In this document: piece after piece, positions 1 to 45,398 of the stretch
Layout of the letters: the number at the start of each line of letters is the position of its first letter
Numbering within the stretch: the first letter of the stretch is position 1
From: Alphaproteobacteria bacterium
Lineage (GTDB): Bacteria > Pseudomonadota > Alphaproteobacteria > Rhizobiales > Beijerinckiaceae
DNA: 45,398 nt
Direction of reading: 5' to 3'
Assembly: GCA_016869435.1 (NCBI GenBank)
Contig: VGEB01000013.1
Span: 1-45,398 of the forward strand
Made by a program: the position numbers and the translations under genes
Notes under the pieces: generated by a model
What the model was told of the DNA's origin: nothing
Database searches by the model: none
The model's input: the letters and a program-made list of their open reading frames with translations, nothing else

Positions 1-138
1 AAAGGCGCCCAGCGTCAGCTCTTCGCGCACCCCCTGTTCGATCAGTTCAGTAATCCGGTCGGAGGTAAAGCCCCAACCCAATCGTTCGAGCAGCGCGCGG
101 CTGCGATCAAGTCCGGTTGTCTTGCGTTCGCGGCTCAT
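1..138 (-). CDS. istB: IS21-family helper ATPase IstB, N-terminal fragment (gene continues past the window edge)
   Basis: The ATG at 138-136 overlaps the istA stop as ATGA. The visible 46 residues begin MSRERKTTGLDRSRALLERL and continue with LTLGAF near the edge. This matches the helical start of IstB proteins, which precedes the AAA+ ATPase domain. IstB is the DnaA-like helper that activates the IstA integrase for target joining. The Walker motifs lie outside the window, so integrity cannot be judged. Because its partner istA is dead, this copy could move only if IstA were supplied from elsewhere. Confidence 0.6.
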   Translation of the reverse strand, partial: MSRERKTTGLDRSRALLERLGWGFTSDRITELIEQGVREELTLGAF

Positions 139-869
139 GACAGGGCCTCCAAGGCGCGCTGATAACGAGCGAGATCGGGGCGCGCCGCCGTGACCCCCGG
201 CGTCTCCCAGCTCCGTGGCAGGACGAGTTGGCGCGCCATCCGGCCCAAGGGCGCCGGGGCGATGACCCGCGCGTCGGAAGGACCGTCATAGTGAGACTGA
301 TCGACCAAAAGCCGGCAATCGGTGTGACGCGGAAAGGTGGCGATACAGTCGCCCCGCCGGTAAATCTCCACTGTTCGGGCGCAGCCGCGAACGTCGACCG
401 GAGCGCCGACATGTCGGAACGGCACGCTGTATTGCCGGCCTCAAATGCCACCAGACAATCGCGTCCGACAGCCGATAATCGGCGGCCGGCTCTGCACCCA
501 ATCGACCTGCGCCTAGAGCCCAGGCCGTGTCTCGACACGGCGCACAGGACGCATCGCCGGCGGCGGTCGACGGCGCCGTACATAGCGCAAAACAGACTTG
601 TAGCTGCCGGCAAATCCGTGCAGACAAACCAGCAGATCATACAAAGTGCGAACGCCCTCCGGACGACTCGCCGATGCCGCTTGCTGTTCCATCCAATCCT
701 CAATGATCGCAGCAAAGGCGGCGCAGGATTCTTGCTTGTCCTGGCGTCCGTCAGCAGCCCGCGCGCGCAATCGCCGCAATCGATAGCGAACCGTGCTCTC
801 GTCCACGCCGAGTTCGGTCGCAATGCTGCGGACGCTGCGGCCCCACTCTGTCGAAACCTGTGCGCACAC
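135..869 (-). pseudogene. istA: IS21-family transposase IstA, inactivated (internal deletion, stop codons, frameshift)
   Basis: The N-terminal third is readable: an HTH of the type SIATELGVDESTVRYRLRRL, then an RNase H-like start ending AQVDW. A TAG at 515-513 comes just before AQVDW. The reading then jumps almost directly to the typical IstA C-terminus (GRQYSVPF, VDVRGCARTVEIYRRG, ending near 135), so roughly 200 residues holding most of the DDE catalytic core are missing. Near 440 a base also appears lost between CLVAFE and GRQYSVPF, and a TGA lies at 443-441 in the main frame. The start is uncertain: homology seems to extend to about 900, but I see no good ATG there. Confidence 0.7.
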
Positions 870-1002
870 GATGGCCTCCGGTCGTAGCTTTCCCAGTTCC
901 GATCTCCCGCCGCCTCCGAATCGAAAGCGACAGCCTCACTTGCATTCGACAGTGCGGAAAATTTCGTGTCCCCTAAGACCGAAATTATTGCGTCCCGTGA
1001 CA

Positions 1003-1744
1003 CGATGTGGCGGGACGGCTCCGAGTTCCGTTTCAAGGCGTCGCCGGCGCTGCATAAGGGTTGAGTTCGACGCGTCGACTGCGCGTTGAAAGCGTATTGA
1101 CAGTCAGGGAATCCGCGTGAGCGGAGAACGGTTCTGATGCAGACCAAGGGCGGCGGGAAGCACGATATCTTGCCTGTGGCGCGCGCAATCGCGACCACGC
1201 TGGAATGCCTGTGGATGATGCCCCGCGATCCCGATGCGAACATGTGCCGCAGCGTCCATGTGACGTTGCAGAGCACGGAGGAGTGCGTGGTGCTTCAGAG
1301 CTACGTTCGACGCAGCAGGTTCGTCGGCGTGTCGATGTTGAACAACAGCGCAATCGCACGATAGCGCGCGGTCACGCGAGGTCTTACGCTTGCATACGAT
1401 CAAACGATGGAGGAGATTATGGTTGCAAAACAGTCGGGAAGACGCCCAATTAGGAGAGCAAGATAAAGCGAGCTGCCGCTCGCCTTTCGCTTCGCGAAAG
1501 AAGTGTTTGTCTGCACATTGTTTTTGGCGCATCGCGACAGCACCTTTTCGGCACCAAGCGAGGTGCGCGTCGTGCCGACGTGGAAAAATTCCTTCAATTG
1601 TTCAATGCCGAGCGTAGTGCCGTTCGCGATGTGCGCCGTCAACGATTTCGCCGCTCCTCCGACACAGCCCGCAATTCTTCGCTATTGCGCGATGTGTGTT
1701 TGACGTCCCTTGCAGCAAGAATTTCGACGCCTGATTGTTACGAT
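1003..1744. other. 742-bp stretch without a supportable gene, between the IS end and the relaxase
   Basis: Several overlapping short reading frames exist on both strands (for example 1137-1364 plus and 1104-1532 minus). None has a good ribosome-binding site or a sequence I recognise, and they contradict one another. The only clear structure is a pair of back-to-back hairpins at 1468-1500, about 245 bp before the relaxase start. The stretch may hold remnants of a gene destroyed by the IS insertion, or the transfer origin of the mobilisable element. Confidence 0.5.
1468..1500. repeat. Two adjacent perfect hairpins upstream of the relaxase gene
   Basis: The first hairpin is GCGAGC-TGCC-GCTCGC (1468-1483). 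It is directly followed by CTTTCGC-TTC-GCGAAAG (1484-1500). There is no T-run after them, so a simple terminator is unlikely. Inverted repeats upstream of a relaxase gene are typical of transfer origins, but I cannot identify a nic site. The role is inferred from position only. Confidence 0.45.
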
Positions 1745-3842
1745 ATGGCAGGCGACGATAGCGACGACTTTCGTATTCGACCTGGGCGTCTTCGCAGTGG
1801 CGGCGCGCGCTTGGGAGTGGGCCCACAATCCTTCGTGCGTCAGGTCGAGTCCGCCGTTCGCAAGGCGGGCGGTAACCCGAGCCGGATAGGAGGCGTCGCC
1901 GGGAAGAAGAGCGGGCGCTTCAACGCGCGCGGCCGTGGCGCGAAAGCGGCGGCGTCTCTGTCGGCGGATGCGGGCGGATGGCGTCGCGACTCGAGCGGCC
2001 GTTATCGCGCGCGACGCGTCATCGTGAAGGCCCGGGTGGTGAAGCTGAACCCGCAACGCCGCGCCGGTAGGTCGGCTCCAAAAGTCCGGGGCGCCATTAG
2101 TCGCGCCGCCGACGCGCATCTGCGCTATCTCGAACGCGACGGCGTGACCCGTGAAGGGGAGAAGGGATGCGCCTATTCGGCGATCGAGAATGAAGCCGAC
2201 GGCCGCGCCTTCATCGAACGGGGGCGTGAGGACCGGCATCAATTCCGCTTCATCATTGCGCCGGAGGATGCGGAAGAGATGACCGACCTTCGCCGTTTTA
2301 CCCGAGACCTCATGCGGCAGATGGAGACGGACCTCGACACGCAGCTCGACTGGATCGGCGTCGACCATCACAACACCGGCCATCCCCACACGCATGTCAT
2401 TGTCCGAGGCGTCACCGACGACGGCAAGATTCTCAACATCGCCGGCGACTATATCGCCCATGGCGTCCGCCACCGTGCGAGCGAACTCGTCACCCGAGAA
2501 CTCGGGCATCAGAGCGAGATCGACGTCGCCCGAAAGCTTGCAAGCGAAGTCGACGCCGAGCGCCTGACGCGGCTCGATAGGATGCTGCTCTCCGGAGCAG
2601 CAGGCCGAGGGCGTCGTCGATCTACGGCCGGGCCAAGGCGGCTCCTATCCGATCCGCGAGAACCGGCATCTTCTGATCAGCCGGGCGAAACGGCTGGAGC
2701 GATATGGACTCGCCGCCGAGGCTGAGCCCGGACGCTGGCTCGTCGCCGATAAAGCCGAGGCGACCTTGAAACAACTCGGCGAGCGAAACGACATCATCAA
2801 GACGATGCACCGGGCGCTCGCCGATCATGGCCTCGCCGAGCAACGCGGGGCCGACCAATATCTCCTTCGCGGCGAGCGCGCCGGCGCGCCGATCATCGGC
2901 CGCGTCCTTGGCAAGGGACTGGCCGGCGACGAGATGGGGGAGAAGGTCTATCTGATCGTCGACGGCGTCGATGGACGCGTTCATCATGTTGAGTTCGCCA
3001 AGCCGGAGCGCCTTGACGATGTTCGGCGCGGAATGATCGTCGAAGCGAAGCCGGTCGTCGCCGAGCCAAGGGCGGCGGATCGCAACATCGCCATCGTCGC
3101 CGAGGGCGATGGCGGCATCTACCGACCCGGCGGTCATCTCGAGCTCATCCGCGACCGTTTCGAGCGGCAGGGCAAAGACCCGGACGCCTTCGTGCGTTTC
3201 CATGTCCGGCGTCTGGAAGCGCTGCGCCGGGCCGGCCATGTGGAGCGGTTTGACGCCGACAACTGGCGCGTTCCGTCCGACATCGCCGAACGAGGCATGC
3301 GCTACGATCTCAGTCGTGGCGGCGACGGCCTGTCCGTCCGCATCCTGTCGACGCTCGATCTCGAAGCCCAGATCGGCAGCGATGGCGCCACCTGGCTCGA
3401 TCGGGAACTCACCTCGCAAAGCCGAACGCCGCTCACGCATGCCGGCTTTGGCCGTGACGCGGCAAATGCGTTGGAGCACCGCAAGCACGCCCTCGCCCAC
3501 ATGGGTTACGCCACGCGCCTGCCAGATGGCGGTATCCGTGCGCCCGGCGACCTGCTGTCGCGTCTGGAGCGTGCAGAAGTCACGCGAGTCGGCCGCGCCA
3601 TGGCCGCCGAGCGCGGGCTTGCCTTCAATGAGACCAAGACCGGCGGCTCTGTCAGCGGCAGGCTTGTCGGCTCAACGCAACTCGCCAGTGGCCGCTTCGC
3701 GATGATCGACGACGGACTTGGTTTCAGTCTCGTCCCCTGGCAACCCGTCCTCGACAAGCGCCTCGATCAACATATCACCGGCGTCGTGCGCGGCAGCAGA
3801 ATCGAATGGAATTTTGGCCGCAAGCATGGGCTTGGATTGTAA
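1745..3842 (+). pseudogene. Relaxase / VirD2-like mobilisation protein with DUF3363 domain, broken by a one-base frameshift
   Basis: The first part (1745 to about 2593) holds a very basic N-terminus and a relaxase core. That core includes HQFRFIIAPEDAEEM and the three-histidine metal motif HPHTHVIVRG near residue 220. The family nicks DNA at oriT and pilots the strand during conjugation. At 2591-2596 (tccgga) one G too many shifts the frame. The downstream frame resumes with EQQAEGVVDLRPGQGGSYPI and runs as a continuous DUF3363-type C-terminus to 3842. Removing one G restores a protein of about 700 residues, a plausible full length. Start 1745 is the first ATG before the basic region; its ribosome site is weak. 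A sequencing error would give the same picture. Confidence 0.75.
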
Positions 3843-3870
3843 CCCCCGGGCCTTGGATAGCGCCTCCGCA

Positions 3871-3913
3871 TTGCCAAATGACCCACAGAGTGGTACATAG
3901 CCTCTTATAGAGG
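3871..3913 (+). promoter_or_regulatory. Promoter and palindromic operator of higBA
   Basis: TTGCCA (3871-3876) and TACATA (3894-3899) are separated by 17 bp and form a reasonable sigma-70 promoter. The inverted repeat CCTCT-TAT-AGAGG (3901-3913) lies directly after the -10 box. It also supplies the AGAGG ribosome site, 7 bases before the higB ATG at 3921. HigA antitoxins usually repress their own promoter by binding such palindromes, so this is the likely HigA operator. Binding is inferred. Confidence 0.5.
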
Positions 3914-3920
3914 TTGCGGC

Positions 3921-4217
3921 ATGATCGAAAGCTTTCGAGACGATTGGTTGCGCGCCTTCTTTGTCGACGATGTTCGCTCAAAGAAAATCCCGCCCGATCT
4001 GGAAAGCCGCCTGTTCCGCAAACTTCAGATGATCGACGATGCGACAACGGATCAGGATTTGCGTGTCCCGCCGAGCAACCACTTCGAGAAACTGCGCGGC
4101 GATCTGGCCGCCTTTCATTCAATCCGGGTGAACAAGCAGTGGCGACTCATCTTTCAATGGGATGGCGCCAAGGGTGAAGCATCCGGCGTCTATCTGGACG
4201 ACCACAGTTACCAATGA
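3921..4217 (+). CDS. higB: HigB-type toxin of a type II toxin-antitoxin system (RelE/ParE fold)
   Basis: The 98-residue protein begins MIESFRDDWLRAFF and has the family landmarks: a SRLFRKLQMIDDA helix, the PPSNHFEKLRGDLAAFHSIRVN stretch, and the final strand WRLIFQWD ending GVYLDDHSYQ. HigB toxins are ribosome-dependent mRNA endonucleases that act in the cytoplasm and are neutralised by HigA. The toxin-first gene order, with higA starting 7 bp downstream, is the typical higBA layout. The gene looks intact. It probably stabilises the surrounding mobile DNA. Confidence 0.9.
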   Translation: MIESFRDDWLRAFFVDDVRSKKIPPDLESRLFRKLQMIDDATTDQDLRVPPSNHFEKLRGDLAAFHSIRVNKQWRLIFQWDGAKGEASGVYLDDHSYQ

Positions 4218-4224
4218 GGCAGCC

Positions 4225-4533
4225 ATGTTGATGACGAAGCGCAAGCCGGCGACCATCGCGGAAATTCTGGTCGAAGAGTTCATGGGGCCGATGGGGCTGA
4301 CCCAGGCCGCCCTGGCGGAGGCGATGGGCGTCCAGCGCAAGCATGTCAACGAACTGTGCAATGACCGCAGAAATGTGACGGCGGCGACCGCTCTCATTCT
4401 GGCTCGCGTATTCGGCAACAGCCCCGACTTCTGGCTGAACGTGCAGCGGCGCAGCGATCTTTGGGACGCGATGCACTCACCCCGTGAACGCAAGCGGATC
4501 GAACGGGCGAAGCCGTTGAAAGCGGTCGCATGA
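4225..4533 (+). CDS. higA: HigA antitoxin, XRE-family helix-turn-helix protein
   Basis: The 102-residue protein has the HigA helix-turn-helix: GLTQAALAEAMGVQRKHVNE followed by CNDRRNVTAATALILARVFG. The SPDFWLNVQRRSDLW stretch is characteristic of HigA/VapI antitoxins. I chose the ATG at 4225 because GAGG lies 5 bases before it; the frame is open further upstream, but that part overlaps higB. HigA should bind HigB and repress the promoter at 3871-3913. The C-terminus (RIERAKPLKAVA) is short and basic. Confidence 0.9.
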   Translation: MLMTKRKPATIAEILVEEFMGPMGLTQAALAEAMGVQRKHVNELCNDRRNVTAATALILARVFGNSPDFWLNVQRRSDLWDAMHSPRERKRIERAKPLKAVA

Positions 4534-4663
4534 TGCGCGCCGGCGCTACGTTGATGCAGCCGATGATGGCCGCATCCGCGACAGCGCCGCCGAAATCGCG
4601 AAGCGAGCGCCAGCGTAGAGTCGGACTGTTCCCTTTGATGGAAAGTAGCGCGATCATGTTGGC

Positions 4664-4915
4664 ATGTTTCGATCACGCGCTCGCACGGCCAAGAATCGTC
4701 GACACAACGTCATTTATTCGGCGCCGCCTGATGATTTGTTCGATTATCTCCAGTCGCCGACGCGTCCCGTTGGGAGGCCGCACAAGCACGACCCCGAAAA
4801 TTGGACGGTCGCCGACGACTGGCCCGAGCACGTTCCCGTCAGCGAAGCCGAGGTCGATGTCTACGAGGCCTGGTTCGGCGATTTGGTTGACCGTATTTTC
4901 GGGCCTTGCCAATGA
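4664..4915 (+). CDS. Small protein of unknown function upstream of the recombinase
   Basis: This 83-residue reading frame ends 21 bp before the serine recombinase and is oriented with it. It starts with a basic stretch (MFRSRARTAKNRRHN). An acidic, tryptophan-containing body follows (DDLFDYLQSP, DPENWTVADDWPEH, VSEAEVDVYEAWFGDLVDRIFG). I know no function. Its composition is protein-like and its position suggests co-transcription with the recombinase. It could be an accessory factor of the element or a fortuitous frame; the ribosome site is not convincing. Confidence 0.5.
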   Translation: MFRSRARTAKNRRHNVIYSAPPDDLFDYLQSPTRPVGRPHKHDPENWTVADDWPEHVPVSEAEVDVYEAWFGDLVDRIFGPCQ

Positions 4916-4936
4916 GCAGTTGAGAAGGCCGCCGCC

Positions 4937-6643
4937 ATGACCATCCCGCTTCGCGCCGCCCTTTACCTTCGCGTCTCGACGGCGCGGCAGGCCGAGCATG
5001 ACGTTTCCATCCCCGACCAGCGCCGGCAAGGCGAAGCCTATTGCGCTTCGCGTGGCTATCAGCTTGTCGAAACCTATGTGGAAGCGGGCGCTTCCGCCAC
5101 CAACGACCGCCGGCCCGAGTTCCAGCGCATGATGGAAGCGGGAACCGGAAAACCGGCCGCTTTCGACATTGTAATCGTGCATTCGTTCTCGCGCTTTTTC
5201 CGCGATCATTTCGAACTGGAGTTCTACGTCCGCAAGTTGGCGAAAAACGGCGTCAAACTGGCGTCGATCACCCAGGAGCTCGGCGACGATCCGATGCATG
5301 TCATGATGCGGCAGATCATGACATTGTTCGACGAATACCAGTCGAAGGAAAACGCCAAACACGTTCTGCGGGCGCAGAAGGAGAATGCTCGCCAAGGCTT
5401 CTGGAATGGTTCGCTGCCGCCGATCGGCTATCGCGTCGTCGCGGCCGAGCAGCGCGGCGCGAAGATCAAGAAGAAGCTCGAAATCGATCCGCTCCATGCC
5501 GACACCGTGCGCCTCGCTTTCAGGCTTGCGTTGGAGGGCGATGGAACGTCAGGACCGATGGGCGTCAAATCTATCGTGACCTACCTGAACGCCCGACGCA
5601 TTTTCACGCGCGACGGTGGACGTTGGGGCATCGGGCAAATCCACCGCTTACTGACCCGCCCGACCTATATCGGGCGTCACGAGTTCAACAAGCGCAGCAA
5701 GGCCAAGGTTCTCAAACCCGCGAGCGAAGTCATCGAGGTCGAAACGCCACGGCTGATCGATCAGGCGACCTTCGACGCCGTGCAGGCGCATCTCCGTTCG
5801 CGCAACCCCAAGGTCATGCCCGCCCGCGTTGTCAGTGGGCCGACCCTCCTTACCGGCATTTGCTTCTGTGCAGCCTGCGGCGGGGCCATGACCATCCGCA
5901 CCGGCAAAGGTGCACGCTATCGCTATTACAGTTGCTCGACCGCCGCCCGGCAGGGCGAGACCGGTTGCAGGGGTCGGGCGATTCCCATGGAAAAGCTCGA
6001 CGACCTCGTCGCCGGCCATCTGGAAGACCGCTTGCTTGACCCGGAGCGCCTTTCCGAAATCCTCGCTTCCGTTCTCGACCGTCGTCAGGACCGGGCGGAG
6101 CGTCGCTGTGAACATATTGCAGAACTCAATAGGCGTGCCGCCGAGGCGGACGCCCGTTTGCGGCGTCTTTACGGCGCCATCGAAAGCGGCGTCGCCGACC
6201 TCGACGATCCGGCGCTGAAAGAGCGGATCAAGGAACTCAAGGCGACCCGCGATCAAGCTCGGGCTGACGCCCAGCGCGCGGCCCAAGCAGCGCAGGGATT
6301 CGGCGCGGCCATTACGCCCGCTCATGTCGCCGCCTTCGCGCGGGAGGCTCGCGAACGCATCCGACTTCCCGGCGGCGGCTACCGCCGCGACCTGCTTCGC
6401 GCCCTCGCCCAGCGGGTCGAAGTCGCGGAGCGGGAAGTCCGAATCATGGGATCGAAGGGGAATTTGCTGCGGACTCTCGCCGGCGCAGCAGGCGTAAAAT
6501 CGGCTACCGGCGGTGTGCCCACTCCTGTTCTGAACTGGCGGAAGGGGTGGGATTCGAACCCACGGTGGAGTCGCCCCCACGCCGGTTTTCAAGACCGGTG
6601 CCTTAAACCGCTCGGCCACCCTTCCGCGCCGGACGTGATATAG
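4937..6643 (+). CDS. Large serine recombinase (resolvase/integrase family)
   Basis: The 568-residue protein has a resolvase domain at 1-150: YLRVSTARQ with the nucleophile Ser14, then SRFFRDHFELEFY. A recombinase domain follows at about 170-290 (GYRVVAAEQ, LNARRIFTRDGGRW, PTYIGRHEFNKRSK). A zinc-ribbon comes at about 310-350 (CFCAACGGAM, YYSCS, GCRG), then a coiled coil at about 385-455. Such enzymes integrate or excise phages and elements. The ribosome site GAGAAGG precedes ATG 4937. From about residue 534 the frame reads the antisense strand of the tRNA-Ser gene and stops at 6643, so its last 35 or so residues are target-derived and probably not conserved. It is likely the integrase of the element to its left. 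Confidence 0.9.
   Translation: MTIPLRAALYLRVSTARQAEHDVSIPDQRRQGEAYCASRGYQLVETYVEAGASATNDRRPEFQRMMEAGTGKPAAFDIVIVHSFSRFFRDHFELEFYVRKLAKNGVKLASITQELGDDPMHVMMRQIMTLFDEYQSKENAKHVLRAQKENARQGFWNGSLPPIGYRVVAAEQRGAKIKKKLEIDPLHADTVRLAFRLALEGDGTSGPMGVKSIVTYLNARRIFTRDGGRWGIGQIHRLLTRPTYIGRHEFNKRSKAKVLKPASEVIEVETPRLIDQATFDAVQAHLRSRNPKVMPARVVSGPTLLTGICFCAACGGAMTIRTGKGARYRYYSCSTAARQGETGCRGRAIPMEKLDDLVAGHLEDRLLDPERLSEILASVLDRRQDRAERRCEHIAELNRRAAEADARLRRLYGAIESGVADLDDPALKERIKELKATRDQARADAQRAAQAAQGFGAAITPAHVAAFAREARERIRLPGGGYRRDLLRALAQRVEVAEREVRIMGSKGNLLRTLAGAAGVKSATGGVPTPVLNWRKGWDSNPRWSRPHAGFQDRCLKPLGHPSAPDVI
6536..6625 (-). tRNA. tRNA-Ser, anticodon UGA
   Basis: The minus strand from 6625 reads GGAAGGGTGGCCGAGCGG, a class II tRNA start. 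It continues through an anticodon stem-loop with TGA at 6591-6589, a long variable arm, and a T arm containing GGTTCGAATCC. The acceptor stem closes as GGAAGGG/CCCTTCC, and discriminator G plus CCA are encoded at 6539-6536. The length of 90 nt is normal for tRNA-Ser. Its 3' end faces the recombinase gene, whose reading frame crosses it antisense. Confidence 0.95.
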
Positions 6644-6678
6644 CACGCGTCGCCTTATTCGCGACTGAGGATTTGCGC

Positions 6679-7125
6679 GTGCCGCTCTATTTCGCCTATG
6701 GCTCCAATATGGACGCCGCCGCCATGGCGACGCGCTGTCCGAGGTCGCGGCTGATCGGACGGGGGCGGCTCGCGGGCTTTCGGACGATCCTCATGCCGTC
6801 AGGCTTTGTCAGCGTCGCGCCGGACCGTCGCATGTGCGTTCATGGCGTATTGTGGGACGTCGCGCTCGGCGACGTCGCGGCGCTCGATCGCTACGAAGAC
6901 GTCGCCCATGGACTTTACGCCAAGCAAAACCTTCTCATTCTGCGCGAGCCTGCCGGCTCGGTCCGGGCGCTGACCTATGTCGGCGCGCGGCCGGATTTTG
7001 GCTCGGCGTCGCGGGGCTATTTCGAGGCGGTCGTCGCCGCGGCGCGCGCGCAAGCGCTGCCCGTCGCCTATATTGGCTATCTTTCAAGTCTCGCCGCCAC
7101 TCGTCAGACAGGGCGCCTCTCATGA
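6679..7125 (+). CDS. Gamma-glutamylcyclotransferase-like (AIG2 fold) protein
   Basis: The start VPLYFAYGSNMD carries the YGSN substrate-loop signature of the gamma-glutamylcyclotransferase/AIG2 family. GVLWDV and LDRYEDV further on are also typical. Family members release 5-oxoproline from gamma-glutamyl amines or peptides; the exact substrate here is unknown. I prefer the GTG at 6679 because GAGGA (6667-6671) lies 7 bases before it, while the TTG at 6673 would be too close. The protein has 148 residues. Its TGA overlaps the panC ATG (ATGA), so the two are translationally coupled, although no metabolic link is obvious. Confidence 0.8.
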   Translation: MPLYFAYGSNMDAAAMATRCPRSRLIGRGRLAGFRTILMPSGFVSVAPDRRMCVHGVLWDVALGDVAALDRYEDVAHGLYAKQNLLILREPAGSVRALTYVGARPDFGSASRGYFEAVVAAARAQALPVAYIGYLSSLAATRQTGRLS

Positions 7126-7979
7126 CTGCGCAGCTTACTGTCGTCGGCGCGATCGACGACCTTCGCCGCTACGTCCGCGCACGCCGCGCCGCAGGCGAGC
7201 GCATCGGACTCACGCCCACAATGGGCGCGCTCCACGCCGGCCATCTGTCGCTGGTGGAAGCGGCGCGGCGCGCGGCCGATCGCGTCGTCGTGACGATTTT
7301 CGTCAATCCGGCGCAGTTCGGACCGAATGAGGATTTCACCCGCTATCCGCGTACGCTCGCAGCGGATGTCGAAAAGCTTTCGCGCGTCGCCGCCGATCTC
7401 GTCTTCGCGCCGCCTGTCGACGAAATCTACCCGCCGGGCTTTTCGACGAAGGTCGTGTTGGAGGGGCCCGCGCACGCCGATCTCGAAGACCGCTTCCGGC
7501 CGACGCATTTTTCCGGCGTCGCGACGGTCGTGACCAAACTGCTCAATCAGGCGCAGGCCGATGTCGCGGTCTTCGGCGAGAAGGATTACCAGCAGCTTCT
7601 GGTGATCAAGCGCCTTGCGCGCGACCTCGACATTCCAACCGAAATTCTCGGCGCGCCGACTCTGCGCGAATTCGACGGCCTCGCCATGTCTTCGCGCAAC
7701 ATTTATCTCGCGCCAGAGGAACGGGAGCGCGCCAAAGAACTCCATTGCGCATTGAGCGAAGCGGCCCGCCGCATCGTCAACGGCGACGACATTGGCGCCG
7801 CGACGCACGAGGCGCGCGCCAGGCTTGCCGACGCCGGCTATGACGTCGACTATCTCGAAGCGCGTCACGCCGAGACTCTGGCGCCGGTTTCCTCTCTCGA
7901 CGACGGACCGATCCGTCTGCTCGTGGCGGCGAAGCTCGGCGCGACGCGGCTCATCGACAATATCGCGGTTCAATCATGA
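7122..7979 (+). CDS. panC: Pantothenate synthetase (pantoate--beta-alanine ligase)
   Basis: The 285-residue cytoplasmic enzyme joins pantoate and beta-alanine with ATP to make pantothenate, the coenzyme A precursor. Visible signatures are the PTMGALHAGHLSL nucleotide-binding stretch (about residues 28-40), FVNPAQFGPNEDFTRYPR, the GEKDYQQL loop and MSSRN. The length is normal for the family. The ATG at 7122 overlaps the preceding stop, and its own TGA overlaps the acylphosphatase ATG at 7976, so three genes are coupled. panB is not in the window. Confidence 0.97.
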   Translation: MTAQLTVVGAIDDLRRYVRARRAAGERIGLTPTMGALHAGHLSLVEAARRAADRVVVTIFVNPAQFGPNEDFTRYPRTLAADVEKLSRVAADLVFAPPVDEIYPPGFSTKVVLEGPAHADLEDRFRPTHFSGVATVVTKLLNQAQADVAVFGEKDYQQLLVIKRLARDLDIPTEILGAPTLREFDGLAMSSRNIYLAPEERERAKELHCALSEAARRIVNGDDIGAATHEARARLADAGYDVDYLEARHAETLAPVSSLDDGPIRLLVAAKLGATRLIDNIAVQS

Positions 7980-8275
7980 GTGAACTCGAGATCATCCGGC
8001 TCACCGTCGAAGGCCGCGTGCAGGGCGTCGGCTATCGCGCCTTTCTGGTTCGCGAGGCGCTTGCGCTTGATCTCACGGGCTGGGCGCGCAACCGGCGCGA
8101 CGGCGCCGTCGAGGCGATCGCCGCCGGCCCGCGTCCAGCGCTCGACGCGCTTATCGAGGCGGCGCGGCGCGGGCCGCGACTCTCGCGAGTCGACGGACTG
8201 CGCGAAGAGCCGGCGGACGAAGCCGCGCTCGTCGAGTTTTGCGGCGCCGGATTTTCCGTCGCGCCCGACGCCTGA
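7976..8275 (+). CDS. acyP: Acylphosphatase
   Basis: The 99-residue protein has both acylphosphatase signatures: VEGRVQGVGYRAF with the catalytic arginine (residues 12-24) and GWARNRRDGAVE with the catalytic asparagine. The enzyme hydrolyses acyl phosphates such as carbamoyl phosphate in the cytoplasm. The C-terminus is somewhat divergent (ALVEFCGAGFSVAPDA instead of a clear aromatic strand), as seen in many bacterial forms. It overlaps panC by 4 bp and ends 15 bp before aroE. Confidence 0.93.
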   Translation: MSELEIIRLTVEGRVQGVGYRAFLVREALALDLTGWARNRRDGAVEAIAAGPRPALDALIEAARRGPRLSRVDGLREEPADEAALVEFCGAGFSVAPDA

Positions 8276-8290
8276 TGCGGAGACCAAGAC

Positions 8291-9133
8291 GTGACGATAA
8301 ACCGCCGCTTTGTCCTCGCCGGAGTCATGGGCTGGCCGATCGCGCATTCGCGTTCGCCGAAAATCCATAATCACTGGTTTGCGCATTATGGGATCGAGGG
8401 CTGCTATGCGCCGCTGCCGGTCGAGCCGGGCCGGCTCGAAGCGGCGCTGCGCGCCATGCCGGCGCTCGGTTTCGCCGGCTGTAATCTGACGATTCCGCAC
8501 AAGGAGACCGCGCTCCAGTTTCTCGATCATGTCGATGAATCCGCGGCGCGGATCGGCGCCGTCAATTGCGTCGTCGTTGGAAAGAACGGCGAACTCTCCG
8601 GCCGCAACTACGACGGCTATGGCTTCATCGCCTCGCTGCGCGAAGCCGCGCCTCTTTGGCGCGCCGAAAGCGCGCCTTGCGTCATCATCGGCGCCGGCGG
8701 CGGCGCCCGCGCGATCGTTGACGGGTTGCTCGAAGCGGGCGCGAGAGAGATTCGTCTCTTCAACCGCACTTTGGCGCGCGCCGAAATTCTCGCGGCGGAT
8801 TTTGGGCCGCGCGTGTCGGCCTTCGGCTGGAAGGAACGGGACGCCGGACTCGCGGGCGCGGGACTTATCGTCAATGCGACGAGCCAGGGAATGGTCGGCC
8901 AACCGCCGCTCGATCTCTCGCTCGCCGAACTGCCAACATCGGCGCTCGTCGCCGATATCGTCTACGCGCCGCTTGAAACGCCTCTATTGGCGGCGGCGCG
9001 CAAGCATGGCGCAACGCCGGTCGACGGACTCGGCATGTTGTTGCATCAGGCGCGTCCGGCGTTTCGCGACTGGACCGGCGTCATGCCGGACGTGACCCCG
9101 GCGCTTCGCGCGACAATTGTCGCGACGCTGTAG
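8291..9133 (+). CDS. aroE: Shikimate dehydrogenase (NADP+)
   Basis: The 280-residue enzyme reduces 3-dehydroshikimate in aromatic amino acid synthesis. Signatures are GWPIAHSRSPKIHNHWF (shikimate-binding serines, residues 15-31), NLTIPHKE with the catalytic lysine, the NADP fold GAGGGARAIV, and VNATSQGM. The start is a GTG at 8291. The last codons lie inside a 21-bp tandem duplication (9112-9153), so the protein ends TIVATL and the same phrase is repeated after the stop. It probably belongs to the panC-acyP transcript. Confidence 0.96.
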   Translation: MTINRRFVLAGVMGWPIAHSRSPKIHNHWFAHYGIEGCYAPLPVEPGRLEAALRAMPALGFAGCNLTIPHKETALQFLDHVDESAARIGAVNCVVVGKNGELSGRNYDGYGFIASLREAAPLWRAESAPCVIIGAGGGARAIVDGLLEAGAREIRLFNRTLARAEILAADFGPRVSAFGWKERDAGLAGAGLIVNATSQGMVGQPPLDLSLAELPTSALVADIVYAPLETPLLAAARKHGATPVDGLGMLLHQARPAFRDWTGVMPDVTPALRATIVATL

Positions 9134-9153
9134 ACAATCGTCGCGACGCTGCA
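9112..9153. repeat. Tandem 21-bp duplication across the aroE stop codon
   Basis: Two head-to-tail copies, 9112-9132 and 9133-9153, differ at two positions (GACAATTGTCGCGACGCTGT against GACAATCGTCGCGACGCTGC, each then followed by A). The stop codon lies at the end of the first copy, so the second is untranslated. It looks like a recent slippage duplication that left the protein length unchanged. Confidence 0.8.
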
Positions 9154-9190
9154 AAAGAAGGGCGCCGCAGCTCTCGCCGCGACGCCCTTC
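9153..9190 (-). terminator. Rho-independent terminator of the phasin genes
   Basis: Read on the minus strand, GAAGGGCG (9190-9183) pairs with CGCCCTTC (9164-9157) around an 18-nt loop, followed by TTTT (9156-9153). It sits 22 bp after the stop of the downstream phasin gene. The T-run is short but lies on the correct side for the phasin genes, not for aroE. Confidence 0.65.
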
Positions 9191-9211
9191 GTCACGCGAC
9201 TCAACAGACGC

Positions 9212-9673
9212 TTACGCTGCGCGCGCGCCATACAGCGGCGCGATAGAAAGACCGAACACGCGTTGCGCGAGAGTGAGCAATTCATTCGACTGACGCAGCA
9301 GCGTGTCGAGCCGTTCGCTCACGAAACGCGACTGAAGGTTCGTCACCTCATCAATCGATTTGGCCTTGGCGAGCCGCTCGGCGAAGTCGAGCACCGCAGT
9401 GGCGTTTTCGGCCCAGAGGTCGATGGACTTCTGCGACCAGAGCGCCGGGTCGAAATCCTCGCCGCCCGCCGACTTGATCTCGACGGCGATCGCAAGGGCC
9501 GTCGACGGCGCCTGCTCGATCGTCGGCGTCTGCGCTTCGATCACGATCGGCGCCGGTTCCGCTGCGACAGCTTCGCTGGCGGCGGGAGCGGCGTCAGTTT
9601 CCTTAGCGCCAGGAGCCGGACGTTTGACTTCAGGTTGCTTGGATTTGGGGGAACTGTTCTGCGGATTGGCCAT
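9212..9673 (-). CDS. Phasin family protein with a Pro/Ala-rich N-terminal extension
   Basis: The 153-residue protein has a disordered, Ala/Pro/Glu-rich first half (to about residue 60). A helical phasin domain follows at 75-145 (DLWAENATAVLDFAERLAKAKSIDEV, QSRFVSERLDTLLRQSNEL). Phasins coat polyhydroxyalkanoate granules and control their size. The N-terminal extension is unlike its neighbour and may be a linker or a charged shell. It lies 14 bp after the other phasin and probably shares its transcript and the terminator at 9153-9190. Confidence 0.85.
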   Translation of the reverse strand: MANPQNSSPKSKQPEVKRPAPGAKETDAAPAASEAVAAEPAPIVIEAQTPTIEQAPSTALAIAVEIKSAGGEDFDPALWSQKSIDLWAENATAVLDFAERLAKAKSIDEVTNLQSRFVSERLDTLLRQSNELLTLAQRVFGLSIAPLYGARAA

Positions 9674-9687
9674 TCAACTTCTCCCCG

Positions 9688-10044
9688 TTAGGATTTCGTG
9701 GTCGAGCGCTGAAAGGTCGCGCCAAGCTCCTTGGTCTGCTCCTGGATCGCTTTGAGTTGCGCCTGCACGAATTCCGACTGGAGCTTGAAAACTTCCTGCG
9801 GATCCTTGGCGTGGACAATCTTCTGAGCCAGATCGAAGGCGGCGTTGACGTTTGCTTCGGCGAACGACAATGCCTTGGCGCTCACGTCCTTGGCAGCCGG
9901 CAGGCCGAACGGAATTTCCGCGGAGGTGTCGAGCGCCTTCTGCGCGGCTCCGGCGAAACCTTCAAAAGCCTTGCGCGCCTGTTCGACGCTCTTTTCCGCG
10001 AAATCGCGGACCTCGGTAGGAATTTGGTAGATCGATTCAACCAT
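9688..10044 (-). CDS. Phasin (Phasin_2-type) granule-associated protein
   Basis: The 118-residue protein is almost entirely helical: VRDFAEKSVEQARKAFEGFA, then SFAEANVNAAFDLAQKIVHAKDP and LQSEFVQAQLKAIQEQTKELG, the classical alphaproteobacterial phasin pattern. It should be a major coat protein of polyhydroxybutyrate granules. A strong ribosome site (GGAGG, 6 bases before the ATG at 10044) fits high expression. It is the first gene of the phasin pair and is preceded by a region with PhaR-like palindromes. No synthase gene is in the window. Confidence 0.92.
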   Translation of the reverse strand: MVESIYQIPTEVRDFAEKSVEQARKAFEGFAGAAQKALDTSAEIPFGLPAAKDVSAKALSFAEANVNAAFDLAQKIVHAKDPQEVFKLQSEFVQAQLKAIQEQTKELGATFQRSTTKS

Positions 10045-10391
10045 GACGCACCTCCGTGCCGTGAAAATGAGACAATCGCCGCGTTAATCCATCTTATCAC
10101 CCAGCTAGCGGGCGGCCCGCGGCGAGCCAGCGAGCTCAATCATCCTGCCTCATTTTATGTTGCAATGCAACAATTTTGTGCGACGCAACAGAAGGCAAGG
10201 GATTTATTCGAAATTCATAGGAAAAATTGGGAAGACTGACCGCGATCATAGATTTCGCATCTGACCGCCATTACTTTGAGCGCACTTCGTGAAAGCGCGC
10301 AGGGAAAAGGCAATACCGGCTTTTCGGACGGGGCGCGCTTTGGCAGGCAGGCGCGTGGCGAGCGACCGTCGGTCTCGGCGGTGTAAGGCAA
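10045..10391. promoter_or_regulatory. Phasin upstream region with a GTTGCA palindrome and a related imperfect copy
   Basis: This 347-bp divergent gap separates the phasins from the histidine kinase gene. It contains the perfect inverted repeat GTTGCA-A-TGCAAC (10159-10171) and, 6 bp further, the related GTGCGACGCAAC (10178-10189). On the minus strand a TAAAAT -10-like box (10158-10153) directly adjoins the palindrome. PhaR repressors of phasin and PHB genes are known to bind TGC/GCA-type repeats, so these are candidate PhaR sites. The rest of the gap shows nothing I can name. Confidence 0.5.
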
Positions 10392-12650
10392 ATGGGCGGT
10401 TCTCAAGAGGAACTTGAATACAGCGCGCAGGCAGCCGCTTGCGTTGCGGCCGACCCTGTTTTCTCAAGTCTTGACGCCTCCGGCGCGCCGATCATCGTCG
10501 CCAGCGGGGATCCCCTGCACATCGATTTTCTTAACGATTCGGCCCGCGCCGTCTTTCGGGAAGACGTAGGAGCGCTTGGCGAGCGCCTGTTTCGCGACGA
10601 TGAACCCGGCGCGCGCCGACTGGCCGAGATCGTCGGCGAGCTACGCAACGACCGAGGCCCACGCCTCGAGCGATTGCGCTTTCGCTTTGCGGACTTGGCG
10701 CAGACGCTCACCTTTCTTTGCCGCACCCTAAAGACGGTGAGCGGCGCCGCTTTTGTTATCGCGGTGCTGGACGTTCATGCGGACTCGCCTGCGGAAGATC
10801 TGCGCCGCGCTACCGCCGAAGCCGAGGCGAGCGACGAGACGGCGACGCTTCGTCGCAGCCTTTCGGCGCGACATGGCGCTCGTTCGCCGCGCTTTCTATG
10901 GAAAACCGACGCTGCGGACCGCTTTACCGACGTAAACCATGCCCTCGTCGACATCGTCGGAGACGCCGCCGATATTCTCGGTCGCTCGGTGCAGGAGGCG
11001 TCCCGATGTCTTGCGCTCGGCTCGGCGTTTGCGCGCGCCGTCGCCTCCCGCCGGGCGTGGAGCGGCGTTGAGGTCGAGTGGCCGCTGGAAGCCGAAAGCG
11101 GACGTGTGCCAACGACGCTCGGCGCCCTGCCGTTGACCGATTCGGCAGGTCGCTTTCTCGGCTACCAGGGCTATGGGGTCCTGCATATCGACCGCGCCTG
11201 CGCCGCCGACGCGCCGGCGCAGGCTGCTTCCGCTTCGCGCGCCGAAGGAAATTCCCCTTCCCCGCCACCGGATAACGTCGTGGCGCTGCGCACGCCCGAT
11301 TCTGCGCGCGTCGCATCGGATGCGCCGGAGACCCTCAGTTCGAGCGAGCGACTGGCTTTCGATGAAATCGCGCGGACGCTCAAGGAGGGCGGCGCATCCG
11401 ACGCGGCCCCTGCTCGGGAATTCACGCGAAAGACGCCGGACGCGCAACAGCCGGTCGCGGGGCGGCGCGACCCCGAACTTCTCGCGCCTGGTCCGGAGCA
11501 AAGCGTTTTGGCGCTCGCGCGGACGCTTGAAGAAAAGCTCGCGCGTGCAAAGTCGGACAACGCGCTGCTTGGCGCGGCTTTCGACCTGTCGCGCACGCCG
11601 CTCGCGATCATTACCGCTGACGGGAAAATCGTGAGGGCCAACGCGCGGTTGGCGGCTTGTTTCGGCGCCGACGCGCGCGACGTCGAGAACCGCATGCTGG
11701 CCTCTCTCCTCAGCCCCGCCGACGCGCAACACTTGGCTCAGCGCATCGCCTTGCTCCGTCCGGGCGAAAGCCTGCGCCTGCCATTGTCCCGCGCGCCGCC
11801 CGGGGACGCTCCTCCCATTGACCTCGCGCTGCGCGCGCTTCCAGCCCAGGGAAAGCCGACAATCCTTGTGTCCGTCGAGGCCCAGGAGGGCGGCTCGTCA
11901 AGCGACAGCGCAGTCGAAGCGGCGCGGCTTGCCGCCGAAAGCGCCAACGCGGCCAAATCCGATTTTCTCACCCGCGTGTCGCATGAGATTCGCACGCCGC
12001 TCAACGCCATCATCGGCTTCGCCGAGGCGATGATGGAGGAGCGTCTCGGACCGCTCGGCTCGCCCCGCTACAAAGAATATTTGAAGGACATGCATGCCTC
12101 CGGCGCGCATGTTCTGTCGCTCGTCAACGACCTTCTGGATCTCTCCAAGATCGAAGCCGGCAAGATGGAGCTCTCTTTCGCGCGCGTGGACGCCAATGCG
12201 GTTATCGCCGAATGCGCGTCGATCATGCAGGCGCAGGCCAATCAGGCGCGCGTGGTCTTGCGGCTCGCGCTTGCGCCTAGCCTGCCGCCGCTGCGCGCGG
12301 ATGCGCGCTCCCTGAAGCAGATCCTTCTCAATCTTCTGTCGAACGCGGTGAAGTTCAACGAGCCGGGCGGACAGGTCATCGTATCGAGCGCGCTGACTGA
12401 CGCCGGCTCTGTCGTCATTCGCGTCAAGGATACCGGGATCGGCATGTCGGAAGAGGATGTCGCAACCGCCCTCGAGCCGTTTCGGCAGGTGGACACTTCG
12501 CGCAAGGCGAGCGGCACGGGTCTTGGACTGCCGCTGACAAAGGCGCTGATCGAGGCGAACCACGCCTCCTTCAGTATTACCAGCAGTCGTAACGAAGGCA
12601 CGCTGATCGAAATCGCCTTCGCACCGCCGCAAGTGATCGCGGCGGAATAG
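10392..12650 (+). CDS. PAS-domain sensor histidine kinase, PdhS/DivJ/PleC-like
   Basis: The 752-residue protein has no clear membrane segment. PAS-like regions appear at about 167-235 (FLWKTDAADRFTDVNHAL) and 392-485 (LAIITADGKIVRANARL). The H-box VSHEIRTPLNAIIGFAEAMM has the phospho-acceptor His531. The ATPase domain includes N-box LLNLLSNAVKF, DTGIGM and GTGLGL (about 707-712). The segment after the H-box (ERLGPLGSPRYKEYLKDMHA) resembles the PdhS/DivJ/PleC group, which acts on the cell-cycle regulator DivK. That substrate is inferred from family resemblance only. No response regulator gene is adjacent. The region between the PAS domains is long, Ala/Pro-rich and probably disordered. Confidence 0.88.
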   Translation: MGGSQEELEYSAQAAACVAADPVFSSLDASGAPIIVASGDPLHIDFLNDSARAVFREDVGALGERLFRDDEPGARRLAEIVGELRNDRGPRLERLRFRFADLAQTLTFLCRTLKTVSGAAFVIAVLDVHADSPAEDLRRATAEAEASDETATLRRSLSARHGARSPRFLWKTDAADRFTDVNHALVDIVGDAADILGRSVQEASRCLALGSAFARAVASRRAWSGVEVEWPLEAESGRVPTTLGALPLTDSAGRFLGYQGYGVLHIDRACAADAPAQAASASRAEGNSPSPPPDNVVALRTPDSARVASDAPETLSSSERLAFDEIARTLKEGGASDAAPAREFTRKTPDAQQPVAGRRDPELLAPGPEQSVLALARTLEEKLARAKSDNALLGAAFDLSRTPLAIITADGKIVRANARLAACFGADARDVENRMLASLLSPADAQHLAQRIALLRPGESLRLPLSRAPPGDAPPIDLALRALPAQGKPTILVSVEAQEGGSSSDSAVEAARLAAESANAAKSDFLTRVSHEIRTPLNAIIGFAEAMMEERLGPLGSPRYKEYLKDMHASGAHVLSLVNDLLDLSKIEAGKMELSFARVDANAVIAECASIMQAQANQARVVLRLALAPSLPPLRADARSLKQILLNLLSNAVKFNEPGGQVIVSSALTDAGSVVIRVKDTGIGMSEEDVATALEPFRQVDTSRKASGTGLGLPLTKALIEANHASFSITSSRNEGTLIEIAFAPPQVIAAE

Positions 12651-12688
12651 GGACAGGCGTTGAAGGGAGGGATGCCCCGCTGGGCGGG

Positions 12689-12714
12689 AAAAAGCTAAAG
12701 CTGATCAGCTTAGT
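12689..12714 (-). terminator. Terminator-like hairpin downstream of the small membrane protein gene
   Basis: On the minus strand CTAAGCT-GATC-AGCTTTAG (one bulged base) is followed by C and five T (12693-12689). The core AAGCTGATCAGCTT (12698-12711) is a perfect 14-bp palindrome. The stem is AT-rich, but the T-run orientation fits termination of the minus-strand small gene. A second hairpin, GGCGC-AATA-GCGCC (12720-12733), lies just before it. Confidence 0.45.
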
Positions 12715-12801
12715 CCGCTGGCGCAATAGCGCCCGTGCTGAAGCGGGGCCGCTGCCCGCCAACGGACCGTATAGGACAAGAAACGTCGTGATTTCTTGAA
12801 C

Positions 12802-12879
12802 TTACTTCAGAGTCCGCATGGCGACGATAGCGCCGCCGATGACGATAGCGAGCATAAGTCCCGGGATCAGATACTGCAT
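12802..12879 (-). CDS. 25-residue single-span membrane peptide
   Basis: A very strong ribosome site (GGGAGG at 12892-12887, then seven A) precedes an ATG at 12879. It opens a 25-codon frame reading MQYLIPGLMLAIVIGGAIVA followed by MRTLK. The body is one uninterrupted hydrophobic helix with a basic C-terminal end, as in small subunits of membrane complexes (KdpF, CydX and CcoQ types are comparable in size only). It stands alone between the kinase gene and the Nit2-like gene, so no partner is evident. I do not recognise the family. The ribosome site, composition and following terminator-like hairpin make it convincing as a gene. Confidence 0.65.
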   Translation of the reverse strand: MQYLIPGLMLAIVIGGAIVAMRTLK

Positions 12880-13046
12880 TTTTTTTCCTCCCACATTAGC
12901 GCCAGCCAGTGGCTCTATTTTTCCGGCTTCGCCGCGATACAGCTTCACCAAAGGGCACAGTCTTTGTCAAGCGCCGCCATGGCCTATTGTCGATCGAGCA
13001 TCGCAGCCATTGCGCCCTTCGCCGCCCGCGGGCGAACGCGATCCCC

Positions 13047-13871
13047 TCAACTCGCCAATTTGACCTTATGTTGGGCGACCGGAATCATGGCGCGCACCTT
13101 ACGAATGCGGTCAACGTCTACATAGGACGAGACCAGCCCCGGCCCCTCCGACGCCTTCGCCACGACCTGCCCCCAAGGATCGGCGATCAGAGAATTCCCG
13201 TAAGTGAAGCGCGTTTCGTGCCCGGCTTTATGAGCCCCGGTCTGCGCAGGGGCGCAGAGGTAGGCCTGCATCTCGATGGCGCGCGCCCGGCAGAGGACTT
13301 CCCAATGGTCCTTGCCGGTCACCAGCGTGAACGCGGCCGGCAGGGCGACGATATCGACCCCCTTATCGGCGAGCGCCTGAAAAAGATATGAGAAGCGCAG
13401 ATCGTAACAGATGGCGCAGCCGACGGTCAGACCTTCGCAATCATAGGTGACGACGGAATCGCCGGGCTTGAAGGCGGCGCTTTCGTGATATTTCGCGCCG
13501 TCCGGCGCGGTGATGTCGAACATATGGATTTTGCGATAGCGCGCCACCTCTTCGCCTTCGCGATTGAAGGCGACGCTGGTGTTGTGCAGCCGCTCCTCGC
13601 CGGGCGTCTTTTCGAGAATGGAGCCGGCGTGAATAAAGACCTTATGCTCGCGCGCGAGCGCCCGGCACATTTCATATGCGGGGCCGCCGGGCAACTCTTC
13701 AGCCGCCGCCATCTTCTCGGCGCGCGATCCGCCGATGAAATCGAACACTTCCGGCAAGCAAATCCAGTCCGGACGCTCCTGAACGACGGCCCGTTCGATC
13801 AGGGCGCGCGCATTGGCGAGGTTCAGGGCCTTGTCGCCAACCGAATTCATTTGAACCAGAGTGACCTTCAT
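13047..13871 (-). CDS. Carbon-nitrogen hydrolase, Nit2/omega-amidase-like
   Basis: The 274-residue protein has the nitrilase-superfamily triad: Glu41 (LPEVFDF), Lys114 (RYRKIHMFD) and Cys155 (GCAICYDLRF). The overall sequence resembles Nit1/Nit2-type amidases, which clean up deaminated glutathione or alpha-keto-glutaramate. The substrate is not fixed by sequence. I start at the ATG at 13871 (MKVTLVQMNS), where family homology begins; a longer frame to 13922 adds an unlikely leader. The gene stands alone, 92 bp from the TetR gene. Confidence 0.88.
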   Translation of the reverse strand: MKVTLVQMNSVGDKALNLANARALIERAVVQERPDWICLPEVFDFIGGSRAEKMAAAEELPGGPAYEMCRALAREHKVFIHAGSILEKTPGEERLHNTSVAFNREGEEVARYRKIHMFDITAPDGAKYHESAAFKPGDSVVTYDCEGLTVGCAICYDLRFSYLFQALADKGVDIVALPAAFTLVTGKDHWEVLCRARAIEMQAYLCAPAQTGAHKAGHETRFTYGNSLIADPWGQVVAKASEGPGLVSSYVDVDRIRKVRAMIPVAQHKVKLAS

Positions 13872-13963
13872 CGACCATCCGCTATTCTTGCCATTGCGCG
13901 ACGCCAGGATCGCGCGATTCAACTATTATACGGGCCGACGCCGCAGGTATAGATCGAATTACG

Positions 13964-14608
13964 CTAGAGCGGAGGAGCCGTCGAAGGACCGAGATCTCGA
14001 ACGCCTTCGCGCAGCGCCGCGATGCAGAATTCGACCATTTGCGCGCTTGTCGGAACCGGCCGATCGGCGCATTCCACCATCAGCCGCGGATGGCAGTAGC
14101 GGATACAGGCGGCGTGCACCAGGCGCGCCGCAAGCTGCGCGTCGCCCTTTGCGAATTCGCCGCGCTCCATGCCCGATCGAATGATGTCCTCGATCGCGGC
14201 GTCGATACGGTCGATGTGATCCGAAATGATCGGCCAGTTCTCGTCGATCGCCGCCTCCACCATGTCGTGAAGCTTGCGATCGACGACGTAGCGCTCGGCG
14301 TTCATCGCCTCATTCGACAGGATGAGCGCGCGCAGCCGCTCCTCGGCCGACTCCGACCCGCGCACGATGCCTTGCGCCGCCTGTTCGACCTCGCTCATCA
14401 ATTGCCGCGCGACGGCGGCGTTGATTTCGGATTTGGCGCCGAAGAAACGATAGACGTTCGCCGGCGACATCCGCAATTCGCGGGCGATGTCCGCAACTGT
14501 GGTTTTCTGGAAACCGATCTCGCGGAACAGGCGTTCGGCGGTGGCGATGATTTTCTCGCGCTGCTCCGTTTCGCGCGCGTTCGGCGCGCTCACGCCAACT
14601 AGACTCAT
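13964..14608 (-). CDS. TetR/AcrR-family repressor of the RND efflux operon
   Basis: The 214-residue protein has an N-terminal TetR helix-turn-helix at about 18-64 (IIATAERLFREIGFQKTTVADIARELRMSPANVYRFFGAK). A helical ligand domain follows. Its ATG overlaps the stop of the RND pump gene (ATGA), so it is the last gene of the adaptor-pump-regulator operon. The likely operator is the 22-bp inverted repeat at 18893-18914 over the operon promoter, giving negative autoregulation. The inducing compound is unknown. Confidence 0.9.
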   Translation of the reverse strand: MSLVGVSAPNARETEQREKIIATAERLFREIGFQKTTVADIARELRMSPANVYRFFGAKSEINAAVARQLMSEVEQAAQGIVRGSESAEERLRALILSNEAMNAERYVVDRKLHDMVEAAIDENWPIISDHIDRIDAAIEDIIRSGMERGEFAKGDAQLAARLVHAACIRYCHPRLMVECADRPVPTSAQMVEFCIAALREGVRDLGPSTAPPL

Positions 14609-17600
14609 TCGGCCGCTCCCCTCGCAAGCCCGTCGGCCAAAGTCTCGACCCGCGCGCCATCGGATTCGACCGCCCCCTCGCTAAGATGACGGCGAAACCA
14701 CATCGCGTAAAGCGCCGGCAGGAAGAGAACCGTGAGAAATGTTGCGACGAAAAGCCCGCCCATGATGGTCAGCGCCATCGGCCCCCAAAAGGCGGAGCTC
14801 GACAAGGGAATCATGGCGAGAATCGCCGCGAGCGCCGTCAACGCGACGGGCCGAACCCGCCGAATGGTCGCGCCGATGATGGCTTCTCGATAGGTTTCGC
14901 CGCGCTCGAGATCCTGGCGCACCTGGTCGACCAGGATGATGGAATTGCGCATGTCCATGCCCGAGAGCGCGATGAGGCCGAGCAGCGCGACGAAGCCGAA
15001 TGGCGCATGCGCGACATTGAGCGCGAGCGAGGCGCCGATGACGCCGAGCGGCGCGCTCATCATCACGAGCGCGACGCGGGTGAAATTCTGCAGCTGGAAC
15101 ATCACGATCGTCAGCATGACGAGACCGACCAGCGGAAACACCGCGAATATCGAAGCGTTGCCTTTTTGCGATTCTTCGATCGCGCCGCCAATTTCGATCC
15201 GATAGCCGCGAGGCAGATTTTCGCGAATCTGCGCAAGCCGCGGCCAAATGCGCATCGTCACGTCAGGCGCCTGCACGCCGTCCTTGACGCCCGAGCGCAC
15301 GGTGATGCTCATGTCGCGATTGCGCCGCCAGAAAATCGGCTCTTCGTGATCATAGACGATCTTGGCGACCTGCGAGACCGTCACCGCCTTGCCGTCACGC
15401 GAATAGACGACCATGTCGCCGATCCGCGAAAGATCGCCGCGCTCCTGCGGAATGGCGCGCGCGACCACTTCGACCTGATCGATCCCGTCGCGCAAGGTCG
15501 CGATCGTCACGCCGGAGATCGCCAGGCGAAGCCTGTTCGACACGTCCTGCGGCGTCAGCCCCAGGAGCCGGGCGCGATCCTGGTCGATGACGAGGCGCAC
15601 GCGCGGCGTCTGCTCATTCCAATTGAGATGCGGATCATCGACGCCGTCGTCGCCGCGCATGACGTCGCGAATCTGATAGGCGATGGCGCGCACGGTCGCC
15701 GGGTCGGCGCCGACGACGCGAAACTGCACGGGGAAGCCGACGGGCGGCCCGTAGTAGAAGCGATCGACGCGGGCGCGCGCCTGCGGCAGGGCGCCGTTGG
15801 CGATGGCCGTCTCGAGCTTCTTCTTCAGCCGCTCGCGCGCCTCGATATCCTTGGCGACGATGACGACCTCGGCATAGGCTTCATTGGGGAGCTGCGGATT
15901 GAGGCCAAGCCAGAAACGCGGCGGACCCTGTCCGACATAACTCGTGTAGAGCGTCGCGTCCGGATCGTCCTTCAGGAGCGCTTCGGCCTGTCTTGCAGCG
16001 TCCAGCGAAGCGCCGATCGACGAGCCCTCCGGAAGACGCAACTGAAAAAAGAGCTCCAGGCGCTCGGCGTAAGGAAAGAACTGCTTTTGCACGACGAAGA
16101 ATCCGGCGACGGCGAGCGCGAAAACGCCAACGACGCCTGCAATCACGAAGCCGCGATAGTCGACCGCCCAAGTGACGACGGCGCGCAGTCGGCGATAGAA
16201 CGGCGTCTGATAAATTTCGTCGGGATCGCGGTGCGGATGCAGCTTGGCGAAATCCGGAAGAAGCTTCACGCCGAGATAGGGCGTGAACATCACCGCGACG
16301 AACCATGAGGCGATCAGCGCCACGAGCAGCACCCAGAACATTGAACCCGTGTATTCGCCAACGCCGGAATTGGCGAAGCCGACAGGCAAGAAGCCTGCAG
16401 CGGTGATCAGCGTGCCGGTCAGCATCGGAAATGCCGTCGACTCCCAGGCGAAAGTCGCGGCCTTAAGGCGACTGAAGCCCTGCTCCATCTTCACCATCAT
16501 CATTTCGACGGCGATGATCGCGTCGTCGACGAGAAGCCCGAGCGCGATGATCAGCGCGCCGAGCGAAATGCGCTGGAGGTCGATGCCGAGCGGGCCCATG
16601 CAGATGAAAACGATGGCGAGCACCAGCGGCACGGAAAGCGCGACGATGATTCCCGTCCGAAAGCCGAGCGAGACGAAGCTCACGCCGAGCACGATGACCA
16701 ACGCCTCCAGAAAGGAGCGCGTGAATTCGCCGATCGCCTCTTCGACGACCTTTGGCTGATCGGCGATCTGATCGATGTCGACGCCGAGCGGCGTCTTGTC
16801 GCGCATCTCCTCCACCGCAGCGCCGACGTTCTCGCCGAATTTGAGAACGTTGGCGCCCTTCGCCATCACGACGCCGAGGACGATCGCCGGCTGGCCTTTG
16901 AAACGCGCAAGAAAACTCGGCGGGTCCTCGAAGCCGGCATGGATGTCGGCGATGTCGCCCAGCCGTATCACCTTGCCGTTCGCTTCGACCGGAATGGCGG
17001 CAATGGCGTCGGCGCCTTTGAGGTCGCTCGTCACCTGGACGCGCACGCGGTTCGACGATGTCTCGAACACGCCCGCGTCGTTGATCGCGTTCTGCTTGGC
17101 GAGCGAATCGAAGATCGCCTGAGGCGCAATCGCCAGACCGGCGAGCTTCGCCTCGCTGAATTCGACGAAGATGCGCCGTCCCTGATCGCCATAGACGTCG
17201 ACCTTGACCACGTCCTGCACGGCGAGCAGCCGCTGGCGCAACGCCTGAACCACCTTGTCGAGGACGTGATAATCCGCGCCGTCGCCGGTTACCGCGTACA
17301 TGACGGTGTCGACGTCGCCATATTCGTCGTTGACCTGCGGGCCAACCAGGCCGGCGGGCAAGGTCGGCGCAATGTCGTGGAGCTTCTTGCGCAACTGATA
17401 GAAGAGCTGCGGCACTTCCCGTGGCGGCGTCTTGTCCTTGAAGGTCACTTGCATCGCCAGAAAGCCGGGCTTCGTATAGGTCTCGATCTTGTCGAGGAAG
17501 GGCAATTCCTGGAGCTTCTTCTCGATGGGATCAGAGACTTGATCTCGTATCTCCGTCGCGGTCGCGCCGGGCCAAGAGGCGGAGACGACGGCGACCTTGA

Positions 17601-17733
17601 TGGTGAAGGACGGGTCCTCCGCGCGCCCGAGCCGCATATAGGAATAGACGCCGGTGAGGCTGATCGCGATCATCAGAAACAGCATCAGCGTCGGCCGTTG
17701 AACGGCCCAGCGCGAGAGATTGACGCCGCTCAT
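14605..17733 (-). CDS. RND-family efflux permease (AcrB/MexB-like inner-membrane pump)
   Basis: The 1042-residue protein begins VNLSRWAVQRPTLMLFLMIA (first membrane helix). It has two large periplasmic loops and the RND layout of 12 membrane spans. The proton-relay aspartates are in GLLVDDAIIAVEMM (about residue 400-412), and the C-terminal half repeats the fold (LGLIALSGMDMRNSIILVDQ). It would export drugs or other compounds with the lipoprotein adaptor 10 bp upstream and an outer-membrane channel; no TolC-type gene is in the window. The start sequence and divergent loops place it nearer the uncharacterised multidrug/solvent RND pumps than classical AcrB. Confidence 0.93.
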   Translation of the reverse strand: MSGVNLSRWAVQRPTLMLFLMIAISLTGVYSYMRLGRAEDPSFTIKVAVVSASWPGATATEIRDQVSDPIEKKLQELPFLDKIETYTKPGFLAMQVTFKDKTPPREVPQLFYQLRKKLHDIAPTLPAGLVGPQVNDEYGDVDTVMYAVTGDGADYHVLDKVVQALRQRLLAVQDVVKVDVYGDQGRRIFVEFSEAKLAGLAIAPQAIFDSLAKQNAINDAGVFETSSNRVRVQVTSDLKGADAIAAIPVEANGKVIRLGDIADIHAGFEDPPSFLARFKGQPAIVLGVVMAKGANVLKFGENVGAAVEEMRDKTPLGVDIDQIADQPKVVEEAIGEFTRSFLEALVIVLGVSFVSLGFRTGIIVALSVPLVLAIVFICMGPLGIDLQRISLGALIIALGLLVDDAIIAVEMMMVKMEQGFSRLKAATFAWESTAFPMLTGTLITAAGFLPVGFANSGVGEYTGSMFWVLLVALIASWFVAVMFTPYLGVKLLPDFAKLHPHRDPDEIYQTPFYRRLRAVVTWAVDYRGFVIAGVVGVFALAVAGFFVVQKQFFPYAERLELFFQLRLPEGSSIGASLDAARQAEALLKDDPDATLYTSYVGQGPPRFWLGLNPQLPNEAYAEVVIVAKDIEARERLKKKLETAIANGALPQARARVDRFYYGPPVGFPVQFRVVGADPATVRAIAYQIRDVMRGDDGVDDPHLNWNEQTPRVRLVIDQDRARLLGLTPQDVSNRLRLAISGVTIATLRDGIDQVEVVARAIPQERGDLSRIGDMVVYSRDGKAVTVSQVAKIVYDHEEPIFWRRNRDMSITVRSGVKDGVQAPDVTMRIWPRLAQIRENLPRGYRIEIGGAIEESQKGNASIFAVFPLVGLVMLTIVMFQLQNFTRVALVMMSAPLGVIGASLALNVAHAPFGFVALLGLIALSGMDMRNSIILVDQVRQDLERGETYREAIIGATIRRVRPVALTALAAILAMIPLSSSAFWGPMALTIMGGLFVATFLTVLFLPALYAMWFRRHLSEGAVESDGARVETLADGLARGAAE

Positions 17734-17743
17734 CGCCGACCTC

Positions 17744-18841
17744 TCACAACGACTGCCGCGAAATGGCGCGGACTTTTATATTGGGGTCGAGCTTGTGAAC
17801 GCCGAGGACGACGACGTTGTCGCCGTCCTTGACGCCGCCCGCGACAAGCGCGTGGTCGGCTTCGAGGCGCACCAGGGTCACGGGAACGAGTTGCAGTTTT
17901 CCGTCGCCGTCGACCTTCCAGAGCGAGGGTCCGGCGCCTTGATTGTAGATCGCCGAGAGCGGCACGCTCACGACCGGTTGCGCGTCGGAGCCGGAAATGC
18001 GGAGCGTGGCGCTCATGCCGAGCGCGACCGCCGAATCCGGGTTGAGAATGGAGAAGCGGGCGGCAAAGGTCCTCGTGACCGGATCCGCCGCCGGGCTCAA
18101 TTCGCGCAGTTTGGCGCGGTAGACTGCGCCGGGCTTCGACCACAGCGTTAAACTCGCTTCGCCCTTTCCGGCCGCGGCGGCGAAGGCCTCCGGCAAGGCG
18201 ACGGCGGCCTCCAATTCGCCGGCGTGGGCGATGCGCACGGCCGGCTGTCCCGCCGACGCCACCTGCCCCGGCTCCACCAGCGTTTGGGTGACGACGCCGT
18301 CAGCTCCGGCGCGCAAGGTCGCGTAGTCCAGCGCGTTGCCGGCAAGCTCGACGGCGCGTTCCGCCCGCCGGAACCGCCCGCGCGCTTCCTCTCCGCCAGC
18401 GCGCGCTCGATCCAGCGCCGCCTGCGCGACCCAGCCCTTGCTGCGCAGTTCGGCGGCGCGCTTTTCGTCGCCCAGCGCCTGGGTCTGGGCCATGCGGGCC
18501 GCGGCGAATTCGGCGTCCGCCTGCTCCTTTTGCAGCCGCAAATCCTGTTCGTCGATCGCCGCGAGCGGATCGCCCGCCTTCACCCGCTGCCCGACCTCGA
18601 CGAAGCGCTTGACGACTTTGCCGGCGACGCGAAAGCCCTGGTCGGACTCGACCCTCGGCCGGATGGTGGCGACAAATTCGCGCGTCTGCGACTGGGCGGC
18701 ATAGCGAGCCGGCGCGACCAGCACCGGGCGTTCGGATTGCGCGCTGGCTTCCGCGGACGGTTGGCCCTTGCCGTCGCATGCCGCCAGCGCCGCGGCCAGG
18801 AGCCCGACAAGCGCAACGAGACAAGAGCGATAACTGAGCAT
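17744..18841 (-). CDS. RND efflux periplasmic adaptor (membrane fusion lipoprotein)
   Basis: The 365-residue protein has a lipoprotein signal with lipobox LAAC, Cys22. A barrel-sandwich/lipoyl half follows (GFRVAGKVVKRFVEVGQRVKAGDPL), then an alpha-helical hairpin at about 105-165, the second lipoyl half (LRAGADGVVTQTLVEPGQVA) and a beta-barrel with the membrane-proximal domain. It links the inner-membrane pump to an outer-membrane channel. It is the first gene of the operon; the promoter and operator lie 50-90 bp upstream. Confidence 0.92.
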   Translation of the reverse strand: MLSYRSCLVALVGLLAAALAACDGKGQPSAEASAQSERPVLVAPARYAAQSQTREFVATIRPRVESDQGFRVAGKVVKRFVEVGQRVKAGDPLAAIDEQDLRLQKEQADAEFAAARMAQTQALGDEKRAAELRSKGWVAQAALDRARAGGEEARGRFRRAERAVELAGNALDYATLRAGADGVVTQTLVEPGQVASAGQPAVRIAHAGELEAAVALPEAFAAAAGKGEASLTLWSKPGAVYRAKLRELSPAADPVTRTFAARFSILNPDSAVALGMSATLRISGSDAQPVVSVPLSAIYNQGAGPSLWKVDGDGKLQLVPVTLVRLEADHALVAGGVKDGDNVVVLGVHKLDPNIKVRAISRQSL

Positions 18842-18892
18842 GCGACTTCGTCCTGAGGCAAGCCGTGACGCGAGGGCGCGAGGCGCTATTGA

Positions 18893-18933
18893 TGACGATT
18901 TTTAATAATCGTCAGTCATCAGTCGTTCGTCAA
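18893..18933 (-). promoter_or_regulatory. Promoter of the efflux operon with overlapping TetR-type operator
   Basis: On the minus strand TTGACG (18933-18928) and GATTAT (18910-18905) are 17 bp apart. A perfect 8-bp inverted repeat with a 6-bp spacer, TGACGATT/AATCGTCA (18893-18914), covers the -10 box. A TetR-family gene ends this operon, so binding here would block RNA polymerase. The repeat is seen directly; the protein-operator pairing is inferred. Confidence 0.7.
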
Positions 18934-19006
18934 CCGCCAAGTCGACTTTTCGTTCGATCTGGACTCTCGTCGGGCGGCGGAAACCGTCGCGCGCGCGGCC
19001 GGACGC

Positions 19007-19035
19007 CTTGTCGCCGCCAAATGATTCTTCTATAT
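19007..19035 (+). promoter_or_regulatory. Sigma-32 (RpoH)-like heat-shock promoter of dnaK
   Basis: CTTGTC (19007-19012) and CTATAT (19030-19035) with a 17-bp spacer match the alphaproteobacterial RpoH pattern (CTTG in the -35 box and a C-TAT-T -10 box). It would start a leader of about 145 nt before the dnaK ATG. No CIRCE element is visible, as expected if control is through RpoH. Confidence 0.6.
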
Positions 19036-19161
19036 GCGGCCTGCTCTTGCGGGCAGGTGGCCGCATCACAATCTTGGGAGAGCTAGGGGGAGGATCGCGC
19101 GGCGGGCTCACAGCGAGCCGCCGTCCTTCGCCTTTTTGAACCGGACCGCTTCGGGGTCCGG
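19034..19161 (+). other. Structured dnaK 5' leader
   Basis: Two clear inverted repeats lie between promoter and start. ATGCGGCC/GGCCGCAT (19034-19041 with 19059-19066) has a nested CCTGC/GCAGG pair. CCGGACC/GGTCCGG (19141-19147 with 19155-19161) ends 25 nt before the ATG. The first straddles the predicted transcription start and could act at DNA level. The second could be an mRNA hairpin near the ribosome site. No thermosensor motif is identified with confidence. Confidence 0.4.
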
Positions 19162-19186
19162 CGTTCACCAGCGAAAGGACATCAAT

Positions 19187-21082
<1,896 letters not shown>

Positions 21083-21125
21083 GCCGGGACTGGCCATCGC
21101 CGCTTCAATGCGCTAGCGAAACGGG

Positions 21126-21150
21126 AACCCGGCGCGAACAACGCCGGGTT
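21126..21150 (+). terminator. Hairpin between dnaK and dnaJ
   Basis: AACCCGGCG (21126-21134) pairs perfectly with CGCCGGGTT (21142-21150) around a 7-nt loop, followed by TCATT. The T-run is poor, so it may be a partial terminator or mRNA-stabilising hairpin that lowers dnaJ expression relative to dnaK. Confidence 0.55.
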
Positions 21151-21188
21151 TCATTGCGTTCATGTCGCCGCACCCAGCAAAATTGAGC

Positions 21189-22310
21189 ATGTCCAAACGC
21201 GACTACTATGAAGTTCTCGGCGTCACCCGCACCGTGACGGAAGTCGAACTGAAGATCGCCTTCCGCAAGTCGGCGATGCAGTGCCATCCGGATCGGCACC
21301 CTGGCGATAAGCAGGCGGAGGCGCGCTTCAAGGAATTGAACGAAGCCTATCAGTGCCTGTGCGATCCGCAGAAGCGCGCGGCTTATGACCGTTTCGGCCA
21401 CGCCGCCTTCGAGCAGGGCGGCGGGTTCGGCGGTTTCGGGTCCGGCGAGGGCTTCGGCGCCTCGATGGCCGACATTTTCGAGGACCTGTTCGGCGACGTG
21501 ATGGGCCGGCGGGGCCGCTCGGGCGGCCGCGAGCGCGGCTCCGACCTGCGTTACAACATGGAGATTACCCTCGACGAAGCCTATCACGGCAAGAGCGCGT
21601 CGCTGAACATTCCGACGTCAGCGACCTGCGAGGCTTGCTCAGGGACGGGCGCGAAAAAGGGCTCCAAGCCCAAGACCTGCGCGACCTGCGGCGGCATGGG
21701 ACGCGTGCGCGCCCAGCAGGGCTTCTTCGCCATCGAGCGCACATGCCCTTCATGTCAGGGACGCGGGGAAACGATCGAGAACCCCTGTCCCTCCTGCTCC
21801 GGAACCGGGCGCAAGACGATCGAACGATCCCTTTCGGTCAATGTGCCGCCGGGCGTCGAGGATGGCACGCGCATCAGGCTTGCCGGCGAAGGCGAAGCCG
21901 GCCTGCGCGGCGGACCGGCCGGCGATCTCTACATATTTCTTTCGGTGAAGCCGCACCCCTTCTTCCAGCGCGACGGCGCCGATCTCTATTGCCGCGTGCC
22001 GATCTCCATGGTGCGCGCCGCGCTTGGCGGCGAGATACAGGTTCATGCGCTCGACGGCTCCGAGGTGAAGCTCAAGATTCCGGAAGGAACGCAGTCCGGA
22101 CGCCAGCTCAAAGCCAAGGGCAAGGGGATGCCGGTATTGCGCGGGCGCGAACACGGCGATTTACATGTGCAGATCAGCGTCGAGACGCCACAAAAACTCA
22201 CCAAGCGCCAGAAGGAGCTGCTCGCTGAGTTCGAAGAGGAATCCTCGCACGACACCCATCCCGAAGAGACCGGCTTTTTCGCGCGGATGAAGGATTTGTT
22301 CGGCGGATAG
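21189..22310 (+). CDS. dnaJ: Co-chaperone DnaJ (Hsp40)
   Basis: The 373-residue protein has a J domain (residues 3-70) with the HPD motif in [11 protein letters not shown], and a Gly/Phe region ([14 protein letters not shown]). Four zinc-binding CxxCxGxG repeats follow ([32 protein letters not shown]), then two substrate-binding beta domains. It stimulates DnaK ATPase and delivers substrates. I prefer the ATG at 21189 ([12 protein letters not shown]), which matches family starts; an ATG at 21162 adds nine residues. The ribosome site is weak, so translation may be modest. Confidence 0.97.
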
Positions 22311-22320
22311 AGTACGTCTT

Positions 22321-22385
22321 CAAGAAAGCGCGAAGCGCTTCTTGGACGAGAACATGCTCGAACACATGCGCAGGGCAATTTGCCC
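22321..22385. repeat. Inverted repeats after dnaJ
   Basis: CAAGAAAGCGC-GAA-GCGCTTCTTG (22321-22344, one bulged A) begins 11 bp after the dnaJ stop. The palindrome GGGCAATTTGCCC lies at 22373-22385. The first can end or protect the dnaJ transcript, but there is no T-run. I see no gene between 22311 and the cupin start. Confidence 0.4.
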
Positions 22386-22467
22386 GAGCACTTTCGGGCG
22401 CGCATCCCTGGCGCCGCGGCGTCGCCTTTTGGACAGTCCGGGCTGGCCCTTTCAAGGGAGAGCCGAC

Positions 22468-22893
22468 ATGCCGCAATTCGATTTCGACGACAGCACTATT
22501 TCATGGCGACGCCTCGACGGCGTCGAGCATCTCGCCTTTTCCATTCTCGACATCGACGCGGCGAACCGTATCGCGCATGTGCTGTTCAAATTCGATGCGA
22601 AGCGTCAAATCATCCTGCATCGACATTGCAGCCTGAACAAAACCTTCGTCATTCAGGGCGAGCATCGGCTGTATCATCCCGACGGGCGCCTGAAGGAAGT
22701 AAGGCCCGCGGGGCGCTATACCGTGAGCCCGCCCTCGGACGATCCGCATCGCGAGGGCGGCGGGGATCAAGACGTGATCGTGCTTTTTGCGATCTACGAC
22801 GACAATGATCCCGTTTATGAGCTTCTTGACGACGCGCAGAATATTGTCGGCGCGCTGCGTTTCGATGATTTTATCGCGCTGAACGCGGAATAG
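22468..22893 (+). CDS. Small cupin-like protein of unknown function
   Basis: The 141-residue protein starts MPQFDFDDSTISWRRLDGVE, preceded by GGGAGA. It contains cupin-like strands: RQIILHRHCSLNKTFVIQGEHRLY has two histidines and a glutamate at plausible metal positions, followed by GRYTVSP and a histidine in PHREGGG. Small cupins of this kind include dioxygenases and ligand-sensing domains; no function can be assigned. An upstream extension of the frame to 22342 is unlikely, since it crosses the dnaJ-proximal repeats. The PNPOx-like gene follows after 23 bp and may be co-transcribed. Confidence 0.75.
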   Translation: MPQFDFDDSTISWRRLDGVEHLAFSILDIDAANRIAHVLFKFDAKRQIILHRHCSLNKTFVIQGEHRLYHPDGRLKEVRPAGRYTVSPPSDDPHREGGGDQDVIVLFAIYDDNDPVYELLDDAQNIVGALRFDDFIALNAE

Positions 22894-22916
22894 GAGTGCG
22901 GGCGCGGGAGGATTTC

Positions 22917-23573
22917 ATGTCCAGTTATTACGGCGCCGCGCATCGCGCGCTTCAGGATGAATTCGACGCGCGCCGCCTCGCCGATCTGATGGAAGGCGGC
23001 GTGATGCACGCCGAATTCGCGTCGCATGAGATCGATTTCATCCAGTCGCGCGACATGTTTTTTCTCGCCACCATTGATCCGTCCGGGCGGCCGACGGTCT
23101 CCTACAAGGGCGGCGCGACAGGGTTTGTGCGCGTCGTCGGGCCGAGCGCGCTGGTCTTCCCCTGGTATGACGGCAATGGCATGTTTTATTCGGCCGGCAA
23201 TCTGGTCGAGACGGCGAATGTCGGACTGCTGTTCATCGACTTTCTGAGGCCGAACCGCTTGCGCGTGCAGGGCGCGGCGGCGATCTCGCGCGAACCGGCG
23301 CTTCTTGCGACTTATCCAGGCGCGCAATTCCTTGTCAGCGTGACGGTCGAGAGCGTCTGGGTCAATTGCCCGCGATACATCCACGCCTATCAGAAAATCG
23401 CGGACTCGAAATATCTGCCGGATTCGGGGGGCGATGCGCCGCTTCCGGGCTGGAAGCGGCTCGATCTCGCCCAGGAGGCGTTGACGCCCAAGGACCGCGC
23501 CGCCGTCGACGCGGCCGGCGGCGTCATCGATTTGGACGCCTATGGCGACCTCATCTCGAAGGGCGAAGGGTAA
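22917..23573 (+). CDS. Pyridoxamine 5'-phosphate oxidase-like flavin-binding protein
   Basis: The 218-residue protein carries a split-barrel flavin fold of the PNPOx type: DFIQSRDMFFLATIDPSGRPTVSYKGG at about 41-67, FSAGNLVETANVGLLF-like strands, and RLRVQGAAAI. Family members bind FMN or F420 and reduce varied small molecules; they are usually not true PdxH. The ribosome site GGGAGGA before ATG 22917 decides the start. It probably forms a transcription unit with the upstream cupin gene, and a strong terminator follows at 23696. Confidence 0.82.
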   Translation: MSSYYGAAHRALQDEFDARRLADLMEGGVMHAEFASHEIDFIQSRDMFFLATIDPSGRPTVSYKGGATGFVRVVGPSALVFPWYDGNGMFYSAGNLVETANVGLLFIDFLRPNRLRVQGAAAISREPALLATYPGAQFLVSVTVESVWVNCPRYIHAYQKIADSKYLPDSGGDAPLPGWKRLDLAQEALTPKDRAAVDAAGGVIDLDAYGDLISKGEG

Positions 23574-23695
23574 GTTCGCGCGGGCGCCTTTCGATCAGCC
23601 CGGTGGGCGGCCTCGCCCTTCGGACCGCGAGCTTCGATCGTTCTTGACGCCCGCCACGTTGTTTTCGGCGCGCGGCTCTCCTATCATCCCCCCGG

Positions 23696-23721
23696 ACGGC
23701 CCCCGACAGCGGGGGCCGTTT
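23696..23721 (+). terminator. Rho-independent terminator after the PNPOx-like gene
   Basis: ACGGCCCCC (23696-23704) pairs with GGGGGCCGT (23711-23719) around the loop GACAGC and is followed by TTTG. The stem is 9 bp and very GC-rich. It separates the cupin/PNPOx unit from pmtA, whose TTG start lies 38 bp further on. Confidence 0.75.
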
Positions 23722-23758
23722 GCGCGTTACTGTCGCGCGCCGATCGGGAGGGGGCGTC

Positions 23759-24394
23759 TTGTCGCATAGATCGCAAAAAGCCGGCGGTCGCGTAAGTCTC
23801 GCGGATAATGCGCGATTCATCCGTCAATGGATCGAAAACCCGCGCCTGATCGGCGCCGTCTCGCCATCGGGACGCGCGCTCGCCAAGACCATGGCCGGCT
23901 TCGTCGAACCGGACAGAGAGGGACATATCATTGAACTTGGTCCCGGCACCGGGCCGGTGACTCAGGCGCTCCTCGCCCGCGGAATCGCGCCAGAGCGTCT
24001 GGTGCTGGTTGAATATGAGACTCGGTTCTGCCACCTGCTCTCCGAACGCTTCCCCGGCGTCAACATCGTCCAGGGCGACGCGTACAGCCTCAAGGAGACG
24101 CTTGACGGCAAGGTCGAGGGGAAATTCGCGTCCGTTGTTTCGAGCCTGCCGCTGCTCGTGCGGCCAGAGCGCGATCGCGTCGAACTCTTGAACCAGGCTT
24201 TCGAGCTGATGGGCGACGACGGGCTCTTCATCCAATTCACTTACGGTCTGACCAAATCGCCGATGCCCATGCACGCCCTTGGCGTCAAAGGTGCCTATGT
24301 CGGCAAGGGATCGCCGCCGATCGTGCTCAACATTCCGCCGGCGCGGGTCTGGCGCTATCGCAAGGCCGGTCGCGCCGGGAAGCCCAGAGGGTGA
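23759..24394 (+). CDS. pmtA: Phospholipid N-methyltransferase (PmtA-like)
   Basis: The 211-residue protein begins after a strong GGGAGGGGG site with a TTG at 23759. It has a SAM-binding fold ([16 protein letters not shown] at about 58-73, [14 protein letters not shown]) and the small-residue loop SLPLLV. This matches the rhizobial-type PmtA family, which methylates phosphatidylethanolamine to phosphatidylcholine at the inner membrane. A related family makes ribosomal or ornithine-lipid modifications, so substrate is inferred. Its stop overlaps the GTG of pyrF. Confidence 0.82.
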
Positions 24395-25083
24395 AGACGC
24401 GCGAGCGCCTGATTGTCGCGCTCGACGTCGAAAGCGTCGCCGACGCGCGCGCCCTCGTTGCGGCGCTCGGCGAGACCGTCTCCTTCTTCAAGGTCGGCAT
24501 GGAGCTCGCCTACGCGCCGGGCGGCTTCGATTTCGCGCGCGAATTGAAAGCAAGCGGCAAGCGCGTCTTCCTGGACCTGAAGCTCCATGACATCGGCGCC
24601 ACGGTCGAGCGCGCGGCGCGGCAGATCGCCAGACTCGGCGCCGACTTTCTCACCGTCCACGCTTTCCCTCAGACGATGGCGGCGGCCCGTCGCGGCGCAT
24701 CGGACGGCGCGCTCAGGCTGCTCGCGGTCACGGTGATGACCTCCTATGACGACGCCGATCTCGCGGAGGCGGGCTACGCCTGCGGCGTCGCCGAACTGGC
24801 GGCGCGACGCGCCAAGCAGGCGAAGGCGGAGGGGATTGACGGCCTCATCCTGTCGCCGATGGAGCTTGCGGCCATTCGCCCGATCGTTGGCCCGGACATG
24901 CTGCTGGTGACGCCAGGGGTGCGACCGGAAGGCACCGACGTCGGAGACCAGAAGCGGGTGATGACCCCGCGACAGGCGATCGCCGCCTCGGCGGACTATA
25001 TTGTCGTCGGAAGGCCGATCACCCGCGCAACCGATCCCGCGAAGGCCGCCGAAGACATTGCGCGAGAGATGGACGGCGCCTGA
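24391..25083 (+). CDS. pyrF: Orotidine 5'-phosphate decarboxylase
   Basis: The 230-residue enzyme makes UMP in the last step of pyrimidine synthesis. It shows [13 protein letters not shown] with the first catalytic aspartate, the core motif [13 protein letters not shown] (Asp-Lys-Asp), PGVRPEG and YIVVGRPIT. The GTG start at 24391 overlaps the pmtA stop (GTGA), so it is translationally coupled, although the two functions are unrelated. Confidence 0.97.
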
Positions 25084-25097
25084 CCGGAGTTCGCGGC

Positions 25098-25304
25098 ATG
25101 CCCTACGCCAGCAACACCGACCTGCCCGAAAATCTCCAGCGCATCCTTCCCGATCATGCGCAGGACATCTATCGCGAGGCGTTCAACCACGCCTTCGACG
25201 CCCACCGCGGCGACCCGCGGCAGGAAGAAGCGGCGCATCGCATCGCCTGGGCCGCAGTCAAGCGAAGCTACGTGAAGACCGCGGCGGGATGGGTGAAGCG
25301 ATAA
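25098..25304 (+). CDS. ChaB-like small protein
   Basis: The 68-residue protein contains the ChaB pattern: PENLQRILPDHAQDIYREAFNHAF, EEAAHRIAWAAVKRSYVKTAAGWVKR. ChaB was named for its link to the cation antiporter ChaA in Escherichia coli; its molecular role is not settled. No antiporter gene is near. It follows pyrF by 14 bp. Confidence 0.85.
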   Translation: MPYASNTDLPENLQRILPDHAQDIYREAFNHAFDAHRGDPRQEEAAHRIAWAAVKRSYVKTAAGWVKR

Positions 25305-25392
25305 GGCTGTGAACGCGGAGAAGGCCGCTCTGGTTTAGCTTTATCGCCAATGATAGAAGGCGATCGGCGCGAAATCCCACCCCGATTCGCTC

Positions 25393-26610
25393 ATGCTCGC
25401 GACATTCATTTCCATCATTGGACTGTTCGCTTGGCTTTATCTCATTACGCTGCGCGGCGCTTTTTGGCGCTTGACCGAACATGACCGCAACCTCGGCGAC
25501 CAGGACGCCGCCCCAGCGGCGCATGTCGTCGCGATCATTCCGGCTCGGAACGAAGCCGAGGTCATCGAAAAGAGCCTGGCGTCGCTGTTCGCTCAGCAAT
25601 TCGATGGCCGCTTGGACATTATTCTCGTCGACGACGAGAGCGACGACGGCACCGCCGAAGTCGCGCGCCGCTGCGCGGCCGCTCGCGGCGTCGGCGACCG
25701 CCTGACCGTCATCTCGTCGCGCGGACCTGACGCGGGCTGGACGGGAAAGCTCGGCGCGATGCAGCGCGGATTCGATCGCCTGCGCAGGCTATCGCTCAAG
25801 CCCGACTTCGTGCTGTTTTGCGACGCCGACATCGAATTTTCGCCGCATGTGCTCGCGCGTCTGGTTTCGGGCGCGACGACGCGCGGCGCCGTCCTGACCT
25901 CGCTGATGGTCAAACTTCGCTGCGAAAGCGTCGCCGAGCGCTGGCTTGTTCCAGCCTTCATTTTCTTTTTCCAGAAGCTTTACCCGTTTCGCCACGTCAA
26001 CGATCCCGAACATGCGGCGGCGGGCGCCGCGGGAGGGGTGATGCTGGTGCGTCCCGAGGCGCTCACCGCGGCGGGAGGCTTTAGCGCCATTCGCGGCGCG
26101 CTGATCGACGATTGCGCGCTGGGCGCGCTGATGAAGGCGCAGGGGCCGATCTGGCTCGGGCTGACCGAAGACGTCCACAGCCTGCGCGCCTATCCGCGCC
26201 TCGCCGACATTTCGCGAATGGTCGTGCGTTCGGCTTACGCCCAGCTGAGCTATTCGCCATGGCGTCTCGCCGGGGCGCTGTTCGGCATGGCCGCCGCCTA
26301 TCTGGCGCCGCCCTATCTGGCGCTTTTCGGCGAGTCGCCGGCCCGGGAAGCGGCGCTCGTTTCCTGGATGCTGATGGCGCAGGCCTATATGCCGACCTTG
26401 CGCTTTTACGGCCTGTCGCGCCTGCGCGCCTTCGCTTTGCCAGGCGTCGCGGCGTGCTATACGTGGTTCACGGTTGAATCGGCCTGGCGGCACTTAAGGG
26501 GCCGCGGCGGCGAATGGAAGGGCCGCTATCAGGCGCCGCTCGCGCAAAGCGCGGCGCAGCGATTCGAATCGCCCGACGAGATCGAGGCGGGCCGCGAGAT
26601 CGAAGTGTGA
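25393..26610 (+). CDS. hpnB: Hopene-associated glycosyltransferase HpnB
   Basis: The 405-residue protein has an N-terminal membrane segment (residues 1-18) and a GT-A family 2 domain (VVAIIPARNEAEVI, IILVDDESDDGTAE, FCDADIEFSP). Hydrophobic segments at about 295-375 follow. HpnB is found in hopanoid clusters, though its exact product is unclear. It opens the co-directional run hpnB-C-D-E; hpnC starts 39 bp downstream. No clear ribosome site is seen before the ATG. Confidence 0.93.
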   Translation: MLATFISIIGLFAWLYLITLRGAFWRLTEHDRNLGDQDAAPAAHVVAIIPARNEAEVIEKSLASLFAQQFDGRLDIILVDDESDDGTAEVARRCAAARGVGDRLTVISSRGPDAGWTGKLGAMQRGFDRLRRLSLKPDFVLFCDADIEFSPHVLARLVSGATTRGAVLTSLMVKLRCESVAERWLVPAFIFFFQKLYPFRHVNDPEHAAAGAAGGVMLVRPEALTAAGGFSAIRGALIDDCALGALMKAQGPIWLGLTEDVHSLRAYPRLADISRMVVRSAYAQLSYSPWRLAGALFGMAAAYLAPPYLALFGESPAREAALVSWMLMAQAYMPTLRFYGLSRLRAFALPGVAACYTWFTVESAWRHLRGRGGEWKGRYQAPLAQSAAQRFESPDEIEAGREIEV

Positions 26611-26649
26611 GAGGCGCGCAAGCGCCGTGGAGCGGCGGAACGGCGTCAT

Positions 26650-27537
26650 ATGGACCTTGCGCGGACGAGTTCGGGAAAGACCCATCGCGACGAAAATTTT
26701 CCTGTCGCCTCCTTTCTGATCGCGCCGCGCCATCGCGCGCCGATCCTCGCCTTCTATGATTTTGTTCGCGCCGCCGACGACATCGCCGATCATCCGACGC
26801 TCAGCGCGCAAGAGAAGCTCGATCTGCTGGACGCGCTCGAAGATGCGCTCATCGGAAAAACCGATGAGGATGCGCCGGTCGCGCGCCGCCTGCGCGACAT
26901 ATGCCGCGATCGTGGCCTCGATCCGCAGCATGCGCGCGATCTGATCGTCGCCTTCAAACGCGACGTCACGCAGTTGCGGTATCGCGACTGGGACGATCTC
27001 ATCGACTACTGCCGCTATTCGGCGATGCCCGTGGGGCGCTTCGTCTGCGACGTTCATGGCGAGGACGCCGGCCGGGTCTGGGCGGCGAATGACGCGCTCT
27101 GCGCCGCGCTGCAGGTCATCAATCATTTGCAGGACTGCGGTAAGGACTACCGCAGCCTCGACCGCGTTTATCTGACGCAGGACTCGCTCGCCGCGAATGG
27201 CGCTGCGGTCGAGATGCTGGCGCAGGACAAAGCGCCGCCGCCGCTGCTCGCGGCGCTCCGCGAGCTGAATGAGAAAACCGCGCGTCTGCTCGTTCAGTCG
27301 CGTCCCTTCGCCGATCTGATCGACGATGCGCGGCTCGCCATGGAGGTCGGCGCCATCCAAACCCTCGCCGAACATCTCGTCGCGCGGCTCGCGGTCGCCG
27401 ATCCGCTCGCCGACAAAGTCCATGACGGCAAGCTCGGCTTCGCGGCGAAAGGCGCGATCGGTGCGATCGGCGCGCTGCTTCGCCGCCTTTCGCGCCCCCG
27501 CGCGGCGTCGACGGCCAGTCCCGGAGCGCGCCAATGA
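26650..27537 (+). CDS. hpnC: Hydroxysqualene synthase HpnC
   Basis: The 295-residue protein is of the squalene/phytoene synthase fold. Its first Asp-rich motif is in FYDFVRAADDIAD (near residue 37-47) and its second, modified one in NHLQDCGKDYRS. In the known pathway HpnC converts presqualene diphosphate (made by HpnD) to hydroxysqualene. The stop overlaps the hpnD ATG (ATGA), so the pair is coupled. Confidence 0.95.
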   Translation: MDLARTSSGKTHRDENFPVASFLIAPRHRAPILAFYDFVRAADDIADHPTLSAQEKLDLLDALEDALIGKTDEDAPVARRLRDICRDRGLDPQHARDLIVAFKRDVTQLRYRDWDDLIDYCRYSAMPVGRFVCDVHGEDAGRVWAANDALCAALQVINHLQDCGKDYRSLDRVYLTQDSLAANGAAVEMLAQDKAPPPLLAALRELNEKTARLLVQSRPFADLIDDARLAMEVGAIQTLAEHLVARLAVADPLADKVHDGKLGFAAKGAIGAIGALLRRLSRPRAASTASPGARQ

Positions 27538-28409
27538 CAATCGACGCGCTTGCCGACTCGGCGACGCTGCGGACCCGCGCCATCGCCACCAAGAGCTCCT
27601 TCTATCTGGCGATGCGCATCCTGGAGCCGCCGCGCCGCGACGCCATGTTCGCGATTTACGCCTTCTGCCGCGCGGTCGACGACATCGCCGACGATGAAGG
27701 CGATCGCGCTTTACGTCGCGCCGCGCTCGACCAGTGGCGCGCCGACCTCGACGAGCTCTACGCCGGCCGCATCCGCGCCCGCGTGAGTTTTCTTGCCGAA
27801 CCTGTCCGCCGTTTCCGGCTCGACCGCACTGATTTCGAATCGGTGATCGACGGAATGGCGATGGACGTCGAGGAGGATATTTGTGCGCCGGAGTGGGAAA
27901 AGCTCGAACTTTATTGCGATCGGGTCGCGAGCGCCGTCGGACGGCTGTCGGTGCGCGCGTTCGGTCTCGTCGACGAGGAGCCAAGCGCCGACTGCGAACT
28001 GCCGACCGGACCGAAACTGCTCGCCTATCACCTCGGCAGGGCGCTGCAGCTCACCAACATTTTGCGCGACCTCGACGAAGACGCCGCGCGCGGGCGGCTG
28101 TATCTGCCGCGCGAGGCGCTCCAATCCGCCGGCGTGACGAGCTTTGCTCCGCACGCCGTGCTGTCGCATCCCTCGCTCGATGAGGTTTGCGCGCCGGTCG
28201 TTCTGCGCGCGCGCGAACATTATGATCAGGCGGATCTGGTGATGGCCGGCCTGCCAAAGCGCGCGGTGAAAGCGCCCTATCTGATGGCCGCGGGCTATCG
28301 CTCAATCCTCGACGGTCTCGCCTCCCGAGGCTTCTCGCCGCCGCGCGCGCCGGTGCGGGCGTCGCGCCTCAAGCTGATCGGCGCCTTGCTGCGGCACGCC
28401 TTCACGTGA
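27534..28409 (+). CDS. hpnD: Presqualene diphosphate synthase HpnD
   Basis: The 291-residue protein has the two Asp-rich motifs of squalene/phytoene synthases in their classical form: YAFCRAVDDIADDEGD at about 40-55 and LTNILRDLDEDAARGRLYLP at about 172-191. It condenses two farnesyl diphosphates into presqualene diphosphate. It overlaps both hpnC and hpnE by four bases. Together HpnC/D/E replace the single eukaryotic-type squalene synthase. Confidence 0.96.
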   Translation: MTIDALADSATLRTRAIATKSSFYLAMRILEPPRRDAMFAIYAFCRAVDDIADDEGDRALRRAALDQWRADLDELYAGRIRARVSFLAEPVRRFRLDRTDFESVIDGMAMDVEEDICAPEWEKLELYCDRVASAVGRLSVRAFGLVDEEPSADCELPTGPKLLAYHLGRALQLTNILRDLDEDAARGRLYLPREALQSAGVTSFAPHAVLSHPSLDEVCAPVVLRAREHYDQADLVMAGLPKRAVKAPYLMAAGYRSILDGLASRGFSPPRAPVRASRLKLIGALLRHAFT

Positions 28410-29647
28410 GCCAAACGATTCATGTCGTCGGCGCGGGCCTCGCCGGCCTCGCCTGCGCGCTGCGCCTTGCTGACGCCGGACGGCGCGTCGCGCTCTATGA
28501 AGCGGCGCGGATGGCGGGGGGACGCTGCCGCTCCTATTTCGACGCGACGCTCGGCCTGACGATTGACAACGGCAATCATCTGCTGCTCTCCGGCAATGTC
28601 GCGGCGCGCGATTACGCGAAGCGCATCGGCGCCAGCGACGCGCTCGTCGGCCCCGACGAATGCGCGTTCGATTTTCTCGACGCGCGTACGGGCGAACGCT
28701 GGAGGCTGCGTCCCAACGCCTCGCGCGTTCCCTGGTGGATATTCGTCGCAAACCGCCGCGTCCCCGGCGCCGGACCGCTCGCCTATTTCGACGCCGGCAG
28801 GCTGCTCTTCGCCAGGGAGGGCGCGACCATCGGCGAAACCATGCGCTGCCACGGCCCGCTGTGGGAGCGGCTTTGGCGCCCGGTTCTGCTCTCGGCGCTA
28901 AATGCCGAGCCTGAAGAGGCGACCGCCACGCTCGCGGGCGCCGTGCTGCGCGAGACGCTCGCGGCGGGCGGCGACGCCTGCCGGCCGCTGGTGGCGAAGG
29001 GCGGCCTCGGCGACGCCTTAATCGAACCGGCGCTGCGCACGCTTCGCGCCAAAGGCGTCGAGCCGCGTTTCGGCGCGCGCCTGCGGGAAATCTCGTTCAA
29101 CGAGTCGCGCGTCGCCGCGCTGCGCTTCGGCGAGACCGCCGTGACGCTTGAGCAAGGCGACGCAGTCGTCCTCGCGGCGCCGCCGTGGATTGCGCAGGAG
29201 CTGATTCCCGGCCTCGTCGCTCCGGACGATTTTCGCGCGATTCTCAATGCGCATTTCAAGATCGCGCCGCCGCCGGGCCAGCCGCTGCTGCTCGGCATGA
29301 TCGGAACGCTCACCGAATGGCTGTTCGCCTTCGACGACCGCCTGTCAGTGACGATCAGCGGCGCCGATCGCTTGATCGACGAGTCACGCGAAACGCTTGC
29401 GACAAAAATCTGGGCGGAAGTTTCAGCCGCGACCGGGCTGTCGCCCGAGCCGCCGCCTTGGCAGATCGTGAAGGAAAAGCGCGCCACCTTCGCCGCCACG
29501 CCGGCCCAGGAAAGGCGCCGGCCCGACCCGAAGACGGCGTGGGGCAATCTCTGGCTCGCCGGCGACTGGACGAATACCGGCCTCCCGGCGACAATCGAGG
29601 GCTCGATACGCTCGGGCTATAAGGCGGCGGCGTTGGCGGGCGCCTGA
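28406..29647 (+). CDS. hpnE: Hydroxysqualene dehydroxylase HpnE
   Basis: The 413-residue flavoprotein begins with the dinucleotide fold HVVGAGLAGLACALRLADAG and GGRCRSYFD. It ends with the FAD-binding WLAGDWTNTGLPATIEGSI. In the known pathway it reduces hydroxysqualene to squalene. The GTG start at 28406 overlaps the hpnD stop. It is the last of the coupled trio; squalene then goes to the cyclase encoded at 31386. Confidence 0.95.
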   Translation: MSQTIHVVGAGLAGLACALRLADAGRRVALYEAARMAGGRCRSYFDATLGLTIDNGNHLLLSGNVAARDYAKRIGASDALVGPDECAFDFLDARTGERWRLRPNASRVPWWIFVANRRVPGAGPLAYFDAGRLLFAREGATIGETMRCHGPLWERLWRPVLLSALNAEPEEATATLAGAVLRETLAAGGDACRPLVAKGGLGDALIEPALRTLRAKGVEPRFGARLREISFNESRVAALRFGETAVTLEQGDAVVLAAPPWIAQELIPGLVAPDDFRAILNAHFKIAPPPGQPLLLGMIGTLTEWLFAFDDRLSVTISGADRLIDESRETLATKIWAEVSAATGLSPEPPPWQIVKEKRATFAATPAQERRRPDPKTAWGNLWLAGDWTNTGLPATIEGSIRSGYKAAALAGA

Positions 29648-29706
29648 CCACGAGCCGGCTTCGGCGGTTCGATTAAATCGATCATTGGCCGGGCCGGAGA
29701 AACTCA

Positions 29707-30141
29707 ATGGTGAAAAACTTCGACCATCTGACGATCGTGGTTCGCGACGTTCCCGCCGCCAAGAAATTCTTCGCGGCGCTGGGCTTCGCCGAGGCGATGT
29801 CGGTGGTTATCTCCGGCCCGCCTTTTGACAACTACATGGGCGTTCCAGGCATCGAGGCCGAACACGTCACTCTGGTTCTGGAGAATGTTTCGCCGCGAAC
29901 GGAAATTCAGCTGCTCAAATATCTCTACCCTGAGCCCCTGCCCGATCCCGCCATTCGCGATCTGCATCGGATCGGCTTCAACCACGTGTGCTTCGCGGTC
30001 GACGATATTGAAGCCGAGGTCGCGAAAATCCGTGCGGCCGGCTTTCAGACGCGAAACGAGGTCATGAATTTCCACTCCCGCAAGCTGGTCTTCATCGAAG
30101 GGCCTGAGGGCGTCACGGTCGAACTGGCGCAGTGGGTGTGA
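29707..30141 (+). CDS. Glyoxalase/VOC-superfamily protein
   Basis: The 144-residue protein has the paired beta-alpha-beta-beta-beta layout of vicinal oxygen chelate proteins: FDHLTIVVRDVPAAKKFFAALGF at about 4-26, then IGFNHVCFAVDDIEAEVAKI at about 90-109, and GPEGVTVELAQW at the end. Plausible metal ligands are His6, His94 and Glu140. The substrate is unknown. It lies between hpnE and the minus-strand unknown gene, with no known hopanoid link. Confidence 0.85.
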   Translation: MVKNFDHLTIVVRDVPAAKKFFAALGFAEAMSVVISGPPFDNYMGVPGIEAEHVTLVLENVSPRTEIQLLKYLYPEPLPDPAIRDLHRIGFNHVCFAVDDIEAEVAKIRAAGFQTRNEVMNFHSRKLVFIEGPEGVTVELAQWV

Positions 30142-30158
30142 ATCACCGCGCCGCGAAC

Positions 30159-30175
30159 GGGCGCAGATTGCGCCC
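30159..30175. terminator. Hairpin between convergent genes
   Basis: GGGCGCA-GAT-TGCGCCC forms a perfect 7-bp stem between the ends of the VOC gene and the minus-strand unknown gene. There is no T-run on either side, so termination is only likely, not shown. Confidence 0.4.
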
Positions 30176-30189
30176 GCCGCTCGTCAAAA

Positions 30190-30831
30190 TTACGCAGCCT
30201 TCTTTTGCCGCTCGGCGATGTAAGCCGTCGCTTTTTCAACCGCGACGGCGATCTGCTTCTGCACGACCGGCGAATATTCCTTCGCCTTGAGCAGGCCCCG
30301 CTGCAGTTCGCTCAACGCCTTTTTCGTCAGCGGATGCGTCTTCAGCTTCGTCCACTCGGCCTGCACGTCGAGATCCGCGAGCCAGGCGAGCGTCTTCTCG
30401 GTCAGCGGATGCGCTTTAAGCTTCGCGATCGTGGCCTTCACGTCGATCGTCGAAAGATAGGCCAGCGCCGCCTTCGAACCGGCTTCGGCATGCTTGCGCG
30501 CGACAGGCAGATATTCGACGAACTTTTCGGCGCCGCGCGTCGTCGCGCGGACCGCGATCTCGGTCACCGCATTCGCCTTCAGCAGAGAGTAGACTCTCGC
30601 GTTCAGCTTGCGCAGCTCTAATTCGAGCCGCTGGATCGTATATTCCTGCTGCCTAAGCTCATTGGCGGCGCGCTCGTGCAGCGCGCCGACCCGCTCCGCC
30701 TCCATCGTGACGCGCGCCAGCTCGATCTCGAGCGCGCTGACATGATCCTTGATGGCGTCGACCATCTCAAACGAAAACTTGCCGGCCGCGAGGTCGGCCA
30801 ATGCGCGTTTGCCTTCGGGTTTCATAGCCAT
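30190..30831 (-). CDS. Coiled-coil protein of unknown function with a 25-residue tandem repeat
   Basis: The 213-residue protein has no signal or membrane segment. Residues 20-85 form a likely coiled coil (KDHVSALEIELARVTMEAER, YTIQRLELELRKLNARV). Residues 124-148 and 149-173 are two copies of a unit centred on KLKxHPLTxKxL. The ribosome site GGAAGGA supports the ATG at 30831. I do not recognise the family. Its place inside the split hopanoid cluster may be accidental. The composition and repeats suggest a scaffolding or structural role, which is a guess. Confidence 0.75.
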   Translation of the reverse strand: MAMKPEGKRALADLAAGKFSFEMVDAIKDHVSALEIELARVTMEAERVGALHERAANELRQQEYTIQRLELELRKLNARVYSLLKANAVTEIAVRATTRGAEKFVEYLPVARKHAEAGSKAALAYLSTIDVKATIAKLKAHPLTEKTLAWLADLDVQAEWTKLKTHPLTKKALSELQRGLLKAKEYSPVVQKQIAVAVEKATAYIAERQKKAA

Positions 30832-30995
30832 GCCTATCCTTCCAACGCCGCCCCAAAGACCATCGGCGGCGGAGGGTTAAAACTTCGTTTCGATTGGGCG
30901 AAAACCGAATGTTTTTCCGATGATCCGATATTCGCCGAGGGTCCGCGCTTGGCGCCTTCCCGAAAGGCCGCTGCGGTCGCCGAGCCAGGCGCGAC

Positions 30996-31022
30996 TTGAC
31001 GATATAGTCAATTCACTATAAC
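30996..31022 (+). promoter_or_regulatory. Promoter with palindromic operator of the XRE gene
   Basis: TTGACG (30996-31001) and TATAAC (31017-31022) form a promoter with a short 15-bp spacer. The perfect inverted repeat TATAGT-CAATTC-ACTATA (31003-31020) fills the space between the boxes and enters the -10. The XRE protein encoded just downstream is the obvious candidate to bind it. Confidence 0.6.
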
Positions 31023-31066
31023 CAATGCGCGCGGCGCGACCCTCACGCCTTTCCACAAGCCAAATC

Positions 31067-31336
31067 ATGATCGAAGACTCGACCGCCGCTCAAGCGGCGC
31101 CTGCCGACGACCACTTCCTGAAGGCGCAACTTGTCCGCAAGATCGACGCGCTGCTGAAGGAGCGGGGATTGAAACAGGTGCAAGCCGCCGAACTTTTCGG
31201 CGTCAAGCAGCCCGACATATCGAAGCTGCTGCACGGCGACTTCAGGCAATTCTCCCTGGAGCGGCTGCTGCGCTTTCTCGTCGCCCTCGGACAGGATGTC
31301 GAAATCGTCGTGAAGCCGCGCCGCCAATCAGTCTAG
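31067..31336 (+). CDS. Small XRE-family helix-turn-helix regulator, antitoxin-like, without a toxin
   Basis: The 89-residue protein has one HTH domain (LKQVQAAELFGVKQPDISKLLHGDFRQFSLERLLRFL at about 37-73) and a short tail ending EIVVKPRR. This form is typical of the antitoxin half of RelE-like pairs. No toxin frame is present on either side; the genes before and after are unrelated. I chose the ATG at 31067 because the predicted -10 box (31017-31022) puts the transcript start downstream of the alternative ATG at 31025. It could repress itself and, as the gene just before shc, perhaps affect hopanoid genes. Confidence 0.75.
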   Translation: MIEDSTAAQAAPADDHFLKAQLVRKIDALLKERGLKQVQAAELFGVKQPDISKLLHGDFRQFSLERLLRFLVALGQDVEIVVKPRRQSV

Positions 31337-31339
31337 CCC

Positions 31340-31356
31340 GCGACGCTCAGCGTCGC
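31340..31356 (+). other. Hairpin just before shc
   Basis: GCGACGC-TCA-GCGTCGC is a perfect 7-bp stem 4 bp after the XRE stop and 30 bp before the shc ATG. There is no T-run. It may weaken read-through or affect shc translation; either role is inferred. Confidence 0.35.
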
Positions 31357-31385
31357 CTGACCGGAAACGTCACAAGGAATTTGCA

Positions 31386-33359
31386 ATGAACGTCGCCGCG
31401 CGCATTGACGACAATTTCGCCGCCGTTTCGACCGACGCGCTGGAGGCGAGCATCCGCAGCGCCAAAGGCGCTCTGATGTCGCTGCGCAAGGACGACGGAC
31501 ATTTCTGCTTCGAGCTCGAGGCCGACACCACGATACCGGCCGAATATGTCTTGATGCGCCATTTCCGCGCCGAGCCGGTCGACGCCGAACTCGAACGCAA
31601 GATCGGCGTCTATCTGCGCCGCAGCCAGGGCGACCACGGCGGCTGGCCGCTTTTTCAGGACGGGCGTTTCAACATCAGCGCCAGCGTCAAAGCCTATTTC
31701 GCGCTCAAGATGATCGGCGACGACATCGACGCGCCACACATGGCGCGCGCCCGCGAAGCGATCCTCGCCTATGGCGGCGCGGCGAAGAGCAATGTCTTTA
31801 CCCGCGCGCTGCTTGCGCTTTACGGCGAAATTCCCTGGCGCGGCGTGCCGGTGATGCCGGTCGAAATCATGCTGCTGCCGAAGTGGTTCCCCTTCCACCT
31901 CGACAAAATCTCCTACTGGGGCCGCACCGTTCTGGTGCCGCTCCTCGTGCTGATGACGAAAAAGCCGCGGGCGAAGAATCCAAAGAACATTCACATTGCC
32001 GAACTCTTCACGACGCCGCCGGAAGAGGTGAAGGTCTGGCCGAAGGGCGAACACCAGACCTGGCCCTGGGCCCATATTTTCGGCGAGGTCGACAAACTGC
32101 TGCGGTTGATCGAACCGCATATGCCCAAGGGGCCGCGCGAGCGCTCGGTCGAGCGCGCCGAAAAATGGACGACGGAACGTCTCAACGGCGTCGACGGGCT
32201 CGGCGGCATCTTTCCGTCGATGGTCAACAGCCTGCTGATGTATGACGTGCTCGGCGTCGCAGACGATGACACGCGCAAGAAAGAGGCGCGCGAATCGATC
32301 GAGCGGCTGCTTGTCGTCAACGAGACAGAAGCCTACTGCCAGCCCTGCGTATCGCCGGTGTGGGACACCTGCTTGGCGGCCCATACGCTGCTTGAAACCG
32401 GCGACGAAGACGCCCGCAATTTGGCCCAGGCCGCTTGTGAATGGCTCGCGCCATTGCAGGTGCTCGACGTTGAGGGCGACTGGGCGGCGACTCGGGCCGA
32501 CGTTCGGCCCGGCGGATGGGCGTTCCAATACGCCAACGCCTATTATCCGGACGTCGACGACACGGCGGTCGTGGTCACAGCGATGGACCGGCTGACGGCG
32601 AATGACGCGTCCCGTCCCTATGACGAGCGCATCGCCCGAGCCAAGGAATGGATCATCGGCATGCAGTCGAAAAACGGCGGCTGGGGCGCCTTCGACGCCG
32701 ACAACACCTACCATTATCTCAACCACATCCCCTTCGCCGATCACGGCGCGCTCCTCGATCCGCCGACGGCGGACGTCTCGGCGCGCTGCGTCTCCATGCT
32801 GGCGCAGCTCGGCGACACGATCGACACAAGCGACTGTCTCAGGCGCGGCGTCGATTATCTGCTCAAGGAGCAGGAGAAGGACGGCAGCTGGTTCGGCCGT
32901 TGGGGCGCGAATTACATCTATGGAACCTGGTCGACGCTTTGCGCGCTCAACGCCGTCGCCCTGCCCCACGATCATGACGCCTATCGTCGCGCCGTCGCCT
33001 GGCTCGTCGCCATTCAGAACGACGACGGCGGTTGGGGCGAGGACCTTTCAAGCTACAAGCTCGATTACACAGGCTACGAACAGGCGCCCTCGACCGCGTC
33101 GCAAACGGCCTGGGCGCTGCTCGGGCTGATGGCCGCGGGCGAGGTCGACCATCCGGCCGTCGCACGGGGAATCGCTTATCTGCAATCGACGCAAAGCGAC
33201 GGCGGCCTGTGGAACGAAGCGCGATTCACCGCCACGGGTTTTCCGCGCGTCTTCTATCTGCGCTATCATGGCTATAGGAAATTTTTCCCGCTCTGGGCGC
33301 TGGCGCGCTATCGCAATTTGAAGCGCGCCAACAGCAAGCGCGTGCAGGTGGGGCTCTAA
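31386..33359 (+). CDS. shc: Squalene-hopene cyclase
   Basis: The 657-residue membrane-associated enzyme cyclises squalene to hopene and diplopterol. It has the catalytic DVDD motif (Asp389-Asp392, in YPDVDDTAVV) and many QW-type repeats (QSKNGGWGAFDADN, QEKDGSWFGRWG, IQNDDGGWGED, QSDGGLWNE). The length is that of the bacterial family. AAGGA precedes the ATG at 31386. It lies 50 bp after the XRE gene and 40 bp before hpnG; hpnB-E upstream supply squalene. Confidence 0.98.
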   Translation: MNVAARIDDNFAAVSTDALEASIRSAKGALMSLRKDDGHFCFELEADTTIPAEYVLMRHFRAEPVDAELERKIGVYLRRSQGDHGGWPLFQDGRFNISASVKAYFALKMIGDDIDAPHMARAREAILAYGGAAKSNVFTRALLALYGEIPWRGVPVMPVEIMLLPKWFPFHLDKISYWGRTVLVPLLVLMTKKPRAKNPKNIHIAELFTTPPEEVKVWPKGEHQTWPWAHIFGEVDKLLRLIEPHMPKGPRERSVERAEKWTTERLNGVDGLGGIFPSMVNSLLMYDVLGVADDDTRKKEARESIERLLVVNETEAYCQPCVSPVWDTCLAAHTLLETGDEDARNLAQAACEWLAPLQVLDVEGDWAATRADVRPGGWAFQYANAYYPDVDDTAVVVTAMDRLTANDASRPYDERIARAKEWIIGMQSKNGGWGAFDADNTYHYLNHIPFADHGALLDPPTADVSARCVSMLAQLGDTIDTSDCLRRGVDYLLKEQEKDGSWFGRWGANYIYGTWSTLCALNAVALPHDHDAYRRAVAWLVAIQNDDGGWGEDLSSYKLDYTGYEQAPSTASQTAWALLGLMAAGEVDHPAVARGIAYLQSTQSDGGLWNEARFTATGFPRVFYLRYHGYRKFFPLWALARYRNLKRANSKRVQVGL

Positions 33360-33399
33360 AAAATTCGAAAGCGGCGGATGCGGCGCGAACGGAGGAGCG

Positions 33400-34131
33400 A
33401 TGACGCGCGATTATAGCCGCAGAAGGACCGCCAAGCTCGACGCCCTCGCGCCGATTCTCGTCGTCGTCGGCATGAAGCGCGAAGCCGCCTGCGTCGACGG
33501 CGAAGGCGTCACGACGCTATGCAGCGGCGCAAATGCAGCGCGCCTCCGACAGCAGCTCGATGCGCTTGGCGGAGCGGAGTTTTCCGCCGTCGCAAGCTTC
33601 GGACTCGCCGGCGGCCTCGATTATGCGCTGCGGCCCGGCCATGTCGTGGTGGCGGACGCCGTCGTCTCGGGAGAGGCGCGGCGCGACACCCATTCGCGTC
33701 TCTCATCGACGCTGATGAAAGGGGCGGCCGCGGCAGGCTGTAAAGTCTCGCCAGGCGCCATCGTCGGCGTCGACGCGCCAGCCATGCACCCCGCCGCTAA
33801 GGCGGCGCTGCGCGAAAGCGCGCAAGCGGTCGCCGTCGATATGGAATCGCATCTCGCAGAAGAATTCGCGCGGCGGCGCAATGTGCCTTTCGTCGCGCTG
33901 CGCGCGATCAGCGATCCGGCGGGGCGCGCGCTGCCGCCGCTGGTCGCCAAGGCGCTGACGCCCGAAGGCGACATAAACGCGTTGGGAGTCGCGCGCGAAC
34001 TCATTCGCGGCCCGCGTCAGCTCGGGGGAATGATTCGCGCCGGCCTCGACTCGCGCGCCGCCTTCGTCTCGCTAGGCCGCTGTGGACCGCTGCTGGGCCC
34101 TTTGCTGCGCCTCATGCTCGCGGAGCTCTGA
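33400..34131 (+). CDS. hpnG: Hopanoid phosphorylase/nucleosidase HpnG
   Basis: The 243-residue protein belongs to the purine nucleoside phosphorylase fold. Features are SFGLAGGLDYALRPGHVVVADAV, the VDMESHL motif (about 146-152) that binds ribose, and ALRAISDPAGRALPP. In the known pathway it removes adenine from adenosylhopane to give ribosylhopane (or its phosphate). GGAGGA precedes the ATG. Its last 60 bp overlap the 3' end of hpnH on the other strand. Confidence 0.92.
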   Translation: MTRDYSRRRTAKLDALAPILVVVGMKREAACVDGEGVTTLCSGANAARLRQQLDALGGAEFSAVASFGLAGGLDYALRPGHVVVADAVVSGEARRDTHSRLSSTLMKGAAAAGCKVSPGAIVGVDAPAMHPAAKAALRESAQAVAVDMESHLAEEFARRRNVPFVALRAISDPAGRALPPLVAKALTPEGDINALGVARELIRGPRQLGGMIRAGLDSRAAFVSLGRCGPLLGPLLRLMLAEL

Positions 34132-35223
34132 AAGCTTGGCGACGTTCTCGTCGAAGACATATTCGGCCGGGCGCTGGTTCTCGAGCGAAATGTCCGGGGC
34201 CAACGGACCTTCGGTGCGCACGCCAAACAGCGCGACGGCGGCCGCCCGCCAGGGGCGGCGGACCGAATCGGCGACGGCGGTCGCCTCAAAGCCGGAATGC
34301 ACCATGCAGTCGGCGCATTTTTCGTAGTTGCCGACGCCGTAGGAATCCCAGTTGGTCTCCTCCATCAGCTGCTTGAAGGTCGGCACATAGCCTTCTCCGA
34401 GCAGATAGCAGGGACGCTGCCAGCCGAACACGGTGCGCAGCGGCATGCCCCAGGGCGTGCATCGGTAGCTGACATTGCCGGCGAGGAAATTCATGAACAG
34501 CGACGATTGGGTAAAGTCCCAGGCCTTGCCGCCGCGTCCGCGACTTAAGATGGCGCGGAACAATTCCTTGGTGCGCGTGCGATTGAGGAAGTGGGTCTGA
34601 TCGGGCGCGCGCTCATAGGCGTAGCCCGGCGAAAGCGTCATGCCGTCGACGCCGAGCGCCGTGGTCGCATCCAGAAACTTGGCGACGCGCTCCGGGTCGG
34701 CGTCGGAAAAGAAGGTGCTGTTGGTGGTGACGCGGAACCCCTTCTCCCTGGCGAGCCTGATCGCCTCGACGGCGCGATCATAGACGCCGTCCTGGCAGAC
34801 GGCGCGATCATGCATTTCCCTGTCGCCGTCGAGATGAATCGACCAGGTGAAATAGGGGCTCGGCTTGAAGAGGTCGATCTTCTTTGAAAGCAGCAGCGCG
34901 TTGGTGCAGACGATCGCGAATTTCTTGCGCGCGATGACGCCTTCGACGATCTGCGGCAGGTCCTTGTGCAGGAGCGGCTCGCCGCCGGCGAGCACGACGA
35001 CGGGCGCGCCGCATTCATCGACAGATCGCAGCGCGTCTTCAACCGACAGGCGCTTGTTGAGAATATGGTCGGGATAGTCGATCTTGCCGCAGCCGGCGCA
35101 GGCCAGATTGCAGCGGAACAGCGGCTCCATCATGAGCACGAGCGGATAGCGCCTCACGCCCGTAAGGTGCTGCTTAAGCAGATAGACGCCGATTTTCGCG
35201 ATATAGCGGAACGGAATGGCCAC
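34072..35223 (-). CDS. hpnH: Adenosyl-hopene transferase HpnH (radical SAM)
   Basis: The 383-residue enzyme adds 5'-deoxyadenosine to hopene, starting the C35 hopanoid side chain. It carries the iron-sulphur motif CNLACAGC (Cys38, Cys42, Cys45), LAGGEPLLH and a C-terminal cysteine-containing SPASM-like part (CADCMVHSG). The product is the substrate of HpnG, which lies convergently; the two coding ends overlap by 60 bp. The opposite orientation means it has its own promoter in 35224-35547. Confidence 0.95.
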   Translation of the reverse strand: MAIPFRYIAKIGVYLLKQHLTGVRRYPLVLMMEPLFRCNLACAGCGKIDYPDHILNKRLSVEDALRSVDECGAPVVVLAGGEPLLHKDLPQIVEGVIARKKFAIVCTNALLLSKKIDLFKPSPYFTWSIHLDGDREMHDRAVCQDGVYDRAVEAIRLAREKGFRVTTNSTFFSDADPERVAKFLDATTALGVDGMTLSPGYAYERAPDQTHFLNRTRTKELFRAILSRGRGGKAWDFTQSSLFMNFLAGNVSYRCTPWGMPLRTVFGWQRPCYLLGEGYVPTFKQLMEETNWDSYGVGNYEKCADCMVHSGFEATAVADSVRRPWRAAAVALFGVRTEGPLAPDISLENQRPAEYVFDENVAKLSELREHEAQQRAQQRSTAA

Positions 35224-35547
35224 GGCTGACCCCTTGGAAACCTGACGGGTTCAAGGCCCGACAGCGCGAGTCGCGGCCGAACGGCCCAGCCGCAGACAGT
35301 TAAACTCGGGCTCTAGCACGAATCCTAGAGTGAGGGAAACTGGGCGCCGCGGCGCACCATGCCGCCGCCGAGCGGCACGTGCGCCGCCCCTGGCTCCATT
35401 CGCGTGGCAGCGTGAAGTTAGCGGCCGCGCCCTTGCGCGGGAGCGCAAATCCGTCTCAATTCGCCCGCAGCTTCAACAACCGAAAATTCAAATCGAGGGA
35501 GCGGACATGGGCAGCCGGCCGGTTCCAGCGTCAAGAGCGTCTGCGCG
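35224..35547. promoter_or_regulatory. Divergent regulatory gap between hpnH and the membrane coiled-coil gene
   Basis: This 324-bp gap holds no supported gene. It contains the perfect inverted repeat CTCTAG-CACGAATC-CTAGAG (35311-35330), about 88 bp from the hpnH start and 218 bp from the plus-strand gene. This could be an operator. I could not place convincing -35/-10 boxes on either strand. Confidence 0.4.
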
Positions 35548-37752
35548 ATGACCGCCTCCGCGCAGCAGGCGCGCGTTCCAGATTCGTCGACGCCGCGACG
35601 AAGCTTCGGTCTGTTCGACGCGCTCATGTCGCCGCTCGTGCGTCTGTGGAGGGGCGATCTCAACCTCGGCCGCGTCGGCATGGCCGCCGCATTGCCGGTT
35701 CTCGCCTGGGTCTTCTACACGACCTCCTCCGGCATGATCGACATCATGCAGAAGGAGCCCGGCGACCTGATCGGGATCGCCGGCACGGTGATCGCGACAA
35801 CCGCCGTTCTGACGATGCTCGCGGCGACGTCCTGGTCGCTCGGCGTCGATCTCGCCGCGCTCATCGCACGGCGGCGGATGGCGCGCGAGCGCATGATCAT
35901 CAAGACCGGCGTGACGGCGCTGGTCTTTATTTTCGTCTTCTCGATCTCCGTCTTTTTTTCCTTCACCTTTTACTACAACAACATCTTCAAGCTCTCTTCC
36001 CGCAAGATCGTCGCCGAGCTGCAGCCGATGGAGCTTGCGACTGAAGTGATCCTGCCGGCGACGAAGGAAATCGCCGCCGCTTACGAAGCGGCCTCGTCAC
36101 GCATCGCCGAGACCCCAAGCTACAAGACTTATCTCAATTCGATCGACGGCCTCATCGACACCGCGCGTCAGGCGGGTCCGGCGCTGCGCGACGCCATTCG
36201 AAAGCGGCAGGAGGCGCAACAGGCGGCGATTGCGCAGGCGGCGAGCCAGGCCGCGGCGGAGATGGAGAGCGCCCAAGCGGCGATGCGCCAGCTCGAGGAC
36301 GCCAAACGGGAGATCCTGGCGCTGGAGCGCAGCATCGGCGAACTCGACGTCGTCGTTAAAGCGAAACAGGATGAAATGGCGTCCGCGTCCGCAACGGCGC
36401 GTCAGGAAGAACAGCTCGCAGTCGACGCCGCGCATGGGCTCGACGGATTGGGCGCAGCCTGCGGGCCGAACTGTCGCGGACATCGGGAAAAGGCGGCTGA
36501 AGCGCTGCAACGCGTCACGGCGCTAAAGCAGACGCTCGCCGGCCCGGCGACCGAACGCGCCAACGCCGTGAAGCGGCGCGACGCGCTCAGAGCGCAGACG
36601 ATCACGCTGAAGCAGAAGGCCGAGGCCGCGAGCGCCGCGTCGACGCGGCCGGCGCCAAAGACTGAAGCCGCGCTCGATCTCGACGCCACCGTGCGCGATC
36701 TCGCCGCGTTGCGCGACCAGCTGCGCATGGATCCGAGGTGGCGCACGGTGCGCGAAGCAAAACCCCTGTGCGAACCGATTTTTGCGGCGGCGCGGCAATC
36801 GAACGCCCTGCCGGCAAGCGTTCCGCAGGACTTCGCCTGCGAGCCGCAAGGCGAAGCGCGCGATATGCTCTCGGCGCGCGACGAAACGATCGCCGCTCGC
36901 GCCGCCTTCGACAAGAAATGCGGGCTTGAAAGCGGGCTGCGCGACGAGCTTTCGGCGATCGTCGCCAAGATCCGCGCGGCGCCGCCATCGGACAAGGCGG
37001 CGGCGGCGAACGGCTTCAACGAAGCGAAAACGCTCATCGACGCCTGCGTGGTTTCCGGCAAGGCGGCCGGCCTCTCGGAAGACGAGGTGCGCGAGCTTTT
37101 GAAGAAAAGCGACGCCTATCTGCGCACGCATAGTTCGGAGCGCAACAAATTCGAACTGGCGCGCGAAGCCTTCTGGAGCTTCACGCCCGATTCGACCATG
37201 GCGATCTGCGTCGCCATGGCGCAGGACGCCTTTCTGTTCATCATGAAGTTCCTGTCGGAGATTTTCAAACGCAGCTATGACGCGCGCGAGCGACGCCAGT
37301 TCGCCGCGCCGCTCGATCTTTCCGACGACGAAGACCAGCCGACCGACGTTCGCGCGATGAAAGCGATTATGCGCGCCGCCCGTCCGGTTCACGGCGATAT
37401 GAGCGAGATCGATCCCGATGCGGAAGCAATTTCGCCGCTGCCGCCCAGCGTGCATGACAATGTCCTTGCCATCCTCAATCGGCTCGTGCGCGACGAAATC
37501 GCTCATGTCGACCGCAAAGGCGCGTATCTCGTCGACAATGTCACAATCGCGCAGATCGAAGCGCGGCTCTTCTCGGCGTTGAAGCCGCGCGCCGCCCGCG
37601 CCCTGTATCACGCCGCCGAGGGCGCGGCCCATGGACCGCGCGCCTATTATTCCGACGCGGAGGCGGCGCATCTTCCGCGGCGACGCTGCGGCGCGCTCGA
37701 GCGCTATCTCATCGCCGAACCGGCGCAAATGGACAGGCGTCCATCAACGTAG
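35548..37752 (+). CDS. Large membrane protein with periplasmic coiled coil, unknown function
   Basis: This is a 734-residue protein I do not recognise. Three membrane segments lie near residues 45-65, 77-105 and 118-148. A long Ala/Glu/Lys/Arg-rich coiled coil follows at about 215-380 (RQLEDAKREILALERSIGEL). A cysteine-rich part runs from about 305 to 510 (CGPNCRGH, KPLCEP, DFACEP, KKCGLES), with a probable fourth membrane segment at about 550-573 (CVAMAQDAFLFIMKFL). The C-terminal 160 residues look soluble and end in a helix-rich part (LPPSVHDNVLAILNRLVRDE). The pattern suggests a periplasmic sensor or spacer joined to a cytoplasmic output. It converges on the next gene with a 2-bp gap. Confidence 0.8.
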   Translation: MTASAQQARVPDSSTPRRSFGLFDALMSPLVRLWRGDLNLGRVGMAAALPVLAWVFYTTSSGMIDIMQKEPGDLIGIAGTVIATTAVLTMLAATSWSLGVDLAALIARRRMARERMIIKTGVTALVFIFVFSISVFFSFTFYYNNIFKLSSRKIVAELQPMELATEVILPATKEIAAAYEAASSRIAETPSYKTYLNSIDGLIDTARQAGPALRDAIRKRQEAQQAAIAQAASQAAAEMESAQAAMRQLEDAKREILALERSIGELDVVVKAKQDEMASASATARQEEQLAVDAAHGLDGLGAACGPNCRGHREKAAEALQRVTALKQTLAGPATERANAVKRRDALRAQTITLKQKAEAASAASTRPAPKTEAALDLDATVRDLAALRDQLRMDPRWRTVREAKPLCEPIFAAARQSNALPASVPQDFACEPQGEARDMLSARDETIAARAAFDKKCGLESGLRDELSAIVAKIRAAPPSDKAAAANGFNEAKTLIDACVVSGKAAGLSEDEVRELLKKSDAYLRTHSSERNKFELAREAFWSFTPDSTMAICVAMAQDAFLFIMKFLSEIFKRSYDARERRQFAAPLDLSDDEDQPTDVRAMKAIMRAARPVHGDMSEIDPDAEAISPLPPSVHDNVLAILNRLVRDEIAHVDRKGAYLVDNVTIAQIEARLFSALKPRAARALYHAAEGAAHGPRAYYSDAEAAHLPRRRCGALERYLIAEPAQMDRRPST

Positions 37753-37754
37753 CG

Positions 37755-38573
37755 TCAGGCGGCGACGGAGCTCCGGGCCGCCGCTCCCAGCGATGGCAGA
37801 TAACGCAAGCACAGGCCCTGCGGCTCATGACGCAGGCCGGCGACGACGCTGATCTCGCGCCAGCGCGGATAGCTCGCCGGCAAAAATTGCAGCGCCAGGC
37901 CGACGGCCCTCAGAAACGCCGCCTCGCTTGCGAAGTCGTCGGCGCCGAAGGTCAGCGTCGCGTCTTCGCCGGTTTCGGCGCCGCGCGCCAGAAATTCGAG
38001 AACGGGCGGCGCCCAACGCGTCTTTTCCAAGGCGTCCTCCAGCGCGCTCCAGACCTCCTGGCGGTCAAGCAGACGCACGATGTATCGCGCCGGCTCGGCG
38101 CTGAAGCGCACGCTCTCGTCGTCGCTCGCCAAGTCCGGAAACGCCTCAAGCTCGGCGCCCGCCATGGCCAGCAAGGCGGCCGGATGTCGGCGCCAATCGG
38201 CCGTGGTCACGCTCCATACGGCGCTCTGCTGATAGAGGCGCCCGTGGCCGTCTTCACCGTCTTCGGGCCGAAACCGCGCGCGCAGAAAAATGGCGCGGCG
38301 CGAATTGGGCTCAGGCGAAACGCGCGCGAGAAACGAGCCGCGCTGGCGCGCCCCAGGATCGACGAGATCGGGTTCGAAGCGGCGCAGCGCCATGAGCCGG
38401 GGCGGCGAGAGCAGCCGGTCGTCGGATGAGCGCAGATTGTGGCTGCGCAAGGTGACGCCATAACCTTGGCAGGCAGGAACGCTCAAAGCCGCGCCGGAGG
38501 CGAGCTTTCCATAATGCAGCCGTTCGAGAGAAATTTCGGCCGTCTGATCGTCGACCGGCGCAGTCTGGCGCAT
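37755..38573 (-). CDS. Unknown protein, possibly a GTPase-associated (GAP1-like) component
   Basis: The 272-residue protein starts at the ATG at 38573, where GGAAGGA lies 6 bases upstream; a longer frame to 38636 lacks such a site. It has no membrane segment. Features are ISLERLHYGKLASG and GYGVTLRSHNLRSSDDRLL near the start, then FLARVSPEP, GRLYQQSAVWSVTTADW and a helical second half. The opening recalls the N-terminal domain of GTPase-associated proteins in bacterial conflict systems. That likeness is from memory, weak and unverified. The gene faces the membrane coiled-coil gene tail to tail. It is co-directional with the GTPase-like gene at 40494, from which the restriction-modification pair separates it. 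Confidence 0.7.
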   Translation of the reverse strand: MRQTAPVDDQTAEISLERLHYGKLASGAALSVPACQGYGVTLRSHNLRSSDDRLLSPPRLMALRRFEPDLVDPGARQRGSFLARVSPEPNSRRAIFLRARFRPEDGEDGHGRLYQQSAVWSVTTADWRRHPAALLAMAGAELEAFPDLASDDESVRFSAEPARYIVRLLDRQEVWSALEDALEKTRWAPPVLEFLARGAETGEDATLTFGADDFASEAAFLRAVGLALQFLPASYPRWREISVVAGLRHEPQGLCLRYLPSLGAAARSSVAA

Positions 38574-38679
38574 CGTTGATCCTTCCCGCGCGCGACATTT
38601 CACGCGCGTCGACCATAGGCATCGCGGCTTAAGCAAGGATTGACGTGCGGAAGATTAATCCAGCGGCAAAGAACGGCTG

Positions 38680-38705
38680 TTGACGTCTAGACGTCTTTGT
38701 ATACC
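38680..38705 (+). promoter_or_regulatory. Promoter of the methyltransferase gene with a 14-bp palindrome
   Basis: TTGACG (38680-38685) and TATACC (38700-38705) are spaced by 14 bp. The perfect palindrome GACGTCTAGACGTC (38682-38695) overlaps the -35 box and fills most of the spacer. The methyltransferase begins with a winged-helix-like domain, so self-repression through this site is likely. A ribosome site AAGGAGG follows at 38722-38728. Confidence 0.6.
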
Positions 38706-38733
38706 ATCGCCGCCGTCAACGAAGGAGGCGACG

Positions 38734-39843
38734 GTGTACGAACGCGGAGCGATCAGAGACGCCGTCATCGATTGTCTGCGCGACGTGGGCTGCGAGGCGC
38801 CGCTGGACGAAATCGTCATAGCGGTGACTGCGCGGCTCGGCGCTGTCCCTCAATCTTCCGTGCGGTCCTACCTCAACCTCAATACGCCCTCGCTTTTTGA
38901 ACGAACAGGTCGAGGCCGTTACCGGCTGCGCGGCGTAGCCGCAATCGATTACGCAAATATAGAATCAAGCGCACAAATCGATCGTGCGAAACTTTACCGC
39001 GCCGACGCATTCAACTGGCTCGCCTCGCAACCGCCAAAGTCGATCCACGCCGTCGTGACCGATCCGCCTTACGGGATTGTGGAATATAGCGCCAAGGAGA
39101 AGGCAAAGCTTCGCGAAGGAAGAGGCGGCGTCTGGCGAATCCCGCCATCCTTCGACGGACACAAACGAGCGCCGCTCCCACGATTCACTGTTCTGTCCCG
39201 TGACGATCACAAGGCGCTCGCCTCGTTCTTTCGACGACTCGGAACGCTCCTCCTTCGCACATGCGTTCCGGGAGCGAATGTCATTGTGGCGTCCAATCCG
39301 CTGCTTTCGCATATCGTCGCGAGCGCCATGAGCGAGACTGGACTGGAGTTGCGAGGCTACATCGCGCGGCAAGTGATGACGATGCGCGGCGGCGATCGGC
39401 CCAAGAACGCCCATGAGGAATTCGAGGGGGTGAGCGTCATGCCGAGATCGCAATGGGAGCCATGGGTCGTTTTGCGGGCGCCTCTCGAAGGTCGCGTGCA
39501 GGACAATCTGCGCCGTTATGGCGTCGGCGGCTTCCGACGCCTTTCAACGGACAAGCCATTTGGCGACGTGATCCGTTCCCATCCAACTCCCGCGAAAGAG
39601 AAGAAAATCGCGCCGCATCCAAGCCTAAAGCCGCAGGCCTTCATGCGCTCGATCGTGCGCGCGTCTCTCCCGCTTGAGTCAGGAATTGTATGCGATCCCT
39701 TTGCGGGCGCCGGCGCGACGCTCGCCGCCGCGAACGCCGTCGGCTATGCGTCTGTCGGCGTGGAAATAGATCACGACTATTACGATCTTGCGCTCGCAAG
39801 CGTGCCGCGTCTCGCCGCTCTTAAAGTCGAACAGGAGAATTAG
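38734..39843 (+). CDS. DNA methyltransferase of a type II restriction-modification system, with N-terminal winged-helix domain
   Basis: The 369-residue protein starts with GTG at 38734, five bases after GAAGGAGG. Residues 1-70 look like a winged helix (AIRDAVIDCLRDVGCEAPLDEI, SSVRSYLNLNTPSLFERTGRGRYRL). The catalytic DPPY (110-113) precedes the SAM-binding FAGAG (323-327), the order of beta-class N6-adenine or N4-cytosine methylases. It should protect the host from the endonuclease encoded convergently; the two coding ends overlap by 4 bp. The palindrome at its promoter suggests autoregulation. GC content is lower than in flanking core genes, which fits transfer. Confidence 0.9.
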   Translation: MYERGAIRDAVIDCLRDVGCEAPLDEIVIAVTARLGAVPQSSVRSYLNLNTPSLFERTGRGRYRLRGVAAIDYANIESSAQIDRAKLYRADAFNWLASQPPKSIHAVVTDPPYGIVEYSAKEKAKLREGRGGVWRIPPSFDGHKRAPLPRFTVLSRDDHKALASFFRRLGTLLLRTCVPGANVIVASNPLLSHIVASAMSETGLELRGYIARQVMTMRGGDRPKNAHEEFEGVSVMPRSQWEPWVVLRAPLEGRVQDNLRRYGVGGFRRLSTDKPFGDVIRSHPTPAKEKKIAPHPSLKPQAFMRSIVRASLPLESGIVCDPFAGAGATLAAANAVGYASVGVEIDHDYYDLALASVPRLAALKVEQEN

Positions 39844-40451
39844 GATTTGCCAATCCTATAGATCACGCCAGCTCTCAATTTCTTGAGGCCGTCACGATGC
39901 AATGTCGCCGTGTCGGTGCCGAGATCGCCGCGCTTGTTGCGCCGAAAATCCGTTTCTTCGACCTTCGCCAGATAAATCTCGATGAACCGCATTGGCTCCC
40001 GAGCGGAGGCAGGCTCCGTCGTCACATCGACCTCGTAGACAAATACGCACATCCACTGATTGCGCGCCCCATGCGTATCGACGGCTCCGCCACGCTTGGT
40101 CGTGCTCTTGATTTCTACGCCTTCTTCGCCAGCAGCGACGGCGTCGCCAGGATATTTTCTCCGCAACACCAGATCGGGATGCCCATTATGACGAGCATTC
40201 TCGACAAGAGATCGCGAAAAACGCGCGAGCGATGCGGTCATCATGTCTGAGATAATGCCCGACAACGCCTGCGGGCGCAGCATGTCATCCAGACGTTTCA
40301 GGCCCTTATCCAGCAACAGTTGATTCACGTCATAAAAGACGTCGTAAATATCCTCCATCGCATGTTCGAAATCGGACTGTCGAAGAGAAAACAGGTAAGT
40401 GGCTTGCGGATTAAACGCAGCTCGATTGATCAAGGCCTTCTTGAGACTCAC
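39840..40451 (-). CDS. Type II restriction endonuclease, PD-(D/E)XK fold
   Basis: The 203-residue protein carries HPDLVLRRK (Asp93) and, 20 residues on, GVEIKST (Glu113, Lys115), the PD-(D/E)XK nuclease core, followed by NQWMCVFVYEVD. It stands next to a DNA methyltransferase, so a restriction role is likely; I cannot predict the recognition site. The GTG at 40451 has GGGAG six bases upstream. It begins 42 bp after the GTPase-like gene, so transcription may come from there. GC content is below that of the neighbours. Confidence 0.8.
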   Translation of the reverse strand: MSLKKALINRAAFNPQATYLFSLRQSDFEHAMEDIYDVFYDVNQLLLDKGLKRLDDMLRPQALSGIISDMMTASLARFSRSLVENARHNGHPDLVLRRKYPGDAVAAGEEGVEIKSTTKRGGAVDTHGARNQWMCVFVYEVDVTTEPASAREPMRFIEIYLAKVEETDFRRNKRGDLGTDTATLHRDGLKKLRAGVIYRIGKS

Positions 40452-40492
40452 GTCTCGCTCCCGCCAAAACGAATTTCAGATTTTTTTGCCAT
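40448..40492 (-). CDS. 14-codon reading frame linking the GTPase-like and endonuclease genes
   Basis: One base after the TGA of the GTPase-like gene an ATG (40492) opens MAKKSEIRFGGSET. Its TGA overlaps the GTG start of the endonuclease (GTGA). It has no ribosome site of its own, so it would rely on re-initiation. It may be a coupling leader, the N-terminal stub of a gene replaced by the restriction-modification module, or chance. Confidence 0.3.
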   Translation of the reverse strand: MAKKSEIRFGGSET

Positions 40493-40493
40493 T

Positions 40494-41474
40494 TCACGCG
40501 ATCTCCTCGACGCGCGCGTCGAGCTGCGCATAGGAGAAGGTGAAGGCGCTATCGAGTCCGAGCGCGGCGTAAAGAAAGGGCTCGGCCGTGAGAAACGGGC
40601 GCCAATATTCGTTGTAGGCGCGGGCGCCGTCGAGCCCGGCGCGTCGAAACCGACGCTCGCCGGGCTGATGCGGGTCAATGTTCGGGTTCTGAAAGCGCTT
40701 GACGAAGCCATAGGCCGAAGAAACCGTGAAGCGCACTGACGCACCGCCGCCCCCGGGCGTCTCCAGCGCGCGCAATCGATCCAGCCATTGCACGGCGCGC
40801 AGCGATTTGCGCAACACATGCAGCGCGACCGCGGGATCGCAGGCGTAGGTGAAGGCGCTCGGCCCGAGTCGCGCGAACAATCGCTCATATTGCGAGAAGA
40901 CGACGACGAGCCGCTTCAGCTTCTTCTCTGGCGCGAGCGCCAGCCGGTCGATCAGCCGCGAAAGATTGCCGGACCAGCCTGAATCCTCCAGCCGCACCAG
41001 CGGCAGAACGATCACGATCGCCTCGGCGTCGAGCATTTGCCTCGCCAGCTTCGCCTTGACGTCATTCAAGATCGCTACTTCGGCGCCGTCCGGCGGCACG
41101 GCGATCTCGCCCGCCGAATCGACGATCTCCAGCAGCCAGGGTCCGCGCAACACGACCGCCGGCGGCGCCTCGCCGTTTACCGTCAGGCGGAAGCGATATT
41201 CATAAGTGTCGAGCGTGTCGGTGGCGACGCCGCCCTCGGTAAAGTCCCGCCGCAGCCGCTCGTAGTCGCCCTGTTCGACCGTCAGCAGATCGGCCTTCTT
41301 TGGCTCGATGCCGTCGGCGTAGAATTCCGCGTCGGTAACGGGTTGCAGCGCCGGCCGCAGGCGCGGCGAATAGCCGAAGGCGCTTTGCGCGACGCAGTCG
41401 ACGAGCGATGCGAGCAGCGACGACTTGCCGCCCTTCTTCGGGCCGATGAGACAGATCGACAGTCTTTCGGTCAT
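40494..41474 (-). CDS. P-loop GTPase-like protein of unknown function (TRAFAC-like, degenerate)
   Basis: The 326-residue soluble protein starts with a Walker A loop GPKKGGKS (residues 11-18) directly after a hydrophobic strand (LSICLI). The G3-like DSAGE (119-123, DxxG form) follows the strand WLLEIV. A possible switch threonine lies at about 85-90. At the position of NKxD it has VVVFSQYERLF (190-200), so base specificity is unclear. Its C-terminal half is helical (FRRAGLDGARAYNEYWRPFL). The annotation as TRAFAC-type is from motif pattern only. It is co-directional with the 272-aa unknown gene and divergent from prmA; I suspect the three unknown genes act together. Confidence 0.8.
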   Translation of the reverse strand: MTERLSICLIGPKKGGKSSLLASLVDCVAQSAFGYSPRLRPALQPVTDAEFYADGIEPKKADLLTVEQGDYERLRRDFTEGGVATDTLDTYEYRFRLTVNGEAPPAVVLRGPWLLEIVDSAGEIAVPPDGAEVAILNDVKAKLARQMLDAEAIVIVLPLVRLEDSGWSGNLSRLIDRLALAPEKKLKRLVVVFSQYERLFARLGPSAFTYACDPAVALHVLRKSLRAVQWLDRLRALETPGGGGASVRFTVSSAYGFVKRFQNPNIDPHQPGERRFRRAGLDGARAYNEYWRPFLTAEPFLYAALGLDSAFTFSYAQLDARVEEIA

Positions 41475-41530
41475 TCGCGCATTTAACCCATTGGAGCGGC
41501 CTATAGCGCGACAATACAGGTCGCGCGCGC

Positions 41531-42478
41531 ATGGCGAAAGGTGACGCGCCCGCCGGCCCCGTGGTAAGCGCGCTTATGCTCGAAGGCCTTCCGCCCAATA
41601 ACGCCAGCCACATGCTGCGCCTCGATTGCGACGAAAAACGCGCCCGCGCCGTCGCCGACCTCATCGTCGAGACCTTCGATCCGACCGAAACCGCCGCCGC
41701 CGCCTTCGAGCTGGATGGCGGGCCGCAATGGTCGGTCGAAGTCTATTTCGCCGGCGCGCCCGACGAAGCGCAGATTCGCGCGCTGATCGAGGCGGCCGCT
41801 GACGCCGAAGCGGCGCAGGCCGCGCGCTTTTCGACGATCGCCGAGAAGGACTGGGTCGAGAAGGCTCTTGCCGGACTGGCCCCGGTGCGCGCCGGCCGGG
41901 TGCTGGTCCATGGCGCGCATGATCGCAGCCGGCGGCGCGCAAACGACATCGGCGTCGAAATCGAAGCGGCGCTCGCCTTCGGCACCGGCCATCACGGCAC
42001 GACGCTCGGCTGCCTGAAGGCGCTCGATCGAATCGCCAAACGCCGGCGCCCGGCGCGCATTCTCGATGTCGGAACCGGCACCGGGGTTCTCGCGATCGCG
42101 AGCGCGCTGATCTTTCATCGGCGCGTCGCCTGCGGCGATATCGATCCCATCGCGGTCGAGACGGCGCGCGCCAACGCAAGCGCCAATGGCGCCGGCCCCT
42201 ATGTGCGCCCGGTCGTCGCCGCAGGGCTCCGCCACCCGTCGCTGCAAGGCCAGTACGATCTGATCTTCGCTAATATTCTGGCCAAGCCTTTGCGCCTCCT
42301 CGCGCCCCAGATCACAGGCGCCGCCGAGCCTGGCGCCGAGCTTGTGCTCTCAGGATTGCTGGCGCGCGACGTGCCCGGCGTGCTCGACGCCTATCGCGCC
42401 CAGGGATTCTTCCTGGCCGAGCGGGGCGACATCGACGGCTGGGCGACGCTGACGCTGAGGCGCGGCGGGCGCGGTTAG
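41531..42478 (+). CDS. prmA: Ribosomal protein L11 methyltransferase
   Basis: The 315-residue enzyme methylates L11 in the cytoplasm. It has an N-terminal substrate-recognition domain (residues 20-110) and a SAM-binding domain with EAALAFGTGHHGTTLGCL, ILDVGTGTGVLAIAS and FANILAKPL. The length is normal. It starts 56 bp from the divergent GTPase-like gene and ends before a REP-like repeat pair. Confidence 0.95.
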   Translation: MAKGDAPAGPVVSALMLEGLPPNNASHMLRLDCDEKRARAVADLIVETFDPTETAAAAFELDGGPQWSVEVYFAGAPDEAQIRALIEAAADAEAAQAARFSTIAEKDWVEKALAGLAPVRAGRVLVHGAHDRSRRRANDIGVEIEAALAFGTGHHGTTLGCLKALDRIAKRRRPARILDVGTGTGVLAIASALIFHRRVACGDIDPIAVETARANASANGAGPYVRPVVAAGLRHPSLQGQYDLIFANILAKPLRLLAPQITGAAEPGAELVLSGLLARDVPGVLDAYRAQGFFLAERGDIDGWATLTLRRGGRG

Positions 42479-42480
42479 CG

Positions 42481-42638
42481 CCCCCTCCCTGTCCCTCGCC
42501 CGCTAACGCGGGAGAGGGGACGCTCCGAACCGCAACGCCACTCCGACGACACGCAACCTCCTCCTTTTCCCGCGCCCTGCTTCAACTCGCGCAAACTGCT
42601 CCCTCTCCTGCGAAGCGGGGGAGGGTTGGGGAGGGGGA
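42481..42638. repeat. Inverted pair of REP-like GC-rich repeats
   Basis: A copy at 42481-42518 (CCCCCTCCCTGTCCCTCGCC then CGCTAACGCGGGAGAGGG) and a second at 42600-42638 are imperfect inverted copies of one another, about 80 bp apart. Each contains its own small hairpin (for example CCCGC-TAAC-GCGGG in the first). This is the form of REP doublets common between genes in proteobacteria. It sits between prmA and the aminopeptidase gene, where nothing else is coded. Confidence 0.65.
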
Positions 42639-42692
42639 AGTCGAAGGCGCGAAGCCATTGCCCATGGCCCGCCACGTGCATAGGTTGTGCCC

Positions 42693-44513
42693 ATGTTCGA
42701 AGCGAAATTCCAGACATTCGTCGACGACGCCTCATGCGGCGACAGCGCTGCGCGCCTTAACGCGCTGCGGGCTGAACTGAAGCGACAGGGACTCGACGGT
42801 TTTCTCGTCCCGCGCGCCGACGCCCATCAAAACGAATATGTGCCCAAATGCGCCGAGCGACTCGCCTGGCTCACCGGCTTCACCGGATCGGCCGGCTTCG
42901 CCGTCGTGCTGGAGAAACAGGCGGCGATCTTCGTCGACGGCCGCTACGTCATTCAGGTGCGCGGCGAGATCGACGCGAAACTCTTCAAGCCGCTCGACAT
43001 CGCCGAGACGACGCCGGTGAAATGGCTCAGCGACCATGCGCATCCCGGCGCGCGCATCGGCTACGACCCCTGGGTGCACGCCAGCGCGCAGATCGAGCGC
43101 TTTACGAAGACGCTCGCTGAAAAGAAGATCGAACTCGTCCCGCTCGACATAAATCCGATCAACGCGCTGTGGACCGATCGCCCGGCCGAGCCGAAAGGCG
43201 CGGTGACGATTCATCCGGCGCGTTACGCCGGCGAGAGCGCCGGCGCCAAGATCAAGAAGCTGCGCGGGGCGCTGAAGGACGCCGACGCCGCGCTGATGTC
43301 CGATCCGCATGCGATCTGCTGGGCCTTCAACATTCGCGGCGCCGACGTCGCCCACACGCCGATCGCGCTGTGCTTCGCCCTATTGCCGAAACAGGGCGCG
43401 CCGACGCTTTATGTCGACGACGCAAAGCTCTCCTCGAAGACGCGCGCCGCGCTTCAGAAATTTCTCACCCTGAAAGCGCCCGAAAATCTCGTCGACGATC
43501 TTGTCGAGGCTGGAAAGCGCGGCGCGACGATCCTCTTCGATTCAGCGACGGCGCCGCAAAAACTCGTCGACACTTTGCGCACAGCGGGCGGCAAGCCGCG
43601 TCTTGGCGACGATCCGGCGACTCTGCCCAAGGCGATCAAGAATGACACGGAGCTTGCGGGGGCGCGGGCCGCGCATATTCGCGACGGCGCGGCGCTGACG
43701 CGCTTTCTCGCCTGGTTCTCGGAAGCCGCGCCAAAAGGCGGGCTGACCGAAATTTCCACGGCGCAAGCGCTCGAGACCTTCCGCCGCGAAAGCGGCGACC
43801 TGCGCGACATCTCCTTCCCAACGATCTCCGCCTTCGGCGAACATGCGGCGATCCCGCATTATCGCGTGACCGAGAAGAGCAATCTCAAGATCGGCCGCGG
43901 CGTCTATCTCGTCGATTCCGGCGCGCAATATCTCGACGGCACCACCGATGTGACGCGCACGCTCGTCGTCGGCCGCGCGTCGAAACAATTGCGCGAACAT
44001 TTCACCCGCGTGCTCAAGGGCCATATCGCCATCGCCCGCGCCGTGTTTCCGAAAGGCGTCTCGGGCGCGCAGCTTGACGCCTTCGCGCGCCGCGCGCTGT
44101 GGGAGGCGGGCCTCGACTTCGACCACGGCACGGGGCATGGCGTCGGCTCTTATCTTTCCGTGCATGAGGGGCCGCAGCGCATTTCGAGGCTCGGCGCGAC
44201 GCCTCTACAGCCGGGCATGATCCTGTCGAACGAACCCGGCTATTACCGCGCCGGCGAGTATGGGATCCGCCTCGAAAATCTCGTCATCGTCGAGAAGCGC
44301 GAAATCAAGGGCGCCGAGCGCGAGATGTACGGGTTCGAGACCATCACGCTCGCGCCTTTTGACTTGAATTGCGTCGAGCCGAATTTGCTGACGCCGGAAG
44401 AGACCGACTGGCTCAACGCCTATCATGCGCAAGTGCGCAAGACGCTGTCGCCGCTTGTCGACGCCAAGACGCGCAAATGGCTGCGAGAGGCGACCCGGAA
44501 GGTGGATGCTTAA
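42693..44513 (+). CDS. Aminopeptidase P family protein (Xaa-Pro aminopeptidase)
   Basis: The 606-residue protein has two creatinase-like N-terminal domains (residues 1-305, LGFLVPRADAHQNEYVP-like start) and a C-terminal pita-bread metallopeptidase. Its metal ligands are visible as VDSGAQYLDGTTDVTRT (two aspartates), HGTGHGVGSYLSVHEGP (His), SNEPGYY (Glu) and GFETITL (Glu). It removes N-terminal residues before proline. The size matches the three-domain group rather than the 440-residue PepP of enterobacteria. The ATG at 42693 is preferred over the GTG six bases upstream. Confidence 0.92.
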   Translation: MFEAKFQTFVDDASCGDSAARLNALRAELKRQGLDGFLVPRADAHQNEYVPKCAERLAWLTGFTGSAGFAVVLEKQAAIFVDGRYVIQVRGEIDAKLFKPLDIAETTPVKWLSDHAHPGARIGYDPWVHASAQIERFTKTLAEKKIELVPLDINPINALWTDRPAEPKGAVTIHPARYAGESAGAKIKKLRGALKDADAALMSDPHAICWAFNIRGADVAHTPIALCFALLPKQGAPTLYVDDAKLSSKTRAALQKFLTLKAPENLVDDLVEAGKRGATILFDSATAPQKLVDTLRTAGGKPRLGDDPATLPKAIKNDTELAGARAAHIRDGAALTRFLAWFSEAAPKGGLTEISTAQALETFRRESGDLRDISFPTISAFGEHAAIPHYRVTEKSNLKIGRGVYLVDSGAQYLDGTTDVTRTLVVGRASKQLREHFTRVLKGHIAIARAVFPKGVSGAQLDAFARRALWEAGLDFDHGTGHGVGSYLSVHEGPQRISRLGATPLQPGMILSNEPGYYRAGEYGIRLENLVIVEKREIKGAEREMYGFETITLAPFDLNCVEPNLLTPEETDWLNAYHAQVRKTLSPLVDAKTRKWLREATRKVDA

Positions 44514-45347
44514 TTGCTTTCATTTGAGCACCTGCTCCTCAACAGAGAGGCCGGCATCGCCGCGGAACTCATTGCGAGTGGTGTGACTTTGCTTGGACGA
44601 GCAAATTACGCTCACACGGGGCTGTACGGACAGGCTTTCTTCAATCTTTCTATAGGCTTTGAGCGAACAGCCAAACTGATCTACATCGCTGATTACGCGA
44701 TCCAACACTCTGGAGCTTATCCGTCGAACGACGAGCTCAAGACGAAATTCAGCCATGACGTGAAGCAGCTTTTTGATCATGCGGAGAAGATTTCGGACCG
44801 CTTGCGTACCGGCAAGAAATTTTGCGATCGCCCGAACACTGATATCCATTGCGCGATCGTGCAGGTGCTGAGCGAATTCGCAAAGCGAACACGGTTTTAC
44901 AATCTTGACACGGTGATGGGGTCGGTTTCAGCTCGGTCATCTGATCCCTTGTACGCGTGGAACGAGCGGGTGGTTGCACTTATCATAAAGAAGCACCTCA
45001 CCTTGAAAAAAAGGGAAAGGATTGAAAGAAGTGCTGCGCTGATTGACCATTTACTCCGCGACAAAGCTTTAGTTTCGATGACGGATGAAACCGGAGCAGC
45101 GATGAACACCGTTTATTTGGCATCACGGCGAACTGGTGAAACAGATGTCGCAAGAAAGTGGGCTCCGCTTTATGTACTGCAGTTAGCCCGGTGGCTTACT
45201 TACTTGCTCTATGACTTGTCGCATGAGGGAGCGTATACTTATCAAATAGATGGGCTGCTCGGCTTGAGCGAGGGGATGTCCCGCTTGATGTTGAAAAGCG
45301 GAAATCGGCGTTGCTGGCCTGAATGCTATGCGGCTTTCGCGGTTTGA
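44514..45347 (+). CDS. HEPN-like protein of unknown function, AT-richer than its surroundings
   Basis: The 277-residue frame opens with a TTG at 44514, immediately after the aminopeptidase stop; the next possible starts are internal, so the true start is uncertain. Residues 30-85 (LYGQAFFNLSIGFERTAKLI, then YPSNDELKTKFSHDVKQLF) resemble the helical opening of HEPN-type proteins, many of which are RNases or parts of defence systems. No clear R-x4-6-H pair is seen. The coding region is visibly AT-richer than the core genes, pointing to transfer. Confidence 0.65.
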   Translation: MLSFEHLLLNREAGIAAELIASGVTLLGRANYAHTGLYGQAFFNLSIGFERTAKLIYIADYAIQHSGAYPSNDELKTKFSHDVKQLFDHAEKISDRLRTGKKFCDRPNTDIHCAIVQVLSEFAKRTRFYNLDTVMGSVSARSSDPLYAWNERVVALIIKKHLTLKKRERIERSAALIDHLLRDKALVSMTDETGAAMNTVYLASRRTGETDVARKWAPLYVLQLARWLTYLLYDLSHEGAYTYQIDGLLGLSEGMSRLMLKSGNRRCWPECYAAFAV

Positions 45348-45398
45348 GCAAGATGCTCGTTCGATGGGACGGCGTTCGCCATGCGCTTTGCGAGCGCC

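Follow-up and report, generated by a model that had tools for sequence, protein, structure and literature searches.

Do three genes that lie close together in a methanotrophic bacterium form one system, and, if so, what does that system serve? The window, a 45,398-nucleotide stretch of DNA, is assigned to Methylocystis. An earlier note, made from its sequence alone, had proposed a three-gene NTPase system consisting of a membrane coiled-coil protein (734 aa, here D), a soluble partner (272 aa, C) and a degenerate GTPase (326 aa, B) acting in sensing or defence. All three ORFs (Table 1) are real genes, as relatives occur in further loci, and none of the products could be placed convincingly in a Pfam, NCBIfam or PADLOC family, as the note had anticipated.

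Table 1. Features of the B/C/D locus in the window
Feature	Position	Strand	Basis
Gene D, predicted inner-membrane coiled-coil protein, 734 aa	35548..37752	+	ORF, profile comparison, hydropathy, periodicity
Three N-terminal hydrophobic spans of D, residues 38-146	35659..35985	+	hydropathy
Coiled-coil-like periodicity in D, residues 165-300	36040..36447	+	2/500 shuffles
C-terminal hydrophobic span of D, residues 548-573	37189..37266	+	hydropathy
Gene C, predicted soluble protein, 272 aa from ATG	37755..38573	-	ORF, relatives, predicted fold
DNA methyltransferase of the inserted restriction-modification pair	38680..39843	+	PF01555 2.3e-16
Second gene of that pair, probable type II restriction enzyme	39840..40451	-	PADLOC REase_II 3.6e-4
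Gene B, predicted P-loop GTPase-type protein, DO-GTPase relative, 326 aa	40494..41474	-	ORF, profile comparison, alignment
Conserved SAYGF of B, possible G5, residues 253-257	40704..40718	-	alignment
G4 position of B, SQYE, residues 194-197	40884..40895	-	alignment with relatives
G3/Walker B of B, DSAGE, residues 119-123	41106..41120	-	alignment with relatives
G1/Walker A of B, GPKKGGKS, residues 11-18	41421..41444	-	sequence, alignment with relatives

Relatives of gene B, with 55-94% identity, occur in 28 further loci. Among these 28 related loci, C comes directly after B in 20 and is missing from eight, and D is present in 22. Four other genomes of the genus encode C at 46-62% identity. Linkage of B, C and D was shown in Methylocystis and, together with a further gene, A, in other lineages; two genomes of another family (G396 and G866) share an island of nine genes with the same order, E-F-G-H-I-D / A / B-C. 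Homologues are not scattered overall, the exceptions being the g37 genomes, where B and D are encoded apart and no C turned up, and G281, which has C-D and no B within 20 kb; at L067 and L068, B stands alone. B, C and D thus form one linked unit, more than chance adjacency, and the grouping first drawn from proximity holds. The restriction-modification pair that splits B from C is an insertion outside the system, as supposed earlier: among the 28 related loci the methyltransferase gene was found only in L052, with the restriction enzyme gene, and in L061, without it.

A three-gene extent, however, proved too narrow, as A occurs in all island lineages and E, F, G, H and I occur in full islands. 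The window's genome has A on contigs other than this one, and A was found in 4/4 g1 genomes and 0/95 others of that sample. The A1, A2, A3, A4 and Y genes lie beside B, mostly in divergent orientation, and encode a W-D-rich N-terminal stretch recognizable by eye; a single A family was considered and rejected for want of profile similarity (A1-A2 0.3%, A1-A3 0.3%). E families are alike across lineages (E1-E3 100%), and E may be, weakly, an Hsp70-like ATPase, with similarity below the cut-off; no E turned up in the window's genome, nor in any of four g1 genomes searched. H is a predicted PBP2-like transpeptidase with its motifs intact: it matches Transpeptidase (4.9e-13) and MrdA (2.3e-10), the H proteins of L108, L126 and L090 exceed the Pfam Transpeptidase cut-off, and all four H proteins contain SxxK, SxN and KTG, which we take to be the transpeptidase domain motifs. 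I is a predicted relative of the SEDS proteins (FtsW/RodA), matching FTSW_RODA_SPOVE at best at 6e-6 and reaching the SEDS profile in two of four proteins; every I row of the alignment has GFQPVE-like and GLLPVMGQPMT stretches, presumably SEDS signatures, and a search of I against the PDB gave no match. Encoded side by side in full islands, H and I resemble the SEDS-bPBP pairs RodA-PBP2 and FtsW-FtsI, but differ from them in their strong divergence and long extra regions, and in having genes for a GTPase-type protein and a weakly Hsp70-like ATPase as companions; neither H nor I was found in the window.

Turning to the three proteins themselves, B carries GPKKGGKS and DSAGE and lacks NKxD, as originally read. 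In an alignment with relatives, its SQYE falls at the G4 site, opposite TKID, TKTE or TKYE of other lineages, and B is a predicted GTPase-type protein with a decayed G4 motif. The B alignments A3 and A9 exclude L067, L076 and near-duplicates. In lineage g109 the P-loop of B may have been lost too. B families are alike across lineages by profile (B1-B4 99.8%, B1-B2 99.5%), and a PDB sequence search with B returned no match. Profile comparison also makes B a predicted relative of the DO-GTPases, with a match that extends beyond the P-loop: B4-DOb gave 97.8% over 250 columns, with an ABC control at 61.8% over 17, and all B families together gave 96.2% over 206, with further ABC controls at 88.5% over 67 and 86.9% over 61. 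The window's own B family reached 93.6% over 174, only modestly above its control. The Pfam DO-GTPase2 profile was matched at 0.012 (B of L107) and 0.059 (B of L028), and gave no match to the window's B.

D has about four predicted membrane spans, in agreement with the first description: three N-terminal ones (at about residues 38-64, 71-107 and 114-146) and one near the C-terminus. Of eight cysteines, six are invariant in 14/14 aligned Methylocystaceae sequences and four align throughout the D superfamily, and the heptad-like periodicity of residues 165-300 was matched by only 2 of 500 shuffles; residues 310-395 and 395-460, in the same test, did not rise above background. If the weak positive-inside pattern holds, residues 165-300 would be periplasmic. 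D families are alike across lineages (D1-D3 99.2%, D4-D3 94.8%). Through its relatives D is, weakly, DUF4407-like (PF14362): all three relatives scanned, which come from other families, score 20.4-25.4 bits and so fall short of the cut-off of 31.3, whereas the window's D has no match. We know of no function for DUF4407.

C was taken to start at the ATG at 38573, and not at the TTG that would extend the ORF to 38636, because relatives start at or near that ATG. It holds the conserved stretches YGKL and RPEDGExGxGR, and its families are alike across lineages (C1-C3 93.7%). A confident model (pLDDT 88.4) had as its best Foldseek match in the PDB the TagF structure 9t0n (probability 1.00, E 9.4e-5), raising the possibility that C is a TagF-type regulator and that B and C control a complex through an FHA-like partner. 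TagF (PF09867) is a regulator of type VI secretion that binds Fha and thereby exerts repression (PMC5995506); a short YGKL stretch near the N-terminus is common to C and TagF, and one of four I proteins has an FHA_2 match (0.0027), which is below cut-off. Such an assignment is nonetheless unlikely. The superposition on 9t0n has TM-scores of 0.41/0.36 and an rmsd of 7.1, the second TagF structure, 6iz8, ranked only 21 with probability 0.12, hhalign of C against ten TagF sequences gave 0.4%, TagF_N matched nothing in the window's genome, and C, unlike TagF, is paired with a GTPase-type protein. No Pfam family matched C convincingly, its best PDB sequence match was 0.24, and the viral structure library returned nothing at E 0.001.

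The relationship of B to the DO-GTPases bears on the defence role that had been suggested, in which B would be the switch, C a GAP1-like adaptor and D a membrane effector or sensor of a divergent GTPase-centric conflict system. According to PMC7159879, the GAP1 gene follows its GTPase gene, as at loci L098-L103, and there are DO-GTPase systems that include Hsp70 or membrane components; likewise, C lies directly downstream of B, and E is weakly Hsp70-like. The proposed kinship with conflict systems survives to this extent for B and for gene order. It gains no sequence support from C, in which no GAP1-N was found by Pfam and whose hhalign comparison with GAP1-N1 gave 0.1%. The two do look alike by eye and in predicted strand/helix order, a possible lead at the low confidence of the GAP1-N1 model (pLDDT 36.1, two sequences). 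Among 200 genomes of the phylum none had GAP1-N2, and among 240 of the class a single one had GAP1-N1. B is, moreover, single at each locus, with one match in the window's genome and no second paralogous GTPase to form a pair; no zinc ribbon was seen, and neither GASH nor FNIII is among the Pfam matches of the island proteins. The full islands hold an intact-looking transpeptidase and a SEDS relative, wall-synthesis proteins where variable effectors would be expected of a conflict system, and the chromosomal site is stable. A defence device is unsupported because PADLOC gave no weighty match (none for B and C, only JetC at 0.21 for D, island proteins at best 0.0024) and because B is as conserved across most Methylocystis loci (92-94% identity) as its housekeeping neighbours. 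We regard this role as quite improbable.

It is least probable that three independent genes merely share a conserved stretch of Methylocystis chromosome: synteny alone would yield much of the linkage there, since prmA occurs in 24/28 related loci, more than C or D, and pepP, hpnH, shc and prmA flank the genes about as regularly as one another, and B and D lie apart in g37, but this reading is largely refuted by loci lacking prmA, hpnH and shc as neighbours (A-B-D in L072 and L073, A-B in L076, A-B-C-E-F-G-H in L075) and by A-B-C-D in two genomes of another family.

These comparisons have led us to propose, with a probability of about 0.5, that B, C and D, with A elsewhere in the genome, constitute the switch-and-membrane module of an envelope machine. 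B would bind, and perhaps hydrolyse, GTP or another nucleotide and change shape. C would bind B as effector or regulator, by analogy with GAP1, which is proposed to act so on DO-GTPases. The cysteine-stabilized coiled coil of D, held between membrane spans, may anchor the switch and read or pass on envelope status. Where the island is full, the output would be wall synthesis through H and I; as E is missing in Methylocystis, the module there may act on the cell's usual wall machinery or on putative copies of H and I. The larger machine around B, C and D is apparently undescribed; no account of it was found in the literature searched, drawn mostly from sources other than subscription journals and preprints.

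Bacterial wall synthesis is usually described as SEDS-bPBP pairs working under MreB- or FtsZ-based scaffolds. A bolder extension, which we offer tentatively as a possibility on the doubtful side, is that B, C and D make up the controlling module of yet another SEDS-bPBP wall machine of Alphaproteobacteria. The DO-GTPase-like B, the TagF- or GAP1-N-like C, the cysteine-rich D and the Hsp70-like E would be its control parts, replacing MreB or FtsZ and the partners of the elongasome or divisome; Methylocystis would have lost E, if not more, but retained the switch, and one might place C, TagF and GAP1-N in one superfamily of GTPase or FHA partners. If true, a SEDS-bPBP pair run by a GTPase-type switch and an Hsp70-like ATPase would represent a third way of running wall synthesis and a bridge from wall biology to GTPase-centric conflict systems. 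Families A, B, C and D, none of which has an assigned function, gain a testable setting.

Gene B, encoding a 326-aa P-loop GTPase-type protein, is part of a linked gene set, which is joined in some lineages by a wall-synthesis pair. Four loci (L072, L073, L075 and L076) lack prmA, hpnH and shc but retain the partners of B, namely a fourth component (A), the 272-aa soluble protein C and the 734-aa membrane coiled-coil protein D in differing combinations: A-B-D in Methylosinus sp. Ce-a6 (L072) and MAG FeB_33 (L073), A-B in Methylosinus sp. Sm6 (L076), and, in MAG palsa_894 (L075), A-B-C and then the island genes E, F and G, with H cut off after its start by the locus edge. Two genomes of another family, f60 (G396 and G866), share one nine-gene order, in which E-F-G-H-I-D is followed by A and finally by B-C; in a third (G818), B, an A-like gene, F, G and H are present and the locus stops near the contig end. 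In the genus g109, an A-like gene (Y) clusters with E, G, H and I, and a B relative without a P-loop lies divergent to Y (L090:5279-6079, minus strand; 2.4e-8 by itself). This relative, at a SEDS-PBP island, is a pseudo-GTPase form of the putative B switch. In the genus g37, B adjoins another large gene (A2) in 5/5 loci, D adjoins E in 6/6 loci separate from the places of B, and C was not found. B is rare: it occurs in 6 of 199 genomes of the order, in 3 of 198 of f60 and, at E 1e-5 with only six candidates scored per genome, in 2 of 337 genomes of the class.

H matched the PBP transpeptidase domain (4.9e-13, 4e-7 and 1.2e-11) and PBP2/MrdA (2.3e-10), and its SxxK, SxN and KTG motifs are readable in 4/4 members. 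I matched FTSW_RODA_SPOVE in two of four members (best 6e-6); the f60 I proteins gave no match to this family individually and are linked to the g109 I by the I profile (3e-62). An FHA_2 match in one I protein was sub-threshold. E fell below the cut-off against HSP70 (0.0035 and 0.2), and the seven PDB sequences that it retrieved at E up to 1 are all Hsp70s (0.19-0.45).

The nearest copies of B, 93-94% identical to that of the window, belong to Methylocystis. B and C share a direction, while the 3' ends of C and D face each other.

Positions of the three genes in the window
Gene	Position	Strand
B, P-loop gene	40494-41474	-
C	37755-38573	-
D	35548-37752	+

The core genes around them include prmA and a radical-SAM gene (matches PrmA and Radical_SAM); we take the window neighbours to be a squalene-hopene cyclase, an HpnH-like protein (the radical-SAM gene) and a pepP-like aminopeptidase. 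Immediately after the last lies a 277-aa ORF (44514-45347, plus strand) with no Pfam or NCBIfam match. A scan for B in GTDB species genomes gave 28 loci; in 20 of them C immediately follows B and in 22 D is present, both counts being lower bounds since some loci are short contigs. Because prmA accompanies B in 24 of the 28, much of the B-C-D linkage within Methylocystis is shared synteny. No C lies beside B in eight loci (L067-L073 and L076), two of which (L067 and L068) have B without A, C or D; in genome G281, C adjoins D and B is absent from the 20 kb read. Restriction-modification genes separate B from C in two of the 20 loci, L052 (both genes) and L061 (methyltransferase only), as in the window, and their confinement to these cases identifies the pair as an insertion. 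A GACGTCTAGACGTC-type palindrome adjoins the methyltransferase gene in the window (38574-38700), L052 and L061, and may serve the pair as operator or recognition site.

In the window's genome, A was found in two parts, each at the end of a contig (C56 and C9; query 1-403 and 406-673). G213, G250 and G281 also have it, which brings A to 4 of the 99 family genomes sampled; these are the only four in the sample that belong to the window's genus. E gave matches in 3 of the 99, two of them in g109 and the third, in G287, weak and containing stops, and in none of those four. Among 119 family genomes, C was found only in five, all of the window's genus.

B retains Walker A and DxxGE. The aligned G4 site reads SQYE in the window, compared with TKYE (g37), TKTE (G818) and TKID (G866), indicating that Methylocystis B carries the decayed form of a GTPase-type G4. 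The earlier note had seen in C a weak likeness to the N-terminal domain of GTPase-associated conflict systems. Profiles were compared with the GTPase directly preceding GAP1 in canonical GAP1-N1 systems, giving 97.8% over 250 columns for the f60 B family, 96.2% over 206 for all B together and 93.6% over 174 for the window's own B family; the corresponding scores of an ABC-ATPase control were 61.8% (17 columns), 88.5% (67 columns) and 86.9% (61 columns). These profiles point to a relation between B and DO-GTPases that is good through the family and modest for the window's branch alone. C was not detected against GAP1-N1 by profile comparison (0.1%); unlike DO-GTPase systems, the window has one B and no pair. 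That the gene set is a defence system is less likely, as there is no PADLOC match of weight and the site is stable, B being 92-94% identical in most Methylocystis loci, comparable to HpnH, PrmA and SHC there. GAP1-N1 conflict systems themselves travel: GAP1-N1 genes preceded by two P-loop genes lie on contigs classed viral (L121 and L122), and GAP1-N1-like genes on 27 plasmid records, 21 predicted conjugative.

At an E cut-off of 0.001, an AlphaFold2 model of C from 18 sequences (pLDDT 88.4, pTM 0.87) matched a single PDB entry, the A. baylyi TagF 9t0n (probability 1.00, E 9.4e-5, TM 0.41/0.36, rmsd 7.1); P. aeruginosa TagF ranked 21 (probability 0.12), and profile comparison did not detect TagF (0.4%). 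The f60 C is tied to that of Methylocystis (93.7% over 137 columns; hmmsearch about 5e-6). The L075 C (11209-13017) has 602 aa, with an additional C-terminal half absent from Methylocystis C proteins.

D has three N-terminal spans, a long region and one further span, with heptad-like periodicity at residues 165-300. The N-terminal loop and the one joining spans 2 and 3 are K/R-rich (five each); past span 4, five K/R are outnumbered by eight D/E, so that a periplasmic location of the long region is weakly suggested. Four cysteines of D (408, 431, 458 and 500) have aligned counterparts (530, 552, 578 and 600) in a relative from another family, and this conserved quartet perhaps forms two disulfides. 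D relatives also exist without B, for example beside a zinc-uptake-like operon. Those at L036 and L039, in another family, are ~1100 aa with no B alongside; their neighbours are presumably a Zur/ZnuC/ZnuB-like operon and an ispG-like gene.

Passages of PMC7159879 define DO-GTPases, GAP1, GASH and the Hsp70 theme, and the words FtsW, RodA and TagF are absent from its main text. Passages of PMC5995506 report Fha bound by TagF, and of PMC11237479, psp operons near DO-GTPases and a link to membrane stress. Among the papers listed for DUF4407, GAP1-N and DO-GTPase, also with SEDS, Hsp70, RodA, FtsW and TagF, none describes the gene set in its title or abstract opening. We infer a model whereby B would switch, with C as its partner and D coupling it to the envelope, and the output would be wall synthesis; the shortened set of Methylocystis would act either on the ordinary wall machinery or on copies of H and I.
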